Assembly (NCBI GenBank): GCA_012934845.2
Contig: WNNJ02000147.1
Location: 152,538-216,537 of the forward strand
Source of the DNA: Pomphorhynchus laevis
Taxonomy: Eukaryota > Acanthocephala > Palaeacanthocephala > Echinorhynchida > Pomphorhynchidae
Length of the DNA stretch: 64,000 nucleotides
Direction: 5' to 3'
The stretch's first letter is position 1. Each line of letters opens with the position of its first letter. Shown here in pieces: positions 1 through 64,000 of this stretch. The notes under the pieces were generated by a model. It searched no databases and had not been told where the DNA came from. It worked only from the letters and a program-made list of their open reading frames with translations. The translations under genes were made by a program, and so were the position numbers.

Positions 1-402
1 AATTTTAATATCAATTATTAAAAATTTAATGTTTATTAAATATTTAATTATTATTAAATATTTAATAATATTAAATAATCAAATGCTTAATACATTTTTA
101 TCATCAAATAAATTTTCAAAGGGCAATGAATGCATCTTGGAATTTTCAACATTTCTTTTCAACTGTTTTGAATAAAACATTAAAAACTATAAATAATATT
201 ATAGTTATTTTTAGTTATTAAATATTAATATTTAATTATATAATAAATAATTAAATATTAATATTAAAATTTTAATATCAATTATTAAAAATTTAATGTT
301 TATTAAATATTTAATTATTATTAAATATTTAATAATATTAAATAATCAAATGCTTAATACATTTTTATCATCAAATAAATTTTCAAAGGGCAATGAATGC
401 AT
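1..402. repeat. AT-rich direct duplication, two 135-bp copies
   Basis: Bases 1-135 reappear as 268-402 with an offset of exactly 267; both copies end in GGGCAATGAATGCAT. The left copy is cut by the window edge, so the unit may be longer. The spacer is almost pure A/T. It lies in the intron or region downstream of the last visible PLRG1 exon. No coding signal is seen here. Confidence 0.85.
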
Positions 403-582
403 TTATTATTGATGGAAAATGAGTTCAATTGACTGCCTAATAATTTTTTTTGTGGCAGTTAAAGAAAAAGTTAATTGAAGGTGTTAATTGCTAATATGGA
501 ATTTTTCGAAATATTCAAGTGTCTATCATTTAAAAGTAAATTAAAATTGTAATTTTTATTTTACTTTAAAACATAAATATAC

Positions 583-3500
583 CTGTGGCTCTGTTGCTTG
601 ACATCTGACATCTGCAACTGTATTAGTGTGTCCATTAAGGCAATGAATTTGAGCTTTCGTCCTCATATCCCACAGCTTTAATAAAATAAAACAATTAGAA
701 GTCATAAATGATGTTTGTTTGACTAACTCTGGCAACGCAATCTCGACCACAGCTTACGAGTACATCAAGAGTGGGATGAAGTGCAAGACCGTGTACTGCA
801 CTTAAATGACCATGGTAATGTCGTACAACCTAAATAGTCAACACGCAATAAAAAATCAGCATTTTTAATTATTTACGATTGTTTCAAATTTTTTGAAAAT
901 ATACGAATTCTTTAAATTTATAGTAAACGCTAATTACAAATTTGTAAATTGGCAAGCACTCACTGAATTAACTACTCTATTAATTGAATTACTAATTTAT
1001 TATTAATTTATTAATAATAAATGGTGCCGTGTGACCGGGCAGTTGTGCGGAGACAGCGAAAGAGGCATCACTATCTGAAGCGGATTAGCCTTTATATAGG
1101 AATGTGGAATGTCATCTCCAATTACGTAAATTTTACAATTTTTATCAAATAATATTGTTAATTAATTTATAACTTAATTATATAATTAAGTTATATAATA
1201 TTAATATAATAATATTAATATAATATTAATATTGATTATATTATAATAATATTAATTATAATATTATTAATGACATAACTTAGCTGCTGTTATAATTAGA
1301 AAATGACCTTAGAATAATTCTTAGAATTATACTTAGAATAATTCTTACGTAATTGGCGTAATTACGCCAATTCCAATTACGCCAATTAAATTAATTGAAT
1401 TATTAAAAATATTTAAAAATACTAAAACTGTAATTATGTGAAAATCATGTTTGCATTCATAAAACCGAGATTGTATCAATAAGCGTTGTTAAGGCCCATA
1501 AAGGCGGTCCAGGACCGTAGGACACTTTCTTCAGAAGTCGATGCAATGTGGAAGTAATATCTTCTATAGAAACGAGTGCATTCGCCACATTATAAAATTC
1601 ATTGCAATATTGAGAGTGACTAAGCAAGGAACTTTTTAAGGTTTCGATTTTCCCATTGTTAAGCTGGTTTAGCTTATTAACCTATTCTGATTCGCATAGT
1701 TGGTCAAAACTTGAGATCGTTGGGTTGCAACATTTCCAAAATGCGGAGAACGATTTTTTTGCATTTAAGTCGCGAAAAACAGACTTACGCGATCTATCGA
1801 TCATAATGGAAATTTTCTGTTTCAGGTAATTGTAATTTGTAAGATTATTTGATCGGTAATTAATTATATTATAGCTACATTATATTACATAGCTACGTTT
1901 AGAAAATTATATTAGAATAATTCTAAGATTAGAATAATTCTTAGAATTATACTTAGAATAATTCTTACGTAATTGGCGTAATTACGCCAATTTCAATTAG
2001 AAATTCCAATTACGCCAATTAAATTAATTGAATTATTAAAAATATTTAAAAATACTTAAACTGTAATTATGTGAAAATAATTTTTGCTAACATAAAAATT
2101 GTTGCATTCTCGGTTTGCATTCATAAAACCGAGATTGATTGTTTTATTGTCATATTACCTTATTCATTTCGAGATCCCAACATTTAACTTGTTTATCTTC
2201 TCCGGCACTGAATAGATACGGTTGTTTCTCGCTAATTGCAACGCCACGAACAGTGCTAACGTGACCAGTAAGTGATAACTTAAGATGTCCAGTTGCCAAG
2301 TCCCAAATCTAATTTTATAATTAAGATATTAATAATAAACTTTGGCTTAAAAACCTTAATCATTCGATCAGCTGCTCCAGTTATGAACCACTCATTACCA
2401 GGTTCAACATCCACACATCTTACCCATCCAAGATGACCACTAATTACACGATAAAGCTTCCAAGGCCGATGCCATTGCGGTCGGGGAAGATTAATAGGTT
2501 TTCGTGGAGTAAGTGCAGTGTTCGAATTGGATTGCTGTAAAGTAACGGGTGAAATAATTAAAACGGTAACATGCACTTATATAACCTTTTGTTGATCCTT
2601 ATATGGCAAGCACTGAAGTGATTGCCTAAATATTAAAAAATTCAAAATTAAACAATAATTTTAAAAGCACCTGTAATTAGCATTAGATTTTGAAGCATCG
2701 TCATTTCTAGGGGTTAAGCTCTTAGGATTTTGCACTATAAAAAAGTTAAAATAAATGGCTATTTAACAATTTATTATTATTATTTCAAAAGATCGATTTT
2801 TTCGTTATTTTAAAATAATTTTTGACTGCAATGCTAATATGAGTGTGATTTTGTTTAAAATTTATTTTCAATGGATTTGCAAATTGATTAAAATTTAACT
2901 ATTTAATTGATTTTATTATTTTGTTAAATTTGAATTATAAATTCATAAAAATTCATATAAATTTTCATATAAAAAATATATAAAACTTACATAAATGTAT
3001 ATATTCTTGAAATAACATAAAGTAACATAAAAATAACAAAATAAACATTGAATTATAAATTCACCGTTAACTCCTTTCTCGAGTTCTTGGTTTCTTGAAT
3101 AATCGGATTTTAGCTCCGGCAGCACAGACATAACCGAGCCATAATCATCTTTTGCTCTAATAGCTCGATGTATTTCTAAACTGATCGATTAAAATGATGA
3201 TAATAACACGAAGAACTTGATTAAAAGAACTTGATAATTATTTGATTAAATAACTTTACAATAAATTATTTTAAAAATCAATTTAATATTTAGATTATTT
3301 AATAATAATTTAATATAATTGGTCATTTTGATTAATATAACAGCGATGTTTTATTATAATCGCTTTCTATATGGAACATCATTGAGAATTTGCTAGGATT
3401 TGGTTCATATTCGGTATTAATATATTAAAATTTGTGTTTATTTATCTAAATATTAAGGATAACTGATAATAATATTTAATAAGTATTAATAAATAATATT

Positions 3501-4184
3501 TATTAATATCAATTTTAACGAAAATTGTTAGGTGCAAAAAAAGATAAAAATCCAAATCTCAAATATAAAAAATCTCTTTTTATATTATTTATATAAAAAC
3601 CTATGATAAAAAGGATATTAATTATAAAGGCTATGTTTTGTGTAAACGTACCTTTGGATAGCTTGACTCAGTTTCATATTTTATCATTGAAATATTCGTA
3701 CTTTATACCGCATCAGAAAAATATTATTTGTTAGTATATTTGAGAAATTTAACAATTTGTAAGCGCCAGACTATCCAAACATTCACAAATGACCCATCAT
3801 GCAATGAATTGTCTAAGCTACTAAAACGTTCTGTTGAAAACTCGATCGCAGACTGTGAATCAACAATCTGTAGAAGTTGAAAGTTGTTTTAATGTGGCAA
3901 ATAGAAGATGTGTAGATTCATAAATTTGAATTTTTATAACATCAATTTACTTAAAAGACGTTTTTAATACATTCATATTACTTTCAAAGCATTCATGAAT
4001 ACGAGAATATTGCATGTATTGAATATAGCTAGACTAGAATTACTAAAAATAATTAAAATACTTACGCTTTTTCATCGTCTTTAATCATACGATCTTTATC
4101 GTGCAGAAAAAAGTCATGTGTGCGTTTCAGAGATCGGAATAATAACGTGTGAACCGAGTGCTTTTGAACATCTGAAGAACTCAT
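583..4184 (-). CDS. PLRG1: Pleiotropic regulator 1, WD40 spliceosome protein (partial, C-terminus off the window)
   Basis: PLRG1 is a nuclear WD40 protein of the Prp19/CDC5L complex, needed for spliceosome activation. Eight exons join without a frame break: 4066-4184, 3065-3180, 2671-2734, 2586-2625, 2355-2534, 2159-2308, 728-829 and 583-675, giving 288 codons. All introns are GT..AG, with phases that agree. The N-terminus has [19 protein letters not shown], a signature of the family. The exon at 2355-2534 carries [16 protein letters not shown], the start of the first WD repeat; later exons give [28 protein letters not shown] and [13 protein letters not shown]. The last visible exon ends at TEPQ with a good donor, so about two to three more repeats lie left of position 1. 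Introns are 45, 46, 51, 52, 330, 885 and 1329 bp; the largest holds repeats and a LINE scrap. The N-terminal linker is shorter than in vertebrates. The start is the ATG at 4182-4184, which matches the family N-terminus. Confidence 0.93.
1309..2137. repeat. Duplicated AT-rich repeat in PLRG1 intron 6
   Basis: The stretch 1309-1474 (starting TTAGAATAATTCTTAGAATT) recurs at 1929-2137 with small insertions. Both copies contain the palindrome TTGGCGTAATTACGCCAA and end with CATTCATAAAACCGAGATTG. The copies bracket a LINE-like coding scrap (1488-1804), so they could be flanking repeats of a composite insertion, although similar ends could also reflect a simple segmental duplication. Confidence 0.8.
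1488..1804 (-). pseudogene. LINE-like reverse transcriptase scrap (pre-RT region)
   Basis: The minus strand reads from 1804 as a broken coding stretch with [19 protein letters not shown] followed, after an in-frame stop near 1680, by [16 protein letters not shown] and GPGP. This resembles the segment between endonuclease and RT domains of CR1/Jockey-type LINEs, where an FWK motif precedes a K..GPGPDGI-like RT motif. It is inside PLRG1 intron 6. The family is unidentified and the match is weak. Confidence 0.45.
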
Positions 4185-6270
4185 ATCTGAAAGTGCCAAC
4201 TTCAAGAATTAGATCATAAAAAATTAAGATCAATATTCTGGATAAATACAATTAGAATACAATCAATACAATCAATTAGATCAATACATCTGGATTGATA
4301 AATTTGCAGTAGACATATTTTATTTTTTGTAATAATTTTTGCAATAATTTGGAATTAGCGAATAATTAATTGGTGAATAAAGCTCACAAATTATTATTAT
4401 ATATTTTTTAATATAAAAACAATGAAGCTTGATAACTTCATTATACGTTGACTGGTTACTTTATTTTAATATCATATCGAAATAAAATTTACAAATTGAA
4501 ATACAATCTAAAAAACAGGAAGGTGATTATCGTGTGCTACCTCAAGCATGCACGCGTCATTTCCTCGTTGAACTGCCACTGGCGCTTTATGAAAAACCTG
4601 GCCGCTTGAGGCTGCGGGTGGTTCAAATTAATCGTGTGTCTAGTTTTCGAAAGAACTATTTAGTATCCTGACCGAGCAAGCCCAATGTGTCAATAGCGAT
4701 GAGCGCAAAATAATAGCCGCGTTGATTATTCTAATTATTTCAATAGTAATTATATTTTAATTATAGTACACTGCGTTTGGTATAGAAATTTCAATAATAC
4801 AGTGAATGTGAAATTACCATTAAATCATTAAATCATTTTTTCATAATTTAATCAATTTTAAATTATTTAATAATAATTTAAAAATGATTATTAAACAAAG
4901 GTTAAAGATTAAACTTTTGGTTGGTCAGTAAAAGTTAAAATGCAATTTAATCGTATTATAAAAATTGACACATAAAATTTAAAATAATTTATATTGCGAA
5001 AATTAAAATAATATTTACAGCGAAATCAAAATAAAGGTTAATCATTACAAGTAATACAATTCTATACAAAGAAAAGCAAAATGAAAAATAACGTAATAAA
5101 AACTAATAAAGAGCACTACTTTCACGGTTTACTTTACGGACAGGGCAAAACTAAAAATATGCAACAAATCAAACTAAGATTACACCTTGAAAAAATCGAA
5201 AATTTGATGCAGACATCTACCAATCCACGATGGAACGAAGTGAAATCTTATAATTAATGCATGGATTTGTCACAGTTGTGCTCATTTTAGAAAGGTATCG
5301 TTTGGTTGAAAGCTGACAGTAAGTTTCTGCTGTAAATACAGATGTTTGGAAGATGTCATGATCGAGATGGTATATAGTAATTCCTATATTTATAAAATTT
5401 CTTTGAAGTTATGTATTAAACAAAGGATATAAGCGAACTACAGCGTATATCGAGAGTCGTTCAAGACAGGAGGAGATTGAAGAGAATAAGACAGGAACTG
5501 CATGTTTGTACATTCGACGTATGTTTGTTTTAAAAAGCGAATCATGATGTAGAAAAGTGCAGTAGTTTACGAACTCAAGTAGATAATTTAACAATTCAGA
5601 TGCGAATTCGTTATATCATTTGATTTATTTGCCACAAAAGAACTCGCCATATCATATTGATATAAAAAATATGTTCTTGATTCTATATGTTTTATTAGAG
5701 TGCAAAATTTGTAAAGTTTTTATATAGTCTGTGCATATGGCTTATACGCTAATCCATAATTCAATAATTAGTAAAGTTCTTACAAAATCAGCTACATATC
5801 CACTTGACTTCCAGTTCATACTAATGAGCTGTTCGATCTCAAGGAATCTTTTCTACATAATTTTTGTAAATCAGCACTTTAGAAACCAAGGGAATCTTTT
5901 GTACTAGATCATCTGCATAAAAGATTTTAGTATATCTTCAAACAGCTACAATTTAAAGAACGACTCAATTCTTTGGTCATGCACATTTTAAATACACCAA
6001 TAAATTACCGAAACACGTGGTTAACGTGGGCGGAACTTCATAACCCATACAACGTTCTCTATAAGTTGCTAGATATTCATTCATATTAAAAGTTATTTAC
6101 TAGTACTCCCAAGCAGAATAATGGTTTGTTCAAAGACGATACAGATACAGAGAATTTAAAATAGGTGGGGCATGGTGATAGACGTTACCGCTTGATCACA
6201 ATGTATTTTCTAACTAACTTATTATGTTTTAAGATTGTTGAATAAAACTATTTAAGTGGATATGATTTAT
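4185..6270. other. PLRG1 upstream region, no supported gene
   Basis: About 2 kb between the PLRG1 start codon and the decayed Ty3/gypsy element. A locally GC-richer block at 4505-4730 stands out from the AT-rich surroundings and could hold the PLRG1 promoter, but no defined element is visible. A 58-codon open frame on the plus strand from about 5082 has no recognisable domain. The 5' LTR of the gypsy element should lie in 5800-6270, but no matching 3' copy could be found by eye. Confidence 0.5.
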
Positions 6271-6277
6271 TTAGTAA

Positions 6278-6650
6278 TTGTTTCAAATAGACTTAATGCT
6301 GCGTCCTGTCAAATTTGAAGATAAATCAGATTCCAATCCCGCTCAATTCAAGCACTGGATTCGAACGTTCGAAAACTGCATCGAAGAAATAGTATCAACA
6401 AATGCGTATATGCCTCCTAACAAACTTCATCTATTCATCCATTATGTATCCAGGCAAATGTATGATCTTGTATTCGACTGCGCTACATATAAAGAGGCGA
6501 AGTTCATTCTCGGAAAAGCCTTTTTAAAACCTGCTAATTAAATCTTTGCTTGGCATCGACTGGCCACTTGAAAATAGAGTAATCTCAACAATATTGATGA
6601 CTTTGTGCGACAATTGGTTCAACTGGCGATATATCACTTGCGATCATTCA
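6278..6650 (+). pseudogene. Ty3/gypsy gag, N-terminal part
   Basis: Open frame to 6541 with LRPVKFEDKSDSNPAQFKHW, then RTFENCIEE and YVSRQMYDLVFDCATYKEA, typical of Ty3 gag capsid proteins. After the stop at 6539-6541 the same or adjacent frame still reads IFAWHRLAT and IDDFVRQLVQLA, the conserved downstream gag segment, up to about 6650 where the CR1 sequence starts. It is therefore a pseudogene with at least two stops. Confidence 0.85.
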
Positions 6651-7711
6651 TGTGCGGCTTTTGCAGTGCTGTTATACGAAGGGCTACGAGGAGTGAGCAA
6701 AACAAACCTACCGATGATAATGATAATAACCAATGTACCAATTCATGTACAGACACCACAAAACAAGCCGATCAACTAGAGATCTCCCCTCACGTCCAGA
6801 GTAAAACACAACATGATAATAGCCTTTCTGTGGCTTCAACGCCAACTCGAGTGTGGAAAAGGGGACATGAGAGGTCATATACGATTACTAAGATAGTTTC
6901 TGATGACGATTCGCACATCATTTCATCTACGCTAGAAAATTACTTGCCTCCTAAATCAGTAGTAAATGCCACAAGTTCCAACATTGAAGTTGAGCCTCAA
7001 TGCCGGATGGGCGACAGTGTTTTACGGACTTCATTGAATTCAAAGCATGCTCTTATAAATGTTGCACCATGTGATAAGCCAATTATCGACAACAATGACA
7101 CCAGTGTCCAAGCAAATTCGTCGTCCAGCTTGTGCACGTCTTCAGACAACAGATCCCCAACCCATATAGCATCGAACTTTTCCCCTACAGAAAATAGTAA
7201 AGTTCGACATGCGAAGTCGGTTGAGATAACTCGGCATCATTATGACAGGTCATATAGCGTGTTATTCAGCGAACTTACTGAGTCCAATTCCGCAAACTCA
7301 CAGGAACATATGGACCATGACGTGTCTATTTTGCGTAAGGTATTATCCCATCTATTGCATGAAGGTGATGAAGAGTTAGCATCGTCTATACACGTGAAGA
7401 AGCTATTTCGGCTTGGTAAAAGAACACAGGAGAAACCAAGACTGTTGAAGGTGATATTGTCCTCTAGTGATCATGTGCGCATGTTGTTATCACGTGGATA
7501 TCGTCTTAGGGGGTTGCCATTTCGTATCCTTCGTGACCTTTCGCCAGATGAGCGATTACAATTACGAAAAGCAAACATCGAATTGATACACCGGCTTTCT
7601 CAAGGTGAGGCTAATATATGCATACGGGATTTTCGGGTTGTCAAGTGGCGTCCTGTCGTACGTTGGAAACAGTTGGCTCCTTTAACTGTCGGGACCCCTG
7701 CTTCCATGTAA
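6605..7711 (+). CDS. CR1-like ORF1 protein, 5'-truncated and fused to gag
   Basis: The 368-codon open frame is a junction product: its first roughly 16 residues (MRQLVQLAIYHLRSFM) continue the gypsy gag, and CR1 ORF1 begins at CGFCSAVIRR. The rest is a polar linker followed by a conserved C-terminal domain with KKLFRLGKR, KPRLLKVILSSSDHVRMLL and ILRDLSPDERLQLRKA, shared with ORF1 of the other CR1-like copies. This domain probably binds RNA, by analogy with other LINE ORF1 proteins. The first half of the ORF1 zinc finger is missing. It overlaps ORF2 by 94 bases. Confidence 0.8.
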   Translation: MRQLVQLAIYHLRSFMCGFCSAVIRRATRSEQNKPTDDNDNNQCTNSCTDTTKQADQLEISPHVQSKTQHDNSLSVASTPTRVWKRGHERSYTITKIVSDDDSHIISSTLENYLPPKSVVNATSSNIEVEPQCRMGDSVLRTSLNSKHALINVAPCDKPIIDNNDTSVQANSSSSLCTSSDNRSPTHIASNFSPTENSKVRHAKSVEITRHHYDRSYSVLFSELTESNSANSQEHMDHDVSILRKVLSHLLHEGDEELASSIHVKKLFRLGKRTQEKPRLLKVILSSSDHVRMLLSRGYRLRGLPFRILRDLSPDERLQLRKANIELIHRLSQGEANICIRDFRVVKWRPVVRWKQLAPLTVGTPASM

Positions 7712-10690
7712 ATTCAGAGAACACTGACCATTCCTTAGGGTATCTGATTGTATTTGATAGACCGTGCCTTAGTAAAACCAAAAAGGATTCCAATGCAACT
7801 CGTTGCTATTTATCGGTAGGTTATTCAAATTTACGAAGTCTTCCTCCACAACTTGTAGAGCTTCGATACCATGTTGAGGTTAATGCGTATGATATATTCT
7901 GTGTTAGTGAGTCATGGCTACATGAACACATCTTGGATGCCACTGTAAATATTCCAGGTTATCGTCTACTTCGAGGGGACAGGAGGTCCAGTATGCGAGG
8001 GGGCGGTGTTGCAGTGTACGTTCGAGACCATTTGCTAATTTCTGGCATCGATCAAGTTTGTGATCCGCAAGGCTCGTTCGAGAGTATTACCTTTCATATT
8101 GGGTATGATCGTGTTGGTATCAGTCTCTGCGTTGTATATCGCTCACCTTCTATGATCACTGATTGTAATCTTCTGAAGTCAGTATTGCGATCGATAAGTA
8201 TCAGTTCTCATTTCCTTCTTCTAGGAGACTTCAACCTACCTAGATCAGATTGGCGGCAAACAATATTTGATGATGGCACCGTCGTAGAAAGAGAAATCTC
8301 CCACTTCCTCGCTGATGAACTCTTACTAGTACAACACATTCAAGAGCCCACACGATTTTCTTCCCATAATAATGATACTATACTTGACTTGGTTTTTTCC
8401 AAACGTCTTGAAGACATAGCTCGAGTGGATTATCTTCCACCGATAGGTAACTCTGACCACTGCGTGCTATCACTACAGGTCACCCCAAACTTTAAATTCC
8501 GCCATTTTACGGCTCCCATCGTAAAACGGGTTTGGTCAAAAGTGCTTGATGAGCAAATTTTATCTTTCTGTCAACGTCGTCCACTATCTTTAACAAATAC
8601 TAAAGAAGTCTCACTAAAAGTGATTGGGGATTACCTTTTAGGTATTTCTGACGTGTTTGCACCAAAGCGTATCATCTCGCCAAATACTAAATATCCTGTT
8701 TGGTTCGATAAGGACCTGAGATTGATGTTGCGAGTACGAAATCGTCTTTGGAAGTTATCTCGTTCGCTTCCGTATTACGCCAACATTTATAGGTATCTTA
8801 GGAACGTCTGTACTCGTATGAAAACGTTAAAACGTGATAAATTCGAATCTACAATCATCAAGGAAGTTAATAGCAACCCCAAGCTATTTTGGTCATATGC
8901 TCGGCAAAACGGAACGCTCAACTCTGCAATCAAGCATGTGCACTCTGAATGTGGCTTGGTTACAAATGAAACTGATATAGCTGAGACCTTCGCATCCTCG
9001 TTCTCTTTATCCACTTTACCACATTGCGATTCTCATATGATATGGTATGGGTGCCCTATCCCTCCGCGTAATGAATCCCGGCCAATTTGCGTTACTGAAA
9101 TTCAAGATTATCTCAATAATATTCGTCCTTTTAGCGCAGCTGGCCCCGATGACATCTCCCCATACCTGCTCAAAGCTTTATCGAGTTACCTGGCACCATT
9201 CCTGACTATTATCTTTGATAAAATTCTGGCCACTGGCAGTGTCCCAGAAGATTGGAAAACTGCAACCGTTGTTCCTATTCCCAAAAAAATTTTTGCATCA
9301 TCCTGTGGTGATTATAGGCCAATAAGCTTAACCTCTTCTCTGTGCAAAGTTCTCGAACGCGCCATCAGCACTAGAGTCTACGATCATCTTGTCTCTCTTG
9401 GTATACTATCGTCCGCTCAACATGGTTTTCGTCACTCCCGTTCTTGTTTGACGAACTTGCTTACCGCGCGCGAAACTTGGACCCAGTCGTTAAGTTTTGG
9501 TAGCTCACTCGATATAATCTTTATTGATTTTTCGAAAGCCTTCGATCGCGTCCCTCATGATGGGATGATTAGGTTGTTAGCACACTACGGAGTATCCTCC
9601 ATGTTATGCAATTGGATTCGTGATTTTTTGGACGGGAGATCATTTCAGGTGAGGGTTGGCAATAGCATGTCTTCTACTAGGTTAGTTAAATCCGGAGTTC
9701 CGCAAGGTACAGTCCTTGGTCCCTTGCTTTTTATTATATTTCTCAATGATCTTCTGTTACGCATAAACAGTCCCTGCCTGGCATTCGCAGACGATGTGAA
9801 AGTGTGGTGCGATAGCATCTCAGATCCTGATGGCCGGCATCTACAACATGATCTCCAGACAATCTACGACTGGAGCAGTGCTACCGGTATGACCATAAAT
9901 GTAGATAAGTGCGTTCATATGAAACTCGGCAAATGTAAATCTGATCATGAATTCTATTTAGGATGTTATAAGCTTCACAACATTTCTGTTCATAGAGACC
10001 TAGGGATTATTTTGAATAACGACCTTAAAACACGACCGAATAACGATTATATCTACGGTAAAGCCATGAAGGCCTTGTATTGTATTAAGAACACATTTAG
10101 TAAGCTGCATCCAAAATTATTTAAGCATCTCTACTGTGCGTTAGTCCGTCCGCATGTGGAATACTGCATCGCATCAACTTTTCCATCCACCAAGGCTGAG
10201 ATGAAAAAGACCGAGTCGATTTTACGTAGAGGGACCAAACTTTGCATTACATCTCTTTATTCTTACAATGAGCGCCTAGCTTGCTTAAAAATGCCTTCAA
10301 CGGCCCAGAGGCTACTATATTTAGATCTTGTAGCGATGTGGCATTTGGTTCGTGGAAAAGAGGGGTTCCCATCCAATTCGATAAAATTGAGAAATTCGCG
10401 TCGCAGAGGTCACTCCCTTACGTTATTTAAATTCCCCATGGCAAAATAAGGAGTGTGAGTAGGCTTTCCCACCGCGCATTGAATGTTTGGAATTCGCTGC
10501 CTGAAGACGTCGTCAATGCTACTAGCAATAGACACTTCAAGAAGATGCTGCTGAAGTGGATTGTGAACTCTAATTTGGATTCGTGGATGTATTTTAATTG
10601 ATATTTTAAAATGTAATTTGTGAACAGTTGAAACAGCCATTTGCGGCTAGTAACTTGTACACTGTAATAATAATAACTAGCGAAATAATA
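6650..10690 (+). mobile_element. CR1-like LINE, copy 1 (5'-truncated, nested in gag)
   Basis: The element begins inside the ORF1 zinc finger at CGFCSAV (about 6650), directly after gag sequence, and runs to a TAA-rich tail near 10663-10678. It holds a 5'-truncated ORF1 and an ORF2 with apurinic-type endonuclease and RT. The 3' UTR shares CAGTTGAAACAGCCATTTG with copy 2, so the two families end alike. Gypsy gag resumes at about 10690. No target-site duplication is evident, as expected for CR1-type integration. Confidence 0.88.
7618..10601 (+). pseudogene. CR1-like ORF2: endonuclease and reverse transcriptase, one frameshift near the end
   Basis: Open for 943 codons from the ATG at 7618. Endonuclease motifs in order: GYSNLRSLPPQ, SESWLHEH, RGGGVAVYVR, LLGDFNLPRSDW and GNSDHCVL. 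RT motifs: VVPIPKK, YRPISLTSSLCKVLE, QHGFR, FIDFSKAFDRVPHDG (motif A), SGVPQGTVLGPLLF (motif B) and FADDVKVW (motif C). Compared with copy 2, a run of C near 10432-10435 is one base short. This shifts the frame and ends the protein early at 10447-10449. The missing C-terminal coding (SRLSHRALNVWNSLP) is still readable in the shifted frame to 10601. Otherwise intact. Confidence 0.9.
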
Positions 10691-11995
10691 CAATTTGCAG
10701 AAGGTAATGGCGAAAGTTAATGCTGAAGAAGCGATGACGCACTAATATCTGGGTTGAAGGATTCTATTATACAACAAAAGTTGTCGGAGTACAATTATTT
10801 CTATCTTGACATAGTGTAACAACGGCGTGAACCATAGAAACCGATCAAAAAGATGCGTAAAGTTATATACCACACCCCTAGGACAACCCAGTGTTTTCTG
10901 CTTCAGCTCAACTGGATTTCAATGGTTCCATAGAGACTAAAGTACAGATTAACAACGACTTTTCGGCAGTGACGAGAAATCCTTTCTCTAGTGGATCTCG
11001 AAATGTTTCTTAAAAATGTGATTTCTTCCGGAAGTGTTACCGCTTACGAACAAATTGTCCAGCGAGAGATCTTTATTGCTCCAAATTTGGTAAAAGAAGA
11101 CACTTCGGGGTTGTTTGTAGATCATCGCAACACTCATGTTCATTGATGCAGAATCCTAACCTTGCCATGACTTGCTCAATTCCAATACATTGATAAATTT
11201 TCGTCAAGATTGGAGACTTACAGTTTTGTACTTGTTGATAGTGGAAGTGTGCAGAATATCATGTCTACTCATACTCAGCAAAATTGCAAGTCATTGCTTT
11301 GTGGATTTGAAAATCGGAGGCAGGCTCTACAAAGATCAAAAAATTTTAATTCTACCGGGACTATGCTCGTCCTTAATTTTTGGAAAAGACTTTATGAAAC
11401 GAAATAGAAAAGTGGCTTTCGCGTACGATGATGGCACTTCGCTAGAGCTGTATGCACTACGACTTGTTCAAAAAATTACACTTTCTCTTTTATTCACAAA
11501 CTTGACAGAGGATCTTTATCCCATTGCCACTAAGTTCATAAGTCATTCGAAATCTGATAAAAATTTCATCAAAAAGGAAATTGGCAAAAGACTCAAGTAG
11601 GGGATAATCAAACATTCGAATTCTCCATAAAGGGCTCAGATGATTGTAACTAAATCCTTAAGAAGCTAACGTCGTATGATCATTGACTACTCTCGGATAA
11701 TCAACCGATTTACGTATGCCAACTCATTTCCGATACCTAGAATAAACAAACTCGCACAGGAGCTCTCTAAATATTGGGTTTTCTCAAAATTAGATATTGA
11801 ATCTGCGTAATATCAATGTCTCCTCAGAGTAGAGGATCGATGATATACTGCATTTGAGGCTATAGGTCAATTATACCAATACAAACGAATGCCATTTGGT
11901 CGGACGAATTTAGTGATGGCATTTCTAAAGAATTATGATGTGGATTATAAACGAAAATAACCAACATTCAACTTATGCTTACATTGATTATATTT
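10690..11995 (+). pseudogene. Ty3/gypsy gag end, protease and first half of RT
   Basis: Between the two LINEs. At about 10728-10790 the sequence reads DDALISGLKDSIIQQKLSE, the late gag motif. At about 11220-11265 LVDSGSVQNIMS supplies the aspartic protease DSG active site; after a frameshift KIGGRLYKDQKILILPGLCS and IFGKDFM match the protease C-terminal half. From about 11680 there is RFTYANSFPIPRI, then VFSKLDIESAYQCLLRVEDR, TAFEAIGQLYQYKRMPFGR and finally TYAYIDYI, the RT active-site region with YIDY in place of the usual Y(V/I)DD/N. Multiple stops. The break into CR1 copy 2 comes right after the active site. Confidence 0.85.
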
Positions 11996-12005
11996 AAATT
12001 TCACA

Positions 12006-13202
12006 ATGAAGAAAGCAAATTCGAAGAGAGCGTCAAACACTATACATATCACGCAACATCGTAATGCGTATAAGCGGCTAGAGGTCGAATGCTGCAATAA
12101 AGGCTGTGAAGTGTGGTCTATTGTCGACATTCCTTTAAATACCGAGTCGTCACTCAAGAGCAAGGACTTTTATTGCGGCTTTTGTTCTGCTACAATGATT
12201 TCGGCCCTCCAAATGAAACTAGTGCAAGATATGGTTTGTGATGTGAATTGTTGTGATATATCGTTACCTATCAACTTAAATGACGTTCGTGTCTCTCAAG
12301 ACAGCACGGACCATCAAACTTCGATAAACACTTGTACCGTTAATCCTGTCGTTAAGCTGCCATTAGATGACAGTTCAACTCCTGACCTATGTGAACCGAG
12401 GATTGAATTACCTTCACTGTCATCTACGCATCAGCACGATAATACTTCAAATGTCGAACTTCAAATGCTGTCATCCTTTCAGGACAAAGAAAAATCGGTC
12501 ATTCATGTTGAACAAACTACACCAGCTGTAAACAAAAGAAGGGTATGGCGCAACACTCTATTGCAACCTACACGAAACGCTGGATCGACATACCATCAAT
12601 TGGGTGAAATCAGAGGTAGCGATTCGAGTGGGGCCATCGATAGAAAACAGAAGGCCAAAAATAAGAATAAATCAGGAAATTATTTACCTTCAAATGGTCA
12701 GAGCATTTCTTTGGACAACGCTCCTTCTACAAACTACCGTTCGCATCCAGATAGGTCTTGCAATATCTTATTTAGTGGTATCGCTGAATCAAAGGCCAGT
12801 AACTCACAAACACGTATGAATGATGATGTGTCCAGCCTCCGTACTGTGTTCTGTCAGTTACTCTTAGAAGGTGATGAGAAGCTAGCTTCTACTCTGAAGG
12901 TTACAAAGTTGTTTCGACTTGGAAAAAAGGTGGTAGAGAAACCAAGATTGTTGAAAGTTGTATTATCTTCCGCAAAACATGCAGACCTTTTGCTCAAACG
13001 TGGTTTTAGACTTAAAGATTATCCACATCGTATTCTTAAGGATCTGAGTCTCGAAGATCGTTTAAAGTTGAAAGAAGCAAAAACAGTATTACGAAACCGG
13101 CTATCTGAAGGTGAAACGAACTTATGCATACGAAATTTTCAGGTTGTCAGGTGGCACCCAGTAGTTCGTTGGAATCCCATAACGATCAACAGCGTCACTT
13201 AG
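12006..13202 (+). CDS. CR1-like ORF1 protein with C4 zinc finger
   Basis: 398 residues. Near the N-terminus (about residues 26-63) it has a four-cysteine finger: C in VECCNKGCEVW, then FYCGFCSA, i.e. C-X4-C, roughly 28 residues, C-X2-C, with a conserved Trp, reminiscent of PHD-type fingers in some CR1 ORF1s. A long Ser/Thr/Asn-rich linker follows. The C-terminal domain has ILFSGIAES, KVTKLFRLGKK, KPRLLKVVLSSAKHADLLL and HRILKDLSLEDRLKLKEA. The likely role is RNA binding in the retrotransposition particle (family inference). The stop lies 79 bases inside ORF2. The ATG at 12006 begins a Lys/Arg-rich stretch and is the first in frame. Confidence 0.85.
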   Translation: MKKANSKRASNTIHITQHRNAYKRLEVECCNKGCEVWSIVDIPLNTESSLKSKDFYCGFCSATMISALQMKLVQDMVCDVNCCDISLPINLNDVRVSQDSTDHQTSINTCTVNPVVKLPLDDSSTPDLCEPRIELPSLSSTHQHDNTSNVELQMLSSFQDKEKSVIHVEQTTPAVNKRRVWRNTLLQPTRNAGSTYHQLGEIRGSDSSGAIDRKQKAKNKNKSGNYLPSNGQSISLDNAPSTNYRSHPDRSCNILFSGIAESKASNSQTRMNDDVSSLRTVFCQLLLEGDEKLASTLKVTKLFRLGKKVVEKPRLLKVVLSSAKHADLLLKRGFRLKDYPHRILKDLSLEDRLKLKEAKTVLRNRLSEGETNLCIRNFQVVRWHPVVRWNPITINSVT

Positions 13203-16162
13203 CAGTATCCAGTTTGAATTTTGCTAGTTCGTCTGGAAAAGGTAGTTTCAACAGTCATTCATCGCAACTCTTCAATAGTGTTAGTTTCAATTCTGATCTG
13301 GGACACTTAGTTTCATTCAGCAAATTATTCACCGTTCCTAGTAATCCCTTACCACAACCCACACGCTATTTATCGATTGGGTATTCTAATCTTCGTAGTT
13401 TGCCTGCTCAAATAGTGGAGTTGAAGTATCACATGCTTTCTCATTCGTATGACATTTTCTGCGTTGCTGAGTCCTGGTTGCATCAATATATTGTCGATAC
13501 CACTGTGAACATTCCTGGTTTTCGCCTTATACGAAGCGACAGGATATCAGATAGGCGAGGTGGCGGTGTCGCCGCGTATGTCAGAGAAAATTTCCTCATA
13601 TCTGAGGTGTTGAATATTTGTGACCCTTGTGGGTCTTTTGAGACTCTATGCTTCCGTATTGATCACTCAGCGACCAGTATGAACTTTTGCGTCGTGTATC
13701 GATCTCCGTCAGTAATTGCAGACACTGATCAACTAAAAGTTATTTTACAATCGGTATGTTCCTCCCCTCACTTTATTCTTTTGGGCGATTTTAATCTTCC
13801 ACGATCTAGATGGTCAGACTATGTCTTTTCTGATGGTAGTTCCACGGAAAGGGAAATATCTGAGTTCCTTGCTGAGGAACTCATGCTGATTCAGCATGTA
13901 CAAGAACCAACTTGCTTAACTTCAAGATCGGATTCGGTACTTGATCTGGTGTTTTCCAGATATGTAGGAGACATAATCAAAGTTGATCATCTCCCTCCTT
14001 TAGGAAGTAGTGACCACTGCTTGATCTCCTTGACGGCTGTCCCTTATTCCAGATTCTGTCCACCTTGTTCAAAAACTTACAAACGTCATTGGTCGAAAGT
14101 GAGAAGAGAAGATGTTTTGAGAGTTTACAACCAATTCCCGTGTACTTTTATGAACACGGACAAGCTATCATTGAATATGATCACTGATTACCTACATAAA
14201 TTATCTGATATTCTTGCCCCTATGCGCGAATCCTCTTATGCTGCTAAGTCACCTGCATGGATAGATTCCAACGTCAGACAACTAATAAGTTCAAGAAATT
14301 GTTTATGGAAGCTTCAGCGTTCTGATTCTAGTTTCTCTGCCAGATATAAATATGTTCGAAATCTTTGTACTAGAGTGAAAGCAACAAAACGATGTGCATT
14401 CGAATCGTATATCGCTAATAATGTAACACGGAATCCAAAACTATTATGGGCCTATGTTCGTCGCAACAGAACCCTTAATACAGAAATCAAGTATGTCCTT
14501 AATGCGGAGGGATGTATGATAACTTCTCAGAGTGGTATTGTGGAATGCCTTGCTACGTCTTTTTCGATACCGACAAATAATTCACAAAGAGCTTCTATCA
14601 CTTCGCATGGTGTAGCATTAAAGCAATCTTCGCGTTTTCTTCCAGTAACGATTAGTGAGATTGTAAGTCAGCTTGATCAGCTTGACCCATTTAGCTCTAC
14701 TGGCCCTGATGACATTTCTCCGTTTCTCTTGAAGAATTTATCTAGATATTTGGCTCCTTCCCTTCTTGCTATTTTTGAGAACAGTTTGACCAGTGGATGT
14801 GTTCCTGAAGTCTGGAAAACTGCCATCGTAGTTCCGATCCCAAAGAAAACCATTGCAACGGCTTGTACTGACTATAGACCAATCAGCCTGACTAGTTCTC
14901 TATGCAAAGTGCTTGAAAAGTTGATCGCCACCCGGATCAGGCATCACTTGAGGGAACTCGGAATAATGTCGTCTTCTCAGCACGGTTTCCTCTCTGGTCG
15001 TTCCTGCTTAACAAACTTATTGACTTCACGCGAAATGTGGGTTGAGGCGGTCAGTCGCGGCCAATCAATTAATGTGGTATTCATTGACTTTTCAAGAGCA
15101 TTCGATCGGGTGCCGCATGAGAGCTTGGTAGCATTACTATTTAACTACGGCATTCCTGTAATGTTGTGTAATTGGATTCAAGATTTCCTACGTCATCGTT
15201 TCTTTAGGGTGAGAGTTGGCACCCATCTTTCCACTTCCAGACGCGTTTACTGTGGTGTTCCGCAAGGTACCGTACTAGGACCTCTGCTGTTTATTGTGTT
15301 CCTTAACGATTTGTTGCTGCGGATTCAGAGTCCCTGTCTTGCTTTTGCTGACGACCTCAAAATATGGTCTGTAGATGATATTGATCCGCTTGGCATTTCC
15401 CTGCAGGAAGACCTTAATGAAATATATCAATGGAGTGAGGCTACTGGTATGAAGATCAATGTTGACAAATGCGGCCACATGAAATTAGGAAGGCGTTGCG
15501 ATGACCGTCGTTTTCGCCTCGGAACTTCAATTCTTAATGTCGTCATGGAGTATAGGGATCTGGGTGTCATGGTGCATAGGACATTGAAATCCCGATCAAA
15601 TACAGAGTTTGCCCATAGCAAGGCTTTGCGAGCTATGTACTGCGTCAAAAATGCATTTAATCGTATTAATCCATACGTCTTCAAACGGCTTTACTGCGCT
15701 CTTGTTCGCCCGCATATAGAATACTGCGTGCAAGCAGTTTTTCCATACACTAAGAAAGAGTTCAATAGACTAGAGTCAATCCTTCGTAGAGGTTCTCGAA
15801 TGTGTATGGATGGATCATATTCATATCGTGAACGGCTTGAATTTCTAAAGATACCATCTTTGGGTCAGAGGCTATATTACCTAGACCTTGTTGCATTATG
15901 GCGAATGGTAAATGGGATAGATGGTTTTCCCTCGTGCTATGTTAAAGTTTGTTCTCAGACGCATCGTGGCCACCCGTTGAAACTATTTAAGTTTCCCCAT
16001 GGTAAAGTAGTGAGTTTGGCTAGGCTCTCACATCGAGCATTAAACGCCTGGAACACGTTGCCAGGAGAAATAGCATGTACCAAGGACTTATCTCAATTTA
16101 AAGTTCAACTTCGTCAGTGGATTAACGATCATGGCATTCCGAATGTATACAATATTATGTAA
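13124..16162 (+). CDS. CR1-like ORF2 polyprotein, endonuclease plus reverse transcriptase
   Basis: 1012 residues, uninterrupted. Endonuclease domain (about residues 80-300): YSNLRSLPAQ, AESWLHQY, RGGGVAAYVRE, LLGDFNLPRSRW and GSSDHCLISL. RT domain (about 500-800): VVPIPKK, YRPISLTSSLCKVLE, FIDFSRAFDRVPHES, CGVPQGTVLGPLLF, FADDLKIW and GMKINVDKCGHMKLG. The C-terminal part has RLYCALVRPHIEYC and LSHRALNAWNTLP. It nicks target DNA and reverse-transcribes its own RNA (family knowledge). The ATG lies within ORF1, and the same start-in-ORF1 arrangement is kept in copy 1, pointing to reinitiation or frameshift translation. All catalytic motifs appear present. Confidence 0.93.
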   Translation: MHTKFSGCQVAPSSSLESHNDQQRHLAVSSLNFASSSGKGSFNSHSSQLFNSVSFNSDLGHLVSFSKLFTVPSNPLPQPTRYLSIGYSNLRSLPAQIVELKYHMLSHSYDIFCVAESWLHQYIVDTTVNIPGFRLIRSDRISDRRGGGVAAYVRENFLISEVLNICDPCGSFETLCFRIDHSATSMNFCVVYRSPSVIADTDQLKVILQSVCSSPHFILLGDFNLPRSRWSDYVFSDGSSTEREISEFLAEELMLIQHVQEPTCLTSRSDSVLDLVFSRYVGDIIKVDHLPPLGSSDHCLISLTAVPYSRFCPPCSKTYKRHWSKVRREDVLRVYNQFPCTFMNTDKLSLNMITDYLHKLSDILAPMRESSYAAKSPAWIDSNVRQLISSRNCLWKLQRSDSSFSARYKYVRNLCTRVKATKRCAFESYIANNVTRNPKLLWAYVRRNRTLNTEIKYVLNAEGCMITSQSGIVECLATSFSIPTNNSQRASITSHGVALKQSSRFLPVTISEIVSQLDQLDPFSSTGPDDISPFLLKNLSRYLAPSLLAIFENSLTSGCVPEVWKTAIVVPIPKKTIATACTDYRPISLTSSLCKVLEKLIATRIRHHLRELGIMSSSQHGFLSGRSCLTNLLTSREMWVEAVSRGQSINVVFIDFSRAFDRVPHESLVALLFNYGIPVMLCNWIQDFLRHRFFRVRVGTHLSTSRRVYCGVPQGTVLGPLLFIVFLNDLLLRIQSPCLAFADDLKIWSVDDIDPLGISLQEDLNEIYQWSEATGMKINVDKCGHMKLGRRCDDRRFRLGTSILNVVMEYRDLGVMVHRTLKSRSNTEFAHSKALRAMYCVKNAFNRINPYVFKRLYCALVRPHIEYCVQAVFPYTKKEFNRLESILRRGSRMCMDGSYSYRERLEFLKIPSLGQRLYYLDLVALWRMVNGIDGFPSCYVKVCSQTHRGHPLKLFKFPHGKVVSLARLSHRALNAWNTLPGEIACTKDLSQFKVQLRQWINDHGIPNVYNIM

Positions 16163-16270
16163 CCGCTATTAACTTTTTTTTTCTTCTTTTCTTTTCTTTT
16201 TTATTTCCTATGTGATCAGTTGAAACAGCCATTTGGCTATAACTTGTAATACTAATACTAATAATTATTT

Positions 16271-17420
16271 TGGCTGGAGTAAATCAAGAGGATAATGACA
16301 ATAACCCCAAAGTTCCGTAAAGTACCTAATAAATATTGCATGAAATTGAACGAATCAATATGCATGTATTCGTTTATCCAATTGAGCTATCTCGAAGATC
16401 TTATCTCGTTTATAAAACTAAGGCCTGACCTCGAGCGGTTGCTACCCTTGAAACAGTTACCTGCTTCTAATCCGTTTAATTCACTCTAAAGAACATTGGG
16501 CTTACTTTCGTACTACAATTACTGGATATCTAACTAAGAAATAGTGCGAACCAAGTTTAAACTAATTCTTATGAAGGTACCGTGAATCTCAACGCTTCAT
16601 GTTTTAGTTTCTCTGTGTATTCTTGTGTGCTTTTTTGTATTTTGTGATGCTACCGAATGAACACTAGCTCATAGGTGGTCTAATAATAATATTCTTCTAA
16701 GATAAGCCCTCTATTCGATGTCAAATCTTTTCCATTAGATATCGGTCAAGTTTATTGCTTCGAATGCTGATAGACGATATCAGCAATGCAGCCATGTCAG
16801 CTATAGACGATGAACTCCCCTTTAATGTCGAGACAAATGACTCAGGATGTGCGTTGGCAGCAGTTCTCTCACAGTGTGAAAGACCTGTTGCATTTTTCAC
16901 GCTTATTAACGAAATTCGAGGAATCACAGTTGTCAATTGATATTGAAGCAGCGACTATAATTGAGTCCATCCGTAAATGGAAATATCTACTAATGAGGAG
17001 GTAATCTTCGATTGTGACGGATTAGCATACGATTTCGTTAATATTCATTAACTCTGGGAAAAGTCGAGCCAAAAACAACAAACTGTTTCGTTGAAAGTTA
17101 GAACTATCAAATTATTAGTACTAAATCAAATTCAGGCCATAGAGAATTAACACTGTGGCCGACTCCATATCCGTTCATGCTGCGCCATTAGCTGTACCTC
17201 TCCTTGTGATTTTCATGATACCTTACGCCATCACGGAATAGCGCGTTTAAATTATTTTGTGAAACATAAGAATCTTCCGTTTTCAATCGAGGAGATAAAA
17301 CGAGTTCGTGCCCAGCATTCCTTATGAGCTGAATTGAAACCTCTGTTCTATCGCCTAAGGAAGATGCCTCTGGTCACTATTTGAATATCCTTTAAACGGT
17401 TATCGGTGACAACAAGAGCA
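16271..17420 (+). pseudogene. Ty3/gypsy second half of RT, RNase H and integrase remnants
   Basis: After CR1 copy 2 the gypsy frame resumes with GVNQEDNDNN, NKYCMKLNESICMYSF, RPDLERLLPLKQLPAS and RTLGLLSYYNYWIS, the RT thumb/connection region. RNase H-like sequence is at 16750-17005: NVETNDSGCALAAVLSQ (the D of the T.ASD motif), RPVAFF and ESIRKWKYLL. Integrase N-terminal zinc region at 17213-17322: HDTLRHHGIARLNYFVK and FSIEEIKRVRAQHS, then ELKPLFYRL. Stops and frameshifts throughout. From 17420 to 18300 similarity fades; a perfect 11-bp hairpin with a 4-nt loop lies at 17480-17505. Confidence 0.8.
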
Positions 17421-18599
17421 TTTAAAGTGACATTGTTAATCACAATATTTACGGTCATTTAAAAATTTGTTTTATCATCGCAGCCAATGAATACTCATTG
17501 GCTGCAGTTCAACGTAAAAGAGTAGTCAGTGCCGTAGTTTATAAAATAATGTAATTTATAATATACAAAATGCACATATTTAATTTGCGTCATAATGCAG
17601 AGCTACAATCTTCTCTACTCTCAGCAGATGCTTTGATTATTACCAAACCGTTATTCATAGTTTTTACACAATTACTTCAATTAAAGACATACTGGACTGC
17701 TGGGGTTTTCCGAAAGTTGTAGCAAAATGCTTGCTTGTGAATATCGCATTGCATCATTAACCTGCATTTTAGCAGACTTCGAGAGTTTGGATACAATATT
17801 ATTGTTTGCGATCTACAAGAATAAGCTTGCATAGTTAAGTAATATTATTAGCTCACTGCAAGTTCTAAATATGACAGATTTAAAATAGATTACACGTAAT
17901 GAAGTTCACAAACATCTCTAATTGATTCCGATGAAGCCTTCATTTGAGAGAAAACATTGTTTTAAATTTAAAGACTACCGTCTAAACACTTCAAAGCAAT
18001 GCCAAAACAATGTGCATATCTTGACGGATAAATTTGACTGCAAATGTTTTTAAACCGCGCACCTTTATCCAGGTAACTAAACGAAAATATCGACACATTT
18101 AATCAGCACATCGCAACACGAATTCAGACCGTCGATGTCTAGCAAGCGTACGATGATATACACATAAACTACAAAGATCAGATAGTCTAATACATAAGCA
18201 TTAACCAATAGACGAAATAAGACAGCTGTAAGTTCACAAATGTTCGCTTTACTATTCTCAACATGCTCAAAGACTTTGTATAAGCAAACTAGGTGTAACG
18301 AGCTGTATTCAAGTCATGTGTAATCCACAAACTTAGGTCTTTAACTTTATTAACTGTTCACTTCCGTCCTCATATCCTCCTATATATTTTCTTCCAAGCT
18401 TATCAACACTATTCGAACGCATTTGCTAAATTAGGTTAATACATATCTTCTATCGTCAAATTTATATCCCCCGTTTCAATCTGCTTTACGTTATAATTAT
18501 TCCACAGAACTAGTGTGTCACAAAGTCTTTAGTGATCTAAATGAACTCCACCATGGACGGTCCCAAGCCCGTGCTGAGAAAGGAAGAGGGTAGTATCAA

Positions 18600-18840
18600 C
18601 AAGAAAATTGTATCAATTAAACTGAACAAACGGACTGAACAAACAAACTGAACGAACTGAACGAACGGATTGAACGAACGAACTGAACGAACGGACTGAG
18701 GAACGAACGGACTGAGGAACGAACGAACTAAACGAGCGAACTGAACGAACGAACTGACCGAATGGACCGAACGAACGGACTGAACGAGCGGACTGAACGA
18801 ACTTAACGAACGGACTGAACAAAATGGATGAACGAACTAA
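18600..18840. repeat. Degenerate GAACGAACGGACT tandem array
   Basis: About 240 bp built of variants of ACTGAACGAACGG and ACTGAGGAACGAACGG. It directly precedes a truncated LINE 3' end. The upstream 40 bases (18552-18592, with AAGCCCGTGCTGAGAAAGGA) match a segment at 47022-47062. The open frame across it is low complexity only and is not a gene. Confidence 0.85.
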
Positions 18841-18844
18841 ACAA

Positions 18845-18960
18845 GCTGACTTAATTTGTCTGCGGAATTATTTTTTGTCAGTTTGATAATTTTTATGATT
18901 CCATTCCGTTGGCACGCATTTGCCACTCAAAATAAATTTATCTCTCTTCTGTTCTACAAT
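18845..18960 (+). mobile_element. 3' end only of a CR1-like LINE (family 2)
   Basis: Contains GTCTGCGGAATTATTTTTTG and GGCACGCATTTGCCACTC followed by AAATAAATTTATC. The same tail occurs at 19885-19975 and 24820-24885, so this is a heavily 5'-truncated copy. No coding sequence remains. Confidence 0.75.
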
Positions 18961-18984
18961 CACGAGAGGAAAAACTTTGTAGCG

Positions 18985-19975
18985 TAATAATCTCCCTCGA
19001 CTGTCATCTGCATTGGACATCGTTGATCATTATATTCTTCCATCGGCTCCGTCATGACTATGGATTCTCTAGCTCCGCTGTAGCCTAGTTTTCCTCTTAT
19101 TTATCTGACCGTTCTTTCAGTGTTAATTCAGCATCTTCTATCTCTCAACCGTCTTATCTCTCACACGGTGTTCCTCAAGACTCAATACTAGGCTCCGTTC
19201 TTTCCTCCCTTCTTATCAGTGATCTCTCTACAATAACCAGAACACACAATTTTCATTTTATGCAATATGCTGATGACATTACCCTTTACTTTTATCTATC
19301 CACCTTACAAATCGATAATCTTGCATCCTTTTCGTCTGCTTGCCTATTATCCGTTTCCCAGCACATTTCATCGTTTCGTCTATCACTCAATCCAGCAAAG
19401 TCCAAAATCCTGTGGATAATTCCCATCACCTCAGCATTACTCTACCTACCGTACATATCTACTCAACCATTCTTCCTGTTGTTAATGATATCGTATTCCT
19501 CGATTTCCACTTTGACAACCATCTTTCTCTCAAGTCATTTGTTTGTCCGATTCTCGTAACTGCTATTCCGTGATATTCGCCGTAATTGTAGGTTGATCGA
19601 TGTTCGCTCATGTCTTTCCATTTTATCCGCCCTTTTATTTTTCCGAATTAATTATTGCCTTAGCCTGTTCTCAAACTCACCCAAAACTACTATCCAGCCT
19701 CTCCAACGTATTGTAAACTCAGCAGCTCGCATTCTCCTACGTCTCCACCGTTTGACCACATATCTCAAAATATTTTCAATTTTTCCTGACTTCTCATAAT
19801 TAGCCATCGTGTCCAGTTTCGTTTGATTATCCTGAACCATCTTGTTCATACTATTCAAAATTCGTCTGTGGGATTATTATTTTTATCAGTTTGATCATTT
19901 TTTGTCATTTTTAGTGGGCTCGTAAGAGCGCCGTTGACACGTATTTGCCACTTCAAATAAATTTCTCCCTTTTTA
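18985..19975 (+). pseudogene. 5'-truncated CR1-like LINE (family 2), reverse transcriptase remnant
   Basis: Reads HRLRHDYGF, AWFSSYLSDRSFSVNS, SHGVPQDSILGSVL (RT motif B, degraded), HFMQYADDITLYF (motif C with YADD) and LSLNPAKSKILWI, then a decayed C-terminal part and the shared tail GTTGACACGTATTTGCCAC at 19950-19970. At least three frameshifts. It closely matches the long family-2 copy that follows. Confidence 0.85.
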
Positions 19976-20392
19976 ACATGAAGTCCTTAACTTCATTATT
20001 ACGAATAGCGAAACCGTATAACTCTTACATTAAAATCATAGATATCACAAGTGAAATCCATTGATGGATCTGCGTATATTGAGCTTAGTGCGTCATTTGC
20101 ACGTTCCAATTGCTATAAAATACAATTACGATGATTTACAATTGCGAATTTCAATTGCGATGATTTAAAATACAGCCTGAAGATGGTAACATTTCACTAC
20201 TGAAAATTAGTAGTGACGAGTTTAAACATTCTTGACAACTAAGCATATATTATGGACTTACAAGCTTAAACACAAATATACACAACTGATCCGAAGAAAG
20301 AGAAAAAGAAAATAATATTGGATCATTTCCATTGTTATTTTATTATTTTACTTATTTTAAATAAGAAAATTGATAACTGTTCTAGCAAATTA

Positions 20393-20577
20393 CATTCCAG
20401 ATTATTCCTGTCAGTTCCAGATAATTCCTGTGAGTTCCAGATTATTCCTGTCAGTTCCAGATTATTCCTGTCAGTTCCAGATTATTCCTGTCAGTTCCAG
20501 ATTATTCCTGTCAGTTCCAGATTATTCCTGTCAGTTCCAGATTATTCCTGTCAGTTCCAGATTATTCCTGTCAGTTC
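20393..20577 (+). repeat. 20-bp tandem array (about 9 copies) upstream of a LINE ORF1
   Basis: Unit TTCCAGATTATTCCTGTCAG repeats about nine times with one variant (AGATAATTCCTGTGAG at copy 1-2). It ends in the GC-rich motif CCGCTCGCTACGCTCGCGG at 20577-20595, and the ORF1 ATG follows at 20624. Since 20 is not a multiple of 3 and the sense strand of the unit has no stop in any phase, all three plus frames stay open and read the same 20-residue cycle. It may be the 5' UTR monomer array of the LINE. Confidence 0.92.
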
Positions 20578-20623
20578 CGCTCGCTACGCTCGCGGATTGA
20601 GCTCAATCTATCGACAAAAGGTC

Positions 20624-21955
20624 ATGCCTAAAAAAGCGCGATCTCAGATCCCTGTTCCTGATCAAGAATCTTCCACATCGGAATGCAATGATGGTTATAC
20701 CAGCTTTGAAGTTGGATGCGATTCCAAAGATTGCGATGTATGGACACTTGTTCGTGTTAAAATATCCGACCACTCGGTGTATAAACGTAAACATTTCACT
20801 TGCGGTTTTTGTACATCAGTACGACTACTACAGTTATCCTGCTCATCTACTCCTGTATCACACATGACCACTCAGACCAATGCTGTTTTAGATGTTTCCC
20901 TCGCATCAACACCTGACTTCGCATCATATAATCTCATTATTGAACCTACTCTCTCACACACTCCTCGTTCAACTACGTACCAAACTTCCATTAATCTTTC
21001 TCATTCTAACAATGCTAACGGTAAAGCTTTTCATCTCGTACCTCCTCTTTCCTATTCCTCCCCCCAATCTAAATAAATCTCAAACTTCTTTATTCTCCTA
21101 ACGTACTCCTTACTCGACCTCTCCTGTATCACCTCTCAATAATTTACATCCTTCCATCAAAATCATTTCCAGTAACATTTCCGATCAACTGATTCAACAC
21201 TCCATTCCTGTCACTCATGCCCCAACCTATTTTAATTCTCCTTACTCTACCTCCCACGTAACACTTCCAAATAATTTACATCCTTCATTTAAAATCATAT
21301 CCAGTCACATCTCTGATCAACCGATTCAACACCCCGCTCCTGTCACACTTGCTCCAACCAATATTAATTCTTTATCAAGCACCCCTGTCATTTCCACTTC
21401 TATCTGCTCATCTACCTCGACTCCTACCAGCTCTGTCCGTCCACCACTTCCACGAAATCGTTTTCCTTCGCGCGATCGCTGTATAATCATATCAAACTTA
21501 AAGCTTTCCGAATCTGCTTCTCCACAATCTCGTCTCGATGATGATGTATCTGCTTTCAGGTCTATCCTAGCAACCATTCTACCTGATGATAACCCATCAC
21601 TCTTCAATAATATCGCTCCTGTATCCTTTATTCGTTTAAACAAATCCACTAAATCCAATCATCTCAGTCCTCCACTCTTAAAAATCGTTTTCTGACATAG
21701 TTCACATGCCTCTTCGGTACTCTCCCAACGTTTTAAACTTCTTACCACTTCCTCTACTTGCCGTATCTTTCCTGACCGCTCCGCTTCTGATATTGCCCAG
21801 CTCAATTTAGCTCGCATTGAAAAACATCAACGTGAAACAAACGGCGAGTCATCCTTATCTATACGTAAAATCAACGGAAATTTTCACGTTCTTCACACAA
21901 GGCCAAAAATTCGATGGCGTCCCATCTCTCCCCCTTGTCTTCTTCGCTAGTCGAT
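20624..21955 (+). pseudogene. Family-2 ORF1 protein with C4 finger (frameshifted)
   Basis: From ATG 20624: Lys/Arg-rich start, then the finger VGCDSKDCDVW .. HFTCGFCTS, the same C-X4-C .. C-X2-C layout as the other CR1-like ORF1s. The frame closes at 21076 after a Ser/Thr/Pro-rich linker. In another frame at about 21520-21945 the C-terminal domain is readable: SRLDDDVSAFRSIL, PPLLKIVF and SLSIRKINGNFHVL. The open frame extending upstream through the tandem array (to 20318) is a by-product of that array. Confidence 0.8.
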
Positions 21956-24730
21956 CTCGCTCCTAAGCATACTTTTCGTCTTAGTCTATTCAATACTCGC
22001 TCCATTCTTCATAAAGCTGATATGCTTCTCGATATCTTCGATCAATTATCTATCGATATTCTCTGCATTACCGAATCCTGGCACTCTGACTCCGACGATC
22101 TATTCGTCGTCTATGTCGCTCTGGTTGTTCTCTAGTTAAATCAGCTCGTCAAATTACATCTCATACATCTACTGCGTCTAACCATGGCGGTATTGTTGCC
22201 ATTGCTCGTCACCCAATGTCTTTACGTAAAATCAACGATAACATCCGTTACACTTCGTTCGAATTACTCATATGCAGATTATCAACGCCTTTCCCTCTAG
22301 AACTTGTGATTGTATACCGTCCAGGTTCAGTTGCCCCATCACGTATCTTCTTTAACGACCTTGCAGATCTAATGTCTCACTGTTCATTGTCTTATACTCC
22401 TTCTTTTGTTCTCGGTGACTTTAACATTCGTCTTGATCGCCCGTCTGACTCTGACTCTATCACTTTAACTAATCTTTTTTCTGATTTTAACTATAAATTA
22501 CTTTCAACAAGCCCAACTCATATTCTCGGCGGTGCTCTCGACATCATTGATGTTCCTAACTGCTTCAATGACTATACCTCCTTGTCAATTACTGATCCTG
22601 GTTTGTCCGATCATTTCCTTGTCACTCTTACTCTTACTCGTCCCCATCCTCCTTCTCCGCCTTTACCTTTATCTACACCAAGTCGACCCTGGAAGCTTCT
22701 CGATATCCCTGTTCTCTGCACAGCCTTACTCAATTCTTCACTCTTTTCACTTCCTCTTAACTATCTCTCTCCCGATGATCTCTGCATTCTGTTTGATTCT
22801 GAACTTACGTCGATCCTCAATAACCTTCTGCCTAATCGACTTCGACGTTCCCAGTGCTTGTGCCATGCTCCCTGGTTCGATTCTGACTGTAGTCTTTCTA
22901 AGCGTCGACTCCGTCACTCTTTTCGTATGTATAAACGCTTTCTTAAACGTTCACCCGACTCACTCCCTCCAAATCTTCGTGATTCCTACTTTTCTCAACG
23001 CCGTTCACATCTCATTCTTATACGTACTAAACGTACTCTCTTTTGGCGAAATCAACTCGAGTCATCTTCCAACTCTAAATCTCATTGGAAAATCTTAAAC
23101 TCAATTCTTTCACGATCATCTACCCCTTGTAATATAAATCCTGATGAATTTTCTTCTTATCTACAAACTAAACTATCTAATTTACTTTCCCTACTACCCA
23201 TAGACCCCTTGTACCCACTCTTCTCTTTAAATACTTCCCTCCCGGAACTATTCCACCTTCTTCCCGTTTCGTCTGATGAAGTTTCTTCAGTTCTGCTTTC
23301 ATTACCTAATAAAACCTCTCCTTCTGACCCAATTCCCACTCACTTGCTTAAAAATATCTGCTCCTCTATCTTACCCTTCCTAACCACATTGTTCAACTCG
23401 TCCATCCGTAGCTGTACATTTCCTTCCATCTGGAAATGCGCCACTGTTCGTCCTCTCATCAAAAAGCAATCTCTCGACTCCTCACTACCATCTTCGTACC
23501 GTCCTATTTCACTTCTCCCAACCCTCTCTAAACTCCTTGAGCGTCTCGTTCTTAAGCAAGTTAATACATATCTCTATTCCTCTAACTTATTTCCTCCCTT
23601 CCAAGCCGCTTTTCGCTCTAATTACTCTATTGAAATTGCCTGTCTTAAAGTTTATAACGACTTACTCATATCGCGCGATCATAAATTATGTAGTGTCATA
23701 GTTTCTCTTGATCTATCGTCTGCTTTTGACATCGTCGATCACTCGATTCTTCTCCATCGCCTTCGTCATGATTATGGCTTCTCTTTACCCACTGTATCAT
23801 GGTTTTCTTCATATCTATCAAACCGTACATTTCGCGTATATTCTAACTCTTCTCTCTCATCCTTCGTCCATTCCGTCCAGTGTTCCACAAGGCTCCGTAT
23901 TAGGCCCTATACTTTTCTCTCTTCTTCTTGGTGATTTGTCTTCGATTTCTCATAAATTTAACTTCCATGTTATGCAATATGCTGATAACATTCTCATCTA
24001 TGCTCATGCACCTGTTTATCGTATTCACGATCTTAGTGTTTCCGCTTCCGACTGTCTTGTCTCAATTTCCAATTATCTTTCTTCCCTTAGCCTTTCTCTG
24101 AATCCTGATAAATCCAAAATTATGTGGATCCTACCTCGACGCCTCGGCTTCGAACCTCCCTCCGTATCATTAAATTCTACAATTCTTCCTATCGTTGATA
24201 ATCTCGTTTTCCTAGGCTTCCATTTTGACAACCGACTTTCACTTAAACATTTCGTTAGAGATAAAGTACGCTCATCTACCTTGATACTCCGCAACCTCCA
24301 TCAAGTTCGTAGATTGATCGATTTCCCTTCTTGTATGACTCTCATATCATCTCTCCTTTTTTCTAGACTCGATTATTGTCTTAGTCTATTTTCCAACTCA
24401 CCTAAATCCACTCTTCTTCCCCTACAACGCATCGTCAACGCAGCTGTCCGAATTCTCCTCCGTCTTCGTCGTTTTGATCATACATACTACCATCTCGCTT
24501 CTCTCGATTTGCCTACAATTTATTGTCGTGTTCAAATTCGTCTTCTTATCGTTGCTTTCTGCCTTGTAACTTGTCATACCCCTTCATTTCTCAACCTTCC
24601 TTTTCTTGATAATTCTCGTCCTGTTTACTGTTCCTTGCGTTCCTGTAATTCCCTTCTTTTACATGTCCCAAACTACTCTACCTCCTTTGGACTCCGCTCC
24701 TTCCTGGTGGCTGCTCCTCTATCGTAGAAT
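21914..24730 (+). pseudogene. Family-2 ORF2: endonuclease and reverse transcriptase (frameshifted)
   Basis: Three overlapping frames together form ORF2. Frame one (21914-22135): RLSLFNTRSILHKADML and CITESWHSDSDD. A shift at about 22110 leads to frame two (to 23934): NHGGIVAIARHP, VIVYRPGS, SFVLGDFNIRLDRPS, GLSDHFLVTL, then RT YRPISLLPTLSKLLERLVL, FQAAFRSNYS and VSLDLSSAFDIVDHSIL (motif A). A second shift near 23880 gives frame three (to 24727): SVPQGSVLGPILFSLL (motif B), MQYADNILIY (motif C has YADN instead of YADD) and SLNPDKSKIMW. Two shifts and the altered motif C argue against activity. Confidence 0.87.
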
Positions 24731-25012
24731 CATCTGCCCATTCATATACGCCAATCAACTTCCCTGCAGTGCTTCAAACGACAAATCCGATCCCATCTTA
24801 ACAATTTATCCGCTTGACTTTTTCATTTTTGTTTGTGGACTTGTAAGCGTACAGCTTGTACGCATTTGCCACATTAAATAAATTTGTATTATTATTGATA
24901 CCGCAATAAACTAAATCTGTTAGTCGAATCCATTATTCAATAACGAATTTTCCGTTTGAAAAATTGATGGAAATTTGAATTCCAGTACAATATCACATTA
25001 TATGACAAAAAT

Positions 25013-26185
25013 ATGACAAAGAAGACCAACAAGCAAGCGAAATACAACAATACAACAAAGTCGGTTGGGTACGCAGATAATGAAGTGGCATGTGACTATC
25101 ACGGCTGCACCATATGGACCAAAGTAAGCTTCTCCTCAGACAGTTCTCAAGCAATGACGAGTCGCAATTTCTATTGTGGTTTCTGTGCAGCTCTAGCAAT
25201 TGCAGATTTAAATAAGACTATTAACGACCTACGCTCACTAATCGAAGACACTGATAAACCATTACGATCAGATATCCCTTATACATGTGAAGTATTCGAG
25301 CAAGATACAATATCATCACTAGACAATGAAATCGTTCCGATCAACATAATGGCAACATCTGATACTTCAATATTCCGGAAATCTACCTCCACTCGAGTTT
25401 GGACACGAGGACATGCAAGATCGCGAATCGTAAAGGCAACAACCCTTGAAACTTCCTTACCTAACCTTAAATCTGATTTTCTGGATTCGTCAAATCTAGA
25501 GAATTCCACCATTTCTTACAAGGGTACACAGAAAAAAAACATTCCATATCACCCAGAAAACACATCCAAGGTCGGAAACAAACACAGAAGCACAACATCA
25601 CACAGCACTCCCAGCTTTCTCTTGTCATCAAACAACCCATAGTCCATATAAAATGGATGAAACACTCAAACAAATGTAAATCATACGAATTCCACTGTAA
25701 ACAACACTGATAACCCCAATATACCTATTCTATCTTAGCCTAAACGACATAAACGCCGAACATTCGATCGGGATAAATGTTTCATCATTGTAAATTTAAA
25801 TAAATCACTGAGCCAAAACAGTCTCATCCAGATTAAACATGATGTTGATTCAATAAAGCAAGTTCTTTTAACTGTTCTCTCAACAGAGATATCAGTGGAA
25901 CAAAATAGACGGGTAATACACCTCTTTCGCATTGGGAAGAAACAAGATGGTACCAAACCAAGACTTTTGAAAGTTGTTGTTGATAGCCCCGAGACTAGTA
26001 AGCAATTCATCAAGAATATTTTTAAGTTAAGGGGCTCCAGTATCATACTTCTACATGACCTCAGCATTGAAGATAGAAACAGATTGAAATCTGCAAGGAA
26101 CGAGCTTCAACAAAAAATTCGAAACGGTGAAAACGATCTAATTGTGAAAAAATTTCAAGTTGTGCGGCGAACATTAAATACGTGA
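25013..26185 (+). pseudogene. Family-3 ORF1 with C4 finger (broken)
   Basis: First frame (to 25642): Lys-rich start, then VACDYHGCTIWTKV .. RNFYCGFCAAL, the shared C-X4-C .. C-X2-C finger, and STRVWTRGHARSR, a motif also seen as TRVWKRGHERSY in copy 1. Broken between 25643 and 25890. The C-terminal domain resumes at about 25895: RVIHLFRIGKKQDG, KPRLLKVVVDSPE and LLHDLSIEDRNRLKSA, ending with a TGA at 26183 that touches the start of the ORF2 frame. Confidence 0.82.
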
Positions 26186-26299
26186 TTCAGCCTCGGAATC
26201 CGTCTAACCGTTCCATGAATACTCTCCGCCGAACAGATTCGTGCATTCAACACGTAAACATCAATCCCATTTCAACACCAACAGCGACACCTCACCACT

Positions 26300-28930
26300 A
26301 CTGTTACTCTCAAAATAATATTTCCGTTATGTACTCCAACTGTATAAGCATGTACAACAAATTTGACGAAATATTGTGTCTTGTTAATTCAATTAACCCA
26401 AACACCATAGCATTGAGCGATACCTGCCTTAACAATGATATATCTAATAATGAAATCTCAATATCAGGCTACTTTGTTATACGATCGGATCGAACCGCCT
26501 CAAAAGGAGGTGGAGTTATATTATACGTTAAACAACCGTTAACCATCATCGAGCACAACATTGTATCAGATGTTCATACAACGAATATCTGTGGGCAACA
26601 GTATCTTCTCCTGAGAGACAGAAACTAAAAATCGGTCTATTTTACCGCTCTCCACGCTCTGCAACTGAAAAGATTGGCATCTCTTTACGACATCACCTAA
26701 TAAGCTTATCACCGATCATTATCCTAGGAGACTTCAATATGCCTCATGTCAATTGGGACCTATATACTTCGACACATGGTTGTGATGTTGAATCATCCAA
26801 TCTCCTTGATACGTTCAACGATCTCAATCTAACCCAGCATATTCAAGAACCTACTAGAAGGAGGAAGCAATTATCTGCCATTATAGACCTCTGCTTATCA
26901 CTAGGGGAACCCACAATTGATAAAATCTCTCTCAGCCCCCTATTGGCCACAGTGATCATTGTGTCATTAGGCTGGCACTTTCTGTCAGTCTCTTTAAAAC
27001 AACCCCCTAGTCAAAACCCGAATTGAATCCCTTCAAAGTGAATTTCGCAAGTATGACGCAAGCTAGTCGAAACATTCAATGTCCTAATCCATATGTAATT
27101 GGCATAGATCAGTGCTGGGGAAATTTCAAATCTACCTTGAACAATGCTCTAAATTACTTCTCCCCTTTCAAACTTCAGCGCACATCCCACAAAACTCCCA
27201 TTTGGTTTGACTCGCAGATTAAACTAATGGTTAAGACAAGAGACAAAATTTACAAAAAATTCAAAGAAGGGAATTGTTCTTGGACCGATTACAAGGAGTT
27301 ACGAAATCAAGTAACGGCACTCAAACGTCATAAACGCAGGTGCTTCGTTTCCAATCTTTGTCGATCATCAAAAAGATATTCCAGTAAATTGTTCAAACGT
27401 ATCAGCTCATTTAAATCAACTACCCCTGAGATCAACTCTATATTTATGGAAACATGTGAGCTCACATTGGATGACAAAGCAATTGCCAATATTTTCCTGG
27501 ATCAATTCACGCTAGAGAGTCCTACCTGTCATTATTGCTCCCGAGTCTCCACAGCTCAATATTCGTGATAAATTTGAGGTACTTAACGAACTTCTAAAGC
27601 TACCACGATCAATTGTGGCAGGACCAGACAATATTCCTCCAATTCGTCTTCGGGAACTTGCACCAGTAATATATGAACCTTTACACACCATATTCGATTT
27701 CACCTTGTCAACAGGCTGTATACCATCCGATTGGAAATTCTCTACAACCCGACCTCTCTACAAAAAAGCGACCGTAATCTAGCAAGCAACTATCTACCAA
27801 TAATCCTTACCGACGTTGTTTGTAAAGTGCCTGAGAAGCTGCTTTTTAAACGAATCATCGGGCACCTAGAATAGAACCAAGTAATCTGCGACAACCAGCA
27901 TGGTTTCCGCCCAGGAAGATCTACTGTCACAAACCTCGTACTTGCGAGAAGTGATTGGACCAGATATACCGAGGCTAGAGTTAGTGTTGATGTTTTGTTT
28001 TTCGACCTCAGCAAAGCATTTGATCGGATATACTATGATATCCTCCTTATTACGCTGGAACAGTACGGCATCAGAGGAACCCTCAAAAATTGGATTAACT
28101 CCTTTTTAAAAATCGGAAGATTACTGTATTGGCCAAAAAACATATGTCAAAAACAAGAACTCCTGGACGCGGTGTTCCTCAGGGATCGTTACTCAGTCCA
28201 TTGTTTTTCATTATTTACATCAATGAGCTTACTACAGCTATTTCGAGTCCATGTAGTTTATATGCCGACGACTTGAAAATTTGGGAACAAATAATCGATA
28301 ACCGAGATCCAATGATACTCCAGAGAAACTGATAATATTAAGATCTGGTGTAATCAACGGGGACTGTGAAAGCATAAGCGCATCGGACATCTATACATCA
28401 ATTCGTCATATACCATTGCTGGAAGATAAATTGAAACACTTTCCCAATTTCAACACCTTGGAGTGATCGTAAATAGAAACTTATCGACCATCCCACATAC
28501 CAGTCACACAGTCGCTAAATGCTGTAGAATTTTAGGACTTATTAGAAGGACCATTGGCCAACTTAATGCATCCAGTTTTAAGTTAATTTTACAATGCTTA
28601 TGTCTTATCTTTAATGAGATACACTTCACCTGCCTGCCACCCTCAAACGACGACATAGATGATCATGTACGAATCCATATTACACAAGGCCACACATCTT
28701 GTACCCAGCCAACGCAAGTTTTTATTCATTTTTCGACTCCACGCACTTGGTTTGACCACAGTGAAGAAATCTTTAGAGTCATATGATTTAATGTTTGTGT
28801 GGACAACGCTTAATGTTCAAAAAGGGCAGAGGGAACATGTTTGTCGTAAACTGTTCGAACTTCAAAAATCCAAACAGATTGAGGGGACATCACCTCACGT
28901 TAAAGACCCAAATTCATCCACGAAGAAGAT
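26300..28930 (+). pseudogene. Family-3 ORF2: endonuclease and reverse transcriptase (broken)
   Basis: Pieces in several frames: endonuclease MYSNCISMYNKFDEIL, SDTCLNNDIS (Asp where Glu is usual) and KGGGVILYVK, then IILGDFNMPHVNWD at 26720-26760 and [32 protein letters not shown] in the 27890-27950 area, [16 protein letters not shown] (motif A), [20 protein letters not shown] (motif B, 28150-28220) and [10 protein letters not shown] (motif C, 28250-28290). At least six frame breaks; non-functional. Confidence 0.82.
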
Positions 28931-29171
28931 TTAACACAATTGTCAACCAAACGTGAAAAAGCTGGAATAAGCTGTCAAGTCAAGTGGTTTCGGCCTTCAG
29001 TATTTTGTCATTCAAAAAAGTCTGACGAATGTATTAATTTAGAACAATCGGATTTTCATTGATATTTGTTTTATTACCCAGTAACCAGCCTGTACGAGCT
29101 CTACGCTCCTTTGCTGCTGTTGTATTTAATAATAATATATTTTTTAATAATTATTATATAGTTATAATAAA

Positions 29172-29660
29172 TTGGTTACGAACATACAAAGGGTTCCCGC
29201 AAATGGGCCCGTCAAACACATCAAAACATTGTTTGTCAACAAGATTACGAAGTCACCGATACAAGTCAGTGTTTGTCAGAAAACTGACTCAGTGTTCGTC
29301 TTTCAAACGGCGAACGTCAGTTCGCCGTTTGAAAGCATTGACGGGTCTAATGCTTTCAATAGGTATATCAGAAGGCGGCTTTGTTAAATGTTGGCAAGGT
29401 TTGTCCGTCTCTTGAGACAGTACTAGATAATGTTTATGGTCGTCGCTCTACTTTGTCTGACGATGAAAATATTCTACACTTTAAGAAAGAATTCACTCAA
29501 GGTGATCCTCCTGCGATCATCGCTTATGCAGCCATACCGTTGCCTATAATTTGTCGACTGCGAAATTATATCCTTTATGTCACCATCATTAATATGCTGA
29601 TACACTAGGAGCAAATACTATTAAGGTTGGTTAACGGTGCAAAATAAGATGCACAAGTTG
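29172..29660 (+). pseudogene. LINE reverse transcriptase core fragment (NAFN type)
   Basis: Two overlapping frames give SIDGSNAFNRYIRRRLC (RT motif A of the D..NAFN kind), ETVLDNVYGR, KKEFTQGDPPAIIAYA (motif B, QGDP) and YADTLGANTIK in the next frame (motif C, degraded). This style is that of the LINE class whose C-terminal part appears at 45250-46508. A perfect 16-bp hairpin with a 4-nt loop (29300-29335) sits just before motif A. Confidence 0.7.
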
Positions 29661-30300
29661 CCTATATTGCTTGGACACAATCTCTGCAATTTAAATTGAA
29701 CTTCATTCAACGAACTGCCAAATCAAGTGTTGAGTTACAATAAACTTAATCATTTATTGTTCGGTAAACTGCTGTCAACAAGAGAGGAGTAAAATTGAGT
29801 AATATTGCATATTTTGATATCATTACTTTGCCAATACGATACGGAGAACTTGATTTAATAGATCAGAGTTAAAACGCTAGTACTTAATACGAGCGACCTC
29901 TTGAAATGTGTTAACCTTTGATTAACGGTTTAAAATTTGAGAACTTAAAAAATGCACAAATCAAATTAGCCTTGCAGATTAAACGAGATAAATATTTCAT
30001 TCAAACAAAAGATATGGTATATCATAGTATCAAACATTGAGTTTCAAACCATTCTTCGGGTATTGAACAAAGGATCTTCGTAATGTTATCATCAAAACCG
30101 ATAAGTAATATGGGATGCATTCTAAGCAAACATCAATTCCAAGAAGCGCTGGCATTTATAAGGAACAAACAAAGCACTAGCATTTAGAAGGACGAGCAGA
30201 AGGAACAAAATGACTGGCTATGCTGAAAATGCCTTGAAAAAATGCAAATCCAACTTTGAAGAAAAACTGCAGACGAAGCATACAGTACATGATAAAGAAT
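29660..30300. other. No supported gene
   Basis: Only short open frames on either strand. It probably contains decayed flanks of the LINE fragments on both sides; nothing specific was recognised. Confidence 0.4.
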
Positions 30301-30850
30301 TATCGACAAAAATAACAACCTAAATGGGCAAATGTTTCGGATCAATTGTATTTCGTAGTATCACTTGGGTTTGTTGACATTTGAGGATTCAATGACAAGA
30401 GTCTATTGAATATGATACCCAGATCCTTGATTTTATCACTCTCCTAATAATAACATCGCCTAAAGTAGGGGGACCAGAGTACATCAACTGGACTAAATGC
30501 ATGTGATATGTCTTTTTTATGCTAATAATAAGGCCATGCAAATTTCGCTATGAGTGAATAAGATTTGACATGTTGAAGCAGGATATAATAAAATAGGTCC
30601 CGAATGCTAATAATTTTTAATATCATCGGCATACATCGCAAATGAGCAATTGACGCAGCAGATGTTATTGACATATATATCGAACAGAGTAAGACTAATG
30701 ACTGAACCATAAGGCATCCCTGGACATTTCTCGCCAAACGAGACAGTGTTTTTAACCATCACAGAAAACAACCTATCTTGGAAGCAATTAAGTCATCGAA
30801 AAATACTACTTATATTTCCCACATCAAAGCGTTTCATGATTAAATGCTAT
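30300..30850 (-). pseudogene. CR1-like reverse transcriptase fragment, fourth family
   Basis: The minus strand reads VSFGEKCPGMPYGSVIS then LTLFDIYVNNIC (degraded motif B, normally VPQGSVLSPLLF), FAMYADDIKNY (motif C) at about 30610-30640, and further on MHLVQLMYSGPPTLGDV and KSRIWVSYS, matching the KC.VLHLG / ..VKDLGV region of CR1-like RTs. Several stops. It abuts the 3' end of the next minus-strand LINE. Confidence 0.65.
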
Positions 30851-30989
30851 GATTAATCTTATCGAATGACTTTGATCAATTATAATAATAAAGATTCTGT
30901 TAAATAACTATATAATCACTAAAAACGTTTTTAAAATAAAGCACAGAAAAGAACAAAGAAAGATGTAATAGTTAATAGTAGAGTCTTCA

Positions 30990-33400
30990 CAGTGTCAAGG
31001 CATCAGGTCAACATAAATCTGAGCCATCCAGCAAATCCTACGCGCCGTTCTCCGACTGAACCACCCGGGGTCCTTAACCCCCCCCGAAGAATCCAATCTA
31101 GGCGGACTATGCTCGGTAATCTCAAGATGAGGAGTTTGAGAAACCTTAGTCTTTGCTCTGTGGGACGTCCTCTTAAAAAAGACTAATCCCGAGATAGCCC
31201 AAGAACCCCAGTGGCGCACTTGGGCTTTCTTATTCAATAACAGATGCGGAGCCAGTTTCAGGGCCCACCTAGCTTTCTTCAGGATACGTTTGAGTCTACC
31301 CAGGTCAGCTTTCGACGACCGATTCACCGTAACAGTGAACCCCAGATATTTTACTCGACTCGTAAAGAAGGGGAGTGGTTGATGCTGCAAAATGGAGAAG
31401 AGTGCAGAGAGTGCTAGTCTCTTCAGTTTCTTTTTGATGGCAAGGGCGCCATGAAATACGGTCACCTGCGATTTGTTGGAGTTTAAAATAAGATTGGATA
31501 AGGGTAACCGATCTTTTAATCTTAAAAAGAAACGGCTGATGTCCGAGACTACATCTTTGCACCTGCGTCCAGAAAACATAGCTGTGGTATCATCAGCGTA
31601 TACCACTAGATGTTGATCGCGTTTAAATTTTTTGTAAAGCTCAATGTTGGCAGCAAGATACAAGCTTGGAGAAAGTGGGGAACCTTGAGTCACACTTGTA
31701 ATAGGGTAGAACTGACATGCATCAGGGTCATCTTCATAAAAGAATCGCTTGGTATACAACAATATTTCTACCCTGTAAACGATTATTGCAGGCAACCCAA
31801 AGGACCTAAGAGAAGAGATAACAAAAGGAATGGAAATGCGGTCGAATGCAGCAGAAAAGTCTAGAAAAACAGCCACAGCAAGCTGATGTCTGTCATCCTG
31901 ACCAAACCTGTGAGATTCACCTATTGCAGTATTGACCGAGCGATCTTTTACGTACCCATGAAAACCTGGTGGGATTAAATTTCGCCTACTTAGATAGTCG
32001 CGATTTTACGCGCAAGCGCCTTTTCGGAAATGGCGACGAGGGAATTTTGAATCGAGACGGCCGCATATCTTTAGGACATGAAATCGATTTCTTTTTTGAT
32101 ATAAAAACACGACGGCTGATATTAATGCCAACAACATCAAAAGGGGAGGCTAGTAACATTGTGATGGCGACCTCCTTTTCTCTGGCGGTCTGTCAAAAGC
32201 TGACAGACTCGAGTGGAGAGTGGCGCATGGGATTTGGAGGTGCTCGGAAGTGGCCCCCAGGAGTTTAGGATATTTGTGACAGATTAGTCCCTGCTCCTGA
32301 AGTGACCTCAAAACGGGATTGGTTGGGGAGAATGAGTGTCTCCATAATTATGTAAGGATAATGACTCCTCAAAAACTTTGTCAAGGCCCATGCTACCAAT
32401 CAAACCCAAAGCTCCATCCTTCCAGCAGACAAACTTTTCCTTCTTGAATATCTTCCAAAAGGAAGACTGAGAATGGTTAAGGCGAGATATGCTCGCCATA
32501 TCCTTGCTCAGCTGGAACCTATATCTAGTGCTCAAGTATTAATTCGAGAGGGCATGTCTGACGGATATAGAGAAATTGGGAAGGTGTAGCATTTTAGCTA
32601 GGTCTTGAGTTTTGTTGGAGTGGGATTGTACATTCGACCTTTATAGGTAGTCGAAAGGATCACGGTAGCTTGCGATGACAGCTAGGAATTAAATCCGGTC
32701 AAGCACTTATTGCCAATTCTTGGGAAGAGTTGGATAACTGCCTGAAAGAAACCCACTCTGATGCGGTCAAAGTGGTATCTTCTCCTAAACAACGTATCTA
32801 TCGATATCCGCCAACGAATTAGGTCATGAGAGGTGTCTGCTTTTGAAGCGACTGCTTAGTACAGATGGGTTTCAACAACCACATCTTATGTAGCAGTAAT
32901 ACGACGATGAGATAATTAGTTGTTGAGCAATGAAAGTTGGGGGAAGGTGGTTTGTGAATAACATAGTCGTTCATGTTTCTGCGGATTCCTGCATTAATCC
33001 AACGACCAGTTCTGTCGTTGAAGTCACCAAGTAATATGTCATAACCACTACCCAATATACGATCCAAGAGGCTACGGTTCTTGTGAATTTCTTCTAGCCG
33101 GATATAGATATTGGATATGCTGATGCGTTTACCGTTTTTACAGAGTAATATAGCAAGAATAGTTTAGTAAGAGGGATGAACTTAAGGAGCTCTTTACTGG
33201 GGTTAAAATACCTTGAGATGAAGAGGAGTGGGCCGGAGTTATATACGGAATATAGTGGGAACAAATGTGCTTAGGGCAGAATCGAGTAATGTCCTGGGGG
33301 AGCCGGATAGATCGCGTCTCCTGAAGGACTATAACATCTTAATCTCTACCAGATAGAAGGCTAAGGGTGGAAGAAACTCCCGATTCCACTAAAGGATATT
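30990..33400 (-). pseudogene. LINE copy A ORF2 (endonuclease and RT)
   Basis: Endonuclease piece 32819-33067: ILGSGYDILLGDFNDRTGRW (the GDFN motif). Linker piece 32308-32535: SSRYRFQLSK-like sequence and FWKIFKKEKFVCWKDGALG, also in copies B and C. RT piece 30995-31876: VFLDFSAAFDRISIPF (motif A), TQGSPLSPSLYLAANIELY (motif B, normally PQGSPLSP) and HLVVYADDTTAMF (motif C). The C-terminal region holds RVKYLGFTVTVN and ALKLAPHLLLNKKAQV. The RT frame is open for 293 codons. Confidence 0.85.
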
Positions 33401-33463
33401 CAGTGAAAAAGGCTATCGATTACTTTGCATTGTGTTAAGTTAGCTGGAGTGGGATGCCTCCTC

Positions 33464-34670
33464 CTAGTCGGAACCGGAGATGAGAAGGATTCTCATCTCC
33501 GGTTTCCCACGGGCAATATTTTCATTTCCCATGTTAACCGCGTCCGCCAGTCTCCGAAGGTTTGTTTGCTCTTCGGATATCTTAAACGGAGGCACTGTCT
33601 TGGAAGCCATATGTTTCTTGGAGGAGGATGTGGATATCCTTTTAGAATCGGTATTAAAAAGATTTGATTTAGATCTCTTCTTGGAAGACATGGCAACCGG
33701 AAAAGAGGCAATTGTTGAGTGTGTATTTGTCGTCAAACGGGCTATTAGCGATTAAATTGATCGTGCTGTTTCTTCTTGAAGCGATCTAAAGAAACTAAAC
33801 ATCTATTCCACATTAATTTCTGATGAGTCACACATCATATTTGTCCTAGTGGGGTGTACGTTCTTCTTTATTGAATGTCTACTCACGTAATATTTGAAAA
33901 CCGAGCATTTTCTTGACCAAGAAGGGTATTTGTGTCCTCAGTTAGTACATCTGGGAGCAGGTTTTCATTGTGCGCCATGATCTACATCATCCGATCAACT
34001 GACACCGCAAGTCCTCTTTCTTCCACAAGTTAAGCTTAAGTGTCCCCACGTGTGACATGTATTACAGTGTGGAAACGTAAGGTTGTCTGTTCTTTTCACT
34101 GTGAAATTCAGATTGGAACCCATAAACGGATTGGATGCAGAGTTTGATAGGATGTAAACGTTTGTCCTCCTCAGTGTTCGCAAATGCAATGGGGAAATTT
34201 TGATCTTCTCTATTCTTAATAAAACGAATATTATGTAGGAATAATGTTTTTTCAGCTCTTCTAAATCATTTTTTTCTGGATCGGGAAGTATATTCCTTAT
34301 CTTTACTGATGCGATAATTGGTTTTGATACCAGTGTTTCTTTGTTGGAACAATTTTCTTTAAAGAATTTAGTGTAGGAGGTTGCTATGCCAGAAGAAACG
34401 AAGAAAATTCTATATTAATTATTCATTACTTTGGCGGAATTAATCATGATTCTGTTAGGTTGTCAGCTTATAAATTTGCTAAGGAATTCATTAAAGAATT
34501 GGTTTTTCTGTATTGGAATAGATGGGGTGATGTTCACTAGGTTAACTAGATTTTTTTATTGGAGGAAGCTCCTCAATTTCCCGATTAACAATTAAGTCAC
34601 TAACCTTTATTCCAGAAGATCATGTTGTAATTGTTGATTTTAGTATTTTCGTAGTCATATGAAGCTCCGA
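33464..34670 (-). pseudogene. LINE copy A ORF1 (gag-like, CCHC knuckle)
   Basis: Start near 34660 (MTTKILKST), then LVNITPSIPIQKNQFFNEFL, aligning with LVCVSPIAPISEQNYFDSFL of copy C, so the N-terminus is conserved. At 33995-34189 FPHCNTCHTWGHLSLTC is a CCHC-type knuckle (C-X2-C-X4-H-X4-C) followed by a second Cys cluster (CGVS). The C-terminal piece 33464-33736 is Lys/Ser-rich. A perfect 15-bp hairpin with a GGA loop lies at 33472-33504. Broken by several stops. Confidence 0.7.
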
Positions 34671-35052
34671 AACGTTCGTTTGATAAATTGAAAAGCAGAA
34701 CACAACACAACTTCACTGGGAGAGTATACATCTAAAGGTAGAGTTGTTGGCAAATACTTTTTGAATCTGGTAGAGATGTAGGTTGATGACAAAATGATTT
34801 TTTAAAATGTAGACAGAAAATCTCCGCAATTTCTCTCAATCAGAAGTAATTAGACCATCTAAGTTAAATATACGCTTTATTTAGGGCATAGAGTTGGCGC
34901 GCTGTTTAGCATAAGTAAAATCGAACTAAGTCATAACGATATCTTGATATTAACGATATCTTGGTTTCTCGAAAATAAATCTTTTGCAGCACTCCTAGCC
35001 TTCATGGAATCACACCAGCTAACCCGCGTACTAAATTAGTAGTAAACTACTT

Positions 35053-35244
35053 ATGTCGGAAACCATATTATGTTCAGAATGTTATAACTTTATAGTATTA
35101 GAGAACTCAAAATTTACTTTTTTTGGATTTTGCTTGCAGAACACTTCACGCTCACCGGTTTATAATTTCCAACAGCAGATCTCGAACCTTGAAAAAGAAC
35201 AATGGATTTTTTCCACTAAAATTGTAAAATTTCTAAATCTATAG
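35053..35244 (+). other. Short open frame with a Cys-rich N-terminus, unidentified
   Basis: 63 codons with ILCSECYN and KFTFFGFC, then QQQISNLEKEQWI. The Cys pattern and FxFFGFC are faintly like the HFTCGFC finger end of CR1-like ORF1s, and the following heptad-like stretch fits an ORF1 coiled coil. It may be a LINE ORF1 remnant. Low confidence. Confidence 0.25.
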
Positions 35245-37100
35245 AATACTGAAAGATAAGCTAAAATGGAAACAATAACGACGCAATACGATCGATGGAA
35301 TATTATCAGAACCAGAAATGGACGAAGGTATCGATTTTTTGAGCTCCTTGAAAATCCAGAAAAAAGAATTCGACACTGTAAAATATAGGGTAATTTATAA
35401 ATCCAGGTGATAGTGTCTGACCGGATGCATCTAAAGCAACCGATTTATTCGAAATTTCATAGTAATGAATAGTAAACTTCATAGAAACTTCATAGTAATT
35501 GTGGACATGCTACCGGCCTGTGCCTACGAAGGCAACCCGAGCTATTTAGTCGAAATAAGCCCGTGCATACATCACATTTGGTCGAACGAATCTGTATAGG
35601 GATTTTTGTGGATATGGCTTGATTTATTCCATTCGTGATAGTACTTTTAATGTTTGCCCGTCCGATTTACTTTCCACGTGTTTTTAAGCCACTGTATCGA
35701 ATTAGCTGATTCCGTCGCCGAGCAGAGCGAGGCGATGATTGTATATAAATGTGTATATAAGTCCAAGAATATTCATTCTGTACAGTGCCTTGATTGTATT
35801 ACGAAATTCTAAAGTTACTTTATATGAGATTGTAAATGTCGCTGAATATACTGCACTTAGTTTTAAATTCACGTTTGATTTGCTGGCAATATTGTTTCGC
35901 AAATGGTTTTGATTTGTATTTTATTAATCTCATAAACTTTTTTTAGTATATCAGCTTGTATGTAGTTTATGTGTTATTTATATCTCAAATGTATGTTATT
36001 TATATCTCAAACTTTGTTGAGATATACTTCAGATCAGCTAAGTCTACATATTTCATATTATTTATAAATTAAAAATAATGCTAAATAAAATTTAAGTAAT
36101 TAAATAATAAATAATTAAATAATAAGATATAATTATAAATAATAAATGACTTTTATATAGTATTTTATATAATTTATATCAAGTTAAAATTTAAATTTAA
36201 AATAAAAATCAAATTTTGACTAATTCATATGCTTTCGAATAAAGAGAATAGGTCATCATTATATAGTATTTTATATAATTTATATCAAGTTAAAATTAAA
36301 TAATAATATTTTGTTAATTAATGTATTTTACGATTTTCTGTTTGATTGTATTTTTTATAGTACCCTAGTTAAAATATGTATCTATTAAATTATTTTGAAG
36401 ATAGATAATACCTTTACATATTATGGTTATATTATTATAATTATATAAGATTTTATACATTTTATATTTATATCAAGTTAAAATAAAAAATTTAAATTTA
36501 AAATAAAAGTCAATTTTTATGAATTGACTAATAAATAACATACTATGTATCAGAGTAAGGATTAGATGTCATCAGGAATTGGAGGTCATCTGATTTCCTA
36601 ATGTAGTGAATAGAGAATGTGCCATTATTCTTTATATATTATTCTATATTTATTAAAAAACTATTTTTTAAGTAAAAGATAAAAAATATCATTTGTGTCA
36701 GATACCAGCCGTGAATATATGAAGTGCATATAGTGTCGCTTATACAAATTATGCTACAATGCATGAAAGCTTCTATCTTCCAGCTGCTAAATTAGAATTT
36801 TTTAACTTGAAATTAAAGTTAAATAATTTTATTAATTAATTTTTGTTAAATTAAGTTAATATTTTTTGTAATTTTGAAATAATTTTGTATTTTGGTAAAC
36901 ATAATTGGAAATAACCTTCCTAATTTTCATATTTTTATCAACTATACTTTAGTTTCTGGGTTCCATTCTAAAGTTCAGCAAAAATCATTACTTTATTTTA
37001 CGATTTTGATCGTATTGCTGAGATATACTGATAGTGGTCGTAAAAATGCAGCATTGTAAAAATAATTTATTACTTGTAAGTTCCAAAATTTTTTGTTTTA
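35245..37100. repeat. AT-rich intergenic with repeated segments
   Basis: At 36152-36188 and 36259-36295 the same block (TATATAGTATTTTATATAAT, then TTATATCAAGTTAAAAT) is duplicated, with a third diverged copy at about 36459-36500. A GC-rich motif CGTCGCCGAGCAGAGCGAGG lies at 35706-35725. Two copies of TTATATCTCAAA occur near 35980-36015. No gene is supported; the last few hundred bases are upstream of PDCD10. Confidence 0.6.
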
Positions 37101-37103
37101 CAG

Positions 37104-37174
37104 GTAAGAATTTTGGTGTTAACGTGACATTTATACAGTGACATTTATATACGTTATCTTTTTGCTATTTGTAG
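37104..37174 (+). other. Possible 5' UTR intron of PDCD10
   Basis: A strong donor CAG|GTAAGA at 37104 and an acceptor TTTTTGCTATTTGTAG ending at 37174 delimit a 71-bp intron just before the PDCD10 start codon at 37207. Unproven without transcripts. Confidence 0.45.
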
Positions 37175-37206
37175 ATTTGTGTTGCTGGATTCATCTTGCT
37201 GTCAAG

Positions 37207-37827
37207 ATGACATCTGCCGAAGAGCCAACTTTGAGCGAATGTTTTATACAGTCATCAGTACTGATTAAATCAGCTATTGATAATTTAGCAGTTAATGAAA
37301 AAGCTAAGCATCATATTCAGATGGCCTTTAAGGATGCTTTTATAAAATGCCCTGGTTTAGCTACACAGTTTATTGTTGAATTAGCAAAATCCTTGAATGT
37401 CAATACTAACATATATGCACTGTTGCTGAAGCAAGAGCGGTTCACACCTGCTCCTGTGGTACAATGCACAAACCGAAAAGAACTTATTGAACTTACATCA
37501 GAGGCTGAGCAGCTGAAATCTATTTTGTGTTCAATACCTGACACAATCGGAAATCGACAAACCTTTCTAGAGAGCATTAAACAGATCGCTGCTGCTATAA
37601 AAAAGAATATCGATGCCGTCAATGTGGTCATGCGCTTAATCGAAAATCCTTATCGTAGAAACGATGTCGACAGTCATAAAAAGGAATTTGTCAGATCATC
37701 AAGGCATTTTAGTAATACCTTAAAGACGTACTTCAGAGCTAATAACTCGGACGATGTGTTTATATCAGCAGCTAGGCTAATAACCCAGACAAACGATTTA
37801 CTTGGCACAATTCGACACTCGTTGTGA
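37207..37827 (+). CDS. PDCD10: Programmed cell death protein 10 / CCM3
   Basis: 206 residues; vertebrate PDCD10 is about 212. It is an adaptor of STRIPAK, binding GCKIII kinases through its N-terminal dimerisation region and striatin/CCM2/paxillin through its C-terminal FAT-homology helices (family knowledge). Seen here: the C-terminal half carries LKSILCSIPDTI, IKQIAAAIKKNIDAVN, KKEFVRSSRHFSNTLKTYF and FISAARLITQTN, closely matching the family. The N-terminal 70 residues are divergent but keep the AFKDAFIKCPGL segment. The coding region has no intron, unusual for a gene with several exons in vertebrates. The chosen ATG follows the likely acceptor; the frame is also open upstream to 37138 without an ATG. 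Confidence 0.93.
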   Translation: MTSAEEPTLSECFIQSSVLIKSAIDNLAVNEKAKHHIQMAFKDAFIKCPGLATQFIVELAKSLNVNTNIYALLLKQERFTPAPVVQCTNRKELIELTSEAEQLKSILCSIPDTIGNRQTFLESIKQIAAAIKKNIDAVNVVMRLIENPYRRNDVDSHKKEFVRSSRHFSNTLKTYFRANNSDDVFISAARLITQTNDLLGTIRHSL

Positions 37828-39780
37828 AGATATTGCACATTTTATCAATTTTAATATTAGATAAATTCATGTTGTAATAATTGTGATTTGCTACTAAGAT
37901 CATCAACCTATTTCTTTAGCCTTTGTCGTAAGCACGTCCACAATATACGAATTAAAATTTTAACGTTTTTATTAACAGAGTGAAATCTGAATCAAAAATT
38001 TATTCGTTTTACTAGATCAGTAAGTCATAAAGAGGTGATTAAATTTTCACCACTTAAATAATTACCTAATTATTACTTAATTAAATTAATAAAGATTTAA
38101 TTACTTAATTAAATATTTGGAAGCTGATAAAATTAATTATTTTATCAAGTAATGTATTTATTTTTTAAAATATATTAATTAAAATTTATAAATTTAAATT
38201 ATATTAATTTTTATATAAATTTTACAAGTTTAAATGGTAAATTGATATTAAATAATTAAATCTTTTATAAAATTAAAAATGTTCGCAAAAATACAATATT
38301 GAGCTATTTTTTAATGTTTTTAATAATATTTACAACTATTTTAATATAATTTTATTTAATATTTAGCACAACTTAAAGCAAAAACAAATAAAATGGTGTA
38401 AATTATTAATATTTTATAAGTTTTATTTTTTTACATTTTATTAATGTAAAATTAATATGATTAATTATAAAAATAATATTAATATTAATTTTTATATTTA
38501 TTATATAAAAATGTACTATTTTATAATTTTATGAAATGCAATAAAACTAAATTTATTTTTTTAATATAATAGTGATGGAAACTTAATACTATAATGATAA
38601 ATTACAAACTAATTATTTACTAATTAAATGGATATCCTCGCAAATTAAGGTGGAGTGAGAGTTTCTAAAGTTTAAAAATAACTTGATGTTATCTATATAT
38701 TCATATCGATCAAGTTACGCTAAAAATTATGATTTGAAATAACAATTTGATAGTTTAAAAAAGCTCGGTAATTAGATTAAGATTATTGGGCAACATAATT
38801 TCAGCAATGGCTGAATATCTTTATCGCTTTATTAAGAATTGCTCTCGGAACTGATAATCTAACAAATTGGATTAATGGACAGGAAGTTTTAGAGCACATA
38901 CTGTTTAATTAAAACTTGATTAAGCTCATAAATGTTTGTCGAGGATTTAAAAACGATTATCATAATTGTTAGTTTAATTTAAATGAGCATAAAACCAAAT
39001 AATAGATTTTAAGCTGTAAGCGTTGGTTTAATTTAAAAACATTGTTTTAATCAGCAGCACTAATTTAATCTGCTGGCATTATCTTTATCCACAGGTCATG
39101 CTTTAATCAACAAACACTGGACTTACTGGTTAGAGGAGCTTTTTTAGTAAAGTTTTGATAAAGATTTAGCCAGTTGGCCAGCTCATTGAATTTTACATTA
39201 TAGCCTGGGTTATATAGCCCTATCAATAATACTTTAGCAATGCGTATAACATATGACTCATCACACATTTAAGTAAAAACTAAACTTACTATTTGTGTTG
39301 CTGTTCAGTATACAAAGAATAATAGCCGACTACAAAATATAAATAACAACTGAAATGTAAATGAATTAATACTATTGTTACATGTAGCACATAAAGAGTT
39401 TTGTAAAATTAAATAATATTTACTTGAAATAGAAAAATTACATTTTTATGAAACATGTGTTTCATAAAACACATGAAACACATAAAACGTGTTACATATA
39501 ACACGTTTTATTTGAGGGTTCGTCATGTCATTGAAGGGATATTATGCTACTGTAGTACAAACATCGATAATTGAGCATTGGATCATACACTACCAAGCTA
39601 TTACTGGATAACCTTATAATCTAAATTTATAAAAAGTTTAGGTAAATAACACATGGTAGTCGCGAATTACAGATAGTTACGCTATCTTAACCTGGAGTTT
39701 TAAATTTTAGTTAGTTGATAACATTCATGCTATCTCAATATAACCTTTACCAAGTGTACTTGATAAAGGCTATACATCGT
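37828..39780. other. AT-rich intergenic region, no gene
   Basis: Very AT-rich. A perfect 13-bp hairpin with a CATA loop is at 39482-39511 (arm ATAAAACGTGTTA), preceded by the palindromic stretch TGAAACATGTGTTTCA at 39459-39474. Nothing coding is recognised. Confidence 0.6.
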
Positions 39781-39781
39781 T

Positions 39782-40144
39782 TTTATCATGCATTTACTCG
39801 GCTCTACGACAATGGTGGCTATTGCTCCTTTCTTCGTCAATTTATTAAGTTTGCTGAATATGCAACACATGCTTGTATTCAGCTGTAGCATGTGCTTTGA
39901 GGAGCGCGGGCTTCGTGACTTCCTTTCAGAGGTTTACTAGGGATCAAGTATTGTCGAAGTTGTGTAGCTACAGGGCCACACTGATGAGACCACCCTGTAT
40001 TGATAAGTATACTAAGGTCGAAATGCCTCATTGGACGCTTGCTGTCTGTGGTAAGCGCATTTCGGGTTAAACTTCCCATCGCTTTAAAAAAAACTTCCTT
40101 TTTCCTAAATCTTTATCACGCATTTACTTGGCTCTACGACAATG
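39782..40144 (+). mobile_element. 330-bp repeat unit with 33-bp direct repeats and a hammerhead-like fold
   Basis: The 33-bp end (CGGCTCTACGACAATG is its last part) occurs at 39782-39814 and, with two mismatches, at 40112-40144, a period of 330 bp. The interior is clearly more GC-rich than its surroundings and holds a hammerhead-like core at 39976-40051. Size, direct-repeat ends and ribozyme recall the roughly 330-bp schistosome Sm-alpha satellite/SINE, or a retrozyme, though no sequence identity with those is claimed. The 65-codon open frame inside (39873-40070) is not thought to be a gene. Confidence 0.6.
39976..40051 (+). ncRNA. Candidate type I hammerhead ribozyme
   Basis: Stem I: CCACA (39976-39980) pairs with TGTGG (40047-40051). 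Core CTGATGA at 39981-39987. Stem II: GACC (39988-39991) pairs with GGTC (40016-40019), 24-nt loop. Core GAAA at 40020-40023. Cleavage triplet GTC at 40044-40046, directly before stem I. Stem III is weak: A40023-U40045 plus two G.U wobbles, then a 17-nt loop. All conserved single-stranded core bases are present. Self-cleavage is uncertain because of stem III. Confidence 0.6.
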
Positions 40145-41600
40145 CATGTTTTACATATCAATGTAACGTGTTATACAAATTTTTGATGACACTGTACTTT
40201 GTTTGAATCCTATAAGTCAATAGTAGTACGCTGCATTTCAGTATTAGTGGACCTCATTAGTTACTGATCCAAAACCTACATTTCACATTTTGGTCCTTTT
40301 AATGTTGGCTGACAATCACTCACTCGTCTGCTTTTTTTGTCATTTAGTTTTAATCAAAGACTTTTGTCTTACATTTTGTGTTTATTAGTAACGTATTTTA
40401 GTCAAAATTGGTAATCGAATTTTTGTTTGTGAGCGCGTCGTATACTATTGCCAAAGAGACATTAAATTTGACGGACACCGACGATTGGGCCATCACGAAT
40501 AAATCCAGTAAATTATCGTCAAATACAAAAATACAAAACAGATCGTGTATTAGGCAATCTCGAATTCATGATTCCCGTAAATTATCGTCAAATACAAAAC
40601 AAATCGTGTAGACTAGTCTTCTTCGATTCTTCGAAATCGGTTGTCTATTATAAAACGCTTTTTTGTACAATTTTTTATATCAAATTAGCAAAGCTAAAAG
40701 ACGTGGTTTTCAAGACGTTAAATTCGTCGTAAAGAACACGAAAATATAAAAATTAACCCTATTGACGAAGGCTGCTAAGGCATCCACAACCTAAGCATCT
40801 TATGAGTCACCCTAGATGCCGAGGTTTTCATACTCGAATAAATTATAATCCAAATCTATGTAATAAAGCAATCTTATCACAATTTAATGAGATAATTATT
40901 TCACTTTGCAAAGTTTTCTAAAACTCTGCAGATTTCTGTATCAGTATAACTGAAGTAATATATTTTTTGTGCAATGAATAAATTAAAAAATGCTTGAAAA
41001 ATTCAAAATAATTTCTTTAACCTGGTATTTAATAATTTATAAGTGTAAATTTAAAAGATTTACGATATTTTTATAAAAATATTACAAAAATAATAGCATA
41101 TAATTTATAATAATTTATTTTTATTGGTAATTTTGTAGCTTTTCAAATGTAATTGATTTCAATAGAAATTAAAAGCATTTGCGCTATTAAGATTTTATTA
41201 GTCTAATTTTATTTATTAATTTTATTAAGTTTTCTCGTTTTAGATATCACATTATTGTTCTGCATGATTTGCCGAGCATATTTGTTTAGCAAATGTACAC
41301 ATCGCTTATTTCAAACCTCCAGGTCAGTCTTATGCCCATAAATTCACGCATAAGACTTTACCACCAGGTCAGTCTTATGCAAAACATTTAAAATTTGCTT
41401 AAGTCTGTCATCCTATTACGGGAAAATATTTATTTCAAATGGTTTATTTTAATATTACCTATAAATTTGTTAAAACAAAATATAAAAATTAAAATATTTT
41501 ATGTAATCAACTTTGTCAATTTTACAAACAAAGAGTAAAATACTAAAGTTTATGGAATTACCAAGATTTATTAAAGTTTTCTCCATTACCAAATCAGCTA
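40145..41600. other. Intergenic, short duplications only
   Basis: GTAAATTATCGTCAAATACA is duplicated at about 40507 and 40579. CCAGGTCAGTCTTATGC is duplicated at about 41319 and 41366, with the inverse GCATAAGAC between them. No coding or RNA gene recognised; the end of the stretch should include the NDUFAF3 promoter or first exon. Confidence 0.5.
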
Positions 41601-41601
41601 A

Positions 41602-43510
41602 AACTTAATAACAATAAACAAGGTTTCCTCACTACTAGCTTTGTCGTATTATAGTTATCGAAATCGTTTACAAATTGGGATTCCAACTGAGAATTTTTGT
41701 GGTACTACCGTGAGATTTGATTTCAAGGATATTTTGGAACGTCTATTTATCACTGGGCTTCGAGAGCATGGGTTTATTGTAAACAGAAATCTTAAAATAT
41801 ACGGACCCCTAATATGCTTCACATCTCGATTCTTACACTGGAATGTATGAACTATTTTATTTTGTCCATCACTTAAATATTATATTTAGGTGGCGTCTCC
41901 ACAAGCGATTAATTCAGATTCCTTATTTCTTTTATCACTGTTGTATCCTAAGCCAGGTAGGCTTAGTATTTATTACATTTAAACAAATGTATTTATTTAG
42001 ACGTATTTATTCTTGGGATGGGACTCGTTGCCCACAATGAGCATGATCGTCAGCTTCGTGAATATTTGCATAATACCAACATTCCATATGAAATATTATC
42101 AACTGTGAGTTCGCAGCATTATTTATTTTGACAAGACAATTTCTTTTTTTTTGCCCGCGATATGTAGCATACATTATTATCTCAGAGTGCACGCTTTAGT
42201 GTACGTTCATAATAGGGATTAGTAATAAAATCAATTAAAATATTTACTAGTTAATTTATCTGAAAGCATAAGTTGCATCTAGTCCGTTAGTAGCATACAT
42301 TATTGCGAAAATAAATTAATTTCCTCATCTCAGAGTGCACGCTTTGGTGTACGCTCATAATAGGGATTAGTAATAAAATCAATTAACATATTTACTAGTT
42401 AATTTTACTGAAGGCATAAATCTAGTCCGTTAACACAAAACAACCGAAACGTAAAATGAGATATTGGATAGGAAATTAAAATATATTATAAATTATATAA
42501 TACAATATACATTATATTTATATAAAATAAACGTATAAGTCGTTTATACCTAAGCTGGCAAAGTATTTTAGGCAAGTAGATCAGCGACTATAAAATAGCT
42601 GAGAGCATGGCTGGTTGAGGGCGGAGGGACTTGAAGAAGTGTAGAATTACTTAAAATTGAACTCAATTATGGAATTGTAGTGTACGGCTGCTTGCTATAA
42701 GCGAAAATAAGAAATTATTATCTAAAAGATATTTACAAGTTGATTTATTTAATTTTAAATAAATAAATTTGTTTAATTTTTCATTTAAATTTATTTAATT
42801 TATACATAGTATCTCTCGTAAAATTCGTTTGAGTCTGTTCGTTATGGTTAATCAACTTAATCAGCAACGACAAGCAATCCTCATTTTTGTAAAATTTAAA
42901 TAATAACGTTTAATTATAAAGTAATTAGTGAATTTAATTATTAAGTAATTGACATTTCATATTTAAAATACTTTTGAATATGATATATACTATTTATACT
43001 TTTCATAACAGTGCATTCCTGTCGAGTATTTAAAATTTAAAATGTGTGTAGTCATTAAAATTTAAATATTAATTCATAAACAATGCATTATAAAACTTAT
43101 TTTTAGACTTTATTCATTAAAATTGACTCAATTTTAATACAAAAACATTTAAAACTTTGGAAATACACTAAAAAATACATTATATTGAATTGACTTTAGT
43201 TACAGATAGATTAATCTAATATTAAAAATTCATTAGTAAATAGATTAATTTAATTATTATTTAATTAATTTTAATAGTTTGAAATTATCTCAAATATTTA
43301 ATCGAAAATTGTTTTTAGGATCTTGCAATTCATGCATTCAATACAATCAATGCTGAGAATCGGTTTGTTGTAGGAGCGTTTTTTCCGCTCGACAGTGTCA
43401 GACATTTGGAAGCAAAGTCAAAACAAGAATTTTTGGCAAATGAAAATCAAATAAATGACCAAGATGGCATTCTTGGCGCATCGGACGTAACTGACACACA
43501 TATAAGATAA
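41602..43510 (+). CDS. NDUFAF3: NDUFAF3-like mitochondrial complex I assembly factor (start unresolved)
   Basis: NDUFAF3 works with NDUFAF4 in the mitochondrion to assemble the Q-module of complex I. Exons 41602(?)-41844, 41890-41956, 42001-42104 and 43319-43510 join in frame through GT..AG introns of 45, 44 and 1214 bp. The protein shows LFITGLREHGFIVNRNL, YGPLICFTSRFLHWN|V, DSLFLLSLLYPKPD, VFILGMGLV, LREYLHNTNIPYEILST and AIHAFNTINAENR, matching the family core (G..IN....GP.....V.WNV; VVG.G; A...FN......R). No ATG lies in frame in the first exon after the stop at 41599-41601. An ATG at 41552 is one base out of frame, so either an upstream exon exists or there is a frameshift. Confidence 0.8.
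42165..42434. repeat. Tandem duplication in NDUFAF3 intron 3
   Basis: Unit 42165-42290 (126 bp) is followed directly by a second copy at 42291-42434 that carries a small insertion near its start. Both contain CAGAGTGCACGCTTT and TAATAGGGATTAGTAATAAA and end near TCTAGTCCGTTA. Intronic; no function evident. Confidence 0.88.
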
Positions 43511-43782
43511 TGTTTCAAAGGCCTTTGCTAACTTATCGTATTTTTTTTGATTTGCTTACTTTTGTCTAAAAGTAAATTTATTTAAAAAGACATTAAGTTA
43601 AGAAAAAAAAGTTGAACTGTCTGTTTCAGTCCAGCAATCGTCGAGATCGACGCCGTTTTTATCGAAATCCTCATCAGATGTAGATGATGATTCATCAGAA
43701 CTTACCAAGCAATTCTGGACGAATTCTATTTTATCGACCAGTTTTCCACACGTAACAACCTTCATGCTTGAATATCCAGCTA

Positions 43783-44960
43783 TCATATCGTATTAAATTC
43801 CTTCGTGCTACAGCATTGGTCTAGCATGTGATTCATTACTTCCTCGTATAGTTGATCAACGTTATCATCATTAGTTAATATTGTATCAGAAGGCGTTGCC
43901 GTTGTCGAATCTGGATGTGTAAGGCTATTTTCTTGTTTTGCAGTTTCGGTAACAACATATTTTAGATTTATAGAGGAATCTTCTTCCATAAAATCGATAA
44001 ACTCCGATACCCATTTAGGGTTGAACTTCATGTTGACATCGCAGAACGCTCGTATGATTGATGGGAAACAGAGTCTGAGCTGCTCCGGTGTTTGAATAAG
44101 CCCAGGACGTTCATTACGAAGATGGTGTAAAATATTCATAAGTTGAGCATGAGAGTTACAACCTTTACTTGCTGCAAGTAGAGTGAGTACGATATCTACA
44201 AAAGCAAACGTGCCACTTCTTCCGATACCAGCACTGCAATGAATAACTGGTGAGTGTTCGAAGACATGTTGACTTCGTAATATGCTAAGAAAACGAAGGA
44301 AATTTTCAGGGCAAGAGGGTTCGCCAAAGTCAGGTCAATCAGTATAATTGTAATGATGTATATATCTTGTTTCGCCTGTATTGCTTTTTAGAACTTTTAA
44401 AATCCTCTTTACAAACGAGTCGTAATGTATTCCAGATTGAAGTTCAACAGTCATATCGATATCGTTCAAACGCATAATTGCCGTATCTTCTTCGGTAAGA
44501 CCATCGATTAGTATTTTTTCCATAGTGCACTCCATTGTAAAAAACTGGAAGCATTTGGAACGGCCCTTTTCTACTAACTTATTCAGAATAATAATCGACC
44601 GAACGTTATCTTGCCAAACCATATTCCAATAATGTGAGATCGTGTTCGACAAAGGGCCCTGAGAAAGTATGTATGATCGATTTGCAGGTTTATATCCAAC
44701 AAAGTTAGCATTGATATACGATGTTTGACAGTTTTTAAGCTTTATTAATGTGCTGTCGACTTTTCCATTGCGTTCAAAAAAAGGATACGCAGTGTAGTTA
44801 TATCCACCCGACCGTTCATAGTCGCGATCCCATTTATTCGTAAGATTTAGATCTTTTAATTGACTCGGAGCAAGCCCGCGCATATTGGTGGGCATCTGTA
44901 ATCCATAATCTTTTAATCTTAGGAATTCTCGAAAACCTTCACACTTTTTATTTCGGTTGA
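43783..44960 (-). pseudogene. PTPN1/PTPN2-like protein tyrosine phosphatase with in-frame TGA
   Basis: The domain reads SYINANFVGYK, RSYILSQGPLSNTISHYW, VWQDNVRSIIILNKLVEKG, then IHHYNYTD followed by TGA (44335-44337) and PDFGEP. Beyond it comes VIHCSAGIGRSGTFAF (catalytic Cys at 44236-44238), then RPGLIQTPEQLRLC (Q-loop). The stop takes the place of the WPD-loop Trp, so one TGG-to-TGA change explains it. The reading frame on both sides is otherwise intact over about 1.18 kb without introns, and the acidic/Thr-rich tail ends at 43783. The intron-free form could mean a retrocopy, but no poly(A) is visible. Either a young pseudogene, a sequencing error or a read-through codon. The N-terminal region before SYINANF is divergent from vertebrate PTPN1/2. 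Confidence 0.82.
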
Positions 44961-45249
44961 TTTGACTGCATATGGATTTTGGTATTAGTTCGTCGGAACC
45001 CTTTGTCGGGTTCAGTGATATGCGGGAAACGATGCCGGATGAAGGCTCCGTAAGCCCGCTTTCAGAAATATTTAATTCGCGGGCTTCGGCAACTGCTTCT
45101 TCGTCTGATTGGGATAATTCTTTTTGGCCATCATCATTCGGACGCATATGTATTATCGTGGAGTCAAGAAAATTGTAATCAGTTGTTGAACTGTGAATGC
45201 AAACTTCGCGAGGTTCAGGATGGCAAATGTTCGGATTTATTTGGTCGAA

Positions 45250-46508
45250 ATATGGATGATAATTGTTTTTAATGCTCGATAGAAGGGCCTTTGCATTTCC
45301 TCGCATCAACGCGATTGAAATACGCTGAAACAGGCGGGCTGCTGCAATATCGTACGACATTGATGAACGAAGAGCTAAATTTCGAGCTATGCGCCTAACT
45401 ACTTGCTCACCCTCTGGATTCCAGCCTCCGTAACACTCTAGCACAGCAGGGGTGAAGTTGTACCCTGCTTCGATCATTTGAGCCTGGTATTTCCTGTCTT
45501 TGACATTGGAGGCGTACTCATTGGCAGAGAAAAGTTGGGTACGAGCGGCATGGCGGATGTAGGCCTTCTGTAGCGGGTTTGTAACCGCAAAATCCACTGC
45601 TTCCGGCGGATCTCCGTAAATTAGAATATCAGCCGGTCTTTCTCTGAGATTCTTTATCAGGTTCGGGACTTCTCGTCCAACGTGCATTCCAGCCGATTGT
45701 GCAGCCTGAAAAACAATGTCTCGTATGCCATTATGACGTAGGCCTGTGAAACCTCTAAAAGAGCATGTTAAGGCATGAAAACCCATACAATCAGCTTTAC
45801 GGTAACACCTATTGCACCTGTAGATTTTATCAGAAATGGGAATGCCCAGCCAGAAACGTATTAGGACAGAAAATTCGTTGTCGGTCAGCGCTAGACCAAG
45901 ACTTTTGTTGTGTGTACATTGTAGCCAAGCATTTGCGTGGGGAGAGGACACTGAAAGTATTCGCGCTTTGTCCGCCTCACTCGATCTCGATTTTAACTGA
46001 TCTAGCATGGCTGAGTCAATGAGAGAGGACAATTTTCCCTGTACTGTCGACACAACGAACTTAGTTGAAACTTCCTCTAGTGCGTTTTTTGATGTGATGA
46101 ATCCAGGAAAAGTACTAGCATCCAGATCAAGAGAAGTTGCGACAGCTTGAGTGCTTGCTATAAAGGCTGCTGAACAGTGTTTCAGAGTACTTCTCAGACC
46201 GAGTCCGCCCATTTTTAGAGGAAGTTCAGCTTGCCACTTTTTCTTGGTTGAAAGTTGAACTGATGTGATTATTCCAAGTGCGCGCATAACTGCCTCGTCG
46301 AACCGATGGCAGAAGTCGTCCATAAAACGGAAGTCAACGTTTCTCATGTAAAATGCCACTCTAGGGGCTGACGCGCAGTGTCGCAAAAGCAAATAAGCTA
46401 CATGAGCATCAGGAATTGATGTCACGAGATCTATATCGTGGAGGAGTTTGGGCATAACCTTTTCGAGCATGAACGACTTGACAAAATCAGGCGAGCCAAT
46501 CGGACAAC
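45250..46508 (-). mobile_element. 5'-truncated LINE C-terminal region, in frame with the phosphatase
   Basis: Begins at LGCPIGSPDFV (about 46508), a truncated RT end, preceded by AT-rich sequence with a stop. It then shows KKKWQAELPLKMGGLGLRS, a knuckle CNRCYRKADCMGFHALTC (C-X2-C-X9-H-X4-C), GLRHNGIRDIVFQAAQ and RERPADILIYGDPPEAVDF, the pattern of R2-like C-terminal knuckle plus restriction-like endonuclease. The frame is undamaged for more than 400 codons and runs straight into the phosphatase sequence without a stop (one 711-codon frame, 44335-46470). Boundary near 45250 is approximate. Confidence 0.75.
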
Positions 46509-46812
46509 CGAGTATTATTTAAAGTATTATTGATTATCTAATTTAAAAATTAAATAATCAAATATTTATTTTTATGTTGTTTATTTTATCTTTAATCGTA
46601 AGTTTGAATTTGCAAAATAACCATAATGTTATATCGGTAGAATTTAGCTTACCGTCATATAAACTGTTTCACGAATTCATTTTTTGTCGAATACTGTCTA
46701 GCGATTTTTTTGGAAAAACTTTTTTTCTCTTTTCCCGTTTCGATTTTTTTGCTAATCACATATGTGAGCATCTTCGAGAGAATCACGGGTGCGGTTTGAA
46801 CCAACAGTTATA

Positions 46813-46955
46813 TATAGTTCAAAAGACATCGGTTTTCTTACCGGCGTCTTTTGAACTATACTTTACTGCATAAGTAAAGTATGTATCAAAAAAAGATAAA
46901 AATCACACTTTCTATGATAGAAAGAAGATAAATTTATTGTTGAGCTTTTAACAAT
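46813..46955. repeat. Row of four hairpins
   Basis: Successive inverted repeats: TATAGTTCAAAAGAC (46813-46827) with GTCTTTTGAACTATA (46846-46860), whose loop contains CGGT/ACCG; ACTTTACT with AGTAAAGT (46860-46881 area); CTTTCTAT/AGAAAG near 46906; TTTATTGTT/AACAATAAA near 46932-46957. The first could act as a strong RNA stem; no gene is adjacent. Confidence 0.65.
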
Positions 46956-46996
46956 AAAATTTTGCCCAATTTGCTATATACTTATAAGGATATATT

Positions 46997-47294
46997 AAGT
47001 CCTTCAGTTATTTAACACCGCCATGGCTGGTCTCAAGCCCGTGCTGAGAAAGGAGGAGGGTTGGCGATAGACTTCGTGACAAGCCAGTCGTAAAACAAAA
47101 CCGTCGCATCAACAGTATAAAAGTGTGTCTTAATGAACTTCGCGAATAGGCGACTACAATGATACGGCCGCGTTTTTCGCGCAAACGAACACCAACCATC
47201 ACTATGGCCCATCTGCGTGACAGTGGAAAAAGCGGACTTCGTAACGAAGCGAAACAAGCACTGAAGGAAAAGAAGAAGTCCTTCAGTTATTTAA
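46997..47294 (+). mobile_element. Repeat-bounded 298-bp segment with RTE-like 5' sequence
   Basis: AAGTCCTTCAGTTATTTAA occurs at 46997-47015 and 47276-47294, and a one-base variant at 47898-47916. Inside, CAAGCCCGTGCTGAGAAAGG also occurs at 18562-18582, so this is a dispersed repeat. The run ending GAGGAGGGTTGGCGATAG resembles the non-coding lead of RTE-type LINEs (from memory, uncertain). Contains no solid ORF. Confidence 0.5.
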
Positions 47295-48250
47295 TACTGT
47301 GTGGCCATATGGTAAAAACATCATCTGCAAATCTCCTCCATATTACCAGTTCCATTTGAGCTTATCCCGTTCAAACTTGTCCGTGTAATTTATAGCGTAA
47401 ACAAAATCCTTTGATGTTCTCATCGCTGTGATGTGTATGTTGCGATTTATTTTTGAATTAAACCCGAATATGTTATGTATTAGTACAAAGCTAGATGCTT
47501 CTTTAAGCTAGATGCTTCTTGTTTTACAAACACACCAAGTCATCTTCACTATATGTCTAGTGCACTTATATATGTGCATTAGACGTCTAGTGCATGGATA
47601 TATGTGCAATAGACGTCTAGTGCACGTATGATCAATTTTGTAGTAATACATTTAATCGAGCTCATTAGTTTTTTAAGAAAATCATTAGTATTATCTAGAT
47701 GGGCAGAAATAAATGATAGTGTGCATGAAATATCTTTTTGGAAAAATCTTGATGGTTTGACTGCATAAACTAGCAATTGGTCTTCCTTGAAAAGGGTTTT
47801 GAATCTTGAGCACTTTGGTCAATACATAGAAATCTCCAATAACTGCATTATTGGCTATCAAATTATTCTTTCCGTCTATCGTTATTGTTTTGAGATGAAG
47901 TCCTTAAGTTATTTAATGGAGAACTGTTTCTCCTCATAAGCATTACTTTATAACTGACTAGTGCCCTAATTTTTGTATTTTTGTCTTTTTCAAATCACGA
48001 TATGTGCTTTTACCAGCTTTTTTGATGACTATAGATCGGTTATCTTTCAACTCTTTCATTGCATTTTGCAATAAGTTTTATCTTGTACCTTCATTTGATG
48101 CATTTTGTAACGTCAAAGGTAAGTTTTATCCCGTATCTAATTACGGAATTATAAATGCGGAAGAATGTTACTACAACATTTGCACTAAACAAAAGTTCAA
48201 TTGTAAAAATCACGATAGACAATAGATAAATGTATGATTTAGTTGTTTGC
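47295..48250. repeat. Intergenic with a 30-bp tandem repeat
   Basis: At 47556-47625 the unit TCTAGTGCACTTATATATGT plus GCATTAGACG repeats about 2.3 times. GCTAGATGCTTCTT is duplicated at about 47490-47520. No gene recognised in the rest. Confidence 0.7.
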
Positions 48251-49060
48251 ATATCATCAGCTAACCTATCCAGTACATCTCCTGATCATTTATCTGCCTC
48301 ATCCTCTAGATTAATTTGAACGATCATTGCTGTTAACTTATGATATGGATGTTTAATCATGTGACCAACAGCGCCATTATTCTTGTCTCTTTTATACACT
48401 ATGTCAGAGCGGAGAGTATGTTGATCGTCCGGATATTGTGCTAAGTCCTGCCTGACTAAATTGAAGACCACATACTTTGCAGTTGCACATATATACAGCA
48501 TTTTTGCTTTTGCAAGTATTATTATCATAAATGTGGTATTTTGCTTCACTTAGTGGGCTCTTAAATTCCGTAGTTTCCATCATGCCATGATTATTTTTGC
48601 ATCTGATATGCTTACATATCGTGCATATTCTACGTTTACTTTTGAATTTTTTTCGATCTATAAATCTTCGTATGTTCATATTGTTCTTATACTAAATATT
48701 AAATTCTATCAGGCGTCTGATGGTGTTTTTGTCCATGCACATAATTGGTATCATCATATTACGTTTTATTTTCGCTAAAATCGGATGGTATTCTGATAAT
48801 ATGCAAAATATCGAATTATAAGCTGAGGAATTTTGTGTTTTTCTCTAACAATTTCTTTCGAGACTTACATTCTTCTCGAATCTGTCTATCAATTTCGGCC
48901 TATAATGTCTGTTGTTGAGTTCCCTTTTGAGATTGATCATGTACTTCTCCATGTAATCAACATTGGATCATCTTTTTCCAATTCTGAGGTACTCGCTACA
49001 TCTATTTATTTTGATTCGAATTTCACTCACTACAGGTTGTGATCCTACCTTTACCATTTG
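48250..49060 (-). pseudogene. Penelope-like element, GIY-YIG end
   Basis: The minus strand gives FKSPLSEAKYHIYDNNTCKS then KNAVYMCNCKVCGLQ, the lead into a GIY-YIG endonuclease of Penelope-like elements (usual C.S.NVVYL..C..C...YVG). A frameshift precedes SDIVYKRDKNNGAVGHMIKH and HKLTAMIVQI, the rest of that domain. Upstream (48700-49060) pieces such as SEIRIKIDVASTSELEKDD and IFCILSEYHPILAKIKR may be the linker to the RT. Decayed. Confidence 0.7.
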
Positions 49061-49569
49061 TTATATTATGGATAAAAATATTCAACGACATTGCAGGAAC
49101 AATATTTTAATCATTTGTATTGCCTTCAGTAAACAAGTTAGACATAATAAGGCAAAAGTACAAAATATCACATGTGCTTGCCTGTGTTTGAAACCTATTA
49201 AATGTCGGTACACAATTTACTGTTCCACTGTTGCTCTTTCTGATGAAAACAGCTACTTATTGTTCTACAATTTTGTATATAAATTGGTATAGTTTATCCT
49301 TAATTAGGGTGTGAGTTATATCGCCATCAGCCCTCATCTTCAAATTATGTGGAAACGCCTTATTTGCAAATCAGACTTTCAAGGCATTTTTGGTTTCTCG
49401 GACGTGTTTGCATCACTGGCATAAATTACACGGCGTTTTGCAGTTTTTTTCACGGGTAGATTTTGTTACAGTTATATAATCTTGTTGATCAAGATTATAC
49501 ACAACTGATAAATAACTAAAAGTAGAAACAGCCATGAAAAACAAACAGGTTAATAAAAGACAAAGACGA

Positions 49570-51300
49570 TTTATTTCCAAGTCGTTCTATATTACGGCCT
49601 CAGGTCCATCGAGATCTTAGCCGTCCACCAATCCAACCTCCCGCCTTCCGACTGAACATTCCTGGGTATTTCACCCCTCCGAAGTCCAATCGATGTGAAC
49701 TATGCTTGGTAATCGCGAGATGAGGAGCTTGAGAAACCTTAGTCTTTGCTCGGAAGGACGTCTTCTTGAAAAGAAGTTTAATCAAAGAGAGCCCAAGTAC
49801 CCCAGAGGCGCACTTGAGTTTTCTCATTCAATTACAGATGTTGGGCCTGTTTCAGGGCCTACTTTGCTCTTTTATGGATACGTTTGAGTCTATCTAGGTC
49901 AGCTTTCGCTGGCCAGTTTACCGTAATTGTGAACCCCAGGTATTTTACTCGACTTGTGAAGATATGGAGTGGTTGATTAGTCAATATGGAAGAAAGAGCT
50001 GAGAGTGCTAATCTCTTTAATTTTTTCTTTGTCGCAAGGGCACAATGACAGACGACCACCTGCGATTTGGACAAATTGTGAATAAGATTAGATGGGGTCA
50101 GCTGGTCTTTTAATCTTAAAAAGAAACGGCTGATGCTTAATACTACATATTTTCACCTGCGTTCAGAGAACAGGGTTGTGGTATCATCAGCGTATACAAC
50201 TAGATGTTGATCGCGTTTAAAATTCTTGAATAGTACAATGGATGCAGCAAGATATAAGATAGGAGAAAGTGGGGATCCTTGAGGTACACCCATAATAGGG
50301 TAGAACTGACACGCATCAGAGTCGTCTTCATAGTAGAACCGTTTGGTGTACAGCAACATCTCCTCCTTGTTAACAATTCTCGCAGCCAACCCAAGGGATC
50401 TGAGAGAAGAGATAACAAAAGGAATTGAAATGCGGTCAAATGCAGCAGAAAAATCAAGAAAGACAGTCACATCAAGCTGGTGACTGATATCTTGACAAAA
50501 CTTATGCACTTCACCTATTGTTAAATGGACTGAGCGCCATTTGACAAACTCATGAAAACTCGGTGGGATCAATTTACGCCTCGTTAAATGGACGCAGATT
50601 CTACGTGCAAGCGCTTTCTCGCAGATGGAGATGAGAGAGTTTTGAATTGAAATGGGCCGCAGGTCTTTAGGACATAAAACCGTAATACGCTTTGGTAAAA
50701 ATAATCTACGACTAATATTGATGACTGCTACATTAGATGGTGAGGCTAAAAGATTGTGACGGCCACTTCTCTTCTTTGATAGTTTGTCAAAAGCTGACAT
50801 ACCCGAGAAGATAGTGGAGCAACGGATTGAGAGGTTCCCGGAAGTGGACCCTAAGAGTTGAGGATATCTGTAACGGATAAGTCCCTGCTCCTGAAGTCAC
50901 CCCAAGACAGGATTGGTTGGGGAGATTGAGTGGCTTCATAGTTATTATGGGGGTAGTTACAAAACTCTGTAAAGGCTAACGTTCATAATCCAACTCAAAG
51001 CCCTATCCTTCCAGCAAACAAGCTTCTCATTCTTAAATATCTTCGAAAATGAAGACTGAGAAGGGTTAAGGTAAGCAAGGCTCGCCTTACTCCCGCTCAG
51101 CGGGAATCTATATCTAGAGCTCGAGTATTTATTCGAGAGGGCCTGTCTGCCGGAAACAGAGAAATTGGGAAGGTGATTGATAATTGCTTTATTCTCGTTC
51201 ATTTTTGCATATTCGTACATTATTTTAACATTCATGGAAAGTAACAACGTTTGCGGAGTATCAAAATATTTTAATCTACCAGCAAGTTCAAGCAAAAATC
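49570..51300 (-). pseudogene. I/Jockey-like LINE copy B, ORF2 3' part
   Basis: Linker region 50957-51295 (SSRYRFPLSGSKASLAYLN, FSKIFKNEKLVCWKDRALS), RT region 50153-50800 (RRLFLPKRITVLCPKDLRPI, VFLDFSAAFDRISIPF, MGVPQGSPLSPILYLA, HLVVYADDTTTLF), then C-terminal pieces to 49600. Same family as copy A; motif B is intact here (PQGSPLSP). 5'-truncated at about 51300, where it meets copy C head-to-head. Several frameshifts after the YADD motif. Confidence 0.85.
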
Positions 51301-51349
51301 GTTATTTTTTAATTATTATCTCTGGGAATAATACTCAAACGACTTCTCA

Positions 51350-54290
51350 ATGAAAGTTAGTGGGGCTTTTGTTAAATATGGTATCAGGGGAAATGGTTCT
51401 GCAGAGCTTTTCCCTATAAATAAACCTTCAAACTTGGTGTGTGTATCACCAATAGCACCCATCTCCGAGCAAAACTATTTTGACTCGTTTTTAAGTGTAT
51501 TCGTATCCAGTTACAAGAAAAATAGAGTCTTATTAAATTCCACCAAGCATTCCGGCACGACTACCGGATATCCTTCGCGACCTCTAGCATTGTAGAGGAT
51601 TATGTTAAAGTGACAAAAGATAAACTATTTTATAAGGCCAAGGTAACATTCGCGACCTCGAATAAAGCCAGGTAACCTATTTGCCTATTATGGCTACAAT
51701 AAAAATTACCAACATCACTCCAGAAGTAGATGCCGAGGATTTAAAAGCTCTAGATTCATTGTGCAAGATTAATAACTTCGGTTCATTAAGGGTAAGGAAA
51801 CACCCCCTTACCAATTGCTTTTGGGTCTACTTCAGAGGAGAATTGTCGCCTCCTTAAGAATTCTGCCTTTAATCCATTCCTGCGGTACAATCTACGATTT
51901 CAACTGATCGAATGCAATAGCATTCCCAACTGTAATAACTGCCACGCCTGGCGGCAATGGAGCTCATCATGCTCCAAGGCCAAATCCTGTAGTGTATGTG
52001 GCTCAACGGAATAAGCACATACCCTACTTTGTAACCAGATAGTCTACTGAACTAAGTGTGGCCAGCAGCATTGGCATGTTCTAAATGTTTAAAAGCATAC
52101 CTGAAGCGTTACCTGTGGCATTCTAGTGAGAATATTGCCATCTATCCCAATATTCACAATATTCAACCAGCCCAGATTCTTCCTGCGAATGATGGTTATA
52201 CAGAGCTAAAGCTCAAGTTTTGCCACATAAAAACTAGGTTATCTGCCCTGGATACATTGATTCATAACTTAACTAATTTTATACCATTTACTACTAATCA
52301 TTACATTATATAATGAAATGCTTTGATTTTAAATGAAATCTTTACAATTAAGTAATTAAATGAAATCTGCAACAATTCTAAGGAACCGAATATTCATAAT
52401 TTTAAAAAGTTATCATCTTTTAACATTTACTGCTATCATTTTCCTGTTGATGGCGATTTTCCAATCGCCATCAACTCACCAACCTGCACCCTCAACAAAA
52501 AAGTCATCAAAGAGACGTGCATCCGCATTTACGGTTTCCTGCAGGGGATGGCGTAAAGTATCAAGCCGGGGACATGATGAAAATTCTTCTAACAGCCAAA
52601 GAGTGATCAGCGGTTTCGCTATTTGGGCCGGAGTCAGGAAGGGCAACTTTCCTCACATTGGGCCTAACTAGTGGGTTCTCTGTCCCTTATAGTTGCACCC
52701 TTGCATAGGAAGTAATTCCGAACCGTTTTCTCTGAACGTCCTTCAGTGGAATTCGAGAAGTGATTCTGCCCTTAGCCTTTTATCTTGTCGAGATGCAATC
52801 TGGTCAAGACGGAACAGCTGCAATCATCAGTTCTTCTAAGACTGTCAATCATAGTTATAACGCGACGACAGTAGTACTTGGCTGTTTATTACTGATATCA
52901 TGAATATTATCGATATTAATCTCTAAACAAATGACGTCTATCACGACACTGCTAAAAAATCTAACTGACGTCGATATGGCGCCACAAATTGTTGAAACAA
53001 TCGAAGTCAAGCAATCAAGCAAGCGTTCTTCATCTACGAAAACTGCACACGTCAAACTTCTGAGATAGAACGATATCTGGAACATGGTGGAAAATGATTA
53101 TTTTTCCCACACCAGCAAAGGAGTGGGACGTAGTCACGCTGATAAAGCTGGAGGCCGGAAAAGCAACCCCATGGACCTAACTAGAGGGTTATGCTGCACT
53201 TTATAGTGACACATCTGCTTGGCAAGTAATTCCGGACCGTTTTTACTCTGGAATTCGGTTGGTGCTTCTGCCCTTAGTATTTTATCAGGCATTATAGTCC
53301 TTCAGGAAACTAGATCTATCCGGTCTCCCCGGGGCATTAACTGATTTCTTACAAAGCACATATCATCCCACTTTACTCCAAACATAGCCCCACCTAACTC
53401 CTCTTCTTCTCAAAATCTTTTAACCTTAGTTAAATTTCATTTAAGATCAAATATCGTATTAAATTACTCTAGTCCAGCCATATCTTGTTTAGCAATAACA
53501 CTCTGGAAGAACGGTAAACGTATCAGTATAGCCAATATATATATTCAGCCTGATGAGATTCACAATAACCGTAACCTCCTGGACCGTATATTAGGTAGCG
53601 GCTATGGCATGTTACTTTGTTACTTCAACGGTCGATCTGGTCGTTGGATTAATGCAGTGCCTTGTAGATCTAGGAACGTGTATCTTATATATAAACCACC
53701 AGCCCTCACATCTCATTGTACAAAGACAAATTTACTCATCGGCATACTACTGCTACACGAGAGGTGACTGCTAAAGCTTTAGTGTATTGAACAGTCGCTC
53801 CAACAACTGTCCACCTCGCATGACTTATATCGCTGGTGGTTAGATGAAGGCACGCTGCTGAGGAGGTTTCACTTTGATCAATCAGAGTAGCCTTCTTCCA
53901 GACAGCGATCTGACTCTTCCCAGTCGTAGGAAATGCGAGTCTGATCTAATTTAATTCCTATCTCTCTTACAAGCTACCGCGATACGTTCGACTACCTATA
54001 AAAGTTATTTATTTAATCCTACTCCAACAAAATTCAAAGTCATTGCTAAAATTCTAAACCTTCATAATCTCTCTGTTTCCCTCAGGCAGGCCTCTTGAAA
54101 TAATACTGGAACTCTAGATATAGGTTCAAGCAAAGTTGATATAAGGCGATCAGTGCTCGTCTTAATTAATCTTAGTCTTCCTTCTGGAAGATATTCAAGG
54201 AGTTTTTCTGCTGGAAGGAGATAGGATCTGGTTGGATTGGCAAAATTGGTCTTCACAAAGTTTTGGAAGAGTCACTAATCATACATAATT
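51350..54290 (+). pseudogene. I/Jockey-like LINE copy C, ORF1 and start of ORF2
   Basis: Opposite strand to copy B. ORF1: MKVSGAFVKYGIRG start, LVCVSPIAPISEQNYFDSFL, then KITNITPEVDAEDLKALDSL and knuckles CNNCHAWRQWSSSC and CTKCGQQH-like Cys/His pairs around 51915-52080, broken by stops. ORF2 start: ALIVLQETRSIRSPRG at about 53295 (ETR endonuclease motif), ISIANIYIQPDE, ILGSGYGMLLCYFNGRSGRW (GDFN replaced by CYFN) and a linker to 54290 with SSFWKIFKEF-like sequence. The RT is missing, so it is 3'-truncated or deleted. Confidence 0.78.
52629..53310 (+). repeat. Diverged internal duplication in LINE copy C
   Basis: The stretch 52629-52790 (GGGCCGGAGTCAGG .. GCCTAACTAG .. AAGTAATTCCG .. TTCTGCCCTTAG) reappears at 53150-53310 (GGAGGCCGGAA .. 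ACCTAACTAGAGGGTTATG .. AAGTAATTCCG .. TTCTGCCCTTAG). The corresponding single segment in copy A is near 33340-33400. Suggests a duplication in this copy. Confidence 0.65.
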
Positions 54291-54656
54291 ATAAAGCCAC
54301 GTTGGAGCGAATATAAATAGCTTAATTGACTGGAAACGACATTAGGAAGTAAGCGTTTGTTCGGAGATTCGTGCTGAAGATAGGCATGTGTTTGTTTTTT
54401 TAATTGATTTTTATTTTTACTGTTCGAAGGTGAAGTCTCAGCGGTCTGTAAATTGTTACCTTAAGACGATTATGACAAAAATCTGCATGGCAGTTTACAC
54501 AAGGAGTTTCGGATTTTGCACATTAGCGAGCCGCCTGTCTATGACAATCGCAACACAATCTCACTTTCGAAGATTCACCACGCGACATTTTTTGTATGTA
54601 TGCAGGAAACTTTTTAATTTTTATATTGTATGTATATATTTAAATCCAAGAATATT

Positions 54657-54919
54657 CAGTCCTGTAATAATGTTAGTCCTGTAATAATGCTAGTACTGTA
54701 ATAATGCCAGTCCTGTAAGAATATTATGACTTGTCAAGTCGGCGAGCGAAACGAGCCGACAATCTGCAACTTAAATCTGCGACTTGAATATGCGACTTGA
54801 ATATGCGACTTAAATCTGCAACTTGAATCTGTAACTTGAATATGCGACTTGAATATGCGACTTGAATCTGCAACTTGAATCTGCGACTTGAATCTGCGAC
54901 TTGAATCTGCGACTTGAAT
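54657..54919. repeat. Adjacent 17-bp and 13-bp tandem arrays around a GC-rich palindrome
   Basis: 54657-54715: about four copies of AGTCCTGTAATAATGTT. 54739-54761: GTCGGCGAGCGAAACGAGCC region, where GTCGGC pairs with GCCGAC. 54761-54919: about twelve copies of a 13-bp unit AATCTGCGACTTG with variants (GCAACTTG, ATGCGACTTG). Right after, at 54947-54974, a 12-bp hairpin with a TTAT loop. Confidence 0.9.
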
Positions 54920-55139
54920 TGTAAGTATTTCTAACCAAGATAATTTTTAACCCAATTTTTATAAATTGGGTTAATAATAAATAATAATAAATAATGCAAA
55001 ATAATTATTTATTCTATTTATTAAACTTCCTCAGTTTCATATTTACATTATTCAATTACCCTTTTTGACTTGGTGGACCTGGTATATTACTGCCGGACAC
55101 TAGTCCTGAGCTTGAATTAAAATATTCGATTCGTTTGTA

Positions 55140-56030
55140 TATTATCCTTTCTGAAAATATTTCAGTTACTCAAATCAAGGCAAAACAACATGTAAAAGCT
55201 TTAAAAATATCAAAAGAGCGTGACAACTACTTTCAAAAACAATCAGATGCTTTAAAACTTCACAATTAAGATCTGCACCAGAAAATAATGTACGCGACAA
55301 TGAAGGGAGAGCGCCAACCAGGTTGTATGTAAGAGCATTCGAACATCGTCATTTCACCTTGTCTAGAAACGAATTTTATTACGCTGTAACAGCAAGATAA
55401 GGTTGGACACCTCCAAATGCACCGTCAATGTGTCTCTTTTATAATATCTTTGAAATATCACACGCACATTCTTGTCATGTAAGTGGTTTACCATTAATGC
55501 GTCACAACACTATATGTGACTGATTACAGTTGAGCTAAATAGCTTAGCCCTCACAGCCGTACGAAAGCCATTGCTTTCGTACGGCTGTGAGGGCTATTTA
55601 AAAAGTCACCGACAAATAAGGAAAACGGTGCACGACTAGATATTGAGTGTTATAAAATACATGGAAACCGAACGAAACGATCTTTAATGGATGTATGTGT
55701 ATTTAATTACCTGGCTCCTTCGTATTCTGTAGGTAATCCGAACTTACATTTATTATACCACAAACAAAGAAAGTACGCGAAATATGGTAAGCGAATCTAT
55801 CGTTTCGAAACAGCTTTCCATTGATTTTTCAGCGAAATTGATGTCCAAACTGACTAAGTGCTGAAACAAATTGCAAGAAAGAAGGCATTCAAATATCATA
55901 AGATTTATCAGGAGTGGATACGGAATTTGCTATGCAAAATCGGAATCAGCCTGGCCAAATCCACATCTACGTGTGTGCGATCTGCACGGCGTGACAAACG
56001 AAGACGCAGCATCTCACTAACGTAAAACCC
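55140..56030 (+). pseudogene. LINE C-terminal knuckle/nuclease region, another family
   Basis: Reads RLYVRAFEHRHFTLSRNEFY, GWTPPNAPSMC, AHSCHVSGLPLMRHNTICD (H-X-X-X-C then RHN), and after a break MDVCVFNYLAPSYSVGN, KYAKYGKRIYRFETAFH and YHKIYQEWIRNLLCKIG. This is the layout of C-terminal regions with Cys/His knuckle, RHN and a conserved D..V..PS segment in R2-like LINE proteins, in the same class as 45250-46508. Stops and a 24-bp hairpin insertion (55545-55596) interrupt it. Confidence 0.6.
55545..55596. repeat. Perfect 24-bp hairpin, 4-nt loop
   Basis: Arm TAGCCCTCACAGCCGTACGA(AAGC) at 55545-55568, loop CATT, mirror arm 55573-55596, no mismatch. It interrupts decayed LINE coding sequence, so it looks like a local inverted duplication rather than a terminator. 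Confidence 0.9.
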
Positions 56031-56354
56031 TGAAAAATTGTGTTAGGTCAATAGATTTTTATAAAAAATAATTTTTTATTTTTATGTGTATATTGAATTA
56101 CGAGACATTAACAGTCGTTTAGTGTTTTAACTCCTTCCATGTTGATTCTGCCTTTTGAGTATTTGCTCTATTCTCTGTAATAAATTATTTTGAGTGATTT
56201 AAGATATAATGTTCATATTTGTACCAAACATGGAGGTGTACATGCAAATTATTCCGAAACCCCATTGCTCTGGTCAAACACAACTTATATATTTTATTTT
56301 CGTCGTGCAAATAGAGTTTAGTCTATTGCTTGGTTCGCCTATTTCCATGATTTA

Positions 56355-56510
56355 ACCATCAGCAGACACTACGGGTATAATGAACCCCGAAGCATGGGGT
56401 CCATTATAATGGACCCCATTATACCCTACGGGTATAATGGACCTCAATATAACGGACCCCATATTGGTCCATATATAATGGACCCCATATAATGGACTCT
56501 CGGGATTTAT
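56355..56510. repeat. TATAATGGACCCCA repeat cluster with palindrome
   Basis: Seven or so variants of TATAATGGACCCCA in direct and inverted orientation, including a perfect 26-bp palindrome centred at 56406/56407 (arm ATGGGGTCCATTA). A weaker relative (GATGGGGTATAAAAGACCCC) is at 56602-56622. Confidence 0.85.
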
Positions 56511-57179
56511 GTGTATTTTATGATAATACATAGAATAAAATAATGATAAAATATAATTTAATTCCAAATCTTGGGTAAAACATTATTGCAGTTTTAAATC
56601 AGATGGGGTATAAAAGACCCCCCATGGTACAAAATATGTTCGTCATTTTATAAAATAATAATGTTATTTTTACCTTTTTTATTAATTATAATTTCATACC
56701 CTTACAAATGGTACACGGAAGAATCGACAAAACGGCACCTATTTGAAATTGTATTGTGGGCACAATTTTATTTTTCTGTTATTTGTTTAATTTTCAAAAT
56801 GAGCACATCTTTATAAGAACTACAAGCAAGCATTAAGTAACGTGTCATCACACTATACTTTAAATAAGGTTTAAATTTAAACAATTCTCTGACTGTTCAA
56901 TGGATGTCAGCTGTTACTGACGAAAATTAGAGCAAATTTTAATGATTTTTATGGGAACATTTTATTTAAACGGATAATGACGCTATGCATATTTTGAAGA
57001 ATAAATTAGATTTTATAAATTAAAATCAGATTATATAAATTAAATTTCAACATAAATTAAATTGCATGTAATGAAGACAATTTCAACATCCGAAGATTAT
57101 TTTAAGAGAATTATTATCAAGATAATGCGTGTATTTAAGCTATTTCAAAATATTTATCTTTTATAATCAATGTGGAAGA
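56511..57179. other. AT-rich intergenic, one terminal-repeat relic
   Basis: CACGGAAGAATCGACAAAAC at 56714-56733 resembles the end of the inverted-repeat element at 57180 (CACGAAAGAATCGACAAAAC). Otherwise nothing coding is seen. Confidence 0.5.
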
Positions 57180-57381
57180 CACGAAAGAATCGACAAAACG
57201 GTTAATAGTACCGTTTCATCATCGTTTTGACTCATAAGTGCTTTATATCTCCCACTACTGGACGCAGAGGAAGGCCAGCAGACTTGCCACATATCGTCTG
57301 CCAGTAATATTTTTGAAATATTACTGATGAGTCAAAACAATGACGAAACAGTGCTAGTACCGTTTTGTAGATTCTTTCGTG
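57180..57381. mobile_element. 202-bp inverted-repeat element (MITE-like)
   Basis: Left arm 57180-57239 and right arm 57323-57381 are imperfect inverse copies of about 60 bp, beginning CACGAAAGAATCGACAAAAC. No transposase. A related end occurs at 56714. The right arm contains CTGATGAGTCA and TGACGAAAC, a hammerhead-like core, but suitable stems I and III are not found. Confidence 0.75.
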
Positions 57382-57871
57382 GCTGCCAAACTGATTATAA
57401 ACTACTCCCCACTGAATCCACTCATCTCTCATAAAACATATATTTTTTTACAATAACTGTTTGTATGCATAAAAAATAAGTTTAAATATTTTAAACAAGT
57501 TGATCTTAATTTATTAAAAACTATCTACAGAGGGTGTTCATATGCACCAATTTGTAAAGTATTACAAATTCCCATTGCAGTTTATTCAAATGTTACAATG
57601 TTGCAATTCATTGAATTGTCATTTAAATGCCGTACTATTTTAATTAAATAAAAAAATAATAATTAAAATTCAAATTAAAAATTAAAATTAAACTTAATAA
57701 TTTGAATTAATATACAGGTAGCAGCCATAAATTTTCATTTAAATGCCGAATCATTTTAATTAAATAAAAAAATAATTAAAATTAAATTTTTAATTAAAAT
57801 AAATCTAAATCATTTGAATTAATATACAGGTAGCAGCCGTTTAAGCAATAAAAACATATTCTAAAAAAATT

Positions 57872-60802
57872 CTATAAAGCAGCGAAAATTGCTTTCATCC
57901 ATGCATCCGTGCTTAGTTTGCTGAGTGATTGAAAATGTACACTCTCTAGATTTTCTTGCAGCAATATCGAAAAATCTGTATCTGTGTGCTGGACGGGAAA
58001 AGCATCTTCAAGAATCAATACCCATGATAGTTTTATATTATCGTCTGTGTAAGCAGCAAGAAGATTGTCTAAAATAAAGATGCGTTTATTAATTATAATA
58101 TTTATATTTAAATAATAAATGTCGTAAAAAAGGTCTCGTCAGAACAACAACAAGCAATCCATACAAGGAATTTATATCACCTTTTTTTCACTTATGTGTG
58201 TTGTTTGATTTGATGTCAACTGGGGCAAATTCAAGTTATTGGATATTAAAAATGTAATTATAAATCATCAAAATAAAATTAAATAAAACGTGAAATAATG
58301 AAATAAGATGTTATGACAAAATATTTAAGGATATTGGTTTTCGTAAAACTCAATTAAATGATTTTGTGTGACACGTTATACAAATATAAGGTCTTCCAAT
58401 TGGAGGTAATAGTATCGCAATTATAGCTGAATTAATTAAGTTTTATAGAATATGTCCATAACTGTGTGAAAGATAAATATATACCTTTTGTTCAGAGCTG
58501 TGTAAAAATATGTCTAAACTATATAAAGGTGTGAACACATAAAAAGAATAAATTTTCAGAATATAAATACATACGATTTTAGTACGCTTTATACAAATCT
58601 AGATTTAGCAGATATTAAAGAAGCGTTAGTAAAATTAATTAATCTTATATTCGGAAAAAGATATACATATATATGTTATAATAACTATAAAGCCTATCTA
58701 ACAAAAATTAAACCATCAAATAAATATAAATATATGTATAAAATTGAATTAATAGAATCCTTAAATATTTTGATAAATCAAAATTATTTAAAAGTAGAGA
58801 CATCTATATTTAGACAAATAAAAGGTGTTCCAATGGGTGGTAATAGTAGTCCAGTTATAGCTGACTTGTTTTTAAGCTTTATAGAATATGAATTTGTTTA
58901 TAGCTGTTTAAAAAAATAAATCTAAATTATATAAAGATATGAAATAAATATTTCGATATATTGATGATATATGTATATTTAACTCTAAAATTTTTATTCA
59001 ATTAGCGAACAAATTAATCCAGGTAGCCTCATTATTTACAATAAACATATTTTTGAATGAGCAATCATCATACCATATAATATAAAATATAATACATTAA
59101 ATAATGAAATTTTAAGAATTGCAACAATATGTAATGATATTGGCTTTCTTCAAAATCATTTAAATAATTTAATAGATACATATTTTAAACTGGGTTACTA
59201 TAAAAATACAATCAAACAGAAAATAGTAAAATATATAAATCAACAAAATAATATTAAAAATAAATTTAAAATCATTAGCGGAGCATTTTTATGGATGAAT
59301 AATAAATAATATACTTGGTTTTAGAATAAGATACTATATAATCAAATTTTATCAGAAGAACTATGTCGTTAGAATGTATTAAAGAAAAGTATTATATTCT
59401 TTACTAAAGTAAAGTGTAGGTTTATTATGTGGATTAATTTGTTTTAGTGGTTTAATTTGTTGATTGCATTAAGATAATTATTAGATAATATTGTTGATGT
59501 TAATAATTGATAAAATTACTAATTCCTTAATTGGTATTAATTACTAATAATTAATTGATATTAATTTTACTAATAAAATTACTATTTTATCAGTTAATAA
59601 TAATTGACAAAATCTTACGTTTTAATTTTTACGATTTGCAAAATACGCATTATAAGTTTTAAGGATCAATTTGTATTTAAAAAATCAATCTAAAATAAAA
59701 ATTAGTTTAGATAAAATAATAGGCTAATTTATAAAAGTAAAATAAAAGTAGAAAGTGGACATCAATTTGGAATGCAATAAGATATTTGAAAAAGTGTAGT
59801 AAGTATTTTAAATTTTGACTTTATTTAATTTAAATGAAATATTATATAAAATTATTAAATTTTTTACAATTATTTGTTATTATTTAATTTAATAATTTTA
59901 TTTTTATTTATCATTAGCACCTTCAACTGATAACAAGGAATGTGTTTCTGTCAGTTTGAGAACTGTCAGTTTATGTTAACTAACTATTAATTAACAAATA
60001 AGAATTATATTTTCACAAAACTATAAATTATTAAGATCTAAAAAGACAATTATCTTTGAACAGCCAAATTTTGGCTGTTCGAAGCCAGAATTCTCACAGT
60101 TTTTGTGCAAATTTTATGTTAGAAACGACAATTTGATCATTATTTGATCAAATTGTCGTTTCTAACATAAAATTTGCACAAAAACTGTGATAATTTTGGC
60201 TTTGAACAGCCAAAATTTGGCTGTTCAAAGATAATTGTCTTTTTAGATCTTAATAATTTATAGTTTTGTTTAACTAGTTTTTAACGGCTTCCGCTCTCAA
60301 GATGACAGCGTTAATATAACAGTAAAGAGTTAAAACTACTCATTACCTAATCGCGGCACTTTCTGTAATTATGCTACGCGGGAATAAAGCATTCACGTTC
60401 GTAACAAACCATACGTTACCGTTTTATCATAAAAAATTGGATTATTATCGTAATGCAATGAATTATTTTTTTAATTTTAATGCTATAAATTCATTGCTAT
60501 TAACAAATTTTAATTTTTTTCAATGATAATTATTCGTTTTAAGAAATGCATTATTAAAAATTCGCTTAATTTGCCAATTCGAAAAATTTAAACATAAACT
60601 TAAATTTGTCAATTTTGCTGTAAATATTTAAAAATTATTATCAACCAAAGCAAATCTTAAAACAAATCTTACTTTTTAAGTGTACATAAAATGACTTCCA
60701 TATATCAGTACTCGACCTTTTTACATCCAATTTACCTTGAAATGAACTGGGTATAGCATTAATTATCTCAATAATATCTTTATTTAAAAATATTCTCTCC
60801 AT
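57872..60802 (-). CDS. Small PH-domain protein, two exons
   Basis: Exon 1 60673-60802 (ATG at 60800-60802) and exon 2 57872-58068 join in phase 1 across a 2604-bp intron to give 108 residues. After MERIFLNKDIIEIINAIPSS comes FQGKLDVKRSSTDIWKSFYV (strands 1-2 of a PH fold), then NNLLAAYTDDN, LSWVLILEDAFPV, and SLSKLSTDAWMKAIFAAL with the invariant Trp of the C-terminal helix, directly followed by TAG. Exact family not recognised; PH domains generally bind phosphoinositides or proteins. The intron contains Penelope-like remnants and a fold-back element. The donor AAAA|GTAAGA and acceptor TTTTAG agree. Additional exons cannot be excluded. Confidence 0.68.
58390..58530 (+). pseudogene. Penelope-like RT fragment, first piece
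   Basis: GLPIGGNSIAIIAELIKFYR is a degraded copy of the motif GVPMGGNSSPVIADLFLSFI found 430 bp downstream, implying a partial duplication or second insertion. Confidence 0.55.
58555..59330 (+). pseudogene. Penelope-like element reverse transcriptase fragment
   Basis: Frame reads YDFSTLYTNLDLADIKEAL (RT motif A), then IFRQIKGVPMGGNSSPVIAD (motif B, PMG) and, after a stop, FRYIDDICIFNS (motif C, YIDD). These are characteristic of Penelope-like and related RTs. Composition is very AT-rich, like the host intron it lies in. No GIY-YIG part follows. Non-functional. Confidence 0.75.
60016..60268. mobile_element. 253-bp fold-back element (MITE)
   Basis: Almost perfect inverted repeat: arms of about 124 bp (60016-60139 and 60145-60268) around a 5-nt loop TTATT. 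Arm ends CAAAACTATAAATTATTAAG. Each arm holds a smaller palindrome around CAGCCAAATTTTGGCTG. Lies in the PH gene intron. A half copy is at 61271-61350. Confidence 0.9.
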
Positions 60803-62080
60803 CAAGAAGTAAAAGCAAATCATAAATATAAAACGTTTAAAGGTGACTCACAATTACGTTAATTAATGTCATAATCATTCTAGGTAGTTGTTAAATATGA
60901 AAACATGTGAGAAAGATGCATATTTCTTACTTGAAGCGTAAAAGTCAGATCTACTAATCTTTAAACCTTGTAAATTGGATTTACAAATCAAATATAGCAG
61001 CAATTTATAGATGATATTTTTGCTAAACTGGACTCACATAAATGAATCATTACAGCCAACTTTATTATTAGTAAGGTAAAACTAATGAAGTAAATGTTCA
61101 AACTATTAAAGTAATAAAATGGTAACAAGATTTAAAGACGATTTTTTAATTTATTATTTGCAATTAATATTTTTAATTATGCCTTTATGTTGTCAATTCC
61201 GATATTTTTCATTTTAATTGAGACTGCGGTGTACAATATTTTATTATTTCAATTTTCCATTCCTATGATGATCTAAAAAAGACAAACATCTTTGAACATA
61301 TTTTGGCTGTTCGAAGCCAAAATGTGCACAGTATTTTCATGCAAATTATATCGCCTACTGTCATTAATCATGAATCGTTTAATTAATTTGTTAATTAATC
61401 GATTAATTAATTTTGTTAATTAATTTACTGGTATTATTTAAAACCAATATGAATTCAGGCAGTTATTCGTATTTACTTATTAAATACATGCATACGTTGT
61501 GGCTGAGGAAAATCGTTCAAAATATCTAACTTTAATCTCTAAGATATGCTGCTATAATAATATGATAATAACTAAAATATATATTGTTTGCCTAATTAGA
61601 GAGATTGCTGTTTTGCAGACAACATTTTCATATTATGATGCAACCAACCTAATGAGGTCAAATATATATAAACGATAACGACCTTCTACTCGTTATTAAG
61701 AATATCTTTATATAGCAAGATCTTGATATTAATAATATATATCAAGTATATTCATATCCATTAAGAAACCCGTTAATATATATCTTTATATATCGATCGA
61801 CCTTTATATAGAACAACCTCTATGGGTAATTTAGAGATATAATTGAGAAACGGTGGTCTCTAAGTAGATAGTACCAGTCCTCCTAATAAATAAAGGTCAA
61901 TACTGGTTGCTATTACTCTACTACTTTGTTATTACTCTACTCCTATTATTAGTTTTATTTTAAAATGCAAGCATTTTTATGACTGTATCGAAATATAAAT
62001 TCATGTGATTATCACAATGGGAATGATATTACATCATGTAACATCATATTACCTCATGTGTTAATATGTTACATCATATT
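60803..62080. repeat. Intergenic with half copy of the fold-back element
   Basis: 61271-61350 repeats one arm of the 60016-60268 element: ATCTAAAAAAGACAAACATC, TTTTGGCTGTTCGAAGCC and a diverged tail, without the mirror arm. The rest is AT-rich with no coding signal. Confidence 0.6.
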
Positions 62081-62083
62081 ACA

Positions 62084-62385
62084 TGATGATATAAAAATTA
62101 ACGACGAAATGTGTGACCAAATCAATGGCTTTGTTATGGGAGATCTTCTTTCATCGATTTTGGCAGGAATATATATGAGAAAATTTGAAAATGATTTTGT
62201 ATGCCATATGGAGATGGTTGTAATGTGATACAGATATGATGATGTGTTTCTTGTGTGCCGAAGCGTGTTACTTATTGTGCTCACTCGGATGTTATTAACT
62301 CGAAGAATCTCTAGTGAAATTGACAGACGATTGTCATTCTTGGACGTGAATGGCAATCACGTCCAACTGGATTTTCCTTAGTTCC
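62084..62385 (+). pseudogene. Penelope-like RT fragment, second locus
   Basis: INDEMCDQINGFVMGDLLSS, ILAGIYMRKFENDF (motif B, normally GVAMGSPLGPVLANIFM), YRYDDVFLVC (motif C, one residue short of YVDD) and RRLSFLDV. One frameshift. Better preserved in family style to animal Penelope-like RTs than the 58.6-kb piece, so a different copy or family. Confidence 0.75.
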
Positions 62386-64000
62386 TATAAATTATAATTT
62401 GCTTAATTCAAGGAAATAGATAACTTAAATATTTTCGTTATAAAAATTAAAAATTTTCATTTTATAAATATAAATTTTTATATTTTATAAAATTATTTAT
62501 ATTAGAAATGATAGTTTTTCGGCAAATTAGAAGTGTCCTTTTCAGTTCGATTGGATATGATCAGGATTTGTTGTCTTTAGTATTTCGCAGAATTAATGCA
62601 TTGTATTAACCACATTTTGAATTTTCGAAATCACTTTTATGATATTTTAATTTATGTAATACAACAAAAGAAGTTAAATTCTCATACGAACAGGACATAA
62701 CCATTTTATGTTGAAAAGATAACAATTGTTCTATTGTAATCAAAAAGTAGCCATTTACCTGCATTATAGTACACGTATAGTTGACCTATAAATTTAACTT
62801 TAATAAAAGTTGAATACAATTAAAATTACATCATTTTACTTCCATTGTTTTGTTACAATTTGATCCAGTGCAAACTATAAATAGACGTAAATGCTACTTT
62901 GTATCAAAGCTGCAAATTCACAGTTCAAAGTATACGAGTATTTAGTAAGTCATTCGTTTATTAACTGTTGCTATTAAAAATTTATTTATTAACAATTTAT
63001 TTAAATAATAAATTTTTACTGGAATATGAAGCAGCAGCGAAAATTATCAGATGGGATCGGAGATTAGTAACTTGAGGAGAATACTTTTCAAAGATGTGAA
63101 TGAAATGAATGTATGAATGTAGGCGGGATAATATCTCTAAGCCAAAGGAGCTGGAATAAAGAAAAATCTATGACCGAAGTTTATGGATCATTTAGAAACA
63201 TAAATACAAAATATGAAGATAAACAATTCTGCAAGCCATTCTGATTTCTATTGGTTTTTGCTAATAATTTAACTGGTAAATTTAAAATTACTAGTTACGT
63301 CGATTTATATGGTAATTCTGATTTTTGAAGTTATCACATAATTAACAATAATTAATAATTATCTAATTAATAATCAATAATTAATAATTAGTCTTTCTTA
63401 TCCGTGACTAGAAATATTTCTATATCAGCTATTTTGTTTCTAATGATCTTGTTTCAGAGTTATAATTAGTAATTTTTTCTCAACTTATAGTCAAGAGTAA
63501 ATCCATATATAGAAGTTAATTTAAATTATTAATTATCGAAATATATTTTAATTATCATTTATTAAACGACAATTTAATTATTTATTTCTATATTTATATA
63601 TTCTTATAAATTTCAATTGTTTAGAATATAATACTATATTCTTAATAATATTCGAGATAGATTAATATATTTATAATTGCGATATGAAGTAGAAACGAGC
63701 AATCCTAGTTGTTTTTATTTATTCTTTGATATGATTCACAAGTAGTGACTATTCAAAATTCCTAGTTGTAGAGAGATACGATATTTTGCAGCTGAAATAC
63801 ATTATCATTGTATTACATTATCTGCAATACATTATCATTATCATTGCGATAGTGCAAGTCACAAACCCGTCATGCCTTACACTACTGTCTAAACACAGTA
63901 TCCAGCAAGTAATCGAATAAAATCAAATATTTTTTTATATTCTTCATATTTCATTAAGTAGAAGCCAAAGAAAGTAGAAACTATATATATTGATATTCAT
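62386..64000. other. AT-rich region, no gene
   Basis: A TATA-box-like CTATAAATAG at about 62876 is followed by no convincing ORF (the ATG at 63027 opens only 13 codons). Near the right end a CATTATC repeat occurs (63800-63845). Nothing else supported. Confidence 0.45.

Follow-up and report, generated by a model that had tools for sequence, protein, structure and literature searches.

The window, the 64-kb stretch of DNA analysed here, carries a PDCD10 frame at 37201-37824, close to the repeat described below as the sequence-only reading had it. This frame is a 100% match to Pomphorhynchus laevis GJ496_004114, a protein bearing Pfam PF06840. At 7615-10446 and 13115-16159 lie two ORFs of LINE type, in which endonuclease and reverse transcriptase domains were recognised. 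ARAGORN found no tRNA gene in the window, and a SNORD107 candidate beside the element (40178-40222) scored 21.5 bits, below the cut-off of 50. Between 39782 and 40144, two 33-bp direct repeats enclose two pieces of a dispersed element and a hammerhead motif, arranged as follows:

39782-39814, no strand: left member of the 33-bp repeat pair, interpreted as a target-site duplication, 94% identical to 40112-40144
39818-39888, minus strand: inverted 5′ piece of the element (unit positions 238-306, 80% identity), as would result from twin priming
39899-40077, plus strand: main piece (unit positions 373-513 followed by 1-31), spanning the hammerhead cut; best dispersed copies 85-89% identical
39968-39975, plus strand: CTACAGGG, complementary to CCCTGTA(G) of loop II, a possible stem I-loop II contact with 7/8 pairs in the window copy
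39976-40051, plus strand: type I hammerhead motif, from stem I to stem I, recognised by its core, by the family alignment and by a strict descriptor
39993-40000, plus strand: loop II partner CCCTGTAT (consensus CCCTGTAG)
40023-40045, plus strand: stem III, with an A-U pair, a U.G pair and then the hairpin 40025-40038 with 4/5 pairs; one hairpin pair covaries in the family
40078-40092, plus strand: probable end of the element in an A-run, which would fit the 3′-end class at unit positions 45-50
40093-40111, no strand: about 19 bases between the element and the right duplication
40112-40144, no strand: right member of the pair, likewise interpreted as a target-site duplication, 94% identical to the left one

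Read directly from the sequence, CTGATGA (39981-39987), GAAA (40020-40023) and GTC (40044-40046) follow one another in type I order. GACC (39988-39991) pairs with GGTC (40016-40019) in stem II and CCACA (39976-39980) with TGTGG (40047-40051) in stem I, and the predicted cut is at 40046/40047. All these parts were found at the positions claimed. Stem III, to which the sequence-only reading had given one Watson-Crick and two wobble pairs, is better than this: with the pairing scheme of the family, it is composed of A40023-U40045, U40024.G40044 and the hairpin 40025-40038 (GCCTC/GACGC) with 4/5 pairs. The window copy retains the core and stems I and II, and its stem III is damaged. A strict descriptor (CTGANGA, stem II 4/4, GAAA, U16.1 and H17, stem I 5/5, wobbles allowed) found one site on the two strands of the 64-kb window and one match in 100 first-order Markov windows of equal length. 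At one match per 100 Markov windows, the site alone is suggestive rather than compelling. The Rfam covariance check counts against a hammerhead, with nothing above cut-off in the window and no hammerhead in 39500-40500 at E up to 10. In our interpretation of the sequence, the window holds a genuine but decayed hammerhead motif, with self-cleavage as a prediction.

Relatives of the main piece (39899-40077), hereafter family 1, are dispersed in the genome. Scoring 40 of the 838 candidates gave at least 53 matches, and identity reaches 85-89% in the best of them. A first alignment comprised 46 copies, the window copy included, and in its consensus all parts of a type I hammerhead are present: CCACA/TGTGG, CTGATGA, GACC/GGTC, GAAA, a stem III and the GTC cut. 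For the analysis of core conservation, the consensus was taken over 104 non-identical copies, each aligned over 75 bases or more and with space for flanking sequence. The copies L067-L116 were picked by exact core pattern, and core conservation was therefore judged only on the 51 copies picked by similarity to the whole stretch. In these, the 13 core columns showed a mean divergence of 3.5% compared to 9.2% elsewhere (P=2e-4), a contrast that held without CpG (P=5e-5). All ten essential core bases were kept in 35/51 copies; when ten columns were drawn at random, the mean was 23.5 copies (P=0.019). In 30/51, at least 4/5 pairs of stem I and at least 3/4 pairs of stem II were retained as well. 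Most of the other copies thus keep the CTGATGA/GAAA core. The core pattern matched exactly at 172 places in the genome, and the reversed control pattern at none; among the matches listed, at least six belong to another family (family 3, see below) and two fit neither family. The hammerhead reading is supported by this conserved core and by the complete consensus motif.

Covariation and fold tests do not support the hammerhead structure of family 1; they are weakened because many family copies are decayed. None of 20 fetched family loci had an Rfam match above cut-off. The best sub-threshold match, RAGATH-1-hammerhead, reached 22.1 bits compared to a cut-off of 56.3 and was in the right place in 2/7 loci at a loose threshold. 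Covariation was assessed on 93 copies (45 similarity-chosen and 48 pattern-chosen) aligned over nearly the whole 93-nt stretch. It was not above shuffles for stems I, II and proximal III. When the distal hairpin and a putative loop contact (see below) were included, the covariation score was reached by 1/500 shuffles, and both-side-changed pairs and further pair types were not above shuffles. The gain came mostly from a single clear pair in the distal stem III hairpin (U-A in 43, C-G in 27 and U-G in 9 of the 87 copies with letters), which could be one change common to a subfamily. Of the compensatory changes that the sequence-only reading had named as a check on the three stems, this pair is what was found. 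RNAalifold predicted no consensus structure on the family copies, and at minimum energy the consensus is predicted to adopt a fold other than the hammerhead (-29.0 compared to -13.2 to -13.5 kcal/mol). The lack of an Rfam match and of a consensus structure, together with the weak covariation, is what one would expect if the hammerhead were a chance resemblance in an unrelated repeat. Yet the family consensus completes the stem III that is damaged in the window copy, and neither the core conservation nor the 172 pattern matches against none in the control would be anticipated, making chance resemblance highly improbable.

In the family 1 consensus, CTACAGGG beside stem I is complementary over 8 nt to CCCTGTAG in loop II. 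Across the 93 copies, 88.3% of cells are paired and most copies keep most pairs. The unrelated hammerheads of family 3 carry GTTGGTAG next to stem I, and their loop II contains CTACCAAC; this was seen in 6 copies paired by eye, one of them with two mismatches, and the search pattern itself required something like GTTGGTAG. A pseudoknot between stems I and II has been predicted for about 40% of hammerheads (Perreault et al. 2011, PMC3088659), which likewise have a stem I flank complementary to loop II. Compared to these, the contact in family 1 is 8 nt long and putative, and its most variable pair is unpaired in 26/93 copies.

Tandem copies gave access to the repeat unit. In L036, a 520-bp unit lies between two cut sites; 520-bp tandem copies were observed in L036/L069 (one locus) and in others, and pattern matches on contig C2107 are spaced by about 520 or 1040 bp. 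The unit has a GC content of 0.42 and no long ORF: its longest stop-free stretch, in a trimer of the unit, is 78 aa, and no ORF with reverse transcriptase and GIY-YIG was found in it. A typical copy is a 5′-truncated unit which crosses the cut and ends at preferred places. Exact flanking repeats of at least 10 nt were present in 18/93 distinct insertions compared to 2.7% with shuffled partners, and those of at least 12 nt in 9/93 compared to 0.55%. Flanks at the junctions are AT-rich, as judged by eye.

Metazoan non-LTR retrozymes are described as non-coding, low-GC tandem repeats with a type I hammerhead, units of 150-450 bp and duplications of more than 4 bp (Cervera and de la Pena 2020, PMC7229834). 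Family 1 shares the type I hammerhead, the absence of an ORF, the low GC content, the occurrence in both tandem and dispersed copies and the target-site duplications of more than 4 bp. It differs from the retrozymes of that report in its 520-bp unit, instead of 150-450 bp, and in a hammerhead below the Rfam cut-off, and it is known from DNA alone. Acanthocephalans are not named in the part of the report on which we draw, and we found no report of hammerheads in Acanthocephala in the open-licence literature. The likeness to animal retrozymes, already suggested by the sequence-only reading, is supported by the conserved core, the complete consensus motif, the tandem 520-bp units and the target-site duplications. 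Its second comparison was with Sm-alpha of schistosomes, which likewise has a type I hammerhead in repeated DNA whose unit measures a few hundred bp. This likeness was one of description, and the schistosome satellite is ruled out since the host, identified as P. laevis by the PDCD10 frame, is an acanthocephalan.

We located 126 junctions on the unit. Their 3′ ends fall at positions 45-50 (12 junctions), 110-124 (30) and 130-149 (36), and the remainder either reach the query end at 260 (14, tandem joints) or lie elsewhere (34). The two main clusters are about 25 nt apart. Leaving aside 8 duplicates and 7 clusters truncated at the ends of loci, we counted 108 distinct whole insertions, of which 81 cross the cut. 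By orientation, 81 of the 108 are single and 27 mixed, and 12 of the mixed ones (12/108) show the same 3′ end outward on both sides. A looser both-sided rule, under which the window copy qualifies, as do ends that fall elsewhere than in the usual 3′ region, gave 31/100 in a set with some loci counted twice; we kept the stricter count.

These ends recall the products of a purified anole Penelope-like protein, which cleaves each of the two strands and extends it, reverse transcription beginning at two neighbouring internal sites that correspond to an optional genomic ‘tail’ of 30-40 bp (PMC11167929). Family 1 resembles the hammerhead-bearing Penelope-like elements of that study in its tandem and partial-tandem copies, adjacent internal 3′-end clusters, apparent footprint of both-strand extension and AT-rich flanks. 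It differs from them by a unit devoid of a reverse transcriptase/GIY-YIG ORF, by a stem III with a longer hairpin and by clusters about 25 nt apart instead of 30-40. The outward-facing copies of family 1 would agree with extension of both strands. What counts against this parallel is that, in vitro, the hammerhead of the anole element is not needed for insertion (PMC11167929).

From these features we infer that the mobility of family 1 is due to a Penelope-like enzyme. Transcription of source copies would yield multimeric RNA, which the type I hammerhead would cleave into unit-length molecules that could be circularised. A reverse transcriptase, most likely Penelope-like, would then start at internal sites mostly 110-150 nt past the cut. 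Because copying usually runs across the cut site, the template would be a circular or an uncut multimeric RNA. In the case of the window copy, a staggered break primed from its two sides would account for the 33-bp duplication and the inverted 5′ piece. Family 1 is thus probably a new family of animal non-LTR retrozyme, moved by an enzyme of this kind.

The layout of the window copy, with an inverted piece and a main piece inside the 33-bp repeats, fits priming from both sides of the break. The sequence-only reading had placed the motif in a 330-bp direct-repeat unit. The 33-bp repeats, their 330-bp spacing and their 94% identity are as described, but the unit is not: with up to 3 mismatches, the 33-mer occurs only at these two places in the 249-Mb assembly (3242 contigs), which rules out a 330-bp satellite unit. 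The published draft genome of P. laevis is about 260 Mb with 63% repeats (PMC7310846). The fetched copies have 39899-40077 in common, many also the inverted 39818-39888, and none the 33-mers. The repeats are best read as a target-site duplication around one 5′-inverted, truncated insertion. The 3′ end of the window copy itself is outside the 110-149 class. The insertion is old and its ribozyme a predicted one. All in all, the window very probably holds a decayed, 5′-truncated and 5′-inverted insertion of a non-coding P. laevis retrozyme family with a 520-bp unit and a presumed Penelope-like mobiliser.

Candidate enzymes are abundant in the same genome. We obtained 75 GIY-YIG matches, one of which (on C1660) is on a bacterial-looking contig; with one GIY-YIG frame as query, there were at least 150 matches (150 scored of 5546 candidates), many in 908-aa frames. 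Locus L119 (C1271:19100-23000) is a tandem Penelope-like element with GIY-YIG before the reverse transcriptase, a permuted order. There, the frame after GIY-YIG (499 aa) has no Pfam match and overlaps a second frame with an RVT_1 match barely above cut-off (29.9 compared to 29.6 bits); the next GIY-YIG-like frame, also with no Pfam match, was recognised by its similarity to the GIY-YIG frame. The order of endonuclease before reverse transcriptase presumably recalls the permuted Naiad clade. L119, the one tandem Penelope-like element inspected, was rejected as the direct parent element: a pattern search recognised no hammerhead core in it, and its similarity to the unit is confined to short matches. 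The C1660 locus (L118, 6800-10800) carries an ATP-grasp/glutamate-cysteine-ligase-like ORF and a GIY-YIG ORF that by eye looks like UvrC; this contig is likely that of a symbiont or a contaminant.

Alternatively, family 1 could derive from a Penelope-like element still to be discovered, one that has an ORF of its own and is served by the hammerhead; the segment would then be a non-autonomous or pseudo-LTR form of it instead of a retrozyme. Hammerheads do occur in Penelope-like elements with a similar end signature (PMC11167929), and the 3′ ends and head-to-head insertions of family 1 would suit such an origin. In addition, fragments similar to the Penelope-like endonuclease or reverse transcriptase of P. 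laevis were found in 8/85 family 1 loci, a count with no random-locus baseline, and reverse transcriptase fragments lie within about 25 bp of the element at L034 (1365-1661) and L071 (1099-1359). However, these 8 fragments represent different protein parts at different distances, like chance neighbours of an abundant element, and the tandem copies, with their period of 520 bp, lack any long ORF (stop-free stretches of 78 aa at most, in the trimer). We therefore consider this derivation rather unlikely.

Besides the retrozyme-like family 1, at least three further hammerhead families are present in the P. laevis genome. Family 2 is detected by Rfam RF00163: the 73 scored candidates gave 68 matches with E no higher than 1, of which 62 exceed the cut-off. 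Its copies are in tandem, often in steps of about 296 bp, with a CTGAAGA core in L047. Identity of families 1 and 2 was rejected, since the Rfam-positive hammerheads belong to a different tandem repeat with this ~296-bp spacing, as seen in L047. Family 3 forms 441-443-bp tandem arrays (L089, L092, L076 and L094), with at least 210 matches (40 scored candidates). Family 4 has a very short palindromic stem III and gave 734 pattern matches and none with the reversed pattern; a 461-bp tandem was found in L092. We take its short stem III to resemble that of the hammerheads in Penelope-like elements.

These families also bear on whether family 1 could have spread by some other route, such as LINE-mediated retroposition, leaving the hammerhead as a functionless relic. 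The LINE-type ORFs of the window, with their reverse transcriptase and endonuclease domains, would offer the means, and the decay of many copies and the minimum-energy fold other than a hammerhead would be natural for a relic. Nevertheless, a relic would leave unexplained why the core is more conserved than the rest of the element, and a LINE route is at odds with the clustered internal 3′ ends and the both-sided 3′ ends. That this genome has three more tandemly repeated hammerhead families also speaks against it, and we regard such a route as improbable.

The question at stake is which reverse transcriptase moves animal retrozymes. P. laevis has many non-coding hammerhead insertions, with ends like those of in vitro Penelope-like products, alongside many open Penelope-like frames, so that the link between retrozymes and Penelope-like enzymes is directly testable there. 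Family 1 also provides a case of a hammerhead family staying below the Rfam cut-offs. More tentatively, and with less chance of being right than wrong, one could extend the mechanism to animal retrozymes in general. A Penelope-like enzyme would copy them by priming both strands of a staggered break on circular retrozyme RNA; since the internal start sites, shortly after the ribozyme, would be identical for both strands, a single insertion could show one and the same 3′ end facing outward at either side. Acanthocephala would have several independent families of this sort, and in families 1 and 3 the long stretch of loop II complementary to the flank of stem I would control the ribozyme.

Among the fetched loci, L012 contains a long hairpin at 402-550, which scored below cut-off to several microRNA families and is probably an inverted-repeat element.
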